Shown here one piece after another: positions 1 to 64,000 of a stretch of DNA of 64,000 nucleotides. How positions within the stretch are numbered: position 1 is the stretch's first letter; each line of letters starts with the position of its first letter. Below the pieces are notes generated by a model, which did no database searches, was not told the DNA's origin, and worked only from the letters and a program-made list of their open reading frames with translations. Both the position numbers and the translations under genes were made by a program. Source of the stretch: Streptomyces viridochromogenes DSM 40736 (lineage in GTDB: Bacteria; Actinomycetota; Actinomycetes; Streptomycetales; Streptomycetaceae); contig NZ_GG657757.1 of NCBI RefSeq assembly GCF_000158955.1, positions 2,825,898-2,889,897 of the forward strand. The letters run 5' to 3'.

Positions 1-32
1 CGGCCGGCCGGACGTCTTCCGGAGAGTTCCGA

Positions 33-1445
33 GTGGACCGCACCGCCCGACGCGCCCCCCGCCCCGCGGGACGCACCGTTGTATACGATCCGTCCAGTAC
101 CGCCCTCCCCCTGCACCTCAGGGCCGCCACCGTGCTGGAGGCCGGCTGGACGGGCTCCTCCACCGTGCCCTCGCGCGACCTGTATCCGCACCAGTGGTCG
201 TGGGACTCGGCGTTCATCGCCATCGGCCTGCGCCACCTGTCGCCGTTACGGGCGCAGACGGAGCTGGAGACGCTGCTGGCGGCCCAGTGGGCGGACGGGC
301 GGATCCCGCACATCGTCTTCAACCCCTCCGTCCCGCTCGACGCGTACTTCCCCAGCCCCGACTTCTGGCGGTCCGCCACCGCGGGACGTGCCGCGGGTGC
401 CCCGCGCACCGTACAGACCTCCGGGATCGTGCAGCCACCGGTGCACGCGCTGGCCGCCTGGCTGGTGCACCTCGCCGACCCCGGCCTGTCCCGGGCACGC
501 GGCTTCCTCACCCGGGCGTACCCCCGACTCGCGGCCTGGCACCGGTACTTGCTGCACCGGCGCGACCTGGGCGGAGGCGGGCTGGTATCGGTGGTGCACC
601 CCTGGGAACAGGGTATGGACAACAGCCCCTGCTGGGACCGTCCGCTCTCCCGGGTCACTCCGGCCCCGGCCCGCTCCTTCCGCCGCGCCGACCTCGACCA
701 CGGCTCCCCCGAGGACCGGCCGACGGATCTGGACTACGGGCGGTACGTGCGGCTCGCGGCGGACTACCGGGACCGGGGCTACGCGGACGGGCCCGGGGAC
801 TTCATGGTGGAGGACCCGGCGTTCAACGCCCTGCTCATCACCTCCGAGTACGCCCTGGCCCGGATCGCGCACGAGCTGGGCGCGGCGGGCTCGGCCCGGC
901 GGACCCGCGCCGAGCGGCTGACCGCCACCCTCGTGGAGCGGCTGTGGGACCCGGCCGCGGGGATGTTCCTGTGCCGGGACGTACGCGCCGGGGAGCTCGT
1001 CCCCGAGCGCGGTGTCACCGGGCTGGTCCCCCTGCTGCTGCCGACCCTGCCGCGTGACCTCGCGGCCACCCTGGTCCGCACCGTCTGCGGCCCGCACTTC
1101 GGCCTCGGCGGCTCGACCCGCCTGGTGCCCAGCTACGACCTGCTCGGCGAGGCCTTCGACCCGCACCGGTACTGGCGCGGCCCGGCCTGGTTCAACACCA
1201 GCTGGCTGCTGGAGCGCGGGCTGCGGCTGCAGGGCGAGCGCGGCCGGGCCGACGCCCTGCGCAAGGGCATCCTGCACACCGCCGGCGCCTCCGGCTTCGC
1301 GGAGTACGTCGACCCCTACACGTCACAGGCCTGCGGCGCCACCGGCTTCGGCTGGACCGCCGCGCTCACGCTCGACCTGCTGCACGACCGGGCCGCATGG
1401 GACAGATGCGGCGTCACGGCGACCAAGGGAGAGGACCGGCGATGA
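33..1445 (+). CDS. MGH1-like glycoside hydrolase ((alpha/alpha)6 barrel)
   Basis: A 470-residue protein without a signal peptide, so probably cytoplasmic. The segment YPHQWSWDSAFIAIGL (about residues 51-66) and the late WRGPAWFNTSWLLERG stretch (about 385-400) are typical of the mannosylglycerate-hydrolase/GH63-like (alpha/alpha)6 family. The exact sugar is not readable from sequence. The GTG at 33 has GGAGAG at 21-26, but the frame stays open to the window edge, so the true start could lie upstream. The stop overlaps the next gene's start (ATGA), so the two are translationally coupled and probably act on one polysaccharide or storage-sugar route. The family is clear; the specificity is inference. 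Confidence 0.8.
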   Translation: MDRTARRAPRPAGRTVVYDPSSTALPLHLRAATVLEAGWTGSSTVPSRDLYPHQWSWDSAFIAIGLRHLSPLRAQTELETLLAAQWADGRIPHIVFNPSVPLDAYFPSPDFWRSATAGRAAGAPRTVQTSGIVQPPVHALAAWLVHLADPGLSRARGFLTRAYPRLAAWHRYLLHRRDLGGGGLVSVVHPWEQGMDNSPCWDRPLSRVTPAPARSFRRADLDHGSPEDRPTDLDYGRYVRLAADYRDRGYADGPGDFMVEDPAFNALLITSEYALARIAHELGAAGSARRTRAERLTATLVERLWDPAAGMFLCRDVRAGELVPERGVTGLVPLLLPTLPRDLAATLVRTVCGPHFGLGGSTRLVPSYDLLGEAFDPHRYWRGPAWFNTSWLLERGLRLQGERGRADALRKGILHTAGASGFAEYVDPYTSQACGATGFGWTAALTLDLLHDRAAWDRCGVTATKGEDRR

Positions 1446-3379
1446 CCGACCGGCATCATCTGCTCGTGCACGGCGGGACGTTCGCCGCCGTCGGCGACCG
1501 CGGCGACATCAGTGGCTACCGGGGCGGCAGCGCCCCGGACGGCATGTTCGTACGGGACGCGCGGCACCTGAGCCGCTGGCAGCTCACCGTCGACGGGGCC
1601 GTGCCCGATACGCTCACTCCGGTGACCGACGGGGACACGGCGGCCTGCGTGCTCGTCCCGCGCGGCGGCCGCGACGAGCCGCCCGCGTACACGCTCTTCC
1701 GCGAACAGGCCGTCGGCGACGCCACGTTCGTCGAGTCGCTGCGCGTCACCAGCAACCGTCCCACACCGACGGCGGTCCGGCTCGCGGTCACCGCCGACGC
1801 CGACTTCACCGACCAGTTCGAACTGCGCTCCGACCACCGCACCTACACCAAGACCGGTGCCGTCCGCTCCCGCCAGGTCCTCGGGCACGGCGTGGAGTTC
1901 ACCTACCGGCGCGGCGAGTGGCGGTCCGTCACGACCGTGACGACCGACCCGCAGCCGGACGCCGTGGAGGAGACCGGCACCGGTGCCCGGCGCATGGTGT
2001 GGACCCTGGACCTCGAACCGCACGGCACCGCCGAGCTGATCCTGCGGGTCATCGCCCGTCCGCACGGCGACAAACGCGCCCTGCGCGTGCCCCGCTCCCC
2101 CGCCGCGCTCCAGCGGCAGATCCGGGCATGCGAAGACGAGTTCATGGAGGGCGTGGCCTTCCCGAGCGGCCGGCCGGAGCTGGCCGCGGCCTGCGCCCGG
2201 GGCCTCGCCGACCTCGCCGCGCTCCAGGTCCCCGCGACCGGCCCGGACGGCGAGGAACTGCGCGTCCCGGCGGCCGGCGCGCCCTGGTTCCTGACCCTGC
2301 TGGGCCGGGACGCCCTGCTGACCTCGCTGTTCGCCCTGCCCTACCGACCGCGGCTGGCCGCCGCCACACTGCCCGCACTCGCCGCGACCCAGGCGACGGG
2401 GGTCAACGCCGACGAGGTCACCCAGCCCGGCAAGATCGTGCACGAGGTGCGGCACGGCGAACTGGCGCACTTCGGCCAGGTCCCCTACGGCCGCTACTAC
2501 GGCTCGGTCGACGCCACGCCGTTGTTCCTCGTGCTCCTCGGCGCGTACGTGGAGCAGACGGGCGACACCGCCCTGGCCCGCCGTCTCGAACCCCACGCCC
2601 GTGCCGCCGTCGGCTGGATGCTCGACCACGGCGGCCTGACCTCGCGCGGCTACCTGGTCTACCGCGCCGACCGGGGCGGCCTCGCCAACCAGAACTGGAA
2701 GGACTCCCCCGGCGCGATCTGCTCCGCCGACGGCACCCGCCCCCACGGCCCGGTGACCGCCGCGGGCGCCCAGGGCTACGCGTACGACGCGCTGCGCCGC
2801 ACGGCGTGGCTGGCGCGCACGGTGTGGCAGGACGGGACGTACGCGGACCTACTGGAGCAGGGGGCCGGTGACCTGCGCGACCGTTTCCAGCGGGACTTCT
2901 GGATGCCGGAGCGCTCCTTCCCTGCGCTCGCCCTCGACGGCCGGGGCGAGCGGGTCGACGCCCTCGCCTCCGACGCCGGGCACCTGCTGTGGTCGGGGCT
3001 GCTGGACAAGGAGTACGGCGAACAGGTCGGCCGGCGGCTCCTCGAACCGGACTTCTTCTCGGGCTGGGGCGTGCGCACCCTGGCCGCCGGGCAGCCGGCC
3101 TACCACCCGCTCTCCTACCACCGCGGTTCGGTCTGGCCTCACGACAACGCGCTGATCGCGCTGGGCCTGGCCCGCTACGGGCTGCACGACGAGGCCCGCG
3201 CGATCGCGGGCGGTCTCGTCGACGCGGCGGCCGCGACCGGTCACCGGCTGCCGGAGGTCCTCGCGGGCTACGACCGCGACAGCCACCCCGAGCCGGTGCC
3301 GTACCCGCACGCGTGCGTCCGCGAATCCCGCTCCGCCTCGGCCCCGTTGGCGCTGCTCACGGCGGTCGGCGGCGTCTGA
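1442..3379 (+). CDS. Amylo-alpha-1,6-glucosidase / glycogen-debranching family protein
   Basis: A 645-residue cytoplasmic protein. The N-terminal part (about 10-200) fits the bacterial glycogen-debranching N-terminal beta domain, and the rest fits the (alpha/alpha)6 amylo-alpha-1,6-glucosidase domain, with NQNWKDSPGAICSADG near residue 415 and YHRGSVWPHDNALIA near residue 560. It would cleave alpha-1,6 branches or a similar alpha-glucan linkage. I chose the ATG at 1442, which overlaps the previous stop, over an in-frame ATG at 1397 inside the upstream gene. It forms a two-gene operon with the preceding hydrolase and ends at a strong hairpin. Confidence 0.85.
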   Translation: MTDRHHLLVHGGTFAAVGDRGDISGYRGGSAPDGMFVRDARHLSRWQLTVDGAVPDTLTPVTDGDTAACVLVPRGGRDEPPAYTLFREQAVGDATFVESLRVTSNRPTPTAVRLAVTADADFTDQFELRSDHRTYTKTGAVRSRQVLGHGVEFTYRRGEWRSVTTVTTDPQPDAVEETGTGARRMVWTLDLEPHGTAELILRVIARPHGDKRALRVPRSPAALQRQIRACEDEFMEGVAFPSGRPELAAACARGLADLAALQVPATGPDGEELRVPAAGAPWFLTLLGRDALLTSLFALPYRPRLAAATLPALAATQATGVNADEVTQPGKIVHEVRHGELAHFGQVPYGRYYGSVDATPLFLVLLGAYVEQTGDTALARRLEPHARAAVGWMLDHGGLTSRGYLVYRADRGGLANQNWKDSPGAICSADGTRPHGPVTAAGAQGYAYDALRRTAWLARTVWQDGTYADLLEQGAGDLRDRFQRDFWMPERSFPALALDGRGERVDALASDAGHLLWSGLLDKEYGEQVGRRLLEPDFFSGWGVRTLAAGQPAYHPLSYHRGSVWPHDNALIALGLARYGLHDEARAIAGGLVDAAAATGHRLPEVLAGYDRDSHPEPVPYPHACVRESRSASAPLALLTAVGGV

Positions 3380-3468
3380 GTCCCGGTTGGCCGAGCGTTT
3401 GCCGGGTGTTTGCCGAGCGCTGGCCGCAGGCGCTGAACACACCCGCTGAACGCCCCGTACGGAACTGA

Positions 3469-3499
3469 GGCGGACCCGTCCCCCCCACACGGGTCCGCC
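3469..3499 (+). terminator. Hairpin terminator after the debranching enzyme gene
   Basis: An 11-bp perfect inverted repeat (GGCGGACCCGT / ACGGGTCCGCC) with a 9-nt C-rich loop, about 90 bp after the stop. Flanking bases (TGAG/CTCA and CCGTACGGAA/TTCCGTATGG) extend the pairing imperfectly. There is no T-tract, as is usual in streptomycetes. It probably isolates the two sugar-hydrolase genes from the sulfatase gene that follows. Confidence 0.7.
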
Positions 3500-3535
3500 A
3501 CCTCACTGGTTTCCGTATGGGAAGGACCTCTCCGG

Positions 3536-6043
3536 GTGCCTGTCTTCACACGCTTCAGCCCGTCACCGGGGCCGGGTGACGGGTCTTCAGAGGCCGTACC
3601 AGAGCCACAGCGTGAGGAGCGGGAGGGGGAGGAAAAGGACCCGGGAGCCGAGGGGCCGGGCGACACGGGGCGAGCGGAGTCGGGGTCGGCACCGGCACGC
3701 GAGCGCGTGCCGGGCCCCACACGGACGTCCGAGCCGGAACCGGAACCGGAACCGGAGCTGAAGCCGGCGCCGGAACTCGACTCACCACCGACACCGGAGC
3801 CCACACTGCAGCAGGAGCCCGCACCGGCACCGGAACCCGCAGCGGCATCGCCGTCACCACCCACGCCGGAGGCGAAACCCGCGCCGACACCGGTACCCAC
3901 ACCCGAGCCGGAACCGGGACCAGCACCCGCATCCGCATCCGCATCCGCATCCGCCGCGACATCGGAACCCGCGCCGGAACCCGCGCCGGACCCCGCATCG
4001 ACACCGACACCGGAACCCAGCCCCGAGGCGAGGGCCGCGCCGACACCGGTACCCACACCCGAGCCGGAACCGGGACCAACACCGGACCCCACACCCGAGC
4101 AGGACCCGGGACCGGCACCGGAGCCCGCACTGGAACAGGAACCCGCACCGGCACCGGAACCCGCAGCGGCATCGTCGCAGCAGCCCACGCCGGAGGCGAA
4201 GCGCGCGCCGGAGGCGGGGCAGGTGTCGGCGGTCGGGAGCCCGGCCGGCGGCGCCCTGCCCGTCCCACCCGAGCCTGTCACCACCGAGTCCGTCGCAGAC
4301 CCTGTCACCACCGAGTCCGTCGCAGACGAGCCCGCCGCAGCGGCTCCCCGGGCCACTCGGAGATCCCGCCTCGCTCGCCTCACCGGACTCACCTACCTCC
4401 GCACCCGCCACCCCCGAACCTCCCGCGCCCTGTCCTGGTGCGCCACCGCCCTCGCGGCCGTGCTCGTTCTCGGGGCCCTGCTGCTGCCCAACACCCTCCC
4501 GGGTGTCGAGCCGCGCAGCTTCACCCGTATCCCCGCGGAGGCGGTGCTCGGGGCCGTCGTCGTGCTGGGGCTGCCGCGTCGGCCGCGGCTGGTCGCGGCC
4601 GTGCTGTACGGGCTCGGCCTCACCGCGCTGACCGCGGTGAACCTGCTCGACATGGGGTTCAACGAGTACCTGGGCCGTGGCTTCAACGCCGCGCTCGACT
4701 GGGATCTGCTGCCCGACGCGCAGGCGTACGTCGAGGACACGCTGGGCAGCGGCGTGGCGACCGCCGCCGCCGTCGGCGCGGTCGTCCTCGTCCTGCTGCT
4801 GGCGGTCGTCATGGTGCTGGCGACGGTCCGGCTCAGCGAACTGCTGGTCCGCCACCGGCCCCGGGCGGCCCGGGGCGCGCTGATCGCGGGCATCGTGTGG
4901 ATCACCTGCTCGGCGTTGGGCCTGACGCTCTTCGGCGGGCCGATCGCCTCCGAGCGCGCGGCCGGTGCCCTCCGGGTGCACGCGCAGCGGACGGTGGAGT
5001 CCCTGCGGGACGAGGCGGCGTTCGCGCAGGAGGCGAAGGCGGACAGCTTCGGCAACACCCCGCCCGACCAGCTGCTGCCCGACCTGCGCGGCAAGGACAT
5101 GATCTTCACGTTCATCGAGAGCTACGGCCGCAGCGCCATCGAGGACCCGATCATGGCCCCCGGTGTCGACCGGACCCTGGACACCAGCACGAAGGCCCTG
5201 GCGAAGGCCGGCTTCGCCGCCCGGAGCGGCTGGCTGACCTCGGCCACCTACGGCGGCAGCAGCTGGCTCGGCCACTCCACGACCATGTCCGGTCTGTGGA
5301 TCGACAACCAGCGCCGCTACCGCACGGTCAGCGCCGGCGACCACCTCACCCTCACCAAGGCGTTCCAGAAGTCCGGCGCCTGGGACACGGTCGGCGTCAT
5401 GCCGGGCGTGCAGAAGGGCTGGCCGGAGGAGAAGTGGTACGGCCTCGACAAGCTCTACGACGCGTACGACCTGGGGTACAAGGGCCCGAAGTTCAGCTGG
5501 TCGACCATGCCCGACCAGTACGCGCTGGAGGCGTTCCAGCGTCAGGTGCACGGCAGGAAGCGCGACAAGCCGCTGATGTCGTTCGTCATCCTGACCTCCA
5601 GCCACCAGCCCTGGGCGCCCATCCCGAAGACGGTCGGCTGGGACGAACTGGGCGACGGCTCCGTCTTCGACGCGATCCAGAAGGCGGGCAACAAGGCGTC
5701 GGACATCATCACCGACACCACCAGGTCCCGCGAGGAGTACGGCAAGGCCATCCAGTACTCGGTCACCAGCCTCACCCAGTGGCTGGAGCGCTACGGCACC
5801 GACGACACCGTCCTGGTCTTCCTCGGCGACCACCAGCCCATCGCCCGGGTCAGCGGCGAGCGCGCCAGCCGGGACGTGCCGGTGTCGGTCGTCGCGAAGG
5901 ACCCGAAGGTCCTGGACAAGGTCGCCGACTGGAACTGGACGGAGGGCCTGAAGCCGGACCGTGACGCGCCCGTCTGGAAGATGAGCTCCTTCCGCGACCG
6001 CTTCCTGAAGGCGTTCGGCTCCACCCCGCACCCCTCGGGCTGA
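3536..6043 (+). CDS. LTA-synthase-like sulfatase-fold membrane transferase with Pro/Glu repeat N-terminus
   Basis: An 835-residue membrane protein. The first 290 residues are low-complexity Pro/Glu/Ala repeats (PTPEPEP-type) that should lie in the cytoplasm. Hydrophobic segments follow at about 298-318, 330-372, 410-433 and 448-470. An extracellular alkaline-phosphatase/sulfatase domain begins near residue 520 (FTFIESYGRS, then TYGGSSWLGHS with the likely nucleophile region, and a metal-binding FLGDHQP near 765). The family transfers phosphoglycerol or similar groups to cell-wall polymers, but the donor and acceptor here are unknown. The GTG start has GGAAGG upstream. The stop touches the convergent dusB stop. 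The repeat tail is far longer than usual for the family. Confidence 0.75.
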   Translation: MPVFTRFSPSPGPGDGSSEAVPEPQREEREGEEKDPGAEGPGDTGRAESGSAPARERVPGPTRTSEPEPEPEPELKPAPELDSPPTPEPTLQQEPAPAPEPAAASPSPPTPEAKPAPTPVPTPEPEPGPAPASASASASAATSEPAPEPAPDPASTPTPEPSPEARAAPTPVPTPEPEPGPTPDPTPEQDPGPAPEPALEQEPAPAPEPAAASSQQPTPEAKRAPEAGQVSAVGSPAGGALPVPPEPVTTESVADPVTTESVADEPAAAAPRATRRSRLARLTGLTYLRTRHPRTSRALSWCATALAAVLVLGALLLPNTLPGVEPRSFTRIPAEAVLGAVVVLGLPRRPRLVAAVLYGLGLTALTAVNLLDMGFNEYLGRGFNAALDWDLLPDAQAYVEDTLGSGVATAAAVGAVVLVLLLAVVMVLATVRLSELLVRHRPRAARGALIAGIVWITCSALGLTLFGGPIASERAAGALRVHAQRTVESLRDEAAFAQEAKADSFGNTPPDQLLPDLRGKDMIFTFIESYGRSAIEDPIMAPGVDRTLDTSTKALAKAGFAARSGWLTSATYGGSSWLGHSTTMSGLWIDNQRRYRTVSAGDHLTLTKAFQKSGAWDTVGVMPGVQKGWPEEKWYGLDKLYDAYDLGYKGPKFSWSTMPDQYALEAFQRQVHGRKRDKPLMSFVILTSSHQPWAPIPKTVGWDELGDGSVFDAIQKAGNKASDIITDTTRSREEYGKAIQYSVTSLTQWLERYGTDDTVLVFLGDHQPIARVSGERASRDVPVSVVAKDPKVLDKVADWNWTEGLKPDRDAPVWKMSSFRDRFLKAFGSTPHPSG
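3881..4078 (+). repeat. Direct repeats encoding the Pro/Glu-rich tail
   Basis: A 42-bp sequence occurs exactly twice (3881-3922 and 4037-4078), both in frame and encoding PTPVPTPEPEPGP. Shorter CCGGAACCGG-type runs fill the space from about 3730 to 4210. Repeats of this kind change length by slippage, so the tail is probably strain-variable. Confidence 0.85.
4274..4327 (+). repeat. Two exact 27-bp tandem copies inside the coding sequence
   Basis: The 27-bp unit at 4274-4300 is repeated exactly at 4301-4327 and encodes PVTTESVAD twice. It is in frame, just before the first membrane segment, and looks like a recent tandem duplication. Confidence 0.9.
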
Positions 6044-7186
6044 TCAGCCGCCGGAGGTGTCCAGTTCCGCGTCCTCGCCGACGCCCGCGCAGTCGTAGGG
6101 GTCCTTCAGCCAGCCGTCCGGCAGCACCACCCGGTTGTTGCCGGACGTACGGCCCCGGGGCCCGTCGGCGCCGGTGGGCCAGGGCTGGTCGAGGTCGAGT
6201 TCGTCCAGGCCGGCCCGCAGTTGCTCCAGCGAGGAGGTGATCGCGAGACGCCCCCGCATCTCGGAGCCGACCGCGAAGCCCTTGAGGTACCAGGCGACGT
6301 GCTTGCGGAAGTCGACGACGCCCTTGGACTCGTCGCCGATCCACTCGCCGAGCAGTGTGGCGTGCCGGACCATGACGTCGGCGACCTCGCGGAGCGTGGG
6401 CCGGGCGACGTCGTCGTGCCGTCCCTCGAAGGCGGCGACGAGGTCCGAGAACAGCCAGGGACGCCCGAGGCACCCGCGCCCGACCACGACCCCGTCGCAG
6501 CCGGTCTCGCGCACCATCCGCAGCGCGTCCTCGGCCGACCAGATGTCGCCGTTGCCGAGCACGGGGATCTCCGGCACGTGCTCCTTCAGCCGGGCGATGG
6601 CGTCCCAGTCGGCGGTGCCGCCGTAGTGCTGGGCGGCGGTACGGCCGTGCAGTGCGATGGCGGTGACGCCCTCCTCGACGGCGATCCGGCCGGCGTCGAG
6701 GTAGGTGATGTGGTCGTCGTCGATGCCCTTGCGCATCTTCATCGTCACGGGCAGGTCGCCGGCGCCGCTGACGGCCTCGCGCAGGATGGCCCGCAGCAGG
6801 TGCCGCTTGTAGGGGAGCGCGGACCCGCCGCCCTTGCGCGTGACCTTCGGCACCGGGCAGCCGAAGTTCAGGTCGATGTGGTCGGCGAGGTCCTCCTCCG
6901 CGATCATGCGGACGGCCTTGCCGACGGTCGCCGGGTCCACGCCGTAGAGCTGGACGGACCGGGGGCGCTCACTCGCGTCGAAGTGAATGAGCTGCATCGT
7001 CTTCTCGTTGCGTTCCACCAGCGCCCGGGTGGTGATCATCTCGCTGACGAACAGGCCCTTGCCACCGCTGAACTCCCGGCACAGGGTGCGGAAGGGCGCG
7101 TTGGTGATCCCGGCCATGGGGGCCAGGACGACGGGCGGCTGGACGGTGTGCGGGCCGATGCGCAGGGGCGTGGTGGGCGTGGACAT
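6044..7186 (-). CDS. dusB: tRNA-dihydrouridine synthase
   Basis: A 380-residue FMN enzyme that reduces uridine in the tRNA D-loop, acting in the cytoplasm. Visible signatures are APMAGITNAPFRTLCREF (residues 21-38), the active-site segment DLNFGCPVPKVTRKGGG with the catalytic Cys near residue 106, and the FMN-phosphate segment GNGDIWS. I placed the start at the ATG at 7186 (MSTPTTPLRIG), with GGAGG directly upstream. A longer open frame to 7390 runs antisense into the neighbouring MFS gene and is not used. The gene stands alone and is convergent with the sulfatase gene. Confidence 0.93.
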   Translation of the reverse strand: MSTPTTPLRIGPHTVQPPVVLAPMAGITNAPFRTLCREFSGGKGLFVSEMITTRALVERNEKTMQLIHFDASERPRSVQLYGVDPATVGKAVRMIAEEDLADHIDLNFGCPVPKVTRKGGGSALPYKRHLLRAILREAVSGAGDLPVTMKMRKGIDDDHITYLDAGRIAVEEGVTAIALHGRTAAQHYGGTADWDAIARLKEHVPEIPVLGNGDIWSAEDALRMVRETGCDGVVVGRGCLGRPWLFSDLVAAFEGRHDDVARPTLREVADVMVRHATLLGEWIGDESKGVVDFRKHVAWYLKGFAVGSEMRGRLAITSSLEQLRAGLDELDLDQPWPTGADGPRGRTSGNNRVVLPDGWLKDPYDCAGVGEDAELDTSGG

Positions 7187-7192
7187 TCCTCC

Positions 7193-7220
7193 ATTGTGCC
7201 GTGCAACGAGAAGGCACAAT
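7193..7220. promoter_or_regulatory. Inverted repeat between divergent dusB and MFS genes
   Basis: Perfect 8-bp arms ATTGTGCC (7193-7200) and GGCACAAT (7213-7220) separated by 12 bp, followed by an A+T-rich stretch (about 7221-7240) that is unusual for this genome and likely holds the MFS promoter. The geometry suits a dimeric repressor, but no regulator gene is adjacent. Confidence 0.5.
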
Positions 7221-7255
7221 TCATTAGTTAGCCGCACTATCGAAATCGGCGTACG

Positions 7256-8710
7256 ATGGAGCGCATGCCCGAGCTCAGCCACCGCCGCCGCATGCTCGTC
7301 CTCGCGATCTGCTGTATGAGCCTGCTCATCGTCAGCCTCGACAACACGGTCCTGAACGTGGCCCTGCCGTCCATGCAGCAGGACCTGCACGCGAGTACGT
7401 CGGGCCTGCAGTGGACGATCGACGCGTACACCCTGGTCCTGGCCTCGCTGCTGATGCTCGCGGGCTCCACGGCCGACCGGATCGGCCGCAAGCGCGTGTT
7501 CATGGCGGGCCTGGTCGTCTTCACCCTCGGCTCGGTGCTCTGCTCCCTCGCGCCGAACCTGGAGGCGCTGATCGCCTTCCGGATGGTGCAGGCGGTGGGC
7601 GGCTCCATGCTCAACCCGGTCGCCATGTCGATCATCACCAACACCTTCACCGACCCCCGCGAGCGCGCCCGGGCGATCGGCGTGTGGGGCGCGGTCGTCG
7701 GCATATCGATGGCCGCCGGCCCGCTGGTCGGCGGCCTGCTGGTGGAGTCGGTCGGCTGGCGCTCGATCTTCTGGATCAACCTCCCCGTGGGTCTCGCCGC
7801 CCTCCTGCTCACCCTGCGCTTCGTCCCGGAGTCCCGGGCCGGCCGGGCCCGCCGCCCCGACCCCGTCGGCCAGCTCCTGGTGATCGCCCTGTTCGGCTCC
7901 CTGACCTACGCGATCATCGAGGCGCCGACCACACCGTTCGCCTCGACCGCCCCGCTCGTCGTGGTGGCCCTGGCCGCGCTCACGGGCCTGCTCCTGTACG
8001 AGCCGCGCCGTGCGGAGCCGCTGATCGACCTGCGGTTCTTCCGCTCGGCACCGTTCAGCGGCGCCACCGTCATCGCGATCAGCGCGTTCGCCGCACTCGG
8101 CGGCTTCCTCTTCCTGTCCACGCTGTACCTCCAGAACGTGCGCGGTCTGACCGCCCTGGAGGCGGGCCTGTGGATGCTGCCCATGGCGGCCCCCACGTTC
8201 CTGTGCGCCCCGCTCTCCGGCCGTCTGGTGGGGACGCGCGGTCCACGCCTGCCGCTGCTGATCGCGGGCGGCGCGATGACGGCCAGCGGTCTCCTCTTCG
8301 CCGCGTTCGACGCCGAGACCTCGGACCTCACCCTCGTCGCCGGCTACGTCCTGTTCGGTATCGGCTTCGGCTTCGTCAACGCCCCCATCACCAACACGGC
8401 GGTCTCCGGCATGCCCCGCGCCCAGGCGGGCGTCGCCGCGGCCGTCGCCTCGACGAGCCGCCAGCTGGGCCAGACGCTCGGCGTGGCGGTGGTGGGCGCG
8501 GTGCTCGCCGCGGGAGTGGGCGCGTCCTCGTACCGGGAGATGTTCGTCCAGGCCGCGCGACCGGGCTGGTGGATCCTGACGGTCTGCGGTGCCGCGGTGC
8601 TGACGCTGGGCGCCCTGACCAGCGGACGCTGGGCCCGCCGGACCGCCGAGCGGGCGGCCGAGAAGCTGGAGTCCGCCAAGGCCCGGGAGGCCGCCGACGT
8701 CAGGGCTTGA
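7256..8710 (+). CDS. MFS exporter, DHA2 (EmrB/QacA) family
   Basis: A 484-residue membrane protein with about 14 hydrophobic segments. LDNTVLNVALP near the first segment, DRIGRKRV in the first cytoplasmic loop and the GPLVGGLL motif-C region mark a proton-driven DHA2 drug exporter. The substrate is unknown. The start could be the ATG at 7256 or the one at 7265; neither has a strong ribosome-binding site. The gene is divergent from dusB, with a palindrome in the 70-bp gap. Confidence 0.85.
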   Translation: MERMPELSHRRRMLVLAICCMSLLIVSLDNTVLNVALPSMQQDLHASTSGLQWTIDAYTLVLASLLMLAGSTADRIGRKRVFMAGLVVFTLGSVLCSLAPNLEALIAFRMVQAVGGSMLNPVAMSIITNTFTDPRERARAIGVWGAVVGISMAAGPLVGGLLVESVGWRSIFWINLPVGLAALLLTLRFVPESRAGRARRPDPVGQLLVIALFGSLTYAIIEAPTTPFASTAPLVVVALAALTGLLLYEPRRAEPLIDLRFFRSAPFSGATVIAISAFAALGGFLFLSTLYLQNVRGLTALEAGLWMLPMAAPTFLCAPLSGRLVGTRGPRLPLLIAGGAMTASGLLFAAFDAETSDLTLVAGYVLFGIGFGFVNAPITNTAVSGMPRAQAGVAAAVASTSRQLGQTLGVAVVGAVLAAGVGASSYREMFVQAARPGWWILTVCGAAVLTLGALTSGRWARRTAERAAEKLESAKAREAADVRA

Positions 8711-8752
8711 GACCTGCTGCCCCTCGGTCCGCTCGATGATGAGAGAAGCGGC

Positions 8753-9238
8753 CTAGTCCTCCGGCACGGCACGGCCCTCGCCCGCCATGAACCGCCAGAC
8801 GAGGGCGTGGCCCAGGACGACCAGGGCGATCAGCATCACGGCCTCGGCCTGGATGGGGCGCAGCCCGACGTGGCCGGCGAGTTCGGGGAACGCGCCCACG
8901 ACCGCGATCACGGCGTAGATCAGGGCGGCACCGGCCTGCTGCCAGACGACGAAGCCGTCGCCGCGGGTGCGGGCCAGCAGCCGCAGGGTGCACGCGCAGC
9001 CGATCAAGGCCAGGAAGACGAAGGCCGCCCGCCAGATCCGCGGCTGTTCGGCGCCGCCGACCTGACCGAACAGGCCCATCACGGCGGGTAGCAGGAAGGA
9101 CAGGTATACACCGCCGACGACGCGGCGCTGGGCGGGGTCGCGCATCCACTCGTCGTGGCTTTGGACGACGTTCCACCACAGGCCGACCAGGGTGAAGCAG
9201 GTCGCGGAGAAGAGGGCGTAGAAGGTGGCGATATCCAT
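8753..9238 (-). CDS. Small four-helix membrane protein of unknown function
   Basis: A 161-residue hydrophobic protein. Segments appear at about 3-23 (IATFYALFSATCFTLVGLWW), 42-62, 70-88 and 103-150. I do not recognise a characterised family. I used the ATG at 9238; an earlier in-frame ATG at 9292 gives a hydrophilic extension that looks spurious. It lies between two drug-exporter genes, convergent with the first, and may simply be a membrane accessory protein. Confidence 0.7.
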   Translation of the reverse strand: MDIATFYALFSATCFTLVGLWWNVVQSHDEWMRDPAQRRVVGGVYLSFLLPAVMGLFGQVGGAEQPRIWRAAFVFLALIGCACTLRLLARTRGDGFVVWQQAGAALIYAVIAVVGAFPELAGHVGLRPIQAEAVMLIALVVLGHALVWRFMAGEGRAVPED

Positions 9239-9329
9239 GGACGACGAGGGTCGCACCGCTCGCCTCCCCACCGTGTGCCCCACGCCCTGCACCCGCTGGA
9301 ACGGACTAGCCAGGGCCCTTCTTCCGGAT

Positions 9330-10211
9330 CTAACCGTGCCGCGCCGAGGCGATCACCTGGAGCTCCTTCAGACGCTCCCTCGACTCCGCGTCCGCCGGTA
9401 CGTACGTCACGATCCTCGGCCCCACGCCCGGCGTCAGCCACAGGTCGGTGTGATCGACGGTGATGCGGCCGACGTGCGGGTTGAGGAACTCCTTGCGCTT
9501 GGTGCGGTGGGCGACGACCTCGTGACGGTCCCAGGCGGCGCGGAACTGGGGGGACTCCGTGCGCAGCCGCTTGAGCAGCATCTTCCAGGCGGGCTCGGTG
9601 AGATGACCGGCCATGGCCGCGCGGAAGCGGGCGGCCATCAGGCGCTGCGTCTCCTCCAGGTGCACGATCGACGACTGCCATCCCGGGTGCGTGTAGGACA
9701 GCACCATGCAGTTGCGGTCCTCGGGCGGCACCGTGTCCAGGTCGCACAGCAGCAGTCCGTAGGTGCGGTTGTAGGCGAGGATGTCGTAGCGGCTGTTCTG
9801 CAGGCACGCCGGGAACGGCTCGACCTGTTCCAGCACCGCCCGCATGGCGGGCGTGACCGACGGGCAGGTGGTCGCCGGCGTCGGGTCCGCGGCCCCCGCC
9901 AGCTGGAAGAGGTGGGCGCGCTCACCGGGGTCGAGCAGCAGCGCGCGGGCGAGCGCGTCGAGGACCTGGACGGAGACCTGGATGTCCCGGGCCTGCTCCA
10001 GCCACGTGTACCAGGTGACGCCCACGGCGGAGAGCTGGGCGACCTCCTCGCGGCGCAGGCCCGGTGTACGGCGTCGGCGCCCCCGGGGCAGGCCGACCTG
10101 CTCGGGGGCGATCCGCTCACGGCGACTGCGCAGGAAGGCCGCCAGTTCGTGCCGCCGGACGTCCGTGTCACTGAGCGCCCCGGGCGCGCGTACCGGTGTC
10201 TCCTGAGCCAT
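9330..10211 (-). CDS. XRE-family regulator with MmyB-like ligand-binding domain
   Basis: About 293 residues. An N-terminal helix-turn-helix (RTPGLRREEVAQLSAVGVTW, about residues 48-67) is followed by the C-terminal domain of MmyB-type regulators (PFPACLQNSRYDILAYNRTY and later YTHPGWQ). The family controls neighbouring exporters or oxidoreductases in response to small ligands. The start is uncertain between 10211 and 10220, since GGAGGG sits close upstream of both. It is divergent from an MFS exporter, with palindromes in between, so it most likely regulates that gene and itself. Confidence 0.87.
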   Translation of the reverse strand: MAQETPVRAPGALSDTDVRRHELAAFLRSRRERIAPEQVGLPRGRRRRTPGLRREEVAQLSAVGVTWYTWLEQARDIQVSVQVLDALARALLLDPGERAHLFQLAGAADPTPATTCPSVTPAMRAVLEQVEPFPACLQNSRYDILAYNRTYGLLLCDLDTVPPEDRNCMVLSYTHPGWQSSIVHLEETQRLMAARFRAAMAGHLTEPAWKMLLKRLRTESPQFRAAWDRHEVVAHRTKRKEFLNPHVGRITVDHTDLWLTPGVGPRIVTYVPADAESRERLKELQVIASARHG

Positions 10212-10267
10212 GGTCACCATGCCCTCCAGCCTGCCGCCGCCCGGACCCTGTTTCCAGGTAGTGCTTC

Positions 10268-10295
10268 TACCAGGATAAGAACACTCTGGTACCAG
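10268..10295. promoter_or_regulatory. Probable operator of the XRE/MFS divergent pair
   Basis: TACCAG (10268-10273) and CTGGTA (10286-10291) form perfect 6-bp arms 12 bp apart. The right arm also starts a 10-bp palindrome, CTGGTACCAG (10286-10295). The site is 7-34 bp before the MFS start, so binding would cover its promoter or leader. Confidence 0.55.
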
Positions 10296-10301
10296 CCTGG
10301 G

Positions 10302-11756
10302 ATGGGTCGCAGGCTCGTGACCGTGACCACGGAATCCCTCACCCCCCGCTCTGTCCGCTCACCGGCCGCCCCGGCGCCGGTGCTGGGCGGCCTCGGCCTG
10401 TTCACGGTGCTGCTGGCCGCCGCGCTGCCCCTCGTCGACTTCTTCATCGTCAATGTCGCCCTGCCCACCATCGGCACCGACCTCGCCGCGAGCGAGTCGG
10501 TCCTCGAACTGGTCGTGGCCGGTTACGGCGTGGCGTACGCCGTCCTGCTCGTCCTCGGCGGGCGGCTCGGTGACCTGTTCGGCCGGCGGCGGCTGTTCCT
10601 CGTCGGCATGGCCGCCTTCGGGCTGACCTCGCTGGCGTGCGGACTGGCGCCCGGCGCCTGGTCGCTGGTCGCGGCCCGGGTCGCGCAGGGCGCGTCGGCC
10701 GCCGCGATGCTGCCGCAGGTGCTCGCCACCATCCAGGCCACCACGTCCGGCCCGCGGCGGGCGAAGGCCATGGGCCTGTACGGCGCGACCGCCGGGCTGT
10801 CCATGGTGGCCGGGCAGATCCTCGGCGGGGTCCTGGTCGCGGCCGACATCGCCGGTACGGGCTGGCGTTCGGTGTTCCTCGTCAATGTGCCGGTGGTCCT
10901 CGCCGGGCTGGTGCTGGCCGTCCGCGCGGTCCCCGAGACCCGCTCCCCGCGCCCGGAGCCGGTGGACGTCCCCGGCACGGTCCTCCTCGCGGCCTCGCTC
11001 CTCACGCTGCTCGTCCCGCTCACCGAGGGCCGGGCGGCGGGCTGGCCGCTGTGGACGTGGCTGTCGCTGGTGGCGTTCCCGTTCGTGGCGGCGGCGTTCT
11101 ACGCGGTGGAGCGCCGGGCCGACCGCGAGGGCCGTACGCCGCTGGTCCCGCCGAGCCTGTTCGCGCTCACCTCCCTGCGCCGCGGACTGCTGCTGATCCT
11201 GCCCTTCTCCATCGGCTTCAGCGGTTTCATGTTCGTGATCGCGGTGGCGTTGCAGCAGGGCGCCGGGCTCGATCCGGTCGCCGCGGGCCTGGCGCTCGCG
11301 CCCCTGGCGGTGGTGTTCTTCGTCTTCTCCCTGCTGGGCCCGCGCCTGGTCGCCCGGTACGGGACCCGCGTGGTGACGGCGGGCGCCGCGCTCCAGGGGC
11401 TGGGCCTGGCCCTGATGGCACTCGCCGCCTGGCGCTTCTGGCCGCATCTCGGCTTCGTCGAACTGCTGCCCGGAGCGGCGGTCGCGGGCGCGGGCCAGGC
11501 GCTGCAACTCCCGGTCGTCTACCGGGTGATCCTCTCCGAGGTGCCGCCCGCCCGCGCCGGGGTGGGCAGCGGTGTGATGATCACCACCCAGCAGTCGGCG
11601 CTGGCCCTCGGTGTGGCCACCCTGGGCACGCTGTTCCTGTCCCTGGTCCCGGGGATGGGCATGCGGGACGCCCTGGTCACGACGCTGCTGGTGCAGCTCG
11701 GCGGGGTCGTGCTGACCGGGCTGCTGAGCCTCAGGCTGCCGCGCACGGTCGTCTGA
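10302..11756 (+). CDS. MFS exporter, DHA2 family
   Basis: A 484-residue membrane protein with about 14 hydrophobic segments. It shows FIVNVALPTIG in the first helix, GRLGDLFGRRRLFLVG in the 2-3 loop and GQILGGVL in helix 5, the usual DHA2 drug-proton antiporter marks. The start is the ATG at 10302, close after the divergent operator; the frame stays open far upstream, but that part is antisense to the XRE gene. Substrate unknown. Local induction by the XRE regulator is inferred from position. Confidence 0.87.
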   Translation: MGRRLVTVTTESLTPRSVRSPAAPAPVLGGLGLFTVLLAAALPLVDFFIVNVALPTIGTDLAASESVLELVVAGYGVAYAVLLVLGGRLGDLFGRRRLFLVGMAAFGLTSLACGLAPGAWSLVAARVAQGASAAAMLPQVLATIQATTSGPRRAKAMGLYGATAGLSMVAGQILGGVLVAADIAGTGWRSVFLVNVPVVLAGLVLAVRAVPETRSPRPEPVDVPGTVLLAASLLTLLVPLTEGRAAGWPLWTWLSLVAFPFVAAAFYAVERRADREGRTPLVPPSLFALTSLRRGLLLILPFSIGFSGFMFVIAVALQQGAGLDPVAAGLALAPLAVVFFVFSLLGPRLVARYGTRVVTAGAALQGLGLALMALAAWRFWPHLGFVELLPGAAVAGAGQALQLPVVYRVILSEVPPARAGVGSGVMITTQQSALALGVATLGTLFLSLVPGMGMRDALVTTLLVQLGGVVLTGLLSLRLPRTVV

Positions 11757-11873
11757 GGTCCCTCACAGCCTGATAACTCGCTGCCCCGGCCGCACTGTTG
11801 ATGTTGGTCTTGCTGCACACTCCTTGCTGCGAAACGGACCGGAACCGCCGGATTCCCGGACGCGGGAGGCGTC

Positions 11874-12080
11874 ATGACGCAGAACGACACGAGCAAGGTC
11901 AGCCGCTGGGACCAGCACGGCCGGGAGCACGTGGTGCGGGTACGGCGCACGGGCGTGCAGCGCACGATCAGATGCGACACCTGCGGCTGGCGCAGAGGAG
12001 CCCAGTTCCTGCCGTGGCTCAAGGCGGAGGAGCATCTGGCGCAGGCCCATCAGGCGACTGTGGATCCGACGGCGGCGTGA
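11874..12080 (+). CDS. Small zinc-ribbon-like protein
   Basis: A 68-residue hydrophilic protein. CDTCGW (residues 34-39) and the spaced histidines in EEHLAQAHQ (about 52-60) form a C2H2-like set that could bind one zinc ion. GGGAGG at 11863-11868 lies 5 bp before the ATG. It is basic and may bind nucleic acid, but no function is known to me. About 117 bp separate it from the preceding MFS gene, so it is probably transcribed separately. Confidence 0.7.
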   Translation: MTQNDTSKVSRWDQHGREHVVRVRRTGVQRTIRCDTCGWRRGAQFLPWLKAEEHLAQAHQATVDPTAA

Positions 12081-12159
12081 AGCCCGGGGCGGGGGGCCTC
12101 TTGCGGTGAAACGGCTTCTTGCGGTGACGGCTCACTGCGCCGCCACCGTCACCGTCGCC

Positions 12160-12747
12160 CTACGAGTGCAAGCCCCGCACCACCAGCTCCACCACCGCCT
12201 CGAACTCCCCCTCCACCCCGGGTCGCTCCCACTCCCTGGAGTAGCAGGGGTCATGGAAGCGTCCGGTCGCGTGGAAGACCGCGCGGGCCGAGGCCTCCGG
12301 GTCTGCGGTGTCGAAGCTGCCGGCGTCCACGCCGGACCGAATGATGCGGGCCAGCTGGGCGGTCAGGTCGGTGATGTGTTCGCCGACCGCCGTGCCGGCC
12401 TCGCCCGTGAGCACCATGTACGTGGCGAACAGCTCCGGATCGTCGCCCGCCTTGCGGCGCTTGGCGGCGAACAGCGCGCTGAGCCAGTCCCTCAGCCGGG
12501 CCTCCGGGTCGCCCTCAGCGGCGGCTATTCCGGACAGTTCCCCGGACGTGCGGTCCAGCCAGCGCTTGGTGACCGCTTCGCGCAGCGCCGCCTTGGTGCG
12601 GAAGTGCCGGTAGACGCTGCCGTGACTGACGCCGAGCGCGCGGGCCACGTCGACCACGGTGGCCTTGGCCGGGCCGTGGCGGCGCAGCACCTCCTCGGTG
12701 GCCTCGAGGATGCGCTCGGCGGTCAGGGTCTCGGTGGTCGGTGCCAT
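12160..12747 (-). CDS. TetR-family repressor
   Basis: A 195-residue regulator. The N-terminal TetR helix-turn-helix reads ATVVDVARALGVSHGSVYRH (about residues 28-47), followed by a helical ligand-binding domain. It lies 25 bp downstream of the aldo/keto reductase gene on the same strand and is probably co-transcribed with it. The long palindrome before that operon is its likely binding site. The start is the ATG at 12747. Confidence 0.9.
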   Translation of the reverse strand: MAPTTETLTAERILEATEEVLRRHGPAKATVVDVARALGVSHGSVYRHFRTKAALREAVTKRWLDRTSGELSGIAAAEGDPEARLRDWLSALFAAKRRKAGDDPELFATYMVLTGEAGTAVGEHITDLTAQLARIIRSGVDAGSFDTADPEASARAVFHATGRFHDPCYSREWERPGVEGEFEAVVELVVRGLHS

Positions 12748-12772
12748 GCCCTGACCGTACCGGTGCCGCGGT

Positions 12773-13777
12773 TCAGCTCTCGAGGTGCGCCATCTGTGCC
12801 GCCGGGTAGCGGTCACCGGCGGCGGCACCGGCGGGCACGGCCTGCTCGATCGCGGCGAGGTCGGCCGCGTCCAGGGTCACGTCGAGCGCGCCCAGCGCCT
12901 CGGTGAGCCGGTCACGGCGGCGGGCTCCGACCAGCGGCACGATGTCCTCACCGCGCGACAGCACCCACGCGATCGCGATCTGGGCGACGCTGACGCCCTT
13001 CTGCTCGGCGATCTTCCGCAGCGCCTCGACGAGGCCGAGGTTGTGCTGGAGGTTGTCGCCCTGGAAGCGCGGCGACCTGGCCCGGAAGTCGCCCGGGCCG
13101 AGCTGCCGGTCCGCGGTGAAGTGGCCGGAGATCAGGCCCCGGGAGAGCACCCCGTACGCCGTGATCCCGATGCCCAGCTCACGCGTGGCCGGGAGGACCG
13201 CGTCCTCGATGCCGCGCGAGATGAGGGAGTACTCGATCTGGAGGTCCGCGATCGGTGCCGTGGCGGCGGCCCGGCGGATGGTCCCGGCGCCGACCTCGCT
13301 CAGGCCGATGTGCCGCACGTAGCCCTTCTCGACGAGTTCCGCGATCGCGCCGACCGTCTCCTCGATCGGCACGTCCGGGTCGAGACGGGCGATGCGGTAG
13401 ACGTCGATGTGGTCGACGCCGAGCCGCTGAAGGGAGTAGGCGGCGAAGTTCTTCACGGCGGCGGGCCGGCCGTCGTACCCCAGCCAGCTGCCGTCCGGGC
13501 CGCGCAGGGCGCCGAACTTCACGCTGACCAGGGCCTGTTCCCGCCGGGCGGCGGGGGCCGCGCGCAGGGCCTCGCCGATCAGCAGTTCGTTGTGGCCCAT
13601 GCCGTAGAAGTCGCCGGTGTCCAGCAGGGTGACGCCCGCTTCGAGCGCCGCGTGGATGGTCGCGATGGACTCGGCCCGGTCCGCCTCGCCGTACAGCGCG
13701 GACATGCCCATGCAGCCGAGGCCGAGGGCGGAGACCTGGGGGCCGGTCGTTCCGAGGGAGCGGGTTCGCATCGTCAT
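12773..13777 (-). CDS. Aldo/keto reductase
   Basis: A 334-residue NADPH-dependent oxidoreductase. GLGCMGMSALYG near the start, LLDTGDFYG (catalytic Asp and Tyr, about residues 46-54), VSVKFGALRG (catalytic Lys) and HIGLSEVG are all present. The catalytic His of the tetrad, expected in the strand reading IDVYRIARLDP, is replaced by Ala. I used the ATG at 13777, with AGGTGG just upstream, rather than 13813. First gene of an operon with a TetR repressor. Confidence 0.88.
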   Translation of the reverse strand: MTMRTRSLGTTGPQVSALGLGCMGMSALYGEADRAESIATIHAALEAGVTLLDTGDFYGMGHNELLIGEALRAAPAARREQALVSVKFGALRGPDGSWLGYDGRPAAVKNFAAYSLQRLGVDHIDVYRIARLDPDVPIEETVGAIAELVEKGYVRHIGLSEVGAGTIRRAAATAPIADLQIEYSLISRGIEDAVLPATRELGIGITAYGVLSRGLISGHFTADRQLGPGDFRARSPRFQGDNLQHNLGLVEALRKIAEQKGVSVAQIAIAWVLSRGEDIVPLVGARRRDRLTEALGALDVTLDAADLAAIEQAVPAGAAAGDRYPAAQMAHLES

Positions 13778-13798
13778 GCCGACCACCTTGCCATCACA

Positions 13799-13838
13799 GC
13801 TGACAGATTTCAATATCTGTCATCTGTCACTTGTCAGC
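13799..13838. promoter_or_regulatory. TetR operator upstream of the reductase-tetR operon
   Basis: Perfect 8-bp arms TGACAGAT (13801-13808) and ATCTGTCA (13815-13822) with a 6-bp spacer. Further TGTCA copies follow at 13825 and 13832, and an outer pair GCTGACA (13799-13805) / TGTCAGC (13832-13838) encloses them. The layout suggests two overlapping dimer sites, just upstream of the reductase start. Confidence 0.7.
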
Positions 13839-13853
13839 CCTTGCCGTCCCCGG

Positions 13854-14471
13854 CTACCGCGCCGTGAACGCCAGCTTCGCCCCGAGTGCCACGAACGACC
13901 CCGCGAAACCCCGCCGCAGCCAGGCCATCACCCGCGGCCGGCCCACGACATGACGGCGCACCGACGCGGCCAGCACCCCGTACGCGGCGAAGACGACGAA
14001 GGTCGCCAGCATGAACACCCCGCCCAGCCCCACCATGCGCACCACCGCGTGCGGCTCCCCGGGATTCACGAACTGCGGCAGGAACGCGAAGAAGAAGATC
14101 GTCAGCTTCGGGTTGAGGATGTTGATCAGCACCCCGCGCACGATCACCTGCCGCGCCGGCACAGGCCCGGACGACGCCCGCTCCTCCACCACGAGGGCCT
14201 CCTTGTCCCGCACCGTCGCCCACGCCATGTAGAGGAGGTAGGCGACCCCGGCGTACTTCAGCACCTGGAACGCGGTGGCACTGGCGTGCAGCAGCGCGGC
14301 GACCCCGGTGACCGTGGCGAGCAGATGCGGCACGATCCCGAGCGTGCACCCGACGGCGGCGACGACGCTCGCGCGCCGCCCCCGGGACAGTGCGGCGGCG
14401 AGGGTGTAGACGACGCCGGTGCCCGGCGTGGCGACGACGACCAGCGTGGTCAGCAGAAACGCGATGCTCAT
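13854..14471 (-). CDS. LysE-family amino-acid exporter
   Basis: A 205-residue membrane protein with about six hydrophobic segments. It shows the family's VVVATPGTGVVYTLAAALSR near the N-terminus and VLINILNPKLTIFFFAFLPQF in the middle. It probably exports an amino acid or homoserine-lactone-like solute. The ATG at 14471 begins the typical LysE N-terminus; the longer frame to 14564 lacks family similarity. It is convergent with nothing and lies between the reductase operator and glyS. Confidence 0.85.
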   Translation of the reverse strand: MSIAFLLTTLVVVATPGTGVVYTLAAALSRGRRASVVAAVGCTLGIVPHLLATVTGVAALLHASATAFQVLKYAGVAYLLYMAWATVRDKEALVVEERASSGPVPARQVIVRGVLINILNPKLTIFFFAFLPQFVNPGEPHAVVRMVGLGGVFMLATFVVFAAYGVLAASVRRHVVGRPRVMAWLRRGFAGSFVALGAKLAFTAR

Positions 14472-14564
14472 GCGCTCACCTTGGCGCGGCGCGCTCCCGG
14501 GAAACAGGTCCAATCGGCCGCGGCGCTGGAGGACCACTCGCCTCCCGCCGCCCCGTGAACGCAA

Positions 14565-14600
14565 CGGTGCCGGGCCCCTCCGAAGAGGAACCCGGCACCG
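14565..14600 (-). terminator. Terminator of glyS
   Basis: Perfect 10-bp arms CGGTGCCGGG / CCCGGCACCG around a 16-nt loop, 18 bp after the glyS stop on the minus strand. No T-tract. Confidence 0.75.
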
Positions 14601-14618
14601 CGGTGCATCCGGGAACGA

Positions 14619-16001
<1,383 letters not shown>

Positions 16002-16135
16002 GGTGCTCTCTTCATTACGACGACGGGCGACGGAGCGAGTTGCTTCCAGCGAATGCTTCAGGTTACCGGCGGGGGCGCCCCCTCAATCAAATCGCTCCCC
16101 CTCCGGCGATCTCAAGGCCCTGCTCAGAGCCTTTG

Positions 16136-16173
16136 TTGACAACGGTTTCCATATTAGTTGAAAATGAGTGTCA
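16136..16173 (+). promoter_or_regulatory. znuA promoter with Zur box over the -10 and start codon
   Basis: TTGACA (16136-16141) is followed after 18 bp by GAAAAT (16160-16165). The 15-bp stretch 16159-16173 matches the streptomycete Zur palindrome TGAAAATGATTTTCA at 13 of 15 positions. Transcription should start about 7 bp after the -10, essentially at the ATG at 16173, giving a leaderless mRNA. Zinc-loaded Zur, encoded at the end of this operon, would block the promoter. Confidence 0.75.
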
Positions 16174-17114
16174 TGAACGTACGACGACTCATACCGGCCG
16201 CCGCGGCCACCGCTCTCGGCCTCGGCGCTCTGACCGCCTGCTCCAGCGACAGCGCGGCGACGGGCAACACGGACAAGTTCGACGTCGTCGCCTCGTTCTA
16301 CCCCATGGCGTTCCTCGCCCAGCAGATCGGCGGCGACCACGCGAACGTCACCAGCCTGACCGAGCCCGGCCAGGAGCCGCACGACCTGGAGCTCAGCACC
16401 AAGCAGCGCGCGCAGCTGGAGGAGGCCGACGCGGCGCTCTTCCTCAAAGGCCTCCAGCCCGCCGTCGACGAGGCCGTCTCGCAGACCGGCATCAAGACGA
16501 AGATCGACGCGGCCACGCTGACCCACCTGGAGGACCACGGCACCGGCGGTCACAGCCACGAGGGCGAGGAAGGCCACTTTGAGGAGGAACACGGCCGCGA
16601 CCCGCACGTCTGGCTCGACCCGGTGAAGTACGCCGAGATCGCCCAGGGCGTCGGCAAGGCCTTCGAGAAGGCCGACCCGGACCACGCGGCCGACTACAAG
16701 AAGAACACCGAGGCCCTGGTCACAAAGCTGAACGGGCTGAACAGCGACTTCGAGAACGGCCTGAAGGACACGAAGACCAAGGTCTTCTTCACCAACCACG
16801 CCGCCTTCGGCTACCTCGCCGAGCGCTACGGCCTCACCCAGGAGGCCATCTCCGGCGTCGACCCCGAGAGCGAGCCCAGTGCCGCCCGGGTCCGCGAGCT
16901 CCAGCAGGAGGCCAAGGCCGACGGCGTCACCACGGTCTTCTACGAGACACTGGTCTCCGGCAAGACCGCGAAGACCCTCGCCCGGGACGCGAACCTGAAG
17001 ACGGACGTCCTCGACCCGCTCGAGGGCATCACCGACCAGTCCCGCGGCGACGACTACTTCCAGGTCATGGAAGCCAACCTCAAGGCCCTGCAGACGGCCA
17101 TGGGAGCCAAGTGA
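16173..17114 (+). CDS. znuA: Zinc ABC transporter substrate-binding lipoprotein
   Basis: A 313-residue lipoprotein that captures extracellular zinc. The signal ends in a lipobox LTAC (Cys near residue 23). Metal-ligand histidines appear in GQEPHDLEL, the His/Asp/Glu-rich loop GGHSHEGEEGHFEEEHG (about 130-146), DPHVWLDP and FTNHAAFGY. Candidate starts are TTG 16158, ATG 16164 and ATG 16173. I prefer 16173 because the Zur box and -10 cover the others. First gene of znuA-znuC-znuB-zur. Confidence 0.92.
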   Translation: MNVRRLIPAAAATALGLGALTACSSDSAATGNTDKFDVVASFYPMAFLAQQIGGDHANVTSLTEPGQEPHDLELSTKQRAQLEEADAALFLKGLQPAVDEAVSQTGIKTKIDAATLTHLEDHGTGGHSHEGEEGHFEEEHGRDPHVWLDPVKYAEIAQGVGKAFEKADPDHAADYKKNTEALVTKLNGLNSDFENGLKDTKTKVFFTNHAAFGYLAERYGLTQEAISGVDPESEPSAARVRELQQEAKADGVTTVFYETLVSGKTAKTLARDANLKTDVLDPLEGITDQSRGDDYFQVMEANLKALQTAMGAK

Positions 17115-17134
17115 TCGACTCAACGGAGGACGGC

Positions 17135-17902
17135 ATGACCGAGTCCGTCATATCCCTGCGCGGCGTCCGCGCGGACCTGGGCTCGCGCCCCGTCCTGCGC
17201 GGAATCGACCTCACCGTGCGGCGCGGCGAGGTCGTCGCCCTGCTCGGTGCGAACGGCTCCGGCAAGTCGACGGCCGTGCGCAGCATCATCGGCCAGGTGC
17301 AGACCGGCGCGGGCGAGATCCGGCTGTTCGGCACGGACCGCGGGCGGTTCCGCGACTGGCACCGCGTGGGCTACGTCCCGCAGCGCACCACGGCCGCGGG
17401 CGGGGTGCCCGCCACGGTGACCGAGGTGGTCGCCTCCGGCCGCCTGTCGCGGGCCCGCTTCGGCGTGCTGCGCAAGGCGGACCACGCGGCCGTACGGCGG
17501 GCCCTGGAGCTCGTCGGCATGGCGGACCGGGCCAAGGACTCGGTCGACGCGCTCTCCGGCGGCCAGCACCAGCGGGTGCTGATCGCCCGTGCCCTCGCCT
17601 GCGAACCCGAGCTGCTGATCATGGACGAGCCCATGGCGGGCGTCGACCTGGCCAGCCAGGAGGTGCTCGCGCACACACTGCGGGAACAGGTCGCCCAGGG
17701 CACCACCGTGCTGCTGGTGCTGCACGAGCTGGGCCCGCTCGAGCCCCTCATCGACCGGGCGGTCGTGCTCCGCGACGGCTGCGTCCTGCACGACGGGCCG
17801 CCCCCGAAGGCCGTCGGGCAGCACGCCCTGCCCGGCCACGACCACGTACACCCGCACGCGCCGGCGGGCGCCGAACCGATCCGCACGGGACTGCTGAGCT
17901 GA
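17135..17902 (+). CDS. znuC: Zinc ABC transporter ATPase
   Basis: A 255-residue ATPase powering zinc import. Walker A is GANGSGKST, the signature LSGGQHQR, Walker B LLIMDEPMAGVD. The C-terminus carries a His-rich GHDHVHPHA tail that may sense or bind zinc. GGAGG at 17125-17129 decides the ATG at 17135 over the in-frame GTG at 17111 that overlaps znuA. Its stop overlaps the permease start (TGATG). Confidence 0.93.
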   Translation: MTESVISLRGVRADLGSRPVLRGIDLTVRRGEVVALLGANGSGKSTAVRSIIGQVQTGAGEIRLFGTDRGRFRDWHRVGYVPQRTTAAGGVPATVTEVVASGRLSRARFGVLRKADHAAVRRALELVGMADRAKDSVDALSGGQHQRVLIARALACEPELLIMDEPMAGVDLASQEVLAHTLREQVAQGTTVLLVLHELGPLEPLIDRAVVLRDGCVLHDGPPPKAVGQHALPGHDHVHPHAPAGAEPIRTGLLS

Positions 17903-18804
17903 TGGACATCCTCGACTACGCCTTCATGCAGCGGGCGCTGCTCGCCGCCGTCCTGGTCGGCATCACGGCCCCCGCGGTGGGCATCTACCTGGTCCAGCGC
18001 CGCCAGGCCCTGATGGGCGACGGCATCGGCCACGTCGCGATGACCGGTGTGGGCCTCGGCTTCCTGCTGACCTGGTCCCCGGTGTGGATGGCGACCCTCG
18101 TCTCGGTCCTCGGCGCGGTCCTCATGGAGCTGATCCGCTGGTACGGCAGGACCCGCGGCGACCTCGCCCTCGCGATGCTGTTCTACGGCGGTATGGCGGG
18201 TGGTGTGATGTTCATCAACCTCGCGCCGACGGGCTCCAACGCCAGCTTGACGTCGTACCTGTTCGGCTCCCTGTCGACGGTGTCCGAGTCGGACGTCACG
18301 GCGATCTGCGTGCTGGCCGCCTTCGTCGTGCTGGTCACCCTCGGCCTGCGCCGGCAGCTGTTCGCGGTCAGCCAGGACGAGGAGTTCGCGCGGGTGACGG
18401 GCCTTCCGGTGCGCGCCCTGAACCTGCTGACGGCCGTCACCGCGGCCGTCACGGTGACGGTGGCGATGCGCGTGGTCGGCCTGTTGCTGGTCAGCGCGCT
18501 GATGGTGGTGCCGGTGGCGGCCGCCCAGCAGATCGGCCGCAGTTTCGCGGCCACTTTCGCGATCGCCGTCGCCATCGGCGTGAGCGTGACGATCGGCGGC
18601 ACCGTCACCTCGTACTACCAGGACGTGCCGCCCGGCGCGACCATCGTGCTGCTGACGATCGGCGCGTTCATCGTGCTGACGGCGCTCGCCACGCCGCTCG
18701 CCCGGCGCCGCGCCCGTGCCCGGACCGCCGCTGACGCCGCCGGCGACCCGGCCGAGTGCGCGATTCCGGGCACCCGGGAGGCAGCCGACGAAGTCGGCGT
18801 CTGA
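17902..18804 (+). CDS. znuB: Zinc ABC transporter permease
   Basis: A 300-residue ABC-3 family permease with about eight hydrophobic segments. It shows VGIYLVQRRQALMGDGIGH near the N-terminus and GLLLVSALMVVPVAAAQQI in the middle. It forms the membrane channel for zinc with ZnuC and overlaps that gene. The family also covers manganese systems, but the neighbouring Zur box and zur gene point to zinc. Confidence 0.92.
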   Translation: MDILDYAFMQRALLAAVLVGITAPAVGIYLVQRRQALMGDGIGHVAMTGVGLGFLLTWSPVWMATLVSVLGAVLMELIRWYGRTRGDLALAMLFYGGMAGGVMFINLAPTGSNASLTSYLFGSLSTVSESDVTAICVLAAFVVLVTLGLRRQLFAVSQDEEFARVTGLPVRALNLLTAVTAAVTVTVAMRVVGLLLVSALMVVPVAAAQQIGRSFAATFAIAVAIGVSVTIGGTVTSYYQDVPPGATIVLLTIGAFIVLTALATPLARRRARARTAADAAGDPAECAIPGTREAADEVGV

Positions 18805-18814
18805 CCGCCCCCAC

Positions 18815-18838
18815 CCCGGGCTGGCACAATGGCCCGGG
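18815..18838 (+). promoter_or_regulatory. Hairpin between znuB and zur
   Basis: CCCGGGC (18815-18821) pairs with GCCCGGG (18832-18838) around a 10-nt loop containing CACAAT. It could be an attenuating terminator that lowers zur relative to the transporter, or an operator near a separate zur promoter. Sequence alone does not decide. Confidence 0.45.
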
Positions 18839-18862
18839 CAAGGCAGACGTGAGGAGGCAACG

Positions 18863-19279
18863 GTGACGACCGCTGGACCGTCCGTGAAGGGCCGCGCCAC
18901 CAAGCAGCGGGCCGCTGTTGCGGCGGCCCTGCAGGAGGTCGACGAGTTCCGCAGCGCGCAGGAACTGCACGACATGCTCAAGCACAAGGGCGACTCGGTC
19001 GGGCTCACCACGGTCTACCGCACCCTCCAGTCCCTCGCCGACGCCGGCGAGGTCGACGTCCTGCGCACCGCCGACGGCGAGTCCGTCTACCGCCGCTGCT
19101 CCACCGACGACCATCACCACCACCTCGTGTGCCGCGGCTGCGGCAAGGCCGTCGAGGTCGAGGGCCCGGCCGTGGAGAAGTGGGCGGAGTCCATCGCCGC
19201 CGAGCACGGCTATGTGAACGTGGCCCACACGGTGGAGATCTTCGGCACCTGCGCGGACTGCGCGGCGGCGGCGAAGTAG
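18863..19279 (+). CDS. zur: Zinc uptake regulator, Fur family
   Basis: A 138-residue repressor. The winged helix lies in about residues 15-80 (FRSAQELHDML, TTVYRTLQSLAD). The metal sites include STDDHHHHLVCRGCG (about 85-99) and the C-terminal CADC. With bound zinc it represses znuA and alternative ribosomal protein genes in streptomycetes. GAGGAGG at 18851-18857 precedes the GTG start. Last gene of the zinc operon. Confidence 0.95.
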   Translation: MTTAGPSVKGRATKQRAAVAAALQEVDEFRSAQELHDMLKHKGDSVGLTTVYRTLQSLADAGEVDVLRTADGESVYRRCSTDDHHHHLVCRGCGKAVEVEGPAVEKWAESIAAEHGYVNVAHTVEIFGTCADCAAAAK

Positions 19280-19289
19280 GCCCGCGGGC

Positions 19290-19560
19290 GGCTAACGGCC
19301 TTCCGGGCGCCGCCCCGCCCTCTCCGCTCGCAGCCGTGGCGACCGCGGCGAGGAGCGGTACCGCCGCCGCGGTCAGCCCCTTGCGGGCGCTTGGGTACGT
19401 CGTCGATGAGTTCGGACACGCAGCACGGTGGAGGCCCGCACCCCCATCGCCAGTGCGACGAGGGCGACGATCGCGTGGTCGTCCCCTGGCGGCGACGGCC
19501 TGTGTGCCGTGCTCCGCCAGGGTGAGGGCGCCGGCGGACACCGGCAGCGCGGCCTCGCAG
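19290..19560 (-). pseudogene. Decayed remnant, probably of a DUF1275 (YoaK) membrane protein
   Basis: The 307-bp gap between zur and uppS holds no intact gene. On the minus strand, pieces read LVCEAALPVSAGALTLAEHG in one frame (about 19500-19560), then VALVALAMGVRASTVLRV in another (about 19420-19475), then LTAAAVPLLAAVATAASG (about 19310-19385). Their order and wording resemble the late helices of DUF1275 proteins (ALAMGVRNATVRRL-type). Two frame changes and loss of the rest mark a relic. This assignment rests on recall, not a search. Confidence 0.4.
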
Positions 19561-19586
19561 ACCAGCCCGGCCGGGAAACCCCCGGC

Positions 19587-20420
19587 CTACTGCTGCTGCT
19601 TGCCCTCCATGGCCAGCAGCTCCTCGTTCGGGATCGCGCCGCCGAAGCGCCGGTCCCGCGAGGCGAACTCCAGGCACGCCCGCCACAGGTCACGCCGGTC
19701 GAAGTCGGGCCACAGCACGTCCTGGAAGACCATCTCGGCGTACGCGCTCTGCCAGATCAGGTAGTTGGAGGTGCGCTGCTCGCCGCTGGGACGCAGGAAC
19801 AGGTCGACGTCCGGCATGTCCGGGTAGTACATGTACTTCGCGAAGGTCTTCTCGTTGACCTTCGACGGGTCGAGCTTGCCGCTCCTCACGTCCTGGGCGA
19901 GCGCCTGCGCGGCGTCGGCGATCTCAGCGCGCCCCCCGTAGTTCATGCAGAAGTACAGGGTCAGCCGGTCATTGCCCTTGGTCTGCTCCTGGGCGATCTG
20001 GAGCTCCTTGGCCACGGACCGCCACAGCTTGGGCATACGGCCCACCCAGCGGACCCGGATGCCCAGCTCGTCGAGCTGGTCACGGGTCTTGCGGATGAAG
20101 TCCCGGTTGAAGTTCATCAGGAAGCGCACCTCGTCCGGCGACCGCTTCCAGTTCTCGGTGGAGAAGGCGTACAGGGAGATCGCGCCCACGCCCATCTCGA
20201 TGGCGCCCTGGAGCACGTCGAGCACCCGCTCGGCGCCGACCTTGTGGCCCTCGGTGCGCGGCAGCCCCCGGTCCTTCGCCCAGCGCCCGTTGCCGTCCAT
20301 GACGATCGCCACATGCTTGGGTACGAGCTCTCCGAGCTTCGGGGGCCGCGCGCCGGACGGGTGCGGCTCCGGCGTCCTGTACTCCCGGCGCTGCCGCCCC
20401 AGGATCCCGCGTACGGCCAT
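19587..20420 (-). CDS. uppS: Isoprenyl transferase (undecaprenyl diphosphate synthase family)
   Basis: A 277-residue cis-prenyltransferase that builds the C55 carrier lipid for peptidoglycan. The catalytic [20 protein letters not shown] (about residues 40-59), [13 protein letters not shown] and [19 protein letters not shown] are all intact. It is transcribed with recO upstream on the same strand; the 60-bp gap contains two copies of CTTCTGTACGGGC. Confidence 0.95.
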
Positions 20421-20480
20421 GTGTCTCTCGCTCCTCGTGCTCGCTTGCTTACTTCTGTACGGGCTTGCTTCTGTACGGGC

Positions 20481-21227
20481 CTACTTCTCGACGTAGCGCA
20501 GGGAGCGCAGCCCGCGCTCCATGTGCCAGTGCAGATACGCGGACACCAGCCCGCTGCCCTCCCGGACGTACCGCGCCTCGCACGCGTCCGCGGTCTCCCA
20601 GTCTCCCGTGAGCAGGGCGCCGAGGAGTTCCAGGGCCTGGGGCGAGGGTACGACGCTGCCGGGCACCCGGCAGTCCACGCAGACGGAACCGCCCGACGCG
20701 ACCGAGAAGAACCGGTTGGGGCCGGGCATACCGCACTTCGCGCAGTCGGTGAAGCTCGGGGCGTACCCGTTGACCGCGAGGGAGCGCAGCAGGAACGCGT
20801 CGAGGACGAGGTGCGGCGCGTGCTCGCCCCGGGCGAGGGTGCGCAGGCCGCCGACGAGCAGCAGATACTGCTGCACCGCCGGCTCGCCCTCGTGATCGGT
20901 GAACCGCTCGGCGGTCTCCAGCATGACGGTCCCGGCCGTGTACCGGGCGTAGTCGCTCACGATGCCGCCGCCGTACGGCGCGATGGTCTCACTCTGCGTG
21001 CACAGCGGCAGCCCGCGTCCGACGAGTTCGCTGCCCTTCGCGAAGAACTGGACGTCGACGTGGGAGAAGGGTTCGAGGCGCGCACCGAACTTCGACTTCG
21101 TCCGGCGCACGCCCCGGGCCACCGCCCGTACCCGGCCATGACCCCGTGTGAGCAGCGTGATGATCCGGTCCGCCTCACCCAGCTTCTGGGTGCGCAGCAC
21201 GATGCCGTCGTCGCGGAACAGACTCAT
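20481..21227 (-). CDS. recO: DNA repair protein RecO
   Basis: A 248-residue RecFOR-pathway protein that helps load RecA on SSB-coated DNA. The N-terminal OB fold starts with DGIVLRTQKLGEADRIITLL. A four-cysteine zinc site reads CAKCG (about 170-174) and CVDC (about 191-194). Adjacent to uppS, an order common in actinobacteria. Confidence 0.95.
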   Translation of the reverse strand: MSLFRDDGIVLRTQKLGEADRIITLLTRGHGRVRAVARGVRRTKSKFGARLEPFSHVDVQFFAKGSELVGRGLPLCTQSETIAPYGGGIVSDYARYTAGTVMLETAERFTDHEGEPAVQQYLLLVGGLRTLARGEHAPHLVLDAFLLRSLAVNGYAPSFTDCAKCGMPGPNRFFSVASGGSVCVDCRVPGSVVPSPQALELLGALLTGDWETADACEARYVREGSGLVSAYLHWHMERGLRSLRYVEK

Positions 21228-21284
21228 GGCGTCATTCTCGCAGGGTCCCCGGCCCCGAGGGCACCGCGTCTCGCGGGCACCGCG

Positions 21285-21500
21285 TCAAGGGAGATCGCCC
21301 CTGCTGCGTGCGTTGGCGTACGCCGTCGCCGCGCGCAGCCGCTCGGCCGGGGTGGCGTGCCGTACGGCACCGGGATCGACGTCCCACTCCTTGCCGCCCC
21401 CGTACGGCCGCAACTGCACATAGGGCCCCTCATGCCCCATGACGATGCCGATGCGGTCACTGCGGGTGTCGACGACGTGCGCGCCGATCGGGGGCTTCAC
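21285..21500 (-). CDS. Small beta-rich conserved protein (VMGHxGPYVQLRP type)
   Basis: A 71-residue protein reading IGAHVVDTRSDRIGIVMGHE and then YVQLRPYGGGKEWDVDP. This resembles small streptomycete proteins that usually follow a second small gene of about 65 residues. Here the GTG start at 21500 overlaps (GTGA) the end of that partner, which is broken. It has no good ribosome-binding site of its own, so translation probably depended on the partner and may now be weak. Function unknown. Confidence 0.6.
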   Translation of the reverse strand: MKPPIGAHVVDTRSDRIGIVMGHEGPYVQLRPYGGGKEWDVDPGAVRHATPAERLRAATAYANARSRGDLP

Positions 21501-21638
21501 CGCGCCACCGCCGCGAGCCGCCGGGCCGTCGCCGCCCCCGGTGACGGCGGCCTGTTTCCGGCCTCGGCGAGTTCCGCCCGCAGTTCCTTCACCGCATCCT
21601 CCGCTTCTTCGGCGCAGCGCCGAGTGTCGTGCCTCCAC
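21497..21638 (-). pseudogene. Broken partner of the small beta-rich gene
   Basis: A GTG at 21638 has a strong GGGGAGGGG upstream and begins MEARHSALRRR. Coding sense then shifts frame, continuing as EDAVKELRAELAEAG. A short stretch later, AATARRLAAVAR runs to a TGA at 21497 that overlaps the next start. Intact relatives, as I recall them, carry an LPSLGLDPVS...PLVELGRCN segment between these parts; it is missing here. So one frameshift and one internal deletion are likely. Confidence 0.45.
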
Positions 21639-21839
21639 CGTGCTCCCCTCCCCGCAGGGATTTCACTCTTCGCATCCTCACGGTGACGCTCCGCGTCTAC
21701 ACTCGGGAAGGGTCTGTGCCGTACAACTGCGGCGCGGCACAAAGGGGTTCGGCAAAACACGCACGTCGGCGGCATTTTCGGGCGGTTGTGCAGGAAGTCG
21801 GTTGACGATGAGCGGCGCGGCCGCTGACATAATCCGGCC

Positions 21840-22346
21840 GTGGACACGCGTACCGAGGCGGACGGCATACGGACGGGCCCCGTGCGGTGGGTCATGCGCC
21901 CGGCCGAGCCGCGGGACGTCGAGCCGATCGCGGAGCTGCGGGCCATGGTCATGCGCCCGGACCTGGAGCGTCTGGGCCGTTTCGACGAGCACCGCGTGAG
22001 GCAGCGGCTGCGGGACGCCTTCCTCCCGCGGCACACATCGATCATCGAGGCCGACGGCGTCTTCGCGGGCAGCGTGGCCCTGTGTCCCTCCGAAGAGGAC
22101 CGGGGCCACCGGCTGGAGCACTTCTACCTCGCCCCCGCCGTGCAGGGCCGAGGCCTGGGTTCGGCCGTCCTGCGCGCCGTGCTGGCCAGGACGGACGAAG
22201 CCGGCGAACCGGTCCGGCTGAACGTTCTCCAGGGCAGCCGGGCCCGCCGCCTCTACGAACGCCACGGCTTCGAGGTCGAATCCCAGGACCCGATCGACGT
22301 CTTCATGCTGAGGCTCCCGGGCGGGGACGGCCGCTTCGGCGAGTGA
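21840..22346 (+). CDS. GNAT-family N-acetyltransferase
   Basis: A 168-residue protein with a GNAT fold. The acetyl-CoA binding motif A reads LAPAVQGRGLGSAVL (about residues 99-113), followed by RLYERHGFEVES. Substrate unknown. The GTG start at 21840 gives MDTRTEADGI. It is a single gene ended by two hairpins. Confidence 0.88.
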   Translation: MDTRTEADGIRTGPVRWVMRPAEPRDVEPIAELRAMVMRPDLERLGRFDEHRVRQRLRDAFLPRHTSIIEADGVFAGSVALCPSEEDRGHRLEHFYLAPAVQGRGLGSAVLRAVLARTDEAGEPVRLNVLQGSRARRLYERHGFEVESQDPIDVFMLRLPGGDGRFGE

Positions 22347-22352
22347 GCCCGT

Positions 22353-22392
22353 AGGGGGTAAACCCCCTGCCGGATCCGGGCGTTACCCGGAT
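22353..22392 (+). terminator. Double hairpin after the acetyltransferase gene
   Basis: Two consecutive stems: AGGGGGT/ACCCCCT (22353-22368, 2-nt spacer) and ATCCGGG/CCCGGAT (22374-22392, 5-nt loop). They lie directly after the stop and before the secreted peptidase gene. Confidence 0.65.
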
Positions 22393-22426
22393 TCGGAGTG
22401 TGCCCGAGAGCCGCCAGGCTCTTCCC

Positions 22427-23905
22427 ATGAAGCAGATCAAGCGCACCGCCGCACTGGTCGCGGCCTCCGTCGTCCTGCTCGGGCTCACCGTCCCGTTGAG
22501 CGCGTCCGCCGCGGCGGCCGGGCCTCTCACGTGGACCAAGTGCGAGGGCACCGGCCTCGATCCCAGACAGCGGTGCGCCACCGTGGACGTCCCGATGGAC
22601 TACTCCGATCCCGACGGGCGGACGATCCGGATCGCCGTCTCCCGGATTCCGAGCGAGAAGCCCGCCGCCCGTCGCGGTGCGCTGTTGCTCGTCCCGGGCG
22701 GGCCCGGCGGCGACAGCCTCTCCGATCCCTCCGAGAAGGGCAGGCAGCTGCCCCGGTCGGTACGCGACGCATACGACCTCATCGGCTTCGCACCGCGCGG
22801 CAATTCCCCGTCCACACCCGTGAGCTGCGACATCGACCACTCCGACCTCGCCCGCACCAAGCTGCTCCCCTGGCCCTCAGCCGGTGGATCCGTCGCCGGG
22901 AACATGGCCGTCGCCCGCCGGATCTCGGACGCCTGCGCCCGCGACGGCGACGAACTGCTGCGGCACATCAGCACCAAGAACAACGCCCGCGACATCGACC
23001 GCATCCGCGCCGCCCTCGGCGAGCGCAAGCTGTCGGCCTGGGGCGTCTCGTACGGCACGTACGTCGGCGCCGCCTACCTCGAGATGTTCCCGCGGCGCAC
23101 CGACCGCATCGTGCTCGACAGCAACGACCACCCCGACCCGGTGCGGGCCCAGCGCGCCTGGCTCGCCGCGTTCGAGGTCGGCGTCGAGGACAACTTCCCC
23201 GAGTTCGCCAAGTGGGCCTCCCGGCCCGGAAACCCGTACCGGCTGGCCCGCACCGCGGCCGAGGTGCGCCCGCTCTTCTTGCGCCTCGCCGCCCGCCTCG
23301 ACCGCGCGCCGATCCCCTGGCCGGGCGCCAACCCCGAGGAGCTGAACGGCAATGTCCTGCGCCAGACCATGCTGGACGGCTTCTACGACCCCGCCGACGG
23401 CTACCCCGCCGTCGCCAAGCTGATGCTGGCGGCGAAGAAGGGCACGGTGCCGCCCGCGGGCCAGGCGCCGCCGGACTCGGTACTGCGGAACTATGCCGCG
23501 GTCGTTGCCACCACCGTCTGCAACGACGCCGCCTGGCCCCGGTCGGCCGCCGTCTACCGGAAGGACGTCGCCGCCGGCCGCTCGAAGTACCCGCTGACCG
23601 CGGGCATGCCGAGGAACGCGATGGTGTGCGCCGCCTGGCCGTGGCAGCCGAAGGAGCCGCCGGTGCGCGTCACCGACCGGGGGCCGTCCGATGTGCTGCT
23701 CATCCAGAACGAGCGGGACGTGGCGACCCCTCTCGGTGGTGCGCTGAAACTGCGCGAGGCGCTGGGCCGGCGAGCCGTGATGGTCACGAACGACGCCACC
23801 GGCCATGGCGCCTACCTGGACAACGGCACCGCGTGCGGCGACGCCCTCGTCTCACGCTTCCTGGCCACCGGGGAACGCCCCCGCAAGGACACCTACTGCC
23901 GCTGA
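22427..23905 (+). CDS. Secreted alpha/beta-hydrolase peptidase (tripeptidyl aminopeptidase type, S33)
   Basis: A 492-residue exported enzyme with a Sec signal (basic MKQIKR, then a hydrophobic run ending near AASAAAAG). The nucleophile elbow GVSYGTYVG lies near residues 206-214. Late EEDVATP-like (ERDVATPL) and GHGAYL segments supply the catalytic Asp and His. The family removes short peptides from N-termini, and mature forms feed peptide uptake. I chose the ATG at 22427 rather than the GTG at 22400 because it begins the signal peptide. Confidence 0.88.
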   Translation: MKQIKRTAALVAASVVLLGLTVPLSASAAAAGPLTWTKCEGTGLDPRQRCATVDVPMDYSDPDGRTIRIAVSRIPSEKPAARRGALLLVPGGPGGDSLSDPSEKGRQLPRSVRDAYDLIGFAPRGNSPSTPVSCDIDHSDLARTKLLPWPSAGGSVAGNMAVARRISDACARDGDELLRHISTKNNARDIDRIRAALGERKLSAWGVSYGTYVGAAYLEMFPRRTDRIVLDSNDHPDPVRAQRAWLAAFEVGVEDNFPEFAKWASRPGNPYRLARTAAEVRPLFLRLAARLDRAPIPWPGANPEELNGNVLRQTMLDGFYDPADGYPAVAKLMLAAKKGTVPPAGQAPPDSVLRNYAAVVATTVCNDAAWPRSAAVYRKDVAAGRSKYPLTAGMPRNAMVCAAWPWQPKEPPVRVTDRGPSDVLLIQNERDVATPLGGALKLREALGRRAVMVTNDATGHGAYLDNGTACGDALVSRFLATGERPRKDTYCR

Positions 23906-25062
23906 CCGGTCTGACACGCCCCGGCGTACCTGCGGGCCACCGCGTGGAACGCCTCCTTCGGCTCCCAGTGCCAGCCGGAGGCGGGGTCGTCCGGGCGGTC
24001 CTTGATCGCCTTGGTGAGGGAGTACGCCGCCATGTCGAGGTCGAGGCGGGGCTCGTCCGGGCGGTGCGGCGCGTCCGCGCTGACGAACTCGAAGGTCATC
24101 GCCGCGTACAGGCCCATCGAGTCGAAGACGTCCAGCAGTTCGCCCACGTACTCGGCCTGGACGCGTTCGCTGCGGACCGGGTTCCCCTTGATCTCCGGCG
24201 GCTCCTTGTCGTAGTCGACGATGTCCCAGCCCATGCCGGCGGTCGCCGGGGCGCCGACGTAGGCGCACGTGCCGAACTCCGTGATCGCGAGCGGCTTGCC
24301 GCGGCGCAGGTACTGCTTCAGTTCCCGGACGTACTCGGACCGTTTCGCGAAGTACGAGTAGTAGTCGATGCCGACGATGTCGAAGAGGTTCCAGTCCGGG
24401 TCGTCGATGCTCTGGGCGGCGGCATAGCTGAGGTTGCCCCTGAAGACCGAGCGGCCGACCTTCGCGGCCTTCGCCGTGAAGTCGGCGAGGCGGCGCTGCG
24501 TCCGCGGCCAGTCGACGGTGCCGTTCTGGAGGTTGCGGATCCGGTCCAGGACCGTCTCGCCCGGCAGGATGCCAGGGACGAACAGCCAGAACTCGCAGCC
24601 GACGCTGAGGTCGACACTCGCCCCCTGCCGTCGCAGCCCCTGCGCGAACCGGCCGGTCTCGGCGAGGTGTTCCAGGATGTCCCGCTGCGGGGCGTCACCG
24701 AGGGTCGGCTGCAACCAGACGTGCAGCCCGCGTTCGGCGGCTTCGGCGGCGGTGGCGGTGAGCCGTTCGACGCCGTCGCCCGTGACGTCGATGGTGTCGG
24801 CGTGCAGCTCGTCACGGATGGCCCGCACATCGGCCCGCATCCGGCGCGCACTCCACGCGGTACCCGGCGTGTCCCCCGCCCCGACGGTGTAGACGACGCC
24901 ATGGCGGCGCAGCCCCCGGGCGTGCCGGGCTTCAGCCGCCCGGGCCTGCCCGGCCGGTCCCGCCGCCCCGGCGATCCCCACCGCCGCCGTCCCGGCCAGG
25001 AACCGCGCCCGGCTGATCCCCTTCTCCTGCTTGTTCCCTTTGGTCTCTTCCATGCGGTTCAC
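23893..25062 (-). CDS. Tat-exported TIM-barrel glycosidase-like protein
   Basis: A 389-residue protein whose N-terminus (SRARFLAGTAAVGIAGAAG, about residues 17-35) resembles a Tat signal with one Lys/Arg variation. The mature part looks like a clan-A glycosidase barrel: WLQPTLG, then GCEFWLFVPG with a Glu at the acid/base place (about residue 155), VGIDYYSYF, and PLAITEFGTC with a Glu at the nucleophile place (about 265). The substrate is not evident. Its 3' end overlaps the end of the convergent peptidase gene by 13 bp. Confidence 0.6.
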   Translation of the reverse strand: MNRMEETKGNKQEKGISRARFLAGTAAVGIAGAAGPAGQARAAEARHARGLRRHGVVYTVGAGDTPGTAWSARRMRADVRAIRDELHADTIDVTGDGVERLTATAAEAAERGLHVWLQPTLGDAPQRDILEHLAETGRFAQGLRRQGASVDLSVGCEFWLFVPGILPGETVLDRIRNLQNGTVDWPRTQRRLADFTAKAAKVGRSVFRGNLSYAAAQSIDDPDWNLFDIVGIDYYSYFAKRSEYVRELKQYLRRGKPLAITEFGTCAYVGAPATAGMGWDIVDYDKEPPEIKGNPVRSERVQAEYVGELLDVFDSMGLYAAMTFEFVSADAPHRPDEPRLDLDMAAYSLTKAIKDRPDDPASGWHWEPKEAFHAVARRYAGACQTGQRQ

Positions 25063-25149
25063 TGTGCCGGGCCGGACACCGGGTCCGCTGTCGGCCGTCG
25101 GTCTACGGCAGCCCGACCAAGGTATGAGGTACCGCGCCGAAGGAAGGGC

Positions 25150-25599
25150 TCATCCCTCGCCGAACCGGCGCACGTACCGCCGCTGCCAGGGCGTTTCCAC
25201 CGCATGCCGGTCGTAGTGCCCCCGGACGTACGCGACCGCCTCCTCGCCCGGCACCCCGTCCAGGACCGCGAGGCAGGCCAGGGCCGTGCCCGTGCGGCCT
25301 CGTCCACCACCGCAGGCGATCTCCACCCGCTCCCCGGCGGCCCGCTCCCAGGCGTCCGCGAGCACCACGCGGGCGGCCGCCCGGTCCGACGGAAGGCGGA
25401 AGTCGGGCCAGCGGATCCAACCGGACTCCCAGGGAACCTCGGACGGCTGCCGGCCGAGCAGGTAGACACCGTAGGAGGGAAGGGGGGCCATGGGGTCCAG
25501 GGGGTGGCGGAGACCTCGCCCCCGTACCAGCCGACCCGAAGGCAGTCTCAGGACGCCGGTGTCACGCTCGTTCCACAGCTCGCTCACGCCCCTCATCAT
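25150..25599 (-). CDS. Protein-tyrosine-phosphatase-like protein
   Basis: A 149-residue cytoplasmic protein. CGGGRGRTG (about residues 95-103) fits the CX5R(T) phosphate-binding loop of the tyrosine and dual-specificity phosphatases. An upstream WPDF motif (about 65-68) could supply the WPD-loop general acid. The target is unknown; in this setting it might also act on nucleotides or lipids. It lies between the glycosidase-like gene and the GntR gene on the same strand. Confidence 0.7.
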   Translation of the reverse strand: MMRGVSELWNERDTGVLRLPSGRLVRGRGLRHPLDPMAPLPSYGVYLLGRQPSEVPWESGWIRWPDFRLPSDRAAARVVLADAWERAAGERVEIACGGGRGRTGTALACLAVLDGVPGEEAVAYVRGHYDRHAVETPWQRRYVRRFGEG

Positions 25600-25628
25600 G
25601 CTTCGCTCTCGCCCGGCGGGGAGCGGAA

Positions 25629-26333
25629 TCAGCTCACTCCCCGCGACTCCTCCGCCGCCCGCGCCTCGATCCCCCGGAAGTGGACCGTCATCGCCCGCTG
25701 CGCCCCCTCCACGTCACGGGCGCGCAGTGCCGTGACGATGTCGCGGTGGCGGCGGACGGTGATCTCGGGGGACGGGTCGTCGGTCCAGCCGCGGGCGCCG
25801 GAGACCCGTCGGAACACCGTCCAGAAGGCGCCGAGGAGTTGCGGAACCAGCGCGTTGCCGAGGGAGGCGTACAGGGCCTCGTGGAACTCGCGGTCGAGAT
25901 CCGGGAAGGAGCGGCCCGTGCCGCCGGCGGACTCCATACGGGTCACCACGCCTTCCAGCCGGTCCAGTTCCGCTTCCGTGACCGTCGTGGCGACCCGGCG
26001 GATGAGCCCCTCCTCCAGCACCTCGCGGACCTGAAGGATCTCGGCGAGGGCGCCGGTGTCGTCGTCGTGCCGGGCCAGGGTGCGGAAGGTGAGGCCGTCG
26101 ACGAGCGGGGTGAGGGAGGCCTGGCCGACGTAGGTGCCGTAGCCGTGGCGGATCTCGACGATGTCGAGGGCCTGGAGGGCCTTGAGGGCCTCGCGGACGG
26201 AGTTGCGGCTGACGCCGAGGGCCTCCATCAGTTCGGCCTCGGTGGGCAGCGGCGCGCCGGCGGTGAGTCTGCGGTCGAGGATGAGCTGCACGACCTGGCG
26301 CTGCACCCGGCTGGTCCTGGGCTCCTCGGACAT
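25629..26333 (-). CDS. GntR/FCD-family repressor of the sialic acid locus
   Basis: A 234-residue regulator. The winged helix (PTEAELMEALGVSRNSVREA, about residues 30-49; then HGYGTYV) precedes an FCD ligand-binding domain with metal-type residues (LQVREVLEEGL, DREFHEALY, RRHRDIVTALRARD). NanR of Escherichia coli belongs to the same class. It is divergent from the binding-protein gene; a shared GACGTC-centred motif sits near both promoters. The assignment to sialic acid rests on neighbours. Confidence 0.8.
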   Translation of the reverse strand: MSEEPRTSRVQRQVVQLILDRRLTAGAPLPTEAELMEALGVSRNSVREALKALQALDIVEIRHGYGTYVGQASLTPLVDGLTFRTLARHDDDTGALAEILQVREVLEEGLIRRVATTVTEAELDRLEGVVTRMESAGGTGRSFPDLDREFHEALYASLGNALVPQLLGAFWTVFRRVSGARGWTDDPSPEITVRRHRDIVTALRARDVEGAQRAMTVHFRGIEARAAEESRGVS

Positions 26334-26402
26334 GCGCCGCATCGTACGCGCCCCGGACGTCCCACGTCCCACCTCTGGCGGTACCCGGTTCCGCTACCGC
26401 CC

Positions 26403-26540
26403 TGATACGACGTCAACTCGCCCCGCATGCGGCGCCATTGGTGCGACCTCTGGCGGATACGCCATTCGTGTGCGATCCCTTGACCGGCCCCACGGCCCCT
26501 CCTATGGTCGCGCTGACCGCAGGACGTAGGACGTCGTATC
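26403..26540 (+). promoter_or_regulatory. Promoter and GntR operators of the sialic acid operon
   Basis: The promoter is TTGACC (26480-26485), 17 bp, then TATGGT (26503-26508). Site 2, TAGGACGTCGTA (26527-26538), is a near-perfect palindrome just after the predicted transcript start. Site 1 contains GATACGACGTC (26404-26414), the exact reverse complement of 26530-26540, on the repressor-gene side. A third palindrome, TGGCG-4-CGCCA (26451-26464), lies between. Repression of the operon and autoregulation are likely. Confidence 0.65.
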
Positions 26541-26585
26541 TCCTCAGCCAGTCCCTTCCCGCCCAGACCTCTCGCTGGAGGACCC

Positions 26586-28217
26586 GTGCGCGACGTGACC
26601 CATGACGTGCCGGCGCTGCACCGCCGGTCGTTCCTGAAGTACACCGGCGCGCTGGGCGCGGCCGCCGCCGTCTCCGCGTCGCTGTCGGCCTGTTCGTCCG
26701 GGCCGGAGTCCACGAACGACACCGGCGGCGGGGGCGACGGCGCGAACCGGACGCTCACCGCGGTGATCGGCTACGGCAACGACGGCAGCTGGGACCCCAC
26801 CCAGACGGCGTCCGCGTTCTGCATGGCCGCCAACAACCACATCTACGAGGGCCTGCTCGACACCGACCCGATCTCCCGCGAGCCGTACGCGGCCCTGGCG
26901 ACCGAGGTGCCGAAGGACCCGAGCGGCACGTCCTGGAAGTTCGCGCTGCGGACCGGGGCACGGTTCCACGACGGCGAGCCCGTCACGGCCGACGACGTCG
27001 TCTTCGTCTTCGAGCGGATCCTCGACCCGGACACCCAGACCCTCGCCAAGGGGTTCTTCGCGAGCTGGCTGAAGGAGGTCCGGAAGATCGACGCGCGAAA
27101 CGTCGAGCTGGTGCTCAAGTTCCCGTTCCCGGACGGCCTTTCGCGGCTGACGCTCGCCAAGATCATGCCGAGGCACGTGTTCTCGAAGCCGGGCGCCTGG
27201 GACGACGCCATCAAGGGCAAGGCGATCGGCTCGGGGCCCTACCGGCAGACCGCGCACCACCCGAAGTCGAACACCACCTTCGAGGCGTTCGACGGCTACA
27301 ACGGCCCCCGCAAGCCCGCCTTCCGCAAGATGAACTGGCTGACGATCGTGGACGCGGCGCCCCGCGTCGCGAAGATCTCCGGGTCCAGCGCGGGCGCGCA
27401 GATCGCGGACAACATCCCCTACGCCAACATCGGGCAGTTGGAGGGCGGCGGGCTGACGGTCGCCGGCGGCGCCGGGATGAACAACCTGTTCCTGATGTTC
27501 AACACCAAGCACAAACCCTTCGACGACGTGCGCGTGCGCCAGGCCCTGCACTACGCCATCGACACCGGGAAGATGGTGGAGGTCGCTCTCAAAGGCCATG
27601 GAAAACCGTCGAGTTCCTTCCTCGACGAGAGCAACCCGTCCTACCGCCGGGCGAAGACGGTCTACGACTACGACCCCGACAAGGCGAAGGCGCTGCTCAG
27701 GGCCGCCGGGGTCAAGGGGCTGAGCATCGAGATCCTCGCCGTGAACGTCAGCTGGATCGTCGACTGCCTGCCGACCATCAAGGCCTCCTGGGACGCCATC
27801 GGGGTCCGTACGACCCTGTCTCCGCAGGAGACCACGGCCGTGTTCACGAAGATGGACCAGAAGCAGGACTACCAGGTCGTCGCCGCCGCCTCGAACCCCA
27901 ACCAGTTCGGCCTCGACGCCGACCTGATCATGCACTACAACTACGGGCCCGAGAACCTGTGGATGCAGTACACGCGGTGGGCCGGCGACCCCGTCGCCAA
28001 GGCGCTCTTCAAGGACATGGACCGGGCCACCCGGGAGCCGGACACCGCGAAGAAGAAGGCGATGGTCCAGGACTACATCGACGTCGTCGCCGAGCAGGCC
28101 GTGCTCTACCCGGTCGTCCACAACGAGCTGATGACCGCGTGGGACCCGAAGCGGCTCAGCGGGATAAGGGCACAGCCGTACCCGGGCATCAACCTCCTCC
28201 AGGCCAAGTGGGCCTAG
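26586..28217 (+). CDS. ABC transporter substrate-binding lipoprotein (dipeptide/SatA type)
   Basis: A 543-residue lipoprotein. A Tat motif RRSFLKYTG (residues 13-21) leads to a lipobox SAC (Cys near 36). The large SBP_bac_5 fold follows (TSWKFALRTGARFHDGEPVT, about 118-137). This cluster-C family binds peptides, nickel and, in the Haemophilus ducreyi SatA branch, sialic acid. Four coupled genes downstream and a sialidase nearby favour sialic acid. Start GTG at 26586 with GGAGGA upstream. Confidence 0.85.
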   Translation: MRDVTHDVPALHRRSFLKYTGALGAAAAVSASLSACSSGPESTNDTGGGGDGANRTLTAVIGYGNDGSWDPTQTASAFCMAANNHIYEGLLDTDPISREPYAALATEVPKDPSGTSWKFALRTGARFHDGEPVTADDVVFVFERILDPDTQTLAKGFFASWLKEVRKIDARNVELVLKFPFPDGLSRLTLAKIMPRHVFSKPGAWDDAIKGKAIGSGPYRQTAHHPKSNTTFEAFDGYNGPRKPAFRKMNWLTIVDAAPRVAKISGSSAGAQIADNIPYANIGQLEGGGLTVAGGAGMNNLFLMFNTKHKPFDDVRVRQALHYAIDTGKMVEVALKGHGKPSSSFLDESNPSYRRAKTVYDYDPDKAKALLRAAGVKGLSIEILAVNVSWIVDCLPTIKASWDAIGVRTTLSPQETTAVFTKMDQKQDYQVVAAASNPNQFGLDADLIMHYNYGPENLWMQYTRWAGDPVAKALFKDMDRATREPDTAKKKAMVQDYIDVVAEQAVLYPVVHNELMTAWDPKRLSGIRAQPYPGINLLQAKWA

Positions 28218-28221
28218 CGGT

Positions 28222-29184
28222 ATGACGGCCGTCCTGCGGATCCTGCTCCGCCGCGTCGCCCTGCTCGTGCCGCTGATGCTCGGCATCGTGCTGTTCGTGT
28301 TCCTGGTGATGCGGTTCTCGGACGTCGACCCGGCGTCCGCGTTCTTCCAGGGCGCCAACCCGACACCCCGGCAGCTCCACGACTTCCGGGAGGAACACGG
28401 CCTGCTCGACCCGCTGCCCGTGCGCTACGTGGACTTCGTCGCCGACCTGCTCCACGGCGACATGGGCACCAGCGCCCTGACCCGGGCACCGGTGCTCGAC
28501 CAGGTCACCACCGCGCTGCCGCTCACCCTCCAGCTGACCTTCCTGGGCCTGGGCATCGCGGTGGTGCTGTCCCTGGTGGGCGGGGTCACCGCCGCGATCT
28601 ACCGCGACCGGCTGCCCGACCAGATCATCCGGGTCGTGTCGCTGACCGGCGTCGCGGCGCCCGGCTTCTGGCTGGCGCTGCTGATGATCCAGTACCTGGC
28701 GGTCGACCTGGGCTGGTTCCCGACCGGCGGCTACATCAACCCGGCCGACTCCTTCACCGGCTGGCTGAAGACGATGACGCTCCCCGCCCTCGCCCTCTCG
28801 CTCCCGGTGGCGGCGCAGCTGACCCGGATCGTACGGACGGCCGTGGTGGAGGAACTGGACAAGGACTACGTACGGACGGCGATCGGGAGCGGACTGCCGC
28901 CCCGGGTCGTGGTCGGGCGGAACGTCCTGCGCAACGCCCTGATCAATCCGCTCACCGTGCTCGGCCTGCGCGTCGGCTACCTCCTCGGCGGCGCGGTCGT
29001 CATCGAGACGATCTTCTCGCTGCCGGGCATGGGCAAGCTGATGATCGACGCCGTGAAGAACGGCGATCCGGCCGTCGTCCAGGGCGTCGTCCTGACCACG
29101 GCGGCCGGGTTCGTCGTCGTGAACCTCGTCATCGACGTCCTCTACCTGCTGGTCAACCCGCGACTGAGGGATGCGACCACCTGA
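28222..29184 (+). CDS. ABC transporter permease (DppB type)
   Basis: A 320-residue permease with six predicted membrane helices. RRVALLVPLMLGIVLFVFLV begins helix 1, and the coupling loop reads TRIVRTAVVEELDKDYVRTA (about 200-219) with GLPPRVVVGRNVLRNALIN after it. It lies 4 bp after the binding-protein stop and overlaps the next gene (TGATG), so it is one operon. Confidence 0.92.
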   Translation: MTAVLRILLRRVALLVPLMLGIVLFVFLVMRFSDVDPASAFFQGANPTPRQLHDFREEHGLLDPLPVRYVDFVADLLHGDMGTSALTRAPVLDQVTTALPLTLQLTFLGLGIAVVLSLVGGVTAAIYRDRLPDQIIRVVSLTGVAAPGFWLALLMIQYLAVDLGWFPTGGYINPADSFTGWLKTMTLPALALSLPVAAQLTRIVRTAVVEELDKDYVRTAIGSGLPPRVVVGRNVLRNALINPLTVLGLRVGYLLGGAVVIETIFSLPGMGKLMIDAVKNGDPAVVQGVVLTTAAGFVVVNLVIDVLYLLVNPRLRDATT

Positions 29185-31166
29185 TGACCCGCATGATGAC
29201 CCGCAAGAGCCTCGCCGGGGCGCTGTCCCGGCCCGGCGTCCGGTTCCGTGGCCTGCGCCGGCTGCCGTTGCTGTCGAAGGTCGCCGTCTGCTTCCTGACG
29301 GTCGTCGTCCTGGTGGCGCTCCTCGCCCCGGCCCTCGCCCCGCACGACCCGCTCGACCAGCAGCCGCCCGTCGACGGCACCGGGCATCCGTCCGCCGGGC
29401 ACTGGATGGGCCAGGACAGCCTCGGCCGGGACATCCTCAGCCGGCTGATGTACGGGGCGCGCTGGTCGCTCGCGATCGGGCTCGGCGCCACCGCCCTCGC
29501 CCTGGTGGTGGGCGCGCTGCTCGGTGCGGTCGCGGCCACGTCGCGCAAGGCGGTCGACGAGACGCTGATGCGCTGTCTGGACGTGGTGATGGCGTTCCCG
29601 GGCATCGCGCTCGCGGCCGTGCTGGTGGCGGTGTTCGGCGGTGGGATCACGGTGCTGATCTGCGCGATCGCGTTCCTGTTCACCCCGCCGGTGGCGCGGG
29701 TCGTCCGGGCGAACGTCCTCGACCAGTACGGCGAGGACTATGTGACGGCGGAACGGGTGATCGGCGCCCGGACACCGCACATCGTGCTGAAGCACGTGGC
29801 GATCAACTGCGCCGCGCCCGTGCTGGTGTTCTGCACGGTCCAGGTCGCCGAGGCGATCGTCTTCGAGGCGTCACTGTCCTTCATCGGGGCCGGGGTACGG
29901 CCGCCCGACCCGTCCTGGGGCAGTGTCATCGCGGACGGCAAGAACATGGTGCTGACCGGGGGCTGGTGGGCGACCGTGTTCCCCGGGCTGCTGATGCTGG
30001 TCACGGTGCTGTCGCTGAACATCCTGTCCGAGGGGGCGTCCGACGCCTGGGCCGCCCCGTCGGCGCGGCAGGTGGACGCGCCGGAGGACGACCGGCTCGA
30101 GGCGCCGGAGCCCGGCAGCGGGGAGGTCGTACAGCTGCCCGGTCTCGCGGAGGCGGCCCGGCGGCTACGGGCCCGGGCCCGTGACCTGCCCCGGGACGGG
30201 CAGCCGGTGCTCGCCGTGGAGAACCTCGCCGTCGGCTTCGAGCAGCGGCACGGCGGCGTGGACGTCGTGGACGGCATCAGCTTCGAGGTGCGGCCCGGCG
30301 AGGTGCTCGGGCTGGTCGGCGAGTCGGGCTGCGGCAAGTCCCTGACCGCGCTCGCCGTCATGGGACTCCAGCCGAAGGGGGCGCGTGTCCGGGGCCAGGT
30401 CCGTTTCGACCAGCGGGACCTGCTCGCCGAGCCGATGCGCGTCCGCCGCAGGCTGCTCGGCCACGAGATGGCGATGATCTACCAGGACGCCCTGTCGTCG
30501 CTGAACCCGGCGATGACGATCCGCGCCCAGCTGGGGCAGGTCGTCCGGCGTGGCGGGCGGCGCACTCCCGCCGAGTTGCTGACGATGGTCGGCCTCGACC
30601 CCGAGCGCACCCTGCGCAGCTACCCGCACGAACTCTCCGGCGGCCAGCGCCAGCGCGTCCTGATCGCCATGGCCCTGTCCCGCGACCCGAAGCTGATCGT
30701 CGCCGACGAGCCGACGACCGCCCTCGACGTCACCGTGCAGGCGCAGGTCATGGAGCTGCTGCTGCGGCTGCGCGAGGAGCTGGGTTTCGCCCTGATCCTC
30801 GTCTCGCACGACCTGGCGCTGGTCGCGGACGTCACCGACCGGGTGGTGGTGATGTACGGCGGGCAGATCGTGGAGACGGGCGTGACCGCCGACCTGGTGG
30901 AGGCACCGGCCCACCACTACACGCGCGGCCTGCTCGGCAGTGTGCTGTCGCTGGAGTCGTCGCAGGAGCGCATGACGCAGATCAGGGGGGTCGTGCCGTC
31001 CCCGGCCGACTTCCCGGCGGGGTGCCGGTTCGCCGACCGGTGCCCGCGCGCGAGCGAGACCTGCCATGCGACGGCTCCCGTCCTGGCCGGCCCTCCCGCG
31101 CACACGGTGGCCTGTCATCACCCGGCCATGCGACCGGCGACCACCGAGACCGAGGCGGTGTCATGA
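29184..31166 (+). CDS. Fused ABC permease-ATPase (DppC-DppD fusion)
   Basis: A 660-residue fusion. Residues 1 to about 285 form a DppC-type permease (helix 1 near 32-52, GQDSLGRDILSRLMYGARWS near 75, coupling loop EDYVTAERVIGARTPHIVLK). A hydrophilic linker (about 290-335) leads to an OppD-type ATPase with Walker A GESGCGKS, signature LSGGQRQRV, Walker B IVADEPTTALD and a C-terminal oligopeptide-ATPase extension with CRFADRCPRA. The same fusion is, as I recall, found in the SatABCD and Corynebacterium SiaEFGI sialic acid importers. Confidence 0.9.
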   Translation: MTRMMTRKSLAGALSRPGVRFRGLRRLPLLSKVAVCFLTVVVLVALLAPALAPHDPLDQQPPVDGTGHPSAGHWMGQDSLGRDILSRLMYGARWSLAIGLGATALALVVGALLGAVAATSRKAVDETLMRCLDVVMAFPGIALAAVLVAVFGGGITVLICAIAFLFTPPVARVVRANVLDQYGEDYVTAERVIGARTPHIVLKHVAINCAAPVLVFCTVQVAEAIVFEASLSFIGAGVRPPDPSWGSVIADGKNMVLTGGWWATVFPGLLMLVTVLSLNILSEGASDAWAAPSARQVDAPEDDRLEAPEPGSGEVVQLPGLAEAARRLRARARDLPRDGQPVLAVENLAVGFEQRHGGVDVVDGISFEVRPGEVLGLVGESGCGKSLTALAVMGLQPKGARVRGQVRFDQRDLLAEPMRVRRRLLGHEMAMIYQDALSSLNPAMTIRAQLGQVVRRGGRRTPAELLTMVGLDPERTLRSYPHELSGGQRQRVLIAMALSRDPKLIVADEPTTALDVTVQAQVMELLLRLREELGFALILVSHDLALVADVTDRVVVMYGGQIVETGVTADLVEAPAHHYTRGLLGSVLSLESSQERMTQIRGVVPSPADFPAGCRFADRCPRASETCHATAPVLAGPPAHTVACHHPAMRPATTETEAVS

Positions 31167-32182
31167 GCGCGCTGGTGGAGTTGGCGCAGGCGCACGTGGT
31201 CCACAAGGCCCGCAGCGGGGGCCTGTTCACCCGGGACCGGGTGTACGCCCTGACCGGCGCCGACCTGGCCATCGCGCCCGGCGAGACGGTCGGTGTGGTC
31301 GGTGAGTCGGGCTGCGGGAAGTCGACGCTGGCGAAGGTGCTGGTGGGGGTGGAGCGGCCGACCCGGGGGACGGTGTCGTTCCGGGGCCGCGACCTGTGGG
31401 CGATGCCGCCGGCCGAGCGCCGCCGGGTCGTCGGCGGCAGCACCGGCATGATCTTCCAGGACCCGTCGACGGCCCTGAACCGCCGCCTGACCGTCCGGCA
31501 GATCCTGCGGGATCCGCTGGACGTGCACGACCGGGGCACGAGGGCCCAGCGGGACGAGCGGGTGCGGGAGTTGATGGCTCTGGTGGGCCTCCCCCGGGCT
31601 CTGGCCGAGGCCCTGCCGGGCCAGCTGTCGGGCGGGCAGCGCCAGCGCGTGGCGATCGCCCGGGCCCTGGCGCTGGACCCGGACCTGGTCGTGGCGGACG
31701 AGCCGACGAGCGCCCTGGACGTCTCGGTCCGCGCGCAGATCCTCAACCTCCTGCTGGATCTGAAGGAACGCCTCGGGCTGGCCCTGGTGTTCGTCTCGCA
31801 CGACATCCAGACGGTACGCCGGATGAGCGACCGTGTGATCACCATGTACCTGGGGCGGATCGTGGAGGAGTCCCCGGCCGCCCTGGTCACCGACCGGGCC
31901 CGGCACCCGTACACCCGCGCCCTGTTCTCCGCCACGCCCGGGCTGCTCGACCCGATCGACCCGATTCCGCTGGCCGGTCCGGTCCCGTCGGCGACGCGCC
32001 CGCCGAGCGGCTGCCCGTTCCGTACCCGCTGCTGGAAGGCGGACGGGCTGTGCGGGCGAGAGATGCCGGGTTTCTCCGCCGCGTCGTCCCCCGGACACCG
32101 CTTCCGCTGCCACCATCCTGTCCAGGAGGACGAGTCGACCCGCGACCTCGTCCGCCGACGCGCCCCGATGGAGGCTCCGTGA
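31163..32182 (+). CDS. ABC transporter ATPase (DppF type)
   Basis: A 339-residue ATPase that pairs with the fused ATPase above. It shows Walker A GESGCGKST, Q-loop FQDPSTALN, signature LSGGQRQRV and Walker B VVADEPTSALD, then a C-terminal CPFRTRCWKA zinc-like extension. The ATG at 31163 overlaps the fusion gene's stop (ATGA); its own stop overlaps the lyase start (GTGA). Confidence 0.92.
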   Translation: MSALVELAQAHVVHKARSGGLFTRDRVYALTGADLAIAPGETVGVVGESGCGKSTLAKVLVGVERPTRGTVSFRGRDLWAMPPAERRRVVGGSTGMIFQDPSTALNRRLTVRQILRDPLDVHDRGTRAQRDERVRELMALVGLPRALAEALPGQLSGGQRQRVAIARALALDPDLVVADEPTSALDVSVRAQILNLLLDLKERLGLALVFVSHDIQTVRRMSDRVITMYLGRIVEESPAALVTDRARHPYTRALFSATPGLLDPIDPIPLAGPVPSATRPPSGCPFRTRCWKADGLCGREMPGFSAASSPGHRFRCHHPVQEDESTRDLVRRRAPMEAP

Positions 32183-33111
32183 CCCTCACCTCGCCGACCG
32201 GTGTCATCCCGCCCGTCTGCACGCCCCTGACACCGGACCGCGAGGTGGACGTTCCCTCGCTGCTCAGGCTGGTCGACCATCTGGTGACCGGCGGGGCGCA
32301 CGGTCTGTTCGTGCTCGGCTCGACGTCGGAGGCGGCGTATCTGACGGACGGGCAGCGCCGGCTGGTGGTCGAGTCGGTCGCGGCGCACGTCGCCGGAGAG
32401 CTTCCGGTGCTGGCCGGGGCGATCGACATGACGACACCCCGGGTCCTGGACCACGTCGCGTCGGTGACGGCGGCCGGCGCGGACGGCGTCGTCGTCACCG
32501 CCCCCTTCTACGCCCGCACCCACCCAGCGGAGATCGCCCGCCACTACCGGGGGGTCGCGGCGGCGAGCCCGGTCCCGGTCATCGCCTACGACATCCCGGT
32601 CGCCGTCCACACGAAGCTGCCCGCCGACGTCGTCCTGGAGCTGGCGGCGGACGGTGTCCTGGCCGGGCTGAAGGACTCCAGCGGCGACCTGGCGGCCTTC
32701 CGCCACATCGTCACCGGTGCCCGGGACCGCCAGGGCCTCACCGGTTTCCGTGTGCTGACCGGCTCCGAGCTGGTCGTCGACGCGGCCCTCACGCTCGGCG
32801 CGGACGGCGCGGTCCCCGGCCTCGGCAACGTCGACCCGCACGGCTACGTCCGCCTGTACGACCTGCACCGCTCCGGGGATCTGGAGGGCGCCCGTGCCGA
32901 GCAGGAGCGGCTGTGCGCCCTGTTCGGCCTGGTGACCGTCGGCGACCCGGCCCGGATGGGCGCCGGCTCCTCGGCGATCGGCGCTTTCAAGGCCGCGCTG
33001 CACCTGCGGGGCGTGATCGACTGCCCGGTCACGGCGGAGCCGCAGGTGCCGTTGGCGCAGGACGAGGTGGAGCGGGTCGGGAAGTACCTGGCGGCGGCCG
33101 GGCTGCTCTAG
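32179..33111 (+). CDS. DapA/N-acetylneuraminate lyase family aldolase
   Basis: A 310-residue class I aldolase. GLFVLGSTSEAAYLT (about residues 38-52) is the pyruvate-binding GSTGE-like loop, YDIPVAVH (about 137-144) holds the catalytic Tyr, and LAGLKDSSGD (about 157-166) the Schiff-base Lys. Next to a sialidase and a SatABCD-like importer, cleavage of N-acetylneuraminate to ManNAc and pyruvate is the best guess. The family also includes DHDPS and sugar-acid aldolases. The GTG start overlaps the ATPase gene. Confidence 0.78.
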   Translation: MTLTSPTGVIPPVCTPLTPDREVDVPSLLRLVDHLVTGGAHGLFVLGSTSEAAYLTDGQRRLVVESVAAHVAGELPVLAGAIDMTTPRVLDHVASVTAAGADGVVVTAPFYARTHPAEIARHYRGVAAASPVPVIAYDIPVAVHTKLPADVVLELAADGVLAGLKDSSGDLAAFRHIVTGARDRQGLTGFRVLTGSELVVDAALTLGADGAVPGLGNVDPHGYVRLYDLHRSGDLEGARAEQERLCALFGLVTVGDPARMGAGSSAIGAFKAALHLRGVIDCPVTAEPQVPLAQDEVERVGKYLAAAGLL

Positions 33112-33120
33112 AGCTCGTCC

Positions 33121-34305
33121 CTAGAGATCGTCTACGGGCAGGCGGCGGAACTCCATGGTCTCGTAGGTCCCCCGCGCCCCCGTCTCGTAGAGGATCCCCA
33201 CGGTCCTCGGGCCGAGCGGCACCAGGTCGGAGTAGGCGGCGGGCTGCTGGGAGAGCGTCAGCACCTTGGTGAAGCCGGTGCCGCCGTCCGTGCTGCGCCA
33301 CACGGCCATGGCCCGGCGGGCGGTGGGCACGGACGGTCCGGAGAACAGCAGGGGTGCGCGGCGGCCGGGAAGCTGGAGCACGCTCCCCTGGACCACGGGG
33401 ACGTCGTTCAGGGTGGGCTGGACGGTGTACGGCCGGTCGAGGGTCCGGCCGCCGTCGCCGGAGTGGCTGTCGAGCCGGTTGCCGGTGCTCGTGCCGTGCT
33501 GGTCGCGCGCGTTGAAGTAGACCCTGCCGTCGGGGAGCTGGGCGGCGGTCGACTCGTTGGCGTTGTGCACGCCCTCGTAGGAGTCGTCGACGAAGCCGAG
33601 GCGCCAGGTCCGGCCGCCGTCGTCGCTGAGGAGGGCGTGGGCGCCGTAGTACCGGGGCTCCTGGCCGGTGTCTGCGGAACCGGCCGGCGGGGCCGCCGAG
33701 TGGTTGGCGGGGACGACCAGGCGACCCGCGTACGGGCCGTGGGTCAGGGCGATCGCATGGCCGGGGCCGGTCGCGTACCAGCGCCAGGACGGGAGTTTCA
33801 CCTGCCGCGTGATCTCGCGGGGTGCGGTGAAGTGCCGGCCGTCGTCCCGGCTGCGCTGCACGAACACGCGGCGGCCCTGCTCGGGCGTGACCTCACCGCG
33901 CATGATCTGGGCCTCGGTCACCTTGCCGCTGTTGTAGGACGTGAGCAGGACGACCGCTCCGGTGCGCGGGTCGACGACGGGGGCCGGGTTGCCCCGGGTG
34001 TCGCCGTTCCCGGCGGCCACGACGACGAGCGGGCCCCAGGTGCAGCCGCCGTCCATCGAGCGCCGGAGGACGACGTCGATGTCGCCGGTGTCGCCGGCGC
34101 CGCCGCGCCGCCCTTCGGCGAAGGCGAGGACGGTGCCCTTGCCGGTGACGACCGTGGCGGGGATGCGGTACGTGTCGTAGCCGCCCTCGCCCGCGACGTA
34201 CGGGACGGAGGAGACGCAGCCGGGGGTGGCCGAGGCGTCGGTGGCGGCGGTGAGCGGGGTGAGGAGGACCGCGGTGACGAGGAGGGTGCGGCTGAGGAGT
34301 CTCAT
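33121..34305 (-). CDS. Secreted sialidase (GH33)
   Basis: A 394-residue exported exo-sialidase. A signal peptide covers about residues 1-26. YDTYRIP (about 43-49) is the FRIP-like motif with the first catalytic-triad Arg. Five Asp boxes are visible: SMDGGCTW, SRDDGRHF, SDDGGRTW, SGDGGRTL and STDGGTGF. It releases terminal sialic acids outside the cell for the importer encoded on the opposite strand. The two transcription units converge with 9 bp between stops. GGAGAAGG precedes the ATG at 34305. NanH would be a fitting symbol. Confidence 0.88.
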   Translation of the reverse strand: MRLLSRTLLVTAVLLTPLTAATDASATPGCVSSVPYVAGEGGYDTYRIPATVVTGKGTVLAFAEGRRGGAGDTGDIDVVLRRSMDGGCTWGPLVVVAAGNGDTRGNPAPVVDPRTGAVVLLTSYNSGKVTEAQIMRGEVTPEQGRRVFVQRSRDDGRHFTAPREITRQVKLPSWRWYATGPGHAIALTHGPYAGRLVVPANHSAAPPAGSADTGQEPRYYGAHALLSDDGGRTWRLGFVDDSYEGVHNANESTAAQLPDGRVYFNARDQHGTSTGNRLDSHSGDGGRTLDRPYTVQPTLNDVPVVQGSVLQLPGRRAPLLFSGPSVPTARRAMAVWRSTDGGTGFTKVLTLSQQPAAYSDLVPLGPRTVGILYETGARGTYETMEFRRLPVDDL

Positions 34306-34352
34306 CCTTCTCCTGACGGAAACGTGACGGTGCGTCGGACCGTGCCTGTCCG

Positions 34353-35015
34353 TCAGATGTTCCCCGGTGTCACCAGCCCTGACTCGTAGGCGACGATGAC
34401 CAGCTGTGCCCGGTCCCGCGCTGCCAGCTTGCCCATGATGCGGCTGACGTGGGTCTTCGCGGTCAGCGGGCTGAGGCCCAGGGACTCCGCTATCTCGGTG
34501 TTGTTGAGGCCGCGCCCGACCAGCGTGAGCACCTCCCGTTCCCGGTCGGAGAGGCACTCCGGTCCGCCGGTCTCCGGTGCCGAGGGGCTGCGCAGGAACC
34601 GCTGGATCAGCCGGGCCGTCGGCCCGGGCGACAGCAGGGAATCCCCGGCCGCGACGGTACGGATGGCGTCGAGGAGTTCGGCCGGCCTGGTGTCCTTCAC
34701 CAGGAATCCGGAGGCACCGGCGCGCAGGGCGTCCACGATGTTCTCGTCGGTGTCGTAGGTGGTGAGGACCAGGACGCGGACACCGGCGAGGTCCTCGTCG
34801 GCCGCGATGAGCCGGGTCGCCTCGATGCCGTCCAGGTCGGGCATGCGGATGTCCATGACCACGAGGTCGGCGCGTGCGCCGCGGACCAGCTCCACGGCCT
34901 GCCTGCCGGTCGCGGCCTGGCCGACGACCTCCATGTCGGGGGCCGACTCCACGAGCATCGCGAACGCCTCCCGAACCAGCGTCTGGTCGTCCGCGAGCAG
35001 CACCCGGACGGTCAT
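34353..35015 (-). CDS. NarL/LuxR-family response regulator
   Basis: A 220-residue regulator. The receiver domain has the phosphorylated Asp in VVMDIRMPD (about residue 54). The C-terminal LuxR helix-turn-helix reads LSDREREVLTLVGRGLNNTE (about 150-169) and ends SRIMGKLAARDRAQL. It overlaps the histidine kinase gene (ATGA) and closes the mmpL-kinase-regulator operon. The palindrome before mmpL is a candidate target. Confidence 0.92.
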   Translation of the reverse strand: MTVRVLLADDQTLVREAFAMLVESAPDMEVVGQAATGRQAVELVRGARADLVVMDIRMPDLDGIEATRLIAADEDLAGVRVLVLTTYDTDENIVDALRAGASGFLVKDTRPAELLDAIRTVAAGDSLLSPGPTARLIQRFLRSPSAPETGGPECLSDREREVLTLVGRGLNNTEIAESLGLSPLTAKTHVSRIMGKLAARDRAQLVIVAYESGLVTPGNI

Positions 35016-36238
35016 ACGGTCCCCTCCCCCGTCTCCCCTGCCTTCGTCAGCGGCAGCACGGCGGTCACCTCGAATCCGCCGGCCGCACGCGGACCGGCGT
35101 CGAGTGTGCCACCCACGCTGCGGGCCCGCTCCCGCATCCCGACGAGTCCGAAGCCCGGGGCGCCGTTCGGAGCCGGTCCGGTGCCGTCGTCGCTGACCGA
35201 CAGGTGCAGGGCGCCCTGCCGTTCGTCCAGTTCGACACGGACGGCCGGTTCGGGCCCCGCGTGCCGCACGACGTTCGTCAGCGCCTCCTGCACGATGCGG
35301 TAGGCCGCGGCGCCGACGGCCGGGGGCGCCTGCCGTATCCGCACGGTCTGCTCGACCCGGGCTCCGGCGAGCCGCGCGGCCTCGGCCAGGTCGGGCAGGC
35401 CGTCGAGGCCGGGCAGCGGGCCGCGGGCGTCCGGCGAGCCGTGCTCACGCAGTACCTCCAGCGTCGTGCGGAGTTCGCCGCGGGCGCTGCGGCAGGTCTC
35501 GGCGATGTCGTCCAGGGCCTTCGCCACCGTCGCGCGGTCGAGCCGCTCGGGGTCGGCGGACAGCACATGGGCGGCGACGGAGGTCTGCACGCCGATGACG
35601 GTGATGGTGTGCGCCAGCAGGTCGTGCAGGTCCCGGGCGATCCGCACCCGCTCCTCGGCGACCCGGCGCCGGGCCTCCTCCTCGCGGGTGCGTTCGGCGC
35701 GTTCCGCGCGTTCCACGATGGAGGCGACGTACTGACGGTAGAAGCGCATGTCGACGCCGCAGAAGAGCACGGCGACCACCCACCCGGAGATCTGCAGCAC
35801 CTTCAGGGCCTCGTGGGCGCTGACGGTGAGCATCACGCTCGTCGAGAGAGCGATGACGCCGGCCCCGACCAGCACGGCCCGCAGCGGCCGGCCGGTGACG
35901 GCGACCGTGTAGAGGGCGATGTAGGTGGCCGGGGTCGGCGCGGAGTGGGTGTTGTCGAGGGCGTGGTACGGGGCGACACAGGCCACGACCACGAGCAGCA
36001 CGAGCATCGGACGGCGCCGCCGCCACGGCAAGGGCACGTGACAGGCGACCAGCAACACCCACCCGAGCGCGTCGGGCCTCCGGCCGCCGTCCACGAACAG
36101 CGCGAGAGAGACCGCGAGAAGGGCGGCGAGGCCGGCGAGCACGGTGTCGTTCCGGACGGCGTGCGGAGCGGTCAACGGATCCCGGTGGATCGCCGAGATG
36201 ATCCGATTACCTGCGATGGGTGCCTGCACGAGCCTCAT
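35012..36238 (-). CDS. Sensor histidine kinase (HisKA_3, DesK/NarX-like)
   Basis: A 408-residue membrane kinase. Several N-terminal hydrophobic segments (about residues 28-170) precede a coiled stretch RAERAERTREEEARRRVAEE and the H-box RIARDLHDLLAHTITVIGVQ with the phosphorylated His. The HATPase domain ends the protein (N-box VQEALTNVVRHA, G-box GFGLVGMRERA). The signal is probably sensed in or near the membrane. The ATG at 36238 lies 10 bp after the mmpL stop. Confidence 0.88.
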   Translation of the reverse strand: MRLVQAPIAGNRIISAIHRDPLTAPHAVRNDTVLAGLAALLAVSLALFVDGGRRPDALGWVLLVACHVPLPWRRRRPMLVLLVVVACVAPYHALDNTHSAPTPATYIALYTVAVTGRPLRAVLVGAGVIALSTSVMLTVSAHEALKVLQISGWVVAVLFCGVDMRFYRQYVASIVERAERAERTREEEARRRVAEERVRIARDLHDLLAHTITVIGVQTSVAAHVLSADPERLDRATVAKALDDIAETCRSARGELRTTLEVLREHGSPDARGPLPGLDGLPDLAEAARLAGARVEQTVRIRQAPPAVGAAAYRIVQEALTNVVRHAGPEPAVRVELDERQGALHLSVSDDGTGPAPNGAPGFGLVGMRERARSVGGTLDAGPRAAGGFEVTAVLPLTKAGETGEGTV

Positions 36239-36248
36239 CCTGGACCAC

Positions 36249-38453
36249 TCAGCTGCGGGCAGTCGTATCCGCCTCGGCTGCGGGCAGTCGTGCCGCTGGG
36301 GCGGCACGGGTGGGCGATGGGGGTACCCCCTGCTCGAGCGAAGCCGGGAGCTTGGGGGAGGCACCCCGCTCCGCCGGGCTGCGCGACGCCCCGCCCTCAG
36401 CGCCGGCAGGCGGTTCCGGCACCCGGGAGAGCCTCCCCGGCCACCACACCCACCGCTTCAGCAGCACACTCGCCGTGGTCACCAGGTACGTACGCACCAG
36501 GAACGTGTCGAGCAGCACCCCCACCGCGATCACGAACCCGAGCTCCACCAGCCCGACCAGAGGCAGCGTCGTCAGCACCGCGAACGTCGCCGCGAGCACA
36601 ACCCCCGCGGAGGCGATGACCCCACCCGTGCTCCGCAACGCGGCGAGCGCCGCGACCTCCGGCTCCGCCCCCCGCACCGACTCCTCCCGCATTCGGTGCA
36701 TCAGGAAGATGCCGTAGTCCACCCCGAGCGCGACGAGGAACACGAAGGACAACAACCCCAGCCCCGCATCCGTACCCCCGAATCCGAACACCGGCCCGAA
36801 CACCAGAGCGCCGATCCCCAGCGCCGCGCCCCACACCGCGACCACCGCCGCGAGCAGCAGCAACGGCGCGACAAGGCTCCGCAACAGCCCGACCAGGATG
36901 ACGAACACGGCACTCAGCACCAGCGGCACGATCACCTCGCGGTCCCGAGCCTCGCTGTCGGCCAGATCGATCTGCTGGGCACTGGGCCCACCGACGTAGG
37001 CGCCCTCGGGATCGAGCCCGGCGCGCAGGGCCTCGATGGTCCGGGTCTCACCTGCGGTCTCGGGCGCGGCGGTGGTGAAGACGGCGATCTCGGTCCAGCC
37101 CGAGCCGCTGCGCCCGGGAGCCACCTCGGCGACCCCGTCGGTCGAACGGGCCCGGGCCATCACCGTCTCGGCGCGCCGGTCGGGTGCGATGACGGTCACG
37201 GGCCGGCTGCTGCGCTCGGGATACTCCCGGGCGAGCGTCCGCATCGCGGTGATCGACTCGGGTCGTTCGGTGAAGGAGTCCTCCTGCTTGACGCTGCCGG
37301 ACAGATTGAGCGTGCCGAGCGCGAGCGCACCGAGCAGCACGGCCCCGCCGACCAGCACGGTGACCGGGCGCCGTGTAGCCGACGTGCCCATCGCGGCGAA
37401 CAGCGACCGCCGGGTCTTCGGCTCGCTCCCGAACGCCGGGATCAGCGGCCAGAACACGCGCCGCCCGAGCAGCACCAGCACGGCGGGCAGCAGGGTCGTC
37501 ATGGCGACCAGCGCGGCGAGCACCCCGACCATGCCGACCGGACCCATGCCGCTGCTGCTGTTGAGATCGGCGGCGAGCAGGCACAGGAGCCCGGCCGCGA
37601 CGGTCCCGGAGGAGGCGAGGACGGCCGGTCCACAGCCGCGCAGGGCGGTGCGCATGGCGTCGTACGGCCGTTCGTGGCGGCGTAGTTCCTCGCGGTAGCG
37701 GGAGACGATCAGCAGCGCGTAGTCCGTGCCGGCGCCGAGGACGAGCACGGTCATCACGCCGCCGCTCTGGCCGGTGACGGTGACGTCGAACAGTTCGTGG
37801 AGTCCGTACCCGGCGGCCATCGCCGTGGCGGCGGCGACGCCCGCGACGGCGAGCGGGACCAGCCACAGGAAGGGGCTTCGGTAGATGAGGACCAGCAGGA
37901 CGGTGACGACGCCGAGCGTGGCGAGGAGCAACGTGGCGTCGAGCGTACCGAACACCTCGTTCATGTCGGTGTTCAGCGCCCCGGGCCCGCCGACCTCCAC
38001 GCTCAGCCCGCCGCCGCCCTCGGCGATCTCCCGCACCCCTTCGACGAAGGCGTCCCGGGCCTCCTCGTCCTGCCCCGGCTGGGTGCTGGAGACCGGGTAC
38101 ATGAGGGTGGAGCCGTCCTTCGAGGGGACGCCCCGCGGTTCGCCCGCCAGGTCGTAGGTGCCGCGCACCTCGGCGACCTGCTCGGTGGCCGTGCGCCGGT
38201 CGGCGGCGCTCAGTCCGCCCTCCCGGTGGTACACGAGCACGAGGTCCGTCGACTCCCCGCCCGGCAGCCGGTCCTGGATCCGCGCCACCTGGGTGGAGTC
38301 GGCGCTGTCGGGCAGGTAGTCGACCGCGCGGTTCTGCTGGATGCCGGCGAACTTCCCGGCGAGCGGACCGAGCAGTACGAGCGCGGCGAGCCAGAGCCCG
38401 ACCACCGCCCAGGGCACGGCCCGTCGTCGTGCGGTTGTCCTTGTGTCCCCCAT
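36249..38453 (-). CDS. MMPL-family (RND-type) transporter
   Basis: A 734-residue membrane protein with two repeats of one helix, a large periplasmic-type loop and five helices. Proton-relay-type segments GAGTDYALLIVSRYREELR (about 243-261) and ALGVDYGIFLMHRMREES (about 580-597) are typical. The family exports lipids, antibiotics or siderophores. The last 30 residues are encoded by a streptomycete palindromic repeat and are probably not functional. First gene of an operon with a two-component system. Confidence 0.88.
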   Translation of the reverse strand: MGDTRTTARRRAVPWAVVGLWLAALVLLGPLAGKFAGIQQNRAVDYLPDSADSTQVARIQDRLPGGESTDLVLVYHREGGLSAADRRTATEQVAEVRGTYDLAGEPRGVPSKDGSTLMYPVSSTQPGQDEEARDAFVEGVREIAEGGGGLSVEVGGPGALNTDMNEVFGTLDATLLLATLGVVTVLLVLIYRSPFLWLVPLAVAGVAAATAMAAGYGLHELFDVTVTGQSGGVMTVLVLGAGTDYALLIVSRYREELRRHERPYDAMRTALRGCGPAVLASSGTVAAGLLCLLAADLNSSSGMGPVGMVGVLAALVAMTTLLPAVLVLLGRRVFWPLIPAFGSEPKTRRSLFAAMGTSATRRPVTVLVGGAVLLGALALGTLNLSGSVKQEDSFTERPESITAMRTLAREYPERSSRPVTVIAPDRRAETVMARARSTDGVAEVAPGRSGSGWTEIAVFTTAAPETAGETRTIEALRAGLDPEGAYVGGPSAQQIDLADSEARDREVIVPLVLSAVFVILVGLLRSLVAPLLLLAAVVAVWGAALGIGALVFGPVFGFGGTDAGLGLLSFVFLVALGVDYGIFLMHRMREESVRGAEPEVAALAALRSTGGVIASAGVVLAATFAVLTTLPLVGLVELGFVIAVGVLLDTFLVRTYLVTTASVLLKRWVWWPGRLSRVPEPPAGAEGGASRSPAERGASPKLPASLEQGVPPSPTRAAPAARLPAAEADTTARS
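36319..36358. repeat. Streptomycete palindromic repeat in the mmpL 3' end
   Basis: GGGGGTACCCCC (36319-36330) is a perfect palindrome that merges with a second stem, CCCCCTGCTC (36326-36335) and GAGCTTGGGGG (36348-36358), around GAGCGAAGCCGG. This CTGCTCGAGCGAAGCC-type sequence recurs, to my knowledge, between genes of many Streptomyces. Here it has read through into the coding frame. Confidence 0.65.
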
Positions 38454-38478
38454 CTGCGGGGCTCCCTCCGGTCCGGGT

Positions 38479-38498
38479 GTCTGGAACGGATTCCAGAC
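38479..38498. promoter_or_regulatory. Perfect operator palindrome before mmpL
   Basis: GTCTGGAA-CGGA-TTCCAGAC, 8-bp arms with a 4-bp spacer, 26-45 bp upstream of the mmpL start. It should lie on the promoter of the mmpL-kinase-regulator operon. The operon's own LuxR-type regulator or an unlinked TetR repressor could bind it. Confidence 0.65.
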
Positions 38499-38613
38499 TC
38501 CCGGCGCCCGGGGGCGGATTCGTCGGGCGGAAGACCGAGCCGGGGGGTACTGCCGGGGGCGGTCCGGGCGGCGGACTACTCCCCGGGGAGTAGCGCCGGA
38601 AGGCGCCGCCGGA

Positions 38614-39312
38614 TCAGGACGGGGTGCGAGCCGCGGCCGCCATCAGCCGCGTCACGTCGTCGGAGCAGATGGTGAGCGCGGCCCCGACCGTGGCGAGGAC
38701 GTCCCGTTCGGCGGGGGTGTAGGGCCCGTCCGCGAGGGCGATCCGCGCTCCCTGGAGCAGGATCGATTCGCGGCCGACGGTGGCGAGGTGCGGGGCGAGC
38801 GGGTCCAGCGCCTCGTGCAGCTCTATGGCCAGTCCCGCGCCGCAGGGTTCGCCGGTGATCCGCCCGGTGTCCGCCTCCAGTGCCTCGACGAGGGCGGCCA
38901 GCTGCTCCTCCGTGCAGTCGTCGAAGCCGGCCGCGCGCACGGCGAGCACGGCGGTCTCCAGGGCCGTACGCGACCCGGCGCCGCCCGCTGCCAGGACCGC
39001 GAGGGCGACGGTGTGCACGGCGTCGCGGAGCATCGCGGAGAAGCGGGTGGTGGTCGGATGGTCGAGGACGTCGGTGCCGAAGTGGCGGCGGCAGGCGGCG
39101 CACTCCACGACCGGACCGGTCTCGCCGCGCGGCAGCACGGGCAGGCCGAGCAGGGTGAAGCGGCGCTGTCCGGTCAGCCGCTGGTAGTTGCGGTCGCCGC
39201 CGCAGCCGGGGCAGAAGAACTCCCCGTCACCGGCGGCCGTCCATGCGATACGGGTGCCCAGGATGCGCGAACACCTGGCGGCATGACCGTTTTGTCCCCG
39301 TCCTGGCAGCAC
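38614..39312 (-). CDS. TerB-like protein with zinc ribbon
   Basis: A 232-residue protein. An N-terminal zinc ribbon is formed by CPGCGG (about 34-39) and CAACRR (about 71-76). Most of the rest is an all-helical TerB-like domain (about 85-230) ending ADGPYTPAERDVLATVGAAL. TerB domains occur in tellurite-resistance and membrane-stress systems; the exact role is unknown. The GTG at 39312 has GGAGG 7 bp upstream. Monocistronic, downstream of leuA on the same strand beyond leuA's terminator. Confidence 0.75.
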   Translation of the reverse strand: MLPGRGQNGHAARCSRILGTRIAWTAAGDGEFFCPGCGGDRNYQRLTGQRRFTLLGLPVLPRGETGPVVECAACRRHFGTDVLDHPTTTRFSAMLRDAVHTVALAVLAAGGAGSRTALETAVLAVRAAGFDDCTEEQLAALVEALEADTGRITGEPCGAGLAIELHEALDPLAPHLATVGRESILLQGARIALADGPYTPAERDVLATVGAALTICSDDVTRLMAAAARTPS

Positions 39313-39442
39313 GTAGCACCTCCGTCACGCCGCACGGCAGCGTCGCCGCGCTTGCGTGATGTTAGCCACATCCATGAGGAGGAGTCAGCACCCCGGAGGA
39401 GACCTTTCCGTGACCCTCACAGCAATTGGCCGGTATGCGACG

Positions 39443-39477
39443 GGGCTCCGTCCGCCGGACATCGGCGGACGGAGCCC
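39443..39477 (-). terminator. leuA terminator
   Basis: Perfect 15-bp arms (39443-39457 and 39463-39477; core CCGTCCGCCG / CGGCGGACGG) with a 5-nt loop, 21 bp after the leuA stop on the minus strand. This is the strongest simple hairpin in the window. Confidence 0.85.
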
Positions 39478-39498
39478 TCAAACCGCCTTCAGGGCTGG

Positions 39499-41360
<1,862 letters not shown>

Positions 41361-41540
41361 GCTAGCCGAAGCTCTCCGAAGTGCGGAGGTCCGTATCAGT
41401 ATGCGGGACCGGGACGCCCAAACGGGACAAAAAGTGCGCCATACCACTTCGCCACGGAGAGTGAAGACCCTTGTCCCGGTATTTCACCAATCATGGTGGC
41501 GACTAGTGACAGCCCTGTCACGCAGTGCAAGGGTTCCGGC

Positions 41541-42602
41541 ATGACGACTCACGGGGGCTCCGAGCCCGTCTTCTGCACCATCGTCCCGCCCCACGTCCTC
41601 GACAAACTGTCCCAGGCCGAGGACCCCGCGCTGGCCGGTCCCGCCCGCCGCACCCTGCAGCGCGACGCCTATGAGCGCACCCAGCGCCGCCTTACCACGG
41701 TCCTCGGCGCGAGCGCCGTCCCCGCGGAAGCCGACGGCAAGCCGCAGCGCACGATCTACGACGCCCGGCACGGCACCGACCTGCCCGGCCGCAAGGTCCG
41801 CGGGGAGGGCGAGGACCCCGGCAGGGACGCCACCGTCAACCGCGCCTACGCCGGCCTGGGCGCCACCTTCGAGCTGCTGCTCACGGCGTACCAGCGCGAC
41901 TCGATCGACGGGAACGGGCTGCCGCTGGACGCGACGGTCCACTACGACCGGGACTACAACAACGCCTTCTGGAACGGCGAGCAGATGGTCTTCGGCGACG
42001 GGGACGGGGAGATCTTCCTCGACTTCACCATCCCGATCGACGTCATCGGCCACGAACTCGTCCACGGGGTCACGCAGTACACGGCCAACCTCACCTACTT
42101 CGGCCAGCCGGGCGCGCTGAACGAGTCGGTCTCGGACGTCTTCGGCTCGCTCATCAAGCAGTACACGCTCGGCCAGACCGCCGCCGAGGCCGACTGGCTG
42201 ATCGGCGCGGGCCTGCTCGCTCCCCGGGTGACGGGCGTGGCGCTGCGCTCCATGAAGGAGCCGGGCACCGCGTACGACGACGACGTCCTCGGCAAGGACC
42301 CGCAGCCCGCGTCGATGGACGACTACGTCCGCACCGGCCGCGACAACGGCGGTGTCCACATCAACTCGGGCATCCCGAACCACGCCTTCTACCTCGCGGC
42401 CACGGCCCTCGGCGGCCACGCCTGGGAGCGGGCGGGACAGGTCTGGTACGACGTGCTGACCGGGGGCGAGCTGAAGCAGCAGGCGATGTTCACCGACTTC
42501 GCCACGCTCACCGTCAAGGCCGCGCGGGAGCGCTTCGGCGACGGGGAGGAGCTGGACGCCGTCTCCAAGGCCTGGGAACAGGTCGGGGTGCGGACGCTGT
42601 AG
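41541..42602 (+). CDS. Protealysin-like M4 metalloprotease
   Basis: A 353-residue thermolysin-family zinc protease. GHELVHGVTQ (about residues 170-179) gives the HExxH zinc site, and GALNESVSDVFG (about 193-204) the third ligand and Asp. A short protealysin-type propeptide region (about 1-50) replaces the long FTP/PepSY one. No signal peptide is visible, as in protealysins, which act in or leave the cell by unknown means. Start ATG at 41541 (MTTHGGSEPVF). The next gene encodes the likely inhibitor. Confidence 0.9.
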   Translation: MTTHGGSEPVFCTIVPPHVLDKLSQAEDPALAGPARRTLQRDAYERTQRRLTTVLGASAVPAEADGKPQRTIYDARHGTDLPGRKVRGEGEDPGRDATVNRAYAGLGATFELLLTAYQRDSIDGNGLPLDATVHYDRDYNNAFWNGEQMVFGDGDGEIFLDFTIPIDVIGHELVHGVTQYTANLTYFGQPGALNESVSDVFGSLIKQYTLGQTAAEADWLIGAGLLAPRVTGVALRSMKEPGTAYDDDVLGKDPQPASMDDYVRTGRDNGGVHINSGIPNHAFYLAATALGGHAWERAGQVWYDVLTGGELKQQAMFTDFATLTVKAARERFGDGEELDAVSKAWEQVGVRTL

Positions 42603-42622
42603 TTCCGTACTAGACAGGTGCC

Positions 42623-42889
42623 ATGCGGATTCAGGTGAGGCGCACGGGCGGGTTCGCGGGCATCGAGCGGTACGCCGAGGTCGACACCTCGGGCCGCCTC
42701 GATGCCCCCGAATGGCACGCTCTGGCCGAGCGTGCCGTGGCCGACTGCCGGACCACACCGCCGGTCGGGGTCCCGGACGGGTTCGGCTACCAGATCACGG
42801 TGGACGGGAAGACCGTGTACTGCGCGGACCCCCGGCTGACGGACGAGCAGCGGAAGCTGATCTCGCGGGTGCTGAAGGAGGGGGCTTAA
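42623..42889 (+). CDS. Emfourin-like inhibitor of the M4 protease
   Basis: An 88-residue protein beginning MRIQVRRTGGFAGIERYAEV and containing DGFGYQITVDG and LTDEQRKLISRVL. This fits the emfourin (protealysin-inhibitor) family, which binds and blocks protealysin-like M4 proteases and is encoded beside them. It lies 20 bp downstream of the protease in the same direction, so co-transcription is likely. It would guard the cytoplasm against the signal-less protease. Confidence 0.85.
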   Translation: MRIQVRRTGGFAGIERYAEVDTSGRLDAPEWHALAERAVADCRTTPPVGVPDGFGYQITVDGKTVYCADPRLTDEQRKLISRVLKEGA

Positions 42890-42935
42890 CAGGTCCTTCC
42901 CGCCCGGCCGTTGACTTCCGTTACCGCCGGTACGG

Positions 42936-44270
42936 ATGATCCAGCGCATGGCGACTGACGCAGGCAAACCGATCCCCCGCTTCCCGGCCGGCTTCCTCTG
43001 GGGCGTGTCGACCTCGGCGCACCAGATCGAGGGCGCGGCGGACGCCCGCGAGCCGTCCGTGTGGGACGCCTTCACGGCCGGGCCGGGACGGGTGAAGGAC
43101 GGCTCGACGGCGGCGGTGGCCTGCGACCACTACCACCGCCACCGCGAGGACGTGGCCCTCCTCGCCGACCTGGGCGTGAGCGCGTACCGCTTCTCGGTCT
43201 CCTGGCCCAGGGTGCGCTCCGAGAAGGGCCTGGACTTCTACGACCGGCTGGTGGACGAGCTGTGCGCGGCGGGCGTCCGCCCGGCGCCGACCCTCTTCCA
43301 CTGGGACCTGCCGGCGGACCTGGACTGGCTGGAGCGGGACACGGCGGAACGCTTCGCGGAGTACGTGTCGCTGGTCGCGGGCCGCCTCGGTGACCGGGTG
43401 ACCAAGTGGATCACCCTGAACGAGCCCGCCGAGCACACCCTGCTCGGTCACGCCCTGGGTGTGCACGCCCCGGGCAAGCGGCTGCTGTTCGACGCGCTCC
43501 CGGTCGCCCACCACCAGTTGCTGGCCCACGGCCTGGCCGTACGGGCCCTGCGCGCCAGTGGCGCCGGTGACATCGGCATCGCCAACTCGCACGGCCCGAC
43601 CTGGGCGGCCTCGACCGAGGCGGCGGACGTGGAGGCGGCCGACTTCTACGACCTCCTGCTGAACCGCCTCTTCGCGGACCCGCTGCTGCTGGGCCGGTAC
43701 CCGGACGGCATCGGGGAGCTGATGCCCGGGGACGTCGAGGCCGACCTGAAGGTGATCGCCGAGCCGCTCGACTGGTACGGCGTCAACTACTACGCCCCGA
43801 CCCGGGTGGGCGCCCCGCAGGGCACGGAGATCGAGTTCGGCGGCGTCACCATGCCGGCCGAACTCCCCTTCTCGGTCCGCGAGATCGAGGGCCACCCGGT
43901 CACGGACTTCGGCTGGCCGGTCGTCCCCGAGGGCCTCACCGAACTCCTCACCGGCTTCCGCGACCGCTACGGCGACCGCCTGCCGCCCGTCGTCATCACC
44001 GAGAACGGCTGCTCCTACCCGGGCGTCGACGACCAGGAGCGCATCGGCTACCTGGACGGCCACGTCCGGGCCCTTCACCGGGCGATCGAGGCGGGCGTCG
44101 ACGTGCGCGGCTACTTCGTCTGGTCCCTGCTCGACAACTTCGAGTGGGCGGAGGGCTACGCACGCCGCTTCGGCCTGGTCCACGTCGACTTCGAGACCCT
44201 GGAGCGGACCCCCAAGGCCTCGTACCGCTGGTACCGGGAGATGCTGAGGGCTCAGGCGCCTACGGCTTGA
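42936..44270 (+). CDS. Beta-glucosidase, GH1
   Basis: A 444-residue cytoplasmic retaining glycosidase. The N-terminal FPAGFLWGVSTSAHQIEGA signature is present. TLNEPAEH (about 167-174) holds the acid/base Glu, VITENGCSYPG (about 355-365) the nucleophile Glu, and WSLLDNFEWAEGY the substrate subsites. It hydrolyses beta-glucosides or related beta-glycosides. The start is at 42936 or the ATG at 42948. Its 3' end overlaps the convergent methyltransferase gene by 11 bp. Confidence 0.93.
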   Translation: MIQRMATDAGKPIPRFPAGFLWGVSTSAHQIEGAADAREPSVWDAFTAGPGRVKDGSTAAVACDHYHRHREDVALLADLGVSAYRFSVSWPRVRSEKGLDFYDRLVDELCAAGVRPAPTLFHWDLPADLDWLERDTAERFAEYVSLVAGRLGDRVTKWITLNEPAEHTLLGHALGVHAPGKRLLFDALPVAHHQLLAHGLAVRALRASGAGDIGIANSHGPTWAASTEAADVEAADFYDLLLNRLFADPLLLGRYPDGIGELMPGDVEADLKVIAEPLDWYGVNYYAPTRVGAPQGTEIEFGGVTMPAELPFSVREIEGHPVTDFGWPVVPEGLTELLTGFRDRYGDRLPPVVITENGCSYPGVDDQERIGYLDGHVRALHRAIEAGVDVRGYFVWSLLDNFEWAEGYARRFGLVHVDFETLERTPKASYRWYREMLRAQAPTA

Positions 44271-45072
44271 TGCCCACGCCGGTCCACAGGCTGACCTCGG
44301 CGTCCGTCGGGACGTCGCCCTCGGTGGCGTCGGGCCGCCAGCGGTGGCCCACGGTGACGCCCGGGTCGAGCAGGTCCAGGCCGTCGAAGAAGCGGGCGAC
44401 GTCCTCCTGGGAGCGGAACCGCACGGGGGTGCCGGCCGAGGTGTAGATGTCGGTGACCTTCTGCCACGTGGCCGGGTCGAAGTCGGGCGTGCAGTGGCTC
44501 AGCGCCAGGGCGCTGCCCGAGGGCAGGACGTCCAGCAGGCGGCGGACGATGCCGTACGGGTCCTGGGCGTCGGTGACGAAGTGCATCAGGGCGTTGAGGG
44601 AGAGCGCGACCGGGCGGTTCAGGTCCAGGACCTCGGCCAGCTCGGGCGCGTTCAGCAGGGTCCGGGGGTCGTTGACGTCCGCCTCGATGTACGTCGTCCG
44701 GCCCTCGGGCGAGCTGCGCATCAGGCGCTCGGCGTACTTGAGGACCAGGGGGTCGTTGTCGGCGTAGACCACGCGGGCGTCGGAGACGACCGACTGGGCC
44801 ACCTGGTGCAGGTTGGGCTCGGTGGGGATGCCGGTACCTATGTCCAGCCACTGGCGGATGCCGTGCTCGCGGGCGAGGACCCGGGTGGCGCGGTGCATGA
44901 AGGCCCGGTTCTCGCGGGCGCAGACGAAGATGGCGGGGTAGACCTCGGCGACCCGCTCGGCGGCCTGCTTGTCGATCTCGAAGTGGTCCTTGCCGCCGAG
45001 GTAGTAGTCGTACATGCGGGCGGAGTGGGGCCTGCTGGTGTCGATGTCCCGCGCGGCCTGGGAGTGGGTCAT
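44260..45072 (-). CDS. SAM-dependent methyltransferase, DUF574 family
   Basis: A 270-residue protein of the actinobacterial DUF574 family. The N-terminus reads DTSRPHSARMYDYYLGGKDHF (pattern R-P-x-x-A-R-x-Y-D-Y-x-L-G-G). The SAM-binding glycine motif is WLDIGTGIPTEPN (about 75-87), with VVYADNDPLVLKYA after it. Streptomycetes carry many paralogues, often beside DUF397/XRE regulators as here. The substrate is unknown. Start ATG at 45072. Confidence 0.88.
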   Translation of the reverse strand: MTHSQAARDIDTSRPHSARMYDYYLGGKDHFEIDKQAAERVAEVYPAIFVCARENRAFMHRATRVLAREHGIRQWLDIGTGIPTEPNLHQVAQSVVSDARVVYADNDPLVLKYAERLMRSSPEGRTTYIEADVNDPRTLLNAPELAEVLDLNRPVALSLNALMHFVTDAQDPYGIVRRLLDVLPSGSALALSHCTPDFDPATWQKVTDIYTSAGTPVRFRSQEDVARFFDGLDLLDPGVTVGHRWRPDATEGDVPTDAEVSLWTGVGIKP

Positions 45073-45122
45073 GCTGTGCCTCTCGGGTGTGGGGGTGGTG
45101 GTGCGAGTGAGGCTCGGTGGTC

Positions 45123-45374
45123 TCAGTGGGCCGTCAGGTGGTCGGCGAGGCCCCGCTTGACGCCCGCGACGAACGCGGTGATCTCCTCGGGCGTGTAGAT
45201 CAGCGCGGGACCGGCCGGATCCGTGGACTGCCGGACCGCCACGCGGCCGTCGGCGAGTTGTTTGGTCTCCACGCACTGCCCCCCGTTGGGACCGCTCCAG
45301 GGCCGTTCCCAGCCCTGCTCCCCCAGGTCCGACGCGGGCATCCCGTTGTAGACGGTGCCCTCGACGATGGTCAT
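45123..45374 (-). CDS. DUF397-domain protein (AbaD-like)
   Basis: An 83-residue protein with the DUF397 pattern: RPWSGPNGGQCVETKQLADG, then VRQSTDPAGPALIYTPEE and a C-terminal FVAGVKRG helix. In streptomycetes DUF397 proteins are partners of WhiJ-type XRE regulators and modulate them. It overlaps the XRE gene upstream (ATGA), so the two are translationally coupled. Confidence 0.92.
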   Translation of the reverse strand: MTIVEGTVYNGMPASDLGEQGWERPWSGPNGGQCVETKQLADGRVAVRQSTDPAGPALIYTPEEITAFVAGVKRGLADHLTAH

Positions 45375-46237
45375 GAGTACTCCTTCCGCATGCGGTTCAA
45401 CAGCGCCTTGCTGTCCGCGGACGAGGTCTTCAGCGACAGCCGGTTGTGCGCCTCCAGATGGGCGACGACGTCGGCGCGCTGGTCGAGGTAGACGGAGGCG
45501 GAGAGGATCTCGCTGTAGACGATGTCGGGCAGCTCCCGCTCCTCGAACCGGAAGTAGGTGAAGGGCGCGCACGCGCCGACGTGGGCGCCGGCGGAGAACG
45601 GAACGACGTCGACGCTGACGTGCTCCACCTCGGACGCCTCCAGGAGCCGGTCGATCTGCTCCCGCATCACCTCGGGGCCGCCCACCTCCCGGTGCAGTAC
45701 GGCCTCCTCCATCACCACCCACAGGGTGGGCGCGTCCGGCTTGGTGAGCAGGCTCTGGCGGCGCAGTCGCAACTCCACGCGCCGGTCCAGGTCCTCCTCG
45801 TTGTCGTTCGGGAACCCTCCGCGCAGCACGGCCCGGGCGTACCCGGGTGTCTGGAGCAGGCCGGTGACGTACTGCGGCTCGTAGGTGCGCAGTGTTCCGG
45901 CGCCGGTCTCCAGGCTCACGTAGGCGGTGAACCAGGCCGGCATCACATCGCGGTAGGGGTGCCACCAGCCGGGCTCGTTGGCCCGCTCGGCCAGGGTGAC
46001 GAACTCCTCGATCTCCTGCCGGCCCGCCCCGTAGGTCTGGAGCAGCTTCTCGACGTAGAGGATCTTCAGGCCGACCTCGGCCTTCTCCAGGCGGCGGATG
46101 GTCAGCGGTGTCACGCGCAGGACCTTGGCCGCGTCGTCGAGGGACAGGCCCGCGGCCTGCCGGGCCTCCTGGAGCCGACGGCCGAGGATCATGCGGAGAA
46201 CGGTGGGTGCGCCGGTGCCCGGTCTCGCGTCGTTCAC
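45371..46237 (-). CDS. XRE regulator with DUF5753 domain (WhiJ-like)
   Basis: A 288-residue regulator. The helix-turn-helix (LSLDDAAKVLRVTPLTIRRL, about residues 31-50) precedes a DUF5753 sensor domain (YEPQYVTGLLQTPGYARAVL, about 118-137). Members act with a DUF397 protein and an AbaA/RsbW-like ATPase as developmental or antibiotic regulators. All three are present here, the ATPase on the opposite strand. Next to the lasso cluster, it is a candidate local regulator. Confidence 0.9.
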   Translation of the reverse strand: MNDARPGTGAPTVLRMILGRRLQEARQAAGLSLDDAAKVLRVTPLTIRRLEKAEVGLKILYVEKLLQTYGAGRQEIEEFVTLAERANEPGWWHPYRDVMPAWFTAYVSLETGAGTLRTYEPQYVTGLLQTPGYARAVLRGGFPNDNEEDLDRRVELRLRRQSLLTKPDAPTLWVVMEEAVLHREVGGPEVMREQIDRLLEASEVEHVSVDVVPFSAGAHVGACAPFTYFRFEERELPDIVYSEILSASVYLDQRADVVAHLEAHNRLSLKTSSADSKALLNRMRKEYS

Positions 46238-46485
46238 GCCCTACCTCCTGAGGGGTCGTCACGGGCGCAAGTCTGAACAGGACTTGATCGTTCCGTCAGA
46301 CGTCCGAGCGGGACGATGCGTTCCGGTTGAAATTATCAGGGAGATGGTTGCAGCGTGAACTGCTCTGCGAGCATAGTTACTTGTGTGAACAGGGCTCCGG
46401 AAGCCCGAACCCCACTTTCCGGCCGGTCCGTTGCCCGCTCCCCCACCTTCCTCGACTCGCCCACCCCCCACGGAAGGCGACCGCC

Positions 46486-46932
46486 GTGTCCCCCCACACG
46501 ACTTCCACTCCCCGTTCCCTGGACGCGGTGCGCCCGGGCCGTACGCACTGGCTGGAACTGCCGCCCCACCGGACCAGCGTCAGGGTCGCCCGTCATGCCA
46601 CGCAGGCACGGCTGACCTCGTGGCAGATACCCGACGAGGCGTGCGCGAACGCCGTGCTGCTGGTGTCCGAGCTGGTGACCAACGCCGTCCTGCACACCCT
46701 CAGTGAACGGATCCTCTGCGGCATCGCGCGGATGACGAGCGACCGCTTCCGGCTGGAGGTGCACGACGGCGACCTCTCGGGCCGCGGCATTCCCGACCGC
46801 CGCCCCGGCCTCGACGACGAGAACGGCCGCGGGCTCCTGCTCGTCCGCGAGATAGCCGACTGCTGGGGGATCACCCGCTCGCCCCTGACGGGCGGCAACG
46901 CGGTGTGGGCGAGCCTGGCGACGGTGTTATGA
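46486..46932 (+). CDS. RsbW/AbaA-like ATP-binding protein (HATPase_c)
   Basis: A 148-residue GHKL ATPase of the anti-sigma/serine-kinase type. The N-box is ELVTNAVLH (about 63-71) and the G-box DENGRGLLLVREIAD (about 112-126). It may phosphorylate or bind an unlinked anti-sigma antagonist, or modulate the WhiJ-like regulator. The GTG at 46486 has GGAAGG 8 bp upstream. A longer frame to 46327 has no ribosome-binding site. It lies directly upstream of the lasso cluster in the same direction. Confidence 0.85.
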   Translation: MSPHTTSTPRSLDAVRPGRTHWLELPPHRTSVRVARHATQARLTSWQIPDEACANAVLLVSELVTNAVLHTLSERILCGIARMTSDRFRLEVHDGDLSGRGIPDRRPGLDDENGRGLLLVREIADCWGITRSPLTGGNAVWASLATVL

Positions 46933-46956
46933 CACGGCGCACTGAGCAACCCTAAA

Positions 46957-47008
46957 TGTTGAATCAACAACAGAGAGGCCCTTTTGGCTATATGGGCACA
47001 TTGGTGCC
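46957..47008. promoter_or_regulatory. Palindromes in the lasso cluster promoter region
   Basis: The 130 bp between the ATPase gene and the lasso precursor are unusually A+T-rich and should hold the cluster promoter. TGTTGAATCAACA (46957-46969) is a perfect 6-1-6 palindrome. GGCAC-ATTG-GTGCC (46995-47008) is a second one. TTGGCT (about 46984) and TATTGT (about 47009) are plausible but not firm -35/-10 elements. The palindromes could bind the neighbouring XRE regulator. Confidence 0.5.
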
Positions 47009-47062
47009 TATTGTGGAGGAGATAACCGATAGCGACGTGCGCAGTTCAGGAGGTGCAACGAG

Positions 47063-47176
47063 ATGCGCACCTACGAGCGTCCGACGCTGACTGCGGTCGG
47101 CTCCTTCCGCAAGACCGGTCTGGGCTTCAAGGACGGACCGGAACGTTTCTGGTTCTTCCGGAGGAAGTTCTTCTGA
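47063..47176 (+). CDS. Lasso peptide precursor
   Basis: A 37-residue precursor. The leader MRTYERPTLTAVGSFRKTG has the YxxPxL...GxF pattern recognised by RRE proteins (Tyr4, Pro7, Leu9, Gly13, Phe15) and Thr18 at the conserved -2 position. The core is LGFKDGPERFWFFRRKFF (18 residues). Its Leu1 amine can close on Glu8 to give an 8-residue ring, with a bulky aromatic and basic tail FWFFRRKFF able to lock the thread. It has no Cys. AGGAGG (47048-47053) precedes the ATG by 9 bp. The full maturation set follows. Confidence 0.93.
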   Translation: MRTYERPTLTAVGSFRKTGLGFKDGPERFWFFRRKFF

Positions 47177-47179
47177 TCT

Positions 47180-47238
47180 GCCGGTTGTGCCACCGGCACG
47201 GGCTCTCCAAGCGGCGGTAGGGCGTCAGTCCTGCCGCC
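47180..47238 (+). promoter_or_regulatory. Two hairpins between precursor and cyclase genes
   Basis: GCCGGT/ACCGGC (47180-47197, 6-nt loop) and GGCGGTAGG/CCTGCCGCC (47213-47238, 9 bp with one G-U, 8-nt loop). They probably act as a partial terminator or mRNA stabiliser, so that far more precursor than enzyme is made, a common layout in RiPP operons. Confidence 0.6.
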
Positions 47239-47262
47239 CCCCGCGTGCAGGAAGGGACCGGC

Positions 47263-49104
47263 ATGGTCGGTTTTCCCGATTCCGGCGAGGGGCCGGGCTG
47301 GTTCGTCATCCTTCCGGACTGTGCTTCGGCGGCCCCGGTGGCCGCCGCGCTTCGCACCCGGAACATCCAGGAGGTCGGCCACCCGTCCGGACGTCCCTGG
47401 CTGCTCGGCCGCTGGTCCCCCGGTGCCATGGCCCTCGGGGAGGCGGGCCGGACGAAGATCGTGATCGTCGGTGAACACGCCGTCACCGCCGACCGGCTCG
47501 GCCCGGCGGCGGGCCGGATCGACACGATCGCCGAGCTGGACGGTCTGACCCGTGACCTGGCCGGGAGTTCTCACCTGATCGCCTCGGTCGCCGGACGTGT
47601 GCGGGTCCAGGGAAGCATCAGCGGCTTCCGGCGGGTGTTCCACGCCAGGGTCGGCGGCGCCACCGTGGCCGCGGACCGGGCCGACGTCCTGGCCGCCCTG
47701 CTCGGCGCGGAGGTCGACGAGCAGCGGCTGGCAGTGCGCCTGCTGAACCCGTACGCGCCGCACCCGCTGGCCGGCGAGCCGGTGTGGTGTGAGGTGAACG
47801 CCCTGGGGATGGGCCGCTACCTGGCACTCGACGCGGACGGCCGGGGACGGCCCGTCGCGTGGTGGACGCCTCCCGAGCCGGTGGCGCCGATGGCCGAGGG
47901 CGCGCCGGCCTTTCGGCAGGCGCTCTCGACGGCGGTGGAGGTCCGTGTCCGGGGCCGGGACGTGGTGAGCTGCGATCTGGGCGGGCTGGACTCGACCTCG
48001 GTGTGCGCGCTGGCCGCCCGCGGCACGGCGAAGGTCGTCGCCTACACCGCCGACGGCCTCGATCCCCTGTGCGACGACGTGACCTGGGCTCGCAGGACGG
48101 TCGCGGGACTGGACGACGTCGAACACCACACCCTCGCCGGAGACCGGTTGCCGATGGTCTTCGAGGGCCTTCGGGACGTGGCCGAGCGCTTCGACGAGCC
48201 GTGCCCGGCGATGATGCATCCCAGCCGCTGTCTGGCCGTTCCACGGTTGGCCGCGGAACACGGTTCCCGCATGCACCTGACGGGCTTCGGCGGGGACGAG
48301 TTGCTCGCCGGCTCGCCTGCGCATCTGCACACGCTGATACGGAGCCACCCCCGGGTCGCGTGGCAGCGCCTGCGTGGCTTCGCCGCCCAGGGCCCCTGGC
48401 CGTACCGGGAAACGCTCCGGCAGTTGTGGGACGACAGTTCCTACCGCTCGTGGCTCACCCGGGCCGGCGACCAGCTCACCGCCGTACCGCCTCCCTTGCA
48501 GACGCCCGCGCTGGACTGGGGGACGCCACCACGGCTCCCCCCATGGACGACACCGGACGCCGTCGAAACCGTACGAGAGCTGATCCGCACTGCGGCACGT
48601 ACCACCGAGCCCCTGGCGGAAGGGCGCGGACAGCACGTCGAGCTGGACGCCCTGGGGAACAACTCCCGCATGGTCCGGCAGGTGAGCCAGCTGGCCGGCC
48701 GCACCGGGCTCGTCTTCGCCGCCCCCTACTACGACGACCGCGTGATCGAGGCGGGCCTGGCGGTGCGGCCGCAGGACCGGATCACCCCCTGGCGGTACAA
48801 GCCGCTCATCGTCGAGGCGATGCGCGGCATCGTGCCCGCCGAGAGCCTGACCCGCCACACCAAGGACGAGGGTTCGTACGAGGCGGAGGCCGGGATGCGG
48901 GAGCAGCGTGCCGAGTTGCTGGCCCTGTGCGAGGACTCCCGGCTGGCCCGGGCGGGTCTGATCGACGCGAAGGTGTTGCACGAGACGTGCAGCCGGCCGC
49001 TGCCCCCGACTCTGCCGTTCGACGCGCTGTACCAGACCGTGGTGTGCGAGCTGTGGCTGCGCACGCTGGAGCTGGAGAGGGCCGATGGCATTCAAGCTGC
49101 GTGA
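47263..49104 (+). CDS. Lasso cyclase (asparagine-synthetase-like)
   Basis: A 613-residue enzyme that activates the core Glu8 (or Asp) side chain as an acyl adenylate and forms the isopeptide bond with the core N-terminus. The C-terminal half is the AsnB synthetase domain with a PP-loop DLGGLDSTS (about 238-246), GGDELLAGSP (about 343-352) and YDDRVIEAGL. The N-terminal glutaminase-like half lacks a leading catalytic Cys, as in other lasso cyclases. AGGAAGG at 47249-47255 decides the ATG at 47263 over the GTG at 47245. Confidence 0.93.
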   Translation: MVGFPDSGEGPGWFVILPDCASAAPVAAALRTRNIQEVGHPSGRPWLLGRWSPGAMALGEAGRTKIVIVGEHAVTADRLGPAAGRIDTIAELDGLTRDLAGSSHLIASVAGRVRVQGSISGFRRVFHARVGGATVAADRADVLAALLGAEVDEQRLAVRLLNPYAPHPLAGEPVWCEVNALGMGRYLALDADGRGRPVAWWTPPEPVAPMAEGAPAFRQALSTAVEVRVRGRDVVSCDLGGLDSTSVCALAARGTAKVVAYTADGLDPLCDDVTWARRTVAGLDDVEHHTLAGDRLPMVFEGLRDVAERFDEPCPAMMHPSRCLAVPRLAAEHGSRMHLTGFGGDELLAGSPAHLHTLIRSHPRVAWQRLRGFAAQGPWPYRETLRQLWDDSSYRSWLTRAGDQLTAVPPPLQTPALDWGTPPRLPPWTTPDAVETVRELIRTAARTTEPLAEGRGQHVELDALGNNSRMVRQVSQLAGRTGLVFAAPYYDDRVIEAGLAVRPQDRITPWRYKPLIVEAMRGIVPAESLTRHTKDEGSYEAEAGMREQRAELLALCEDSRLARAGLIDAKVLHETCSRPLPPTLPFDALYQTVVCELWLRTLELERADGIQAA

Positions 49105-49411
49105 GGGTGTGTTCACGGCCGAGACGGACTACGGAATCGCGCTCCTCGACGAGGACGGCGACCAGTACTGGACGCTCAATCCCAGCGCCGCCGTCGCCTT
49201 GCGGACCCTGCTGGACGGCGGTACCGAAGCCGAGGCCGCGCAAAGGCTCACCGAGGAGTACGCGGTGGACGTCGGCACCGCGCACCGGGACGTCCGGGAG
49301 CTGGTCGGCGAACTGCGCTCGGCGGGCCTGGGCGAAGACGACCCCGGCCGCAGGGCCCACGGCCGATGGCCGCGCGGACGCGGCCGGCGGGCGGGGAGGA
49401 AGCGGCGATGA
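49085..49411 (+). CDS. Lasso RRE protein (PqqD-like, B1)
   Basis: A 108-residue protein with the winged-helix PqqD fold over about residues 1-82: FTAETDYGIALLDEDGDQYW, LNPSAAVALRTLL and DVGTAHRDVRELVGEL. It binds the leader's YxxPxL motif and delivers the precursor to the peptidase and cyclase. The last 25 residues are a basic Arg/Gly tail. It overlaps the cyclase gene by 20 bp and the next gene by ATGA. Confidence 0.9.
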   Translation: MAFKLREGVFTAETDYGIALLDEDGDQYWTLNPSAAVALRTLLDGGTEAEAAQRLTEEYAVDVGTAHRDVRELVGELRSAGLGEDDPGRRAHGRWPRGRGRRAGRKRR

Positions 49412-49881
49412 CCTCACCGGAGGTGATCTTCCACGACCCGCACTCGGTGCCCCTGCGACGCCGGATCCCGGTCCGGCTCGCCGTGGGCGCCGCGCGGTTG
49501 CTGGCCCGTCGGCGCCCCCGGCGCATCAGGGCCGTGCTGGAGTGGCTGCGCCGGGGCGCCCGTCCGGCCACCTTCGAGCAGACCCGGGCCGCCCGGGACT
49601 CCGTGGTCGCGGTCAGCCTGGCGTGCGGGGGCCGGGAAGGGTGTCTGCCCCGCTCCCTGGCCACGATCCTGCTGTGCCGCCTGCACGGCCAGTGGCCGAC
49701 CTGGTGCGTAGGCACGCGGCGTCTGCCGCCCTTCGGTGCGCACGCCTGGGTGGAGGCGGAGGGGGTGCCGGTGGGAGAGAACCACCCGCCCGACTACTTC
49801 CGACCCCTCTTCACCGTGCCCTGCGCACCTGGTCCCGTCAGCCGCGAGGCCGTGATCCATGAAGCCCGAAACGACCGGTGA
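49408..49881 (+). CDS. Lasso leader peptidase (B2, transglutaminase-like)
   Basis: A 157-residue cysteine protease that cuts the leader after Gly19. The catalytic Cys lies in REGCLPRSL (Cys79) and the His in FGAHAWVEAEG (His112), with an acidic residue expected soon after. The N-terminal arm is Arg-rich. GGGGAGGA at 49393-49400 decides the ATG at 49408 rather than an in-frame ATG at 49366. It overlaps the transporter gene by 23 bp. Confidence 0.92.
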   Translation: MTSPEVIFHDPHSVPLRRRIPVRLAVGAARLLARRRPRRIRAVLEWLRRGARPATFEQTRAARDSVVAVSLACGGREGCLPRSLATILLCRLHGQWPTWCVGTRRLPPFGAHAWVEAEGVPVGENHPPDYFRPLFTVPCAPGPVSREAVIHEARNDR

Positions 49882-51682
49882 GACGGGCGAGCGGAGCCGG
49901 ACCGCCCCACTGGACTTCCTGCGCCTGCTGCACGGCCACCGGCGGTGGGTGGCCCTCGCCGTCCTGCTGACGCTGGGGGCCTCGGCTCTGAGCCTGGCCC
50001 AGCCGCTGCTGGTCAAGCAGGTGATCGAGTCGACCTCGTCCGGCAGCGCGATCGGGCCGGCCCTGGTGCTTTTGGTCGTCCTCTTCCTCGCCCAGGCTCT
50101 GGTGCAGGGCCTCGCCCAGTTCGTCCTGGCCCGCACGGGCGAAGGGATCGTCCTGGGGATCCGGCTCGGCCTGATCAAGCACGTGCTGCGACTGCCCATG
50201 GCCGTCTACGACCGCCACCGCATCGGCGATCTGATCTCGCGCACCAGCACCGACAGCACCACCTTGCGGCTGCTCGTCGCGGAGGGCTTCACCGAAGCGA
50301 TCACCGGTGCCATCGGGCTGATCGGCATCGTGGTGCTGATGATCTGGCTCGACTGGCTGATGTTCCTCGTCGTGCTGGGCATGGTGGCGATCGCCACCGT
50401 GATCGTCGTGTCGGTGCTGCACGGCATCGAGGTGGCGTCGCTCTTGACGCAGCGGGCGACGGGCGCGATGACCGCTGATCTGGAACGCGCCCTCGGCGCC
50501 ATCCGCACCGTCCGGGCCAGCCGCGCCGAGCAGCGCGAGACCGACCGCATCGCGGGTGGCGCCAGATCGGCCTACGTGGGAAGCGTGCGGATGGCGAAGC
50601 TGGACGCCGTGGTGGCACCGGCGATCCAACTGGCCGTCAAGGGATCGTTCATCGTCGTCCTGCTCATCGGCGGCATGCGGGTCGCCGACCGGCAGGGGTC
50701 GATCGCCGACCTCGCCGCCTTCCTGCTCTACATGATCTACCTGGTGGAGCCGATCGGCATGCTGTTCCAGTCGCTCAGCACCATGGAGCAGGGCGTGGGG
50801 GCGTACCGCAGGGTCACGGAAGTGCTCGAACTGCCCACGGAGCAGGACGCCGTGTCAGCGGCCGGGGCTCCGGCGCGCGGCCCGGCGGATGGCGACGGCG
50901 GGCCACGAGCGCCCGCGCTGGAGTTCCGCGACGTGTGGTTCGGCTACGATCCCCGGCGCCCCGTCCTGCGCGGCGTGACCTTCGAGGCGCCGGAGCACTC
51001 CCATGTCGCCCTGATCGGCAGTTCGGGGGTCGGAAAGTCCACCGTGTTCGCGCTGATCGAGCGGTTCTACGACCCGGATCGCGGCCACATCCTCTTCGGC
51101 GGCGCTGACATACAGGAGATCGGCCGGGCCGCGCACCGGGCCCGGGTCGGTCTGGTGGAACAGCACGCCCCCGTGCTGTACGGCACGCTGCGGGAGAACC
51201 TGACCTACGCCGTCCCGGACGCCGGGCCGCAGGAGCTGGACCGGGTGGTCGAGCTGGCACACCTCACGGATCTGATCGCCCGTCTGCCGGAGGGTCTGGA
51301 GACCGACGCCGGGGAGCACGGCATGGCGCTCTCCGGCGGTGAGCGCCAGCGGATCGCGATCGCCAGGGCTCTGCTGGCCCGGCCGCGCCTTCTCCTGCTG
51401 GACGAGCCGACCGCCCATCTGGACGCGGTCAGCGAAGCGGCGCTGCGCAGATCGATGCGGGAGACCGCGCGGGAGTGCACGCTGCTCGTGATCGCGCACC
51501 GCATGTCGACCATTCGCGCCGCGGACCTGATCGTCGTCCTCGACGCCGGCCGAGTCGTCGCCACGGGCAGCCACGGGGAGCTCCTCGACAGCAGTGAGCA
51601 CTACAGGTCGCTCATCCGCGCACAGCAGACAGGGGATCTCCGCGTGCCGCGCACAGCGGGCCTGAAGGGCGGAGCCGGGTGA
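49859..51682 (+). CDS. Lasso peptide ABC exporter (fused permease-ATPase)
   Basis: A 607-residue half-transporter. Six membrane helices span about residues 30-310. The ATPase has Walker A GSSGVGKST (about 389-397), signature LSGGERQRI and Walker B LLLLDEPTAHLD, followed by the H-loop IAHRMST. It forms a homodimer that exports the finished lasso peptide and probably gives self-immunity. Last gene of the cluster, convergent with era with only 16 bp between stops. Confidence 0.93.
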   Translation: MKPETTGETGERSRTAPLDFLRLLHGHRRWVALAVLLTLGASALSLAQPLLVKQVIESTSSGSAIGPALVLLVVLFLAQALVQGLAQFVLARTGEGIVLGIRLGLIKHVLRLPMAVYDRHRIGDLISRTSTDSTTLRLLVAEGFTEAITGAIGLIGIVVLMIWLDWLMFLVVLGMVAIATVIVVSVLHGIEVASLLTQRATGAMTADLERALGAIRTVRASRAEQRETDRIAGGARSAYVGSVRMAKLDAVVAPAIQLAVKGSFIVVLLIGGMRVADRQGSIADLAAFLLYMIYLVEPIGMLFQSLSTMEQGVGAYRRVTEVLELPTEQDAVSAAGAPARGPADGDGGPRAPALEFRDVWFGYDPRRPVLRGVTFEAPEHSHVALIGSSGVGKSTVFALIERFYDPDRGHILFGGADIQEIGRAAHRARVGLVEQHAPVLYGTLRENLTYAVPDAGPQELDRVVELAHLTDLIARLPEGLETDAGEHGMALSGGERQRIAIARALLARPRLLLLDEPTAHLDAVSEAALRRSMRETARECTLLVIAHRMSTIRAADLIVVLDAGRVVATGSHGELLDSSEHYRSLIRAQQTGDLRVPRTAGLKGGAG

Positions 51683-51698
51683 CCGAGAAGCCGACCCC

Positions 51699-52652
51699 TC
51701 AGAATCCCAGCTTGCGCAACTGCCTGGGATCCCGCTGCCAGTCCTTCGCGACCTTCACGTGGAGGTCCAGGAAGACCGGTGTGCCGAGCAGGGCCTCGAT
51801 CTGTTTGCGGGACTTGATGCCGACCTCCTTCAGGCGCTTGCCCTTGGGGCCGATGATGATGCCCTTCTGGCTGGGGCGCTCGATGTAGACGAAGGCGTGG
51901 ATGTCGAGGAGGGGCTTGTCGGCGGGGCGGTCCTCACGGGGGAGCATCTCCTCGACCACCACGGCGATGGAGTGCGGGAGCTCGTCGCGGACGCCCTCCA
52001 GGGCCGCCTCGCGGATCAGCTCGGCGATCATGACCTGCTCGGGCTCGTCGGTCAGGTCGCCCTCGGGGTAGAGCGCGGGGCCCTCGGGCAGCAGCGGGAC
52101 GATCAGGTCGGCCAGCAGGTCCACCTGCTTGTCGCCGACCGCCGACACCGGGATGATCTCCGCCCACTCGAATCCCAGTTCCTTGCCGAGCTGGTCGATC
52201 GCGATGAGCTGCTCGGCGAGCATCTTGCCGTCGACCAGGTCGGTCTTCGTGACGATCGCGATCTTCGGCGTCTTCTTGATGGACGCCAGTTCCTTCGCGA
52301 TGAAGCGGTCACCGGGGCCGAGCTTCTCGTTCGCCGGCAGACAGAAGCCGATCACGTCGACCTCGGCCCACGTCGTGCGCACGACGTCGTTGAGCCGCTC
52401 GCCCAGCAGCGTGCGCGGCTTGTGCAGCCCCGGGGTGTCGACCAGGATCAGCTGGGCGTCCGGGCGGTGCACGATGCCCCGCACGGTGTGCCGCGTGGTC
52501 TGCGGCTGGTTCGCCGTGATCGCCACCTTCTGGCCGACCAGAGCGTTCGTCAGGGTCGACTTGCCCGCGTTGGGGCGGCCGACGAAGCAGGCGAAGCCGG
52601 CACGGTGGACGGTCTCGCCCGACTCTTCGGATGACTGGGTACGCACGCTCAT
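51699..52652 (-). CDS. era: GTPase Era
   Basis: A 317-residue GTPase needed for 16S rRNA maturation and 30S assembly. G1 GRPNAGKST (about 25-33), G3 VDTPG, G4 TKTD and a C-terminal KH domain (GIIIGPKGKRLKEVG, about 255-269) are intact. I used the ATG at 52652 (MSVRTQ), with AGGGAG upstream; the ATG at 52661 is possible. The open frame further upstream is antisense to the palindromic element. Confidence 0.97.
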   Translation of the reverse strand: MSVRTQSSEESGETVHRAGFACFVGRPNAGKSTLTNALVGQKVAITANQPQTTRHTVRGIVHRPDAQLILVDTPGLHKPRTLLGERLNDVVRTTWAEVDVIGFCLPANEKLGPGDRFIAKELASIKKTPKIAIVTKTDLVDGKMLAEQLIAIDQLGKELGFEWAEIIPVSAVGDKQVDLLADLIVPLLPEGPALYPEGDLTDEPEQVMIAELIREAALEGVRDELPHSIAVVVEEMLPREDRPADKPLLDIHAFVYIERPSQKGIIIGPKGKRLKEVGIKSRKQIEALLGTPVFLDLHVKVAKDWQRDPRQLRKLGF

Positions 52653-52718
52653 GCCGCCCATTCTCCCTGATCCACGAGACCCCTCCGCACAGCGGCCCGC
52701 ACACCCCCGCCCACGTGA

Positions 52719-54644
<1,926 letters not shown>

Positions 54645-54677
54645 CCCCGGGACCGCCTCGCTTGGCTTTCGGGGCTC

Positions 54678-55154
54678 TCAGTCGAACACGAACGGGCCCG
54701 GCGACTGCGGCCCGGTCGCCGTGCAGGTGATCGTGATGCCGAAGACGGTCATCCTCAGCGAGCCGCCGAAGGCCTCCAGGCTGTCGCCGGAGGCCACGGT
54801 GCCGCTGAGGGGGCCGACCTCGACGGGGGCACCGGCGGCCATCGCCGGGTTCTCCGTGCCGGTGAAGTCGACGGTGCCGCCGCCGGACCTCACCAGGGTG
54901 AGGGTGGACGTGATCGAGTCCGCGCCGAGCGCGATCGGCGCGGTGATGGCGGAGGACTTGACGGCGACGGTGGCGGCGGTGCCGTCCTGTGTGGCGGTGA
55001 GCGTGGCCTCGCCGCTGCCGAAGGCGCCGCAGTCCGCGCTGATCGTCGCCGTCTGGGGGGTGACGGCGAGGGCTGCCGGTGCGAAGGCGAGCCCGGTGGC
55101 CGCGAGGGCCCCGGCCGCCAGTGCCGCACCTGCTCCGATTCGCTTGCATCTCAT
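54678..55154 (-). CDS. Small secreted protein of unknown function
   Basis: A 158-residue exported protein. A Sec signal spans about residues 1-30 (basic MRCKRIG, hydrophobic core, then AALAVTPQ). The mature part is Ala/Gly/Thr-rich and beta-like, with two cysteines (DCGAFG and ITCTATG) that could form a disulfide. I recognise no family beyond the general look of streptomycete cell-surface proteins. GGGAG lies about 9 bp before the ATG at 55154. Convergent with glnK. Confidence 0.75.
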   Translation of the reverse strand: MRCKRIGAGAALAAGALAATGLAFAPAALAVTPQTATISADCGAFGSGEATLTATQDGTAATVAVKSSAITAPIALGADSITSTLTLVRSGGGTVDFTGTENPAMAAGAPVEVGPLSGTVASGDSLEAFGGSLRMTVFGITITCTATGPQSPGPFVFD

Positions 55155-55342
55155 GGGATTCCGGCTCCCTTTTCGTGGTGGGGGGACCGCTCGGCAGGTG
55201 AGTGCGGGCACGCTGCGCGAGAGCCGAACCTGACGGTCCGTCGGAATTGACGGTTCCATTGATGCGCGTGGGACAGGTGGCGGCAAGGTTTGAATCTGGC
55301 CTAATTACCGCCGGTTACAGCGAAGTTCGGCCAGGACCAACC

Positions 55343-55452
55343 AGCCCGTCCGGCGTTCGAGGACGAGGCCGTCCAGGCCCGTGGGGGTCTGGGGGCGCAG
55401 CCCCCAGGTCCTCAGCCCGCAGGTCCTCAGCCCCCAGGTCCTCAGCCCGCAG
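55343..55452. repeat. Intergenic repeat block: common streptomycete palindrome plus 15-bp tandem repeats
   Basis: The stretch from 55343 (AGCCCGTCCGGCGTTCGAGG and on) is of a kind I know from many streptomycete intergenic regions. It leads to a hairpin CTGGGGGC-GCA-GCCCCCAG-type stem (55389-55407). Then a 15-bp unit CAGCCC(C/G)CAGGTCCT is repeated (55398, 55413, 55428), with a partial fourth copy at 55443-55452. The fourth copy holds the stop codon of the deaminase-like gene. Confidence 0.8.
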
Positions 55453-55795
55453 AGACCCTCAGCCGGACCACCCCGTCGACCCCGGCCACGAGCACCGGCG
55501 TCTCCGCACCACCGAGATCCCGCACCGCCGCCCGATCCTCCGCGGACGCGGTCTCCGCCTCCGTCACGAGAGCCGCCGCCTCCAGCGACCCGGCGCCGGA
55601 CGCCACCGCCATGGCCACCGCCGTCTGAAGGGCGCTGAGTTTCAGGGAGTCGAGGGCCACGGTCACCGCGACATAGGTGCGTCCGGTCTCGTCCCGTACG
55701 GCCGCCCCCTCGGGCACGCCGTTGCGGGCCCGGGCGGAACGGGCCAGGGTGACGATCTTGCGGTCCTCGGGGTCGAGCGCGCTGCTGTCGGTCAT
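55442..55795 (-). CDS. Cytidine-deaminase-like protein lacking the zinc site
   Basis: A 117-residue protein in the place where many actinobacteria encode cytidine deaminase beside era. VRDETGRTYVAVTVALDSLK (about 33-52) mirrors the deaminase GRVYTGVNVEN strand. However, the expected CAE motif reads ALQ (KLSALQTAVAMAV), and no PCxxC follows, so no zinc can be held and deamination is unlikely. It may be a structural or regulatory relic. Start ATG at 55795. Confidence 0.65.
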   Translation of the reverse strand: MTDSSALDPEDRKIVTLARSARARNGVPEGAAVRDETGRTYVAVTVALDSLKLSALQTAVAMAVASGAGSLEAAALVTEAETASAEDRAAVRDLGGAETPVLVAGVDGVVRLRVSAG

Positions 55796-55815
55796 GATCC
55801 GAGCATACGTAAGGG

Positions 55816-56175
55816 TCACGGACGGTCGAGGCGGAGGCGGTCCGCTCGCGGGAGGCCCGCGACGACGAGGTCGTAGGAGTCCTCGATGAGCTCCCTGACC
55901 AGCTGGTCCGGCAGCTCGCCGTCGGCCGTGACGGTGTTCCAGTGACGCTTGTTCATGTGCCAGCCCGGGACGATGAGCCCCTCGTGCTCGCGGCGCAGCC
56001 GGATCGCGTCGTCCGGGTCGCACTTGAGGTTGACCTTCAGGGGCCGCTCGTCGAGGTGCGACAGCGCGAAGAGCTTGCCCCGCACCTTGAAGACCGAGAT
56101 CTCCGGGCGGAACGGGAAGTCCTCCGTCGCCGCGTTGAAGGACAGGCAGAACGCGCGCAGTTCCTGGGGAGTCAC
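55816..56175 (-). CDS. MmcQ/YjbR-family protein
   Basis: A 119-residue protein with the CyaY-like/YjbR fold: MTPQELRAFCLSFNAATEDF, FKVRGKLFALSHL, VNLKCDPDDAIRLR and WNTVTADGELPDQLVRELIE. Members may bind DNA, but the role is unknown. The GTG start overlaps the CorC-like gene's stop (GTGA), placing it in the phoH-ybeY-corC operon. Confidence 0.88.
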   Translation of the reverse strand: MTPQELRAFCLSFNAATEDFPFRPEISVFKVRGKLFALSHLDERPLKVNLKCDPDDAIRLRREHEGLIVPGWHMNKRHWNTVTADGELPDQLVRELIEDSYDLVVAGLPRADRLRLDRP

Positions 56176-57476
56176 TCCGGCTTCTCCTCCTCCGCGGGGT
56201 CCGCCGGGGGCACCGGCTCCGCGAGCACCGTCACGATCTTGTTGCGGCGGCCCGCCGCGGCCTCCGCGGTCAGCCGCAGTTCGCGGCCGTCGGGGAGGGC
56301 GACGACGGACGACGCCCCGGCGATGGGCACGCGGCCCAGCGCCTTCGCCAGCAGCCCGCCGACCGTCTCGACGTCCTCGTCGTCGAACTCCTCCAGGCCG
56401 TACAGCTCGCCCAGGTCGCCGATGTCGAGGCGGGCCGTGACCCGGTAGCGGTCCTTTCCGAGGTCCTCCACCGGCGGCAGTTCGCGGTCGTACTCGTCGG
56501 TGATCTCGCCGACGATCTCCTCGAGGATGTCCTCGATGGTGACGATGCCGGCGGTGCCGCCGTACTCGTCGATGACGACGGCGACGTGGTTGCGTTCCTT
56601 CTGCATCTCGCGCAGCAGGTCGCCGGCGTTCTTGGTGTCGGGCACGAAGAACGCCGGGCGCATGGCCGTGGACACCTGCTCGGACTCGGCCTCGCGGCTG
56701 ATGTGCGTCTTGCGGACCAGGTCCTTCAGATACACGATCCCGACGATGTCGTCCTCGCTCTCGCCGGTCACGGGGATGCGGGAGAAACCGGAGCGCAGGG
56801 CGAGGGTGAGGGCCTGGCGGATGGTCTTGAAGCGCTCGATGACGACCAGGTCCGTGCGCGGGACCATCACCTCCCGGACGAGGGTGTCGCCCAGTTCGAA
56901 GACCGAGTGCACCATGCGGCGCTCCTCGTCCTCGATGAGGGACTCCTTCTCGGCCAGGTCGACCAGCGCCCGCAGCTCCGCCTCGGAGGCGAACGGGCCG
57001 CGCCGGAAGCCCTTGCCGGGGGTGAGCGCGTTACCGATGAGGATCAGCAGCGACGGGATCGGGCCCATGACCCGGGCCAGCGGCACGAGGACGTACGCCG
57101 AGACCGTCGCCGTGTTCAGCGGGTGCTGGCGGCCGATGGTGCGCGGGGAGACCCCGACGGCGACGTAGGACACCAGGACCATGACCGCGATGGCGACCAG
57201 CAGCGCCTCGGTGGTGCCGTCGAACGTCTTCAGGCAGCCGTAGGTGATCAGCGCGGCTGCGGCCATCTCGCAGGCGACGCGGACCAGCAACGCCACGTTG
57301 AGGTAGCGGGTCGGGTCGGCGGCGACCTGGGCGAGCTTGGCGCTGCCGCGGCGGCCGGAGCGCACGGCCTCCTCGGCGCGGAAGCTGGAGACGCGTGCGA
57401 GGCCCGCCTCCGCACAGGCGGCGAGCCAGGCCACGACGACCAGGGCGATGGCACCCAGGGCGAGTTGTGGACTCAT
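56172..57476 (-). CDS. Hemolysin/CorC-family membrane protein (DUF21-CBS-CorC_HlyC)
   Basis: A 434-residue membrane protein. A DUF21 transmembrane domain (about residues 1-180) is followed by two CBS domains (about 200-330, with REVMVPRTDLVVIE) and a C-terminal CorC_HlyC domain. The family is linked to magnesium or cobalt export. The ATG at 57476 lies 9 bp after the ybeY stop and starts the first helix. Confidence 0.92.
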   Translation of the reverse strand: MSPQLALGAIALVVVAWLAACAEAGLARVSSFRAEEAVRSGRRGSAKLAQVAADPTRYLNVALLVRVACEMAAAALITYGCLKTFDGTTEALLVAIAVMVLVSYVAVGVSPRTIGRQHPLNTATVSAYVLVPLARVMGPIPSLLILIGNALTPGKGFRRGPFASEAELRALVDLAEKESLIEDEERRMVHSVFELGDTLVREVMVPRTDLVVIERFKTIRQALTLALRSGFSRIPVTGESEDDIVGIVYLKDLVRKTHISREAESEQVSTAMRPAFFVPDTKNAGDLLREMQKERNHVAVVIDEYGGTAGIVTIEDILEEIVGEITDEYDRELPPVEDLGKDRYRVTARLDIGDLGELYGLEEFDDEDVETVGGLLAKALGRVPIAGASSVVALPDGRELRLTAEAAAGRRNKIVTVLAEPVPPADPAEEEKPE

Positions 57477-57484
57477 CGGCGGCG

Positions 57485-57982
57485 CTACGAGACCGTCGGC
57501 GCCGGGGAGGGGCCGGTCAGGCCCCGCTCCGCACGCCAGCCGTCCACGATGGCCGCCTGGAGGCCGAACATCTCGGCCTTCTCGTCCGGCTCCTCGTGGT
57601 CGTAGCCCAGCAGGTGCAGCACGCCATGGACGGTGAGCAACTGGAGCTCCTCGTCCATGGAGTGCTGCGTCTCCGCTTCCTGACCCTGCTTCTGGGCGAC
57701 CTCGGGACACAGCACGATGTCGCCGAGCAGCCCCTGCGGCGGCTCGTCGTCGTCCTTGGACGGCGGCCGCAGCTCGTCCATCGGGAAGGACATGACATCC
57801 GTCGGGCCCGGCAGGTCCATCCACTGGATGTGGAGCTGCTCCATGGCGTCGGCGTCCACGACGATCACCGAGAGCTCGGAGAGCGGGTGGATGCGCATCC
57901 GCGCGAGTGCGTAGCGGGCGATGTCGAGGATCGCCTGCTCGTCGACCTCGGTGCCGGACTCGTTGTTGACGTCGATCGACAT
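57485..57982 (-). CDS. ybeY: Endoribonuclease YbeY
   Basis: A 165-residue zinc enzyme for 16S rRNA 3'-end processing and ribosome quality control. The zinc motif [11 protein letters not shown] (about residues 121-131) matches HGxLHLxGYDH exactly, and [10 protein letters not shown] (about 61-70) is the other conserved segment. It lies 14 bp after phoH in the conserved phoH-ybeY pair. Confidence 0.96.
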
Positions 57983-57996
57983 GGTGTTGTGCTTGT

Positions 57997-59064
<1,068 letters not shown>

Positions 59065-59228
59065 GGGCCGGCGCTTAAGGCCTGCGGATCCTCCTCTTCA
59101 CGGCCGCGTAGCTGAGGGCGGCCTCGCGGTTCCCAGGGTACGACGGGGGACTGACAACGCCGTAGGGGTTTTGGAGGAGTGATTCGCGTGGTGGGTGGGC
59201 ACAGGCCGGGGGTCAGGGGGCCGGAGGA

Positions 59229-59244
59229 CCCTGGCCTGCCAGGG
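59229..59244 (-). terminator. Short hairpin after the sugar kinase gene
   Basis: CCCTGGC-CT-GCCAGGG with 7-bp perfect arms, directly after the kinase stop on the minus strand, with flanking GA/GGTC pairing. The remaining 180 bp between phoH and the kinase gene show nothing else I can identify. Confidence 0.5.
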
Positions 59245-59246
59245 GG

Positions 59247-60380
59247 TCACGCCGAGCGCCGGAACCCGATCGTGGGAACCGCCCTCCGCAACGGCCAGGG
59301 CCTCACCAACTCCTCCGACACGAGCCCCGCGAGGAACCCGTACCTCCGCAACGCCGCCTGCGACTGCCCCTCCACCGACTGCACTCTGCGCCACCACGCC
59401 GCGATCTCCGACCACCCCGGCGCCGACAACGACCCCCCGAACTCCTGCACCGACAGCGCCGCCGTCAGACCGGCGAAGGCCAGCCGGTCCGCCAGCGGCC
59501 AGTCCGCCAGCGTCCCGGCCACGAACCCGGCGACGAACACGTCCCCGGCGCCCGTCGGGTCGAGCGCCTCGACCGCGATGGCCGGCACCTCGGCCGTCTC
59601 CCCCGTGCGCCGGTCCACCGCGTACGCTCCGTCCGCCCCGAGGGTCACCACGGCGACCGGCACGTACTCGGTCAGCGCGTGCGCGGCGGCCCGCGGGCAG
59701 TCCGCCCCCGTGTACCGCATGGCCTCCTCCGCGTTCGGCAGGAACGCCTCGCAGTGCCGCAGGTCGGGCAGGCCCGCCAGGTCCCACGCGCCGGTGTCGT
59801 CCCAGCCGACGTCGCCGAAGACACGGGTGCCCTTGCCCGCCGCCTGGGCGATCCAGGGCGCGCTGACGCCGGGCGCGAGGGAGGCGACGGCGGCACGGGC
59901 GCGGGGCGGGCACTCGGGGGCCGGTTCCTCCGGGGGCGGCTCGTGGCCGTGCGAGACCATCGTGCGCTCCCCCTCGTACGCCATGGAGACGGTCACCGGG
60001 GAGTGCCAGCCGGGCACCGTGCGCGACAGGGAGAGGTCGATGCCCTCGCCGTGCTCCAGGGCGTCCCAGCAGTAGTCGCCGTAGTGGTCGTCGCCGAAGG
60101 CCGCCGCGAGGGACGTGCGCAGGCCGAGGCGGGCCAGCGCGGTCGCCATGTTGGCGACGCCGCCGGGACTCGACCCCATCCCGCGGGCCCAGGACTCGGT
60201 CCCGCGCACCGGGGCGGAGTCGAGCCCGGTGAAGATGATGTCGAGGAAGACGGTGCCGGTGAGATAGACGTCCCAGGGCGGGTCGTCCGGGGCTCGCAGC
60301 GCTGCGAGGGGATCGACCTGCGACGGGCGGTGCGATCCCTTTCTCGGGCCCTTTCCGGCCGGGGCGGTGGACGCGGTCAC
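59247..60380 (-). CDS. PfkB-family carbohydrate kinase
   Basis: A 377-residue ribokinase-fold kinase. GSSPGGVANMATALARLGL (about residues 68-86) is the PfkB signature 1, and ALDPTGAGDVFVAGFVAG (about 266-283) is signature 2 with the catalytic Asp and anion hole. The sugar substrate is not readable. It lies 84 bp downstream of gudD on the same strand and might phosphorylate a sugar or sugar acid from the same diet, such as 2-keto-3-deoxygluconate. The C-terminus is longer than in most relatives. Confidence 0.85.
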   Translation of the reverse strand: MTASTAPAGKGPRKGSHRPSQVDPLAALRAPDDPPWDVYLTGTVFLDIIFTGLDSAPVRGTESWARGMGSSPGGVANMATALARLGLRTSLAAAFGDDHYGDYCWDALEHGEGIDLSLSRTVPGWHSPVTVSMAYEGERTMVSHGHEPPPEEPAPECPPRARAAVASLAPGVSAPWIAQAAGKGTRVFGDVGWDDTGAWDLAGLPDLRHCEAFLPNAEEAMRYTGADCPRAAAHALTEYVPVAVVTLGADGAYAVDRRTGETAEVPAIAVEALDPTGAGDVFVAGFVAGTLADWPLADRLAFAGLTAALSVQEFGGSLSAPGWSEIAAWWRRVQSVEGQSQAALRRYGFLAGLVSEELVRPWPLRRAVPTIGFRRSA

Positions 60381-60463
60381 GATGCGCTCCCTGACGTGGT
60401 GCGGATCAGCCCAGTCTGCACCACACCACCGACAACGTGACGCCGGTCACGCATGCACCGGCG

Positions 60464-61753
60464 TCACCAGCGCGGCATCGAGGGCGTCACCCACTCGGGA
60501 TCGGCGACCCGCATCGCCGCCGCGTCGTCGCGGTCCCGCAGCGCACCGTCGTCGTCCAGCCACCGTTGGTGCAGCTCGGCCAGCCGGTCGCGGTCGAGCT
60601 CCACACCGAGCCCGGGCGCGTCGGACACGATCACCTTGCCGCCCTCGAAGGTGAGCCGTTCGGTGAGCACGTCCTCCGACTGCCAGGGGTAGTGGGAGTC
60701 GCAGGCGTGGTGCAGGTCCGGGACGGTGGCCGCCACGTGGGTCATCGCGGCGAGCGAGATGCCCAGGTGGGTGTTGGAGTGCATCGACACACCGACGCCG
60801 AAGGTGCGGCAGACGGCGGCGAGCTGCTGGGTGTTGCGCAGCCCGCCCCAGTAGTGGTGGTCGGAGAGCACGACCTGGACGGCGTTCCTGGTGAACGCCT
60901 CCTTGATCTCGGCGAAGGTCGTCACGCACATGTTGGTCGCCAGCGGGACCCCGGTCCGCTCGGCGACCTCGGCCATGCCGGGGGTGCCGAGGGTCGGGTC
61001 CTCCAGGTACTCCAGGACGTCCCCGAGCTCCCGCGCCACCTTCAGCGAGGTCTCCACGGACCAGGCGCCGTTGGGGTCCAGCCGCAGCGGACGCCCCGGG
61101 AACGCCTCGGCCAGCGCCTTGATCGCCGCGATCTCCTCCTCGGGCGGGAAGACACCGCCCTTGAGCTTGAAGGACGTGAACCCGTACCGCTCGGTGAACC
61201 GCCGGGCCTGTTCCACCACCCCGGCCGGGTCGACGGCGGCCCCCCAGTCGTCCTTCTCGCAGGCGACGCCCTCCGGGTGGTCGGCCCACTTGTAGAACAG
61301 GTACGCGCTGTACTCGACGGCGTCGCGCACCTTGCCGCCGAGCAGCGCGTGCACGGGCAGTCCGAGGGCCTTGCCGAGGGCGTCGAGGCAGGCGACCTCG
61401 AAGCCGGAGACGACGGACAGCCGCAGCTTGTCGGCGGTCTGGACCCCGCGCAGCCCGCCGACGTCGACGGCGTTCTCGACCCGGGAGGCGTCCACCGCGA
61501 CCTGGTCCGCGACCGTGAACAGCCCGCCCAGGTCGCTGACCCGCCGTCCCTTCAGCCGCTCGGCGAAGGGCCGGGCCAGCTCCAGGTACTTGGTGTCGCC
61601 GTAGGTCTCCCCCACGCCCGTGACCCCGTCCGCGGTGACGACCTCGACGATCAGCCGGGGCGTGTACGGCTGGTGCACGCCCTGGGTGTTCAGCAGCGGC
61701 GGGTCGGCGACCAGGATCGGCGTCAGCCGGACGTCGGTGACGGTGAGGTTCAC
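60464..61753 (-). CDS. gudD: Glucarate dehydratase
   Basis: A 429-residue enolase-superfamily enzyme that converts D-glucarate to 5-keto-4-deoxyglucarate. The N-terminal lid has VTGVGETYGDTKYL, and the barrel shows LRLDPNGAWS (metal Asp), YLEDPTLGTPGM (metal Glu) and GVSMHSNTHLGISL (catalytic His region). The GTG at 61753 overlaps the kdgD stop. Together the two enzymes cover the first two steps of glucarate breakdown. Confidence 0.92.
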   Translation of the reverse strand: MNLTVTDVRLTPILVADPPLLNTQGVHQPYTPRLIVEVVTADGVTGVGETYGDTKYLELARPFAERLKGRRVSDLGGLFTVADQVAVDASRVENAVDVGGLRGVQTADKLRLSVVSGFEVACLDALGKALGLPVHALLGGKVRDAVEYSAYLFYKWADHPEGVACEKDDWGAAVDPAGVVEQARRFTERYGFTSFKLKGGVFPPEEEIAAIKALAEAFPGRPLRLDPNGAWSVETSLKVARELGDVLEYLEDPTLGTPGMAEVAERTGVPLATNMCVTTFAEIKEAFTRNAVQVVLSDHHYWGGLRNTQQLAAVCRTFGVGVSMHSNTHLGISLAAMTHVAATVPDLHHACDSHYPWQSEDVLTERLTFEGGKVIVSDAPGLGVELDRDRLAELHQRWLDDDGALRDRDDAAAMRVADPEWVTPSMPRW

Positions 61754-62697
61754 AGGGCTGCTCCTACGAGGTCGAGTCCGGCGGTGAGGAGGGCGGTGAG
61801 GGCGGCCAGGTCGGCGGGCGAGGGGTCGGTGAGCGGGGCGCGTACCGGTCCGACCCGGTGGCCGCGCAGCCGGGCCGCCGCCTTCACCAGCGACACGGCG
61901 TACCCGGGGACGCGGTCGCGCAGTTCGACGAGCGGGACGTAGAAGCCGCGCAGCAGTGTGTCGACGGTGCCGTGGTCGTCGTCGCGCAGGGCGGCGAAGA
62001 AGGCGTCGGCGATCTCGGGGGCGAAGGCGTGCACGGCGGAGGAGTAGGCGGGGACGCCGACGGTGGCGTAGGCGCGGGCCTGGATCTCGGCGGTGGCGGC
62101 GCCGTTGAAGAACAGGAAGTCCTCGGGCGCGGCGAGCGTGAGGCGCTGAAGGCGGTCGAGGTCGCTGTGGCCGTCCTTGAGGCCGATGACGCCGGGCAGG
62201 GCGGCGATGCGCACGAGCGAGGCGGCGGTGAAGGCGACCTGGCCGCGCTGGTAGGCGATCAGGGGCAGCCGGGTGCGGGCGGCGATCTGCTCCAGCTGGG
62301 CGACCAGCCCGTCCTGCGGGGCGGCGACGAGGTAGTGGGGCAGCACGAGGAGCGCGTCGGCTCCGGCGTCCTCGGCGATGCGCGCGAACCGGGCGGCCTG
62401 CGCCCAGCCGTATCCGATCCCGGCCACGACCGGTACGCGGCCCGCGGCCTCCTCGACGGCGACGGTGACGACCTGCCGGTACTCGTCCTCGTCGAGCGAG
62501 AAGAACTCGCCGGTGCCGCAGGCCGGGAAGACCGCGCCGGGCGAGGCGGCGAGCCGGTCCGCGACGTAGGCGCGGAAGCCGTCCGGGTCGAGGGTGCCGT
62601 CGTCGCGGAAGCTGGTCAGCGGGAACGACAGCACGCCGCCGGCCATGCCCTCCCGCAGCCGGTGCGCGACCGCACCCGGTCCAGCGCTCACGGTCAT
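61750..62697 (-). CDS. kdgD: 5-dehydro-4-deoxyglucarate dehydratase
   Basis: A 315-residue DapA-family lyase that makes 2,5-dioxopentanoate with loss of water and CO2. GVLSFPLTSFRDDGTLD starts the barrel, FPACGTGEFFSL (about 58-69) is the pyruvate-binding loop, AYQRGQVAFT holds the active-site Tyr, and VIGLKDGHSDLDRL (about 171-184) the Schiff-base Lys. It overlaps gudD. It is divergent from the IclR regulator. Confidence 0.92.
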   Translation of the reverse strand: MTVSAGPGAVAHRLREGMAGGVLSFPLTSFRDDGTLDPDGFRAYVADRLAASPGAVFPACGTGEFFSLDEDEYRQVVTVAVEEAAGRVPVVAGIGYGWAQAARFARIAEDAGADALLVLPHYLVAAPQDGLVAQLEQIAARTRLPLIAYQRGQVAFTAASLVRIAALPGVIGLKDGHSDLDRLQRLTLAAPEDFLFFNGAATAEIQARAYATVGVPAYSSAVHAFAPEIADAFFAALRDDDHGTVDTLLRGFYVPLVELRDRVPGYAVSLVKAAARLRGHRVGPVRAPLTDPSPADLAALTALLTAGLDLVGAAL

Positions 62698-62716
62698 CTC
62701 CCGCTCATCTCCTCAT

Positions 62717-62731
62717 GTAGACGCCATCTAC
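62717..62731. promoter_or_regulatory. Probable IclR operator
   Basis: GTAGA-CGCCA-TCTAC, perfect 5-bp arms, extended imperfectly by CAT and TATG outside. It lies in the 99-bp divergent gap between kdgD and the IclR gene, 20 bp before the kdgD start, in an A+T-richer stretch. Confidence 0.55.
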
Positions 62732-62796
62732 GTATGAGAATGCTGCTTGGATACGCGAACGTCAACCGTCCGCGGCGGCCGGATTACCATCGGCGC

Positions 62797-63579
62797 ATGT
62801 CAGACACAGGGGGCGTTCGCGAGGTGAAGTCCGCGGCCCGCACGGTCGAGCTGCTGGAACTCCTGGCGGCGCGCGGGGACCGCCCCGCGCGGCTGCAGGA
62901 GCTCGCCGACGAACTCGGCGTGCCGCGCAGCTCGATGTACGCGCTGCTCCAGACTCTCGTCTCGCGCGGCTGGGTCCGCACCGACATCACCGGCTCCCTG
63001 TACGGCATCGGCATCCACGCCCTGCTCACCGGCACGAGCTACCTGGACTCCGACCCGCGGGTCCGGGCCGTGCGGCCGTATCTCGACGAGGCGTCCGAGG
63101 CGCTCGGCGAGACGATTCACATGGGCCGGCTGGACGGCAGGGACGTGGCCTATCTGGCGACGCGGGAGTCGCACGAGTACCTGCGCACGATCAGCCGGGT
63201 GGGCCGGCGGCTGCCCGCGCACGCCGGAGCCCTGGGCAAGGCCCTGCTGGCGGAGCGCCCGGACGAGGAGCTGCCCGAGGGGCCGTACGCGGCGCTGACC
63301 CCGAACTCGCACACGAGCCGGCAGTCCCTGGCGGCCGACCTCGCCGGCGTCCGGGCCCGCGGCCACTCCGTGGACCGGGAGGAGGGCGTGACGGGCATCG
63401 TCGGCTTCGGGTTCGCCCTGCGCTACGACACCCCGGCACAGGACGCGATCAGCTGCTCGGTGCCGGTGGCCCGGCTCACGCCGGAGCACGAGGAGCGGAT
63501 CATCGCCGTGATGCGGGAGGTCCGGGCGAAGGCCGAGGCGACGGTCCCGGCGGGCGGCGGAACGGTGCACTGGCGGTAG
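62797..63579 (+). CDS. IclR-family regulator
   Basis: A 260-residue regulator. The winged helix (RLQELADELGVPRSSMYALL, about residues 31-50) precedes an IclR ligand domain (GETIHMGRLDGRDVAYLATR, about 105-124). In this position it most likely represses kdgD-gudD until glucarate or a derivative binds. Start ATG at 62797. Confidence 0.92.
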   Translation: MSDTGGVREVKSAARTVELLELLAARGDRPARLQELADELGVPRSSMYALLQTLVSRGWVRTDITGSLYGIGIHALLTGTSYLDSDPRVRAVRPYLDEASEALGETIHMGRLDGRDVAYLATRESHEYLRTISRVGRRLPAHAGALGKALLAERPDEELPEGPYAALTPNSHTSRQSLAADLAGVRARGHSVDREEGVTGIVGFGFALRYDTPAQDAISCSVPVARLTPEHEERIIAVMREVRAKAEATVPAGGGTVHWR

Positions 63580-63782
63580 CGGGAGAGGCCTGAAACACCG
63601 CTCGAAAGGCCCGCGTTTACCCGGGGTTCAGCACCCCAAACGCAACGTGCTTCACATCACACTCCCTGGGTTCTCGTCCCCGACTACTTGCTTGATACAA
63701 ATTGTTTGCGCGTTCCTGTCCGTCGACGGTCGTCGCCCCCTCCCCCTTTCTTCCGCTCCTTTCGCATGCCCTGGGAACGCCC
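63580..63782. other. Intergenic region with A+T-rich promoter-like core
   Basis: About 200 bp without a gene. ACAAATTGT (4-1-4 palindrome, about 63696-63704) sits in the A+T-richest part and may mark the promoter or operator of the following MFS gene. A pyrimidine-rich run follows. Nothing else is recognisable. Confidence 0.4.
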
Positions 63783-64000
63783 GTGTTCGCCCCCCGCACC
63801 ACCCCCTGGCCCCTCGTCGCCCTTTTCACGGCCGGGTACCTCGCTCCGTATCTGCTGCCGACCACCGTCGGCCGACTCGATTCGGGCCTTCCGCTCTCCA
63901 CCACTCAGGCCGGTGCCGTCGGCAGTGCGCTGCTGCTGAGTTCGGCGACCGCCGGATTCGTCCTGGCCTCGCGCGTCGAACGGGTCGGGGCCCGCACCCT
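63783..64000 (+). CDS. MFS transporter, N-terminal fragment (cut by window end)
   Basis: Seventy-two codons are visible. The GTG at 63783 begins MFAPRTTPWPLVALFTAGYL; two hydrophobic helices (about 8-25 and 45-62) surround LDSGLPLSTTQAGAVGS, as in MFS proteins of the arabinose-efflux type. GGGAA lies 7 bp upstream. The rest lies outside the window. Import of sugar acids would fit the glucarate genes next door, but nothing here shows it. Confidence 0.6.
   Translation, partial: MFAPRTTPWPLVALFTAGYLAPYLLPTTVGRLDSGLPLSTTQAGAVGSALLLSSATAGFVLASRVERVGART

What the first reader, a model, noticed from the sequence alone, without database searches (positions are those of the whole stretch)
47063..51682. 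Complete five-gene lasso peptide biosynthetic cluster beside era
Sequence shows a 37-residue precursor with an RRE-recognition leader (YxxPxL...GxF) and Thr at -2, followed by an AsnB-like cyclase, a PqqD-like RRE protein, a transglutaminase-like peptidase with Cys79/His112, and an ABC exporter. The four enzyme and exporter genes all overlap their neighbours. Class II lasso families are established. That this exact product is new is inference: I could not match the core to a lasso peptide I remember.
Basis: partly seen in the sequence, partly recalled or inferred. Interest (0 to 1): 0.85.

Follow-up and report, generated by a model that had tools for sequence, protein, structure and literature searches.

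The report
Streptomyces lasso peptide gene cluster
A Streptomyces chromosome carries a complete, ordinary five-gene set for making a small knotted (lasso) peptide whose exact sequence was not found in the literature searched; the one unusual possibility is that a secreted enzyme known to modify another lasso peptide of such strains may modify this one too.

Summary
A 37-residue precursor (47063-47176), AsnB-like cyclase (47263-49104), PqqD-like RRE protein (49085-49411), B2 cysteine peptidase (49408-49881, Cys79/His112) and ABC exporter (49859-51682) form a compact lasso peptide operon, tail to tail with era. Precursor, B1 and B2 pass lasso-specific NCBIfam cut-offs. The predicted product is a class II lasso, LGFKDGPERFWFFRRKFF, with an 8-residue ring Leu1-Glu8. 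Eleven further Streptomyces genomes carry the same precursor type; GPE at positions 6-8 is invariant, which supports Glu8 as the ring acid. The family is related to lagmysin (YERPTL leader; cyclase with the same shortened ATP loop). No held paper contains the core. I rate it a new member of a known kind. Two additions: the same genome has a citrulassin cluster and a secreted peptidylarginine deiminase, and Arg9 sits where citrulassin's deiminated Arg9 sits, so this may be a second substrate (weak support); and related clusters in other genomes have their only core acid at position 10 or 11, implying larger rings than known or a shifted cleavage. Production, topology and activity are unshown.

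The parts
47063..47176 (+). A: lasso precursor, leader MRTYERPTLTAVGSFRKTG, core LGFKDGPERFWFFRRKFF
   Evidence: PF19397 E 6e-11; NF033521 20.3 bits over cut-off 19; homologues with invariant GPE
47263..49104 (+). C: AsnB-like macrolactam cyclase (613 aa)
   Evidence: PF00733 E 1.6e-36; NF033561 242.7 bits, below its cut-off 300; PP-loop DLGGLDST
49085..49411 (+). B1: PqqD-like leader-binding (RRE) protein
   Evidence: NF033530 107.5 bits over cut-off 70; TfuB1 6JX3 E 3e-16
49408..49881 (+). B2: transglutaminase-like leader peptidase, Cys79/His112
   Evidence: NF033537 125 bits over cut-off 33; PF13471 E 5.9e-26; residue numbers
49859..51682 (+). D: ABC exporter (607 aa)
   Evidence: PF00664 and PF00005
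46959..46972 (+). upstream element TTGAATCAACAACA kept in part (TTGAAT...AAC) in most homologous clusters; role unknown
   Evidence: alignment of 12 upstream regions

Best explanation
This is a class II lasso peptide operon in the order A-C-B1-B2-D. [quoted passage not shown] The tail RFWFFRRKFF is bulky, aromatic and basic; its bulky residues would hold the thread. Shown here: gene content, family membership, conservation of leader and Glu8. Inferred: cleavage, cyclisation, threading, export and activity. The cationic aromatic tail suggests an antibacterial role, but nothing here tests that.
For: Family hits for all five genes. Closest solved relative of B1 is TfuB1. In all these precursors TG is followed by five variable residues and then GPE; Glu8 is the only acid common to all. 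The cyclase shares a one-residue-shorter PP-loop with cyclases beside lagmysin-type precursors, and lagmysin is a listed class II lasso peptide (PMC12427821).
Against: No product was observed. The cyclase is below the cut-off of the nearest NCBIfam cyclase model (242.7 against 300) and matches the general lasso cyclase model NF033535 only weakly (50.9 against 525). One homologous locus (G199, L088) has lost B1, B2 and most of C, so the cluster is dispensable.
Confidence: 0.93

Rival explanations
1. The same lasso peptide is further modified: the strain's secreted peptidylarginine deiminase (PAD), known to act on citrulassin Arg9, also converts Arg9 of this peptide to citrulline.
For: PAD gene in the same genome (PF03068, 393.7 bits) with a signal-peptide-like N-terminus and the GEVHCGTN motif. 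Arg9 directly follows the ring, as in citrulassins. PAD in 7 of 12 GPE-lasso genomes against 66 of 393 Streptomyces; 3 of 5 such genomes without a citrulassin hit have PAD.
Against: PAD here is already accounted for by the citrulassin cluster of the same genome. Two PAD-bearing members have Lys9, five GPE genomes lack PAD, two PADs are in split frames, and the sample test is not significant (p 0.06); shared ancestry is not controlled.
Confidence: 0.17
2. The genes are a decayed or silent remnant that makes no peptide.
For: A homologous cluster in G199 has lost B1, B2 and most of C.
Against: All five reading frames in the window are intact with catalytic residues and ribosome sites, and the core is conserved among distant genomes. 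Silence under laboratory conditions cannot be excluded by sequence.
Confidence: 0.05
3. The product is a macrocycle or branched-cyclic peptide closed at Asp5 or left unthreaded, not a lasso.
For: Asp5 is a second acid in the core; topology cannot be read from sequence.
Against: Asp5 is Ala or Arg in homologues while Glu8 is invariant; the enzymes are those of lasso clusters; known ring sizes are 7-9.
Confidence: 0.03

Closest known systems
Lagmysin family (class II lasso peptides of Streptomyces)
   Same: YERPTLT leader, Thr at -2, Leu1, 8-residue ring, order A-C-B1-B2, cyclase with the short DLGG PP-loop
   Different: core sequence (Glu8 instead of Asp8, basic aromatic tail); cyclase about 47% identical
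Citrulassins (class II lasso peptides with citrulline at position 9)
   Same: Leu1, 8-residue ring, Arg9 directly after the ring; a citrulassin cluster and a PAD are in the same genome
   Different: leader YEAPTL, ring acid Asp8, SKN tail, cyclase 45% identical with the standard DLSGGLDS loop
Fusilassin/fuscanodin system of Thermobifida fusca
   Same: B1 homologous to TfuB1 (6JX3, E 3e-16); separate B1 and B2
   Different: core WYTAEWGLELIFVFPRFI unrelated in sequence
Lassomycin and lariocidin
   Same: class II lasso peptides with several basic residues
   Different: no sequence relation of the core; lassomycin's C-terminal methylation has no counterpart gene here

Membership tests
class II lasso peptide cluster | precursor with RRE-binding leader and Thr at -2 | tested here: met
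   NF033521 above cut-off, PF19397; sequence
class II lasso peptide cluster | AsnB-like macrolactam cyclase | tested here: met
   PF00733 E 1.6e-36; no NCBIfam lasso cyclase model reaches its cut-off
class II lasso peptide cluster | leader-binding B1 and cysteine peptidase B2 | tested here: met
   NF033530 and NF033537 above cut-off
class II lasso peptide cluster | Asp or Glu at core position 7-9 | tested here: met
   Glu8, invariant in homologues
class II lasso peptide cluster | no cysteine in the core | tested here: met
   core sequence
class II lasso peptide cluster | isopeptide bond and threaded topology of the product | not testable with these tools
   needs MS/MS and NMR
citrulassin | Leu1-Asp8 ring with NDR motif and SKN tail | tested here: not met
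   core has GPER and ends in FF
citrulassin | Arg9 next to the ring and a PAD gene elsewhere in the genome | tested here: met
citrulassin | citrulline in the product | not testable with these tools
   needs mass spectrometry
albusnodin/ikarugamycin-type cyclase | score above the NF033561 cut-off | tested here: not met
   242.7 against 300 bits

The most novel reading that the evidence does not exclude
The peptide is a second natural substrate of the strain's secreted PAD and carries citrulline at position 9, so that one deiminase encoded elsewhere in the genome serves two different lasso products from distant loci.
Probability: 0.17. Interest if true: 0.5.

Novelty: new member of a known kind. 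Interest (0 to 1): 0.3.

Why it matters
It adds a small, well-conserved lasso peptide family (GPE ring; basic aromatic FWFFRRRFF tails or short RFSL tails) to the lagmysin relatives, with an exact mass to look for. If Arg9 is deiminated, the PAD of citrulassin producers would be a general modifier of exported lasso peptides rather than a citrulassin enzyme.

Tried and rejected
Exact core and near-homologue strings in the paper library: no lasso paper; 'lasso peptide' with coeruleorubidus: nothing relevant. PDB search with the cyclase: no hit; with B2: only repeat-driven hits to TAL effectors, disregarded as chance. The upstream HATPase-like gene (46402-46932) was considered as a cluster regulator and rejected: among the homologous clusters it was found only in L012 and is absent beside S. 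coeruleorubidus. The Sco1979-type regulator (45371-46237) and era were rejected as parts on the same ground. The cyclase tree does not resolve where the lagmysin branch joins the GPE group because of long branches, so I rely on identity and the PP-loop. The primary citrulassin PAD paper (PMC7749083) is not held; its content is taken from the review PMC9266682.

Full report
What is there. The window lies in an 8.65 Mb single-contig Streptomyces genome. The precursor at 47063-47176 reads MRTYERPTLTAVGSFRKTGLGFKDGPERFWFFRRKFF, follows the ribosome site AGGAGG, and hits PF19397 (E 6e-11) and the NCBIfam lasso leader model (20.3 bits, cut-off 19). Cyclase, B1, B2 and exporter follow with overlaps of 20, 4 and 23 bases. 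B1 and B2 pass lasso-specific NCBIfam models well above cut-off; the B2 residues Cys79 and His112 are numbered correctly. B1 is homologous to TfuB1, whose structure is solved (6JX3, E 3e-16). The exporter runs tail to tail with era.

How it works. By the established lasso pathway (reviewed in PMC9266682), B1 binds the leader, B2 removes it, and the cyclase activates an Asp or Glu at position 7-9 and joins it to residue 1. Cleavage with Thr at -2 gives the core LGFKDGPERFWFFRRKFF, in which Glu8 is the only acid at 7-9. Comparison supports this. Cores in related clusters read LGFRAGPERFWFFRRRFF (S. coeruleorubidus, NRRL B-1140), IGFRAGPERYWFFRRRFF (S. scabichelini), IGFRAGPERFWFFRRRFF (S. violaceus, G199), LGTNRGPERVVPLRFSL (S. 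albicerus), LGTDRGPEKRLVLRFSL (S. ficellus), LGLFRGPERLIRLRFSL (S. calvus), LGTNRGPERVIPLRFSL (G049), LGTHRGPERVLPARFSL (G156) and LGTTRGPEKHLVLKFSL (G006). GPE at 6-8 is invariant; Asp5 of the window is not kept. The core has no Cys, so the product would be class II. The tail holds four basic and six aromatic residues. These steps are inferred from family knowledge; no product was seen.

Family. The wider YERPTL group includes lagmysin-type precursors (LAGQGSPDLLGGHSLL occurs in G441 and G443; listed as lagmysin in PMC12427821) and IKDHGPKD-type precursors. In their cyclases the ATP-binding PP-loop reads DL-GG(L/V)DST, one residue shorter than DLSGGLDST of citrulassin cyclases. Since lagmysin is a known product, the short loop is compatible with activity (inference). 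Cyclase identity to the window is 72-84% in most of the GPE group, 65% in S. calvus, about 47% in lagmysin-type clusters and 45% in the citrulassin cluster of the same genome. The location varies: beside era in the window, S. coeruleorubidus and NRRL B-1140, not found beside era in the other loci read. In G199 precursor and exporter remain while B1, B2 and most of C are gone.

Citrulline lead. The same genome has a second lasso cluster at C1:1006834 onward with core LLGRHGNDRLILSKN, identical to a citrulassin core listed in PMC12971885, and a PAD gene at C1:4632984-4634288. In citrulassin, Arg9, the first residue outside the ring, is deiminated by a distantly encoded PAD (PMC9266682; PMC12971885). 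Arg9 of the present core is in the same position. PAD occurs in 66 of 393 Streptomyces, in 17 of 46 citrulassin-bearing genomes (Fisher p 0.0003), in 3 of 6 GPE-lasso genomes of that sample (p 0.06), and in 7 of 12 when named genomes are added. Three of the five GPE-lasso genomes without a citrulassin hit have PAD, two of them as split frames. Lys9 in two PAD-bearing members, and ancestry that was not controlled, weaken the case. I hold it as a testable idea, not a result.

Verdict. The product is very probably an undescribed class II lasso peptide, but of a known kind; the literature search covered open-licence papers only.

Noticed in passing
L085 (G085), L086 (G182), L087 (G389); precursors in L009, L024, L028: Related complete clusters whose cores after TG (KPFRKGKGPPDIVIKGNLL; MALKR(K/T)GPPDFLGQHSILR) have their only acid at position 11 or 10, beyond the known 7-9: larger rings or a shifted leader cleavage. 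Their cyclases have the PP-loop DLSGLDST.
   Followed up: partly
G000:C1:1006834 onward (L050) and G000:C1:4632984-4634288 (L047): Second lasso cluster (citrulassin, core LLGRHGNDRLILSKN) and a probably secreted peptidylarginine deiminase in the same genome, far from the window.
   Followed up: partly
window 47263-49104 and cyclases in L006-L046: Cyclases of the YERPTL precursor group have a PP-loop one residue shorter (DLGGxDST) than citrulassin cyclases (DLSGGLDST).
   Followed up: yes
window 46959-46972: TTGAAT...AAC about 100 bases upstream of the precursor start is kept in most homologous clusters although most of the surrounding region is not.
   Followed up: no
L088 (G199:C1:292000-306000): Decayed homologous cluster: precursor and exporter remain, B1, B2 and most of the cyclase are gone.
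   Followed up: partly
L010 (S. coeruleorubidus): Against the window, B2, exporter and era are 94-97% identical but the cyclase 83% and B1 68%, which may reflect recombination within the cluster.
   Followed up: no

Follow-up and report, generated by a model that had tools for sequence, protein, structure and literature searches.

The window, a 64,000-nucleotide stretch of the Streptomyces viridochromogenes DSM 40736 genome, very likely (probability of about 0.9) carries a class II lasso peptide cluster of the A-C-B1-B2-D type, whose precursor would be cut between Thr-Gly and Leu1, closed into a Leu1-Glu8 ring round its tail, and exported by D. The product is well supported as a lasso peptide of a known kind and probably so far uncharacterised: a new member of the lagmysin/citrulassin-type class II peptides. 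Its ring type is already known, and the tail is its exceptional part.

Precursor and biosynthetic genes

The precursor gene A (47063-47176, + strand) follows an AGGAGG ribosome-binding site and encodes 37 residues (MRTYERPTLTAVGSFRKTGLGFKDGPERFWFFRRKFF), split into a leader of 19 (MRTYERPTLTAVGSFRKTG, 47063-47119) and a core of 18 (LGFKDGPERFWFFRRKFF, 47120-47173). As in class II precursors, the leader carries the YxxPxLxxxGxF motif (as in PMC6856326) with a Thr at -2, and the core has no cysteine. With 20.3 bits, the leader scores above the cut-off (19) of NF033521, the lasso leader model of NCBIfam. The sequence-only reading had placed the core exactly, since the translation gives 18 codons from Leu in the C-terminal half of the precursor. 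A chance ORF at 47063-47176 is ruled out by the leader match, the four partner genes and the homologues with the same neighbors; the identical precursor type with the same neighboring genes is also present in other Streptomyces species.

The canonical C-B1-B2-D genes lie downstream on the same strand (47263-51682), so that a dedicated cyclase, B1, and B2 adjoin the precursor, as in class II systems. The gene order A-C-B1-B2-D is also found in related species. C (47263-49104, with an alternative GTG start at 47245) is an asparagine synthetase-like lasso cyclase (PF00733, 1.6e-36), which scores 242.7 bits against the nearest NCBIfam cyclase family, the albusnodin/ikarugamycin family NF033561, and thus falls below its cut-off of 300. 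B1 (49085-49411; PF05402) is a PqqD-like leader-binding protein and B2 (49411-49881; PF13471) a transglutaminase-like leader peptidase retaining the conserved Cys and His blocks; both exceed the cut-offs of their families (NF033530, 107.5 bits, and NF033537, 125.1 bits, respectively). D (49859-51682) is an ABC exporter with membrane and ATPase domains (PF00664 and PF00005), conserved in homologous clusters. By this gene content, B1 would bind the leader, B2 would cut after Gly19, with Thr at -2, and C would link the Leu1 amino group with the Glu8 side chain, forming an eight-residue ring round the tail. The bulky Phe, Trp, and Arg residues would hold the tail in place, and D would export the product.

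Three genes upstream of A, encoding a SAM methyltransferase, an XRE regulator, and an ATPase, were considered as tailoring or cluster genes and left out because they are not consistently beside A in relatives: one related locus has none of the three (L015) and another only the ATPase (L017). The PP-loop of the cyclase reads DL-GGLDST (47974-47997, residues 238-245), without the Ser of SGGLDS. The same variant is common to this cyclase clade and to the cyclases adjoining lagmysin-type precursors; the citrulassin cyclase of the same genome keeps SGGLDS. The Ser-less loop is probably functional, since lagmysin, which is associated with such cyclases, is a listed lasso peptide.

Relatives and closest characterized peptides

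Five other precursors turned up among 392 genomes of the genus, and scanning genome contigs with the cyclase gave eleven loci, each with a precursor adjoining the cyclase. Two profile searches (392 and 293 genomes) enlarged the related set to 50 distinct precursors; in an order-level sample, profile matches were found in only one of nine genera. The closest group, with hosts Streptomyces coeruleorubidus, S. scabichelini, NRRL B-1140, S. violaceus, and G140, shares the core consensus [LI]GFxxGPER[FY]WFFRR[KR]FF. The members of a sister set have LGxxxGPE[RK] in common but carry an aliphatic/basic tail ending in FSL, and the wider set takes in cores of the lagmysin type and GPKD cores, followed by the citrulassins. 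In the cyclase tree, the window cluster nests with other GPER clusters (support of 0.90), and the aromatic-tail subgroup has a support of 1.0. The position of this subgroup inside the GPER clade, among relatives with aliphatic tails, indicates that the aromatic/basic tail is probably a derived feature.

Among characterized peptides, leepeptin from Streptomyces leeuwenhoekii C34 (PMC6856326) resembles the window peptide in its TG-Leu1 cut, 18-residue core, Leu1-Glu8 ring, and aromatic tail. However, this tail is acidic (EINWHFDYWT), giving a net charge of about -3 against +3 for the window peptide, and the cores have no clear sequence kinship. Lagmysin (LAGQGSPDLLGGHSLL) has a closely similar leader (YERPTLT..G.F..TG) and an acid at position 8 after TG, and the cyclases beside lagmysin-type precursors are 47 to 48% identical to that of the window, with the same PP-loop one residue short; its ring acid is Asp8 rather than Glu8, and its Gly/Leu-rich tail lacks aromatics. 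Citrulassins (LLGLAGNDRLVLSKN and relatives) share TG-Leu1, the eight-residue ring, and Arg9 right after the ring acid, but have Asp8, a short LxLSKN tail, and a normal SGGLDS in the cyclase; the cyclase of the citrulassin cluster in the same genome is 45% identical to that of the window. Two further peptides resemble the window peptide in the tail. RES-701-1 (GNWHGTAPDWFFNYYW) has a strongly aromatic tail without basic residues and a Gly1-Asp9 ring, while lariocidin (SKKSKPGDGKFGRGVKRG) is strongly cationic, with a 40% basic tail, but has a single aromatic residue and a Ser1-Asp8 ring.

Searching the open literature for the core, the cores of its relatives, and one named host gave no published description, although the core may already be listed in the prediction tables of large mining studies. 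The cluster adds a conserved lasso family with the core [LI]GFxxGPER[FY]WFFRR[KR]FF and a tail chemistry outside the published range compared. The relatives with aliphatic tails (e.g., LGTNRGPERVIPLRFSL) form a natural series on the same ring type, and their comparison would reveal the role of the tail.

Cleavage register, ring, and tail

The predicted ring, LGFKDGPE (Leu1 to Glu8, 47120-47143), has its acid at position 8, within the positions 7 to 9 used in class II cores. An Asp or Glu is found eight residues after TG in 44 of the 50 distinct related precursors, the exceptions being one copy with an apparent frameshift and five GPPD sequences, whose acid comes at position 10 or 11. Lagmysin-type precursors align in the same register and adjoin cyclases of the 47 to 48% identity given above. 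In leepeptin, where EETG is followed by the core LYGVRNDEEINWHFDYWT, the cut between TG and L and the Leu1-Glu8 ring were proven by mass spectrometry and NMR (PMC6856326), and an eight-residue Leu1-Asp8 ring was demonstrated for citrulassin N (PMC12971885). Homology and the leepeptin precedent thus bear out the earlier proposal that Thr18 stands two residues before the initial Leu and that Glu8 closes an eight-residue ring, and the predicted register Thr(-2)-Gly(-1)-Leu1 with closure on Glu8 is strongly supported. The same proposal called this ring unusual, which does not hold, since leepeptin and citrulassin N have the same ring type.

The tail after Glu8 (RFWFFRRKFF, 47144-47173) consists of ten residues, six aromatic and four basic, all of them Phe, Trp, Arg, or Lys. 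The sequence-only reading was right about its exceptional aromatic and basic composition and about three basic residues in FWFFRRKFF; it counted five aromatics in this segment where there are six (five Phe and one Trp), and it left out Arg9, the tenth tail residue and fourth basic one. When compared with 50 cores of a published table (PMC12427821) plus leepeptin, with a simple rule on position to identify the ring acids, at the cost of possible errors in single values, only the window peptide and its relative had a tail entirely aromatic or basic (10/10, versus none of the 51 published cores), which confirms that the composition is unusual. RES-701-1 has a higher aromatic fraction (6/7) and zero basic residues, and lariocidin has the same basic fraction with one aromatic. 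The computed net charge of the mature peptide is about +3 for the window and +4 for the relative. Across six alleles the tail is nearly invariant (Phe to Tyr in one, Lys for Arg in another) despite several silent changes alongside, which suggests, in a sample too small for a rate test, that it may be kept by selection.

Closure on Asp5 or another core start is highly improbable. Glu8 is invariant in the 11 closest precursors, whereas position 5 is Asp in the window precursor only and Ala or Arg in the ten others, which settles the choice of Glu8 over Asp5, as the earlier reading had it, as far as sequence allows. Starts at Gly19 (nine-residue ring to the Glu) or at Gly21 (the cut one residue later, for which the seven-residue ring had been correctly worked out) would keep the ring within seven to nine residues, and Gly opens more of the cores in the published list than any other residue. 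However, leepeptin and citrulassin-type peptides are proven cases of cleavage at TG-L, the Gly-first cores first predicted by the discoverers of leepeptin were refuted by mass (PMC6856326), and the cores of all aligned precursors that have their acid at position 8 begin with Leu, Ile, Val, or Ala. A tail of bulky residues only has no characterized precedent in the list compared, so that threading could differ or fail. A branched-cyclic, unthreaded or partly threaded product, improbable in our view, would follow if ten residues of Phe, Trp, Arg, or Lys were too bulky for the ring. Against this, the class II lasso peptide RES-701-1 carries the tail WFFNYYW, the tail is believed to fold before the ring closes (PMC9266682), and the near-invariance of the tail suggests a fit to the cyclase. 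Standard single-chain structure models are not known to reproduce the isopeptide bond or threaded fold reliably.

The strain's own genome (C1) also has a citrulassin-type cluster with the precursor LLGRHGNDRLILSKN (L013, around 6847) and a distant peptidylarginine deiminase (PAD) gene (L014; PF03068, 393.7 bits), at ~1.007 Mb and ~4.633 Mb. An additional citrullination of Arg9 by this enzyme is conceivable, if unlikely: the PAD gene and a citrulassin-type precursor occur together in the genome, and the citrulassin PAD acts from outside its cluster on an Arg9 just after the ring acid, the place that Arg9 occupies here. However, the citrulassin cluster accounts for the PAD gene, Arg9 is replaced by Lys in two close relatives (L011 and L019), and the residues around it differ from those of citrulassins, the core being LGFKDGPER and not the LLxxxGNDR with citrulline 9 that defines them.

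Predicted product and variant relatives

The predicted mature peptide has a computed monoisotopic mass of 2361.2323 Da, obtained with a routine that reproduces the published 2338.0443 Da of leepeptin. It would most likely be a cationic-aromatic agent against neighboring bacteria, which is the weakest step of this reading. Membrane or cell-entry activity, inferred from tail composition alone, is plausible; the several steric plugs and the membrane-active character put forward in the sequence-only reading are putative. More tentatively, the peptide may act on membranes or cross them with no need of a dedicated importer, its knotted ring being joined to an antimicrobial motif rich in Arg and Trp.

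The five GPPD precursors (L033, L036, L037, L062, and L063, near position 1500-1590) take the forms TG-MALKRxGPPD, TG-KPFRKGKGPPD, TG-HFRKGKGPPD, and TG-GRVKRTGPPD, their only core acid lying 10 or 11 residues after TG. All adjoin a cyclase, and these cyclases constitute one clade (support of 0.997). Either they would form a ring of 10 to 11 residues, for a published range of 7 to 9, or the cut would fall two to three residues later, placing Thr at -4/-5. In G140, the cluster (L008, 5587-7791) is decayed: precursor and exporter are intact, the cyclase is reduced to its first ~56 residues, and B1 and B2 are missing, so that at least one lineage can do without the product. In another genome (G553, L059), a precursor of the same family shows an apparent frameshift in the core (LAPTEGPNGSSV), and the core part of the profile matches another frame.
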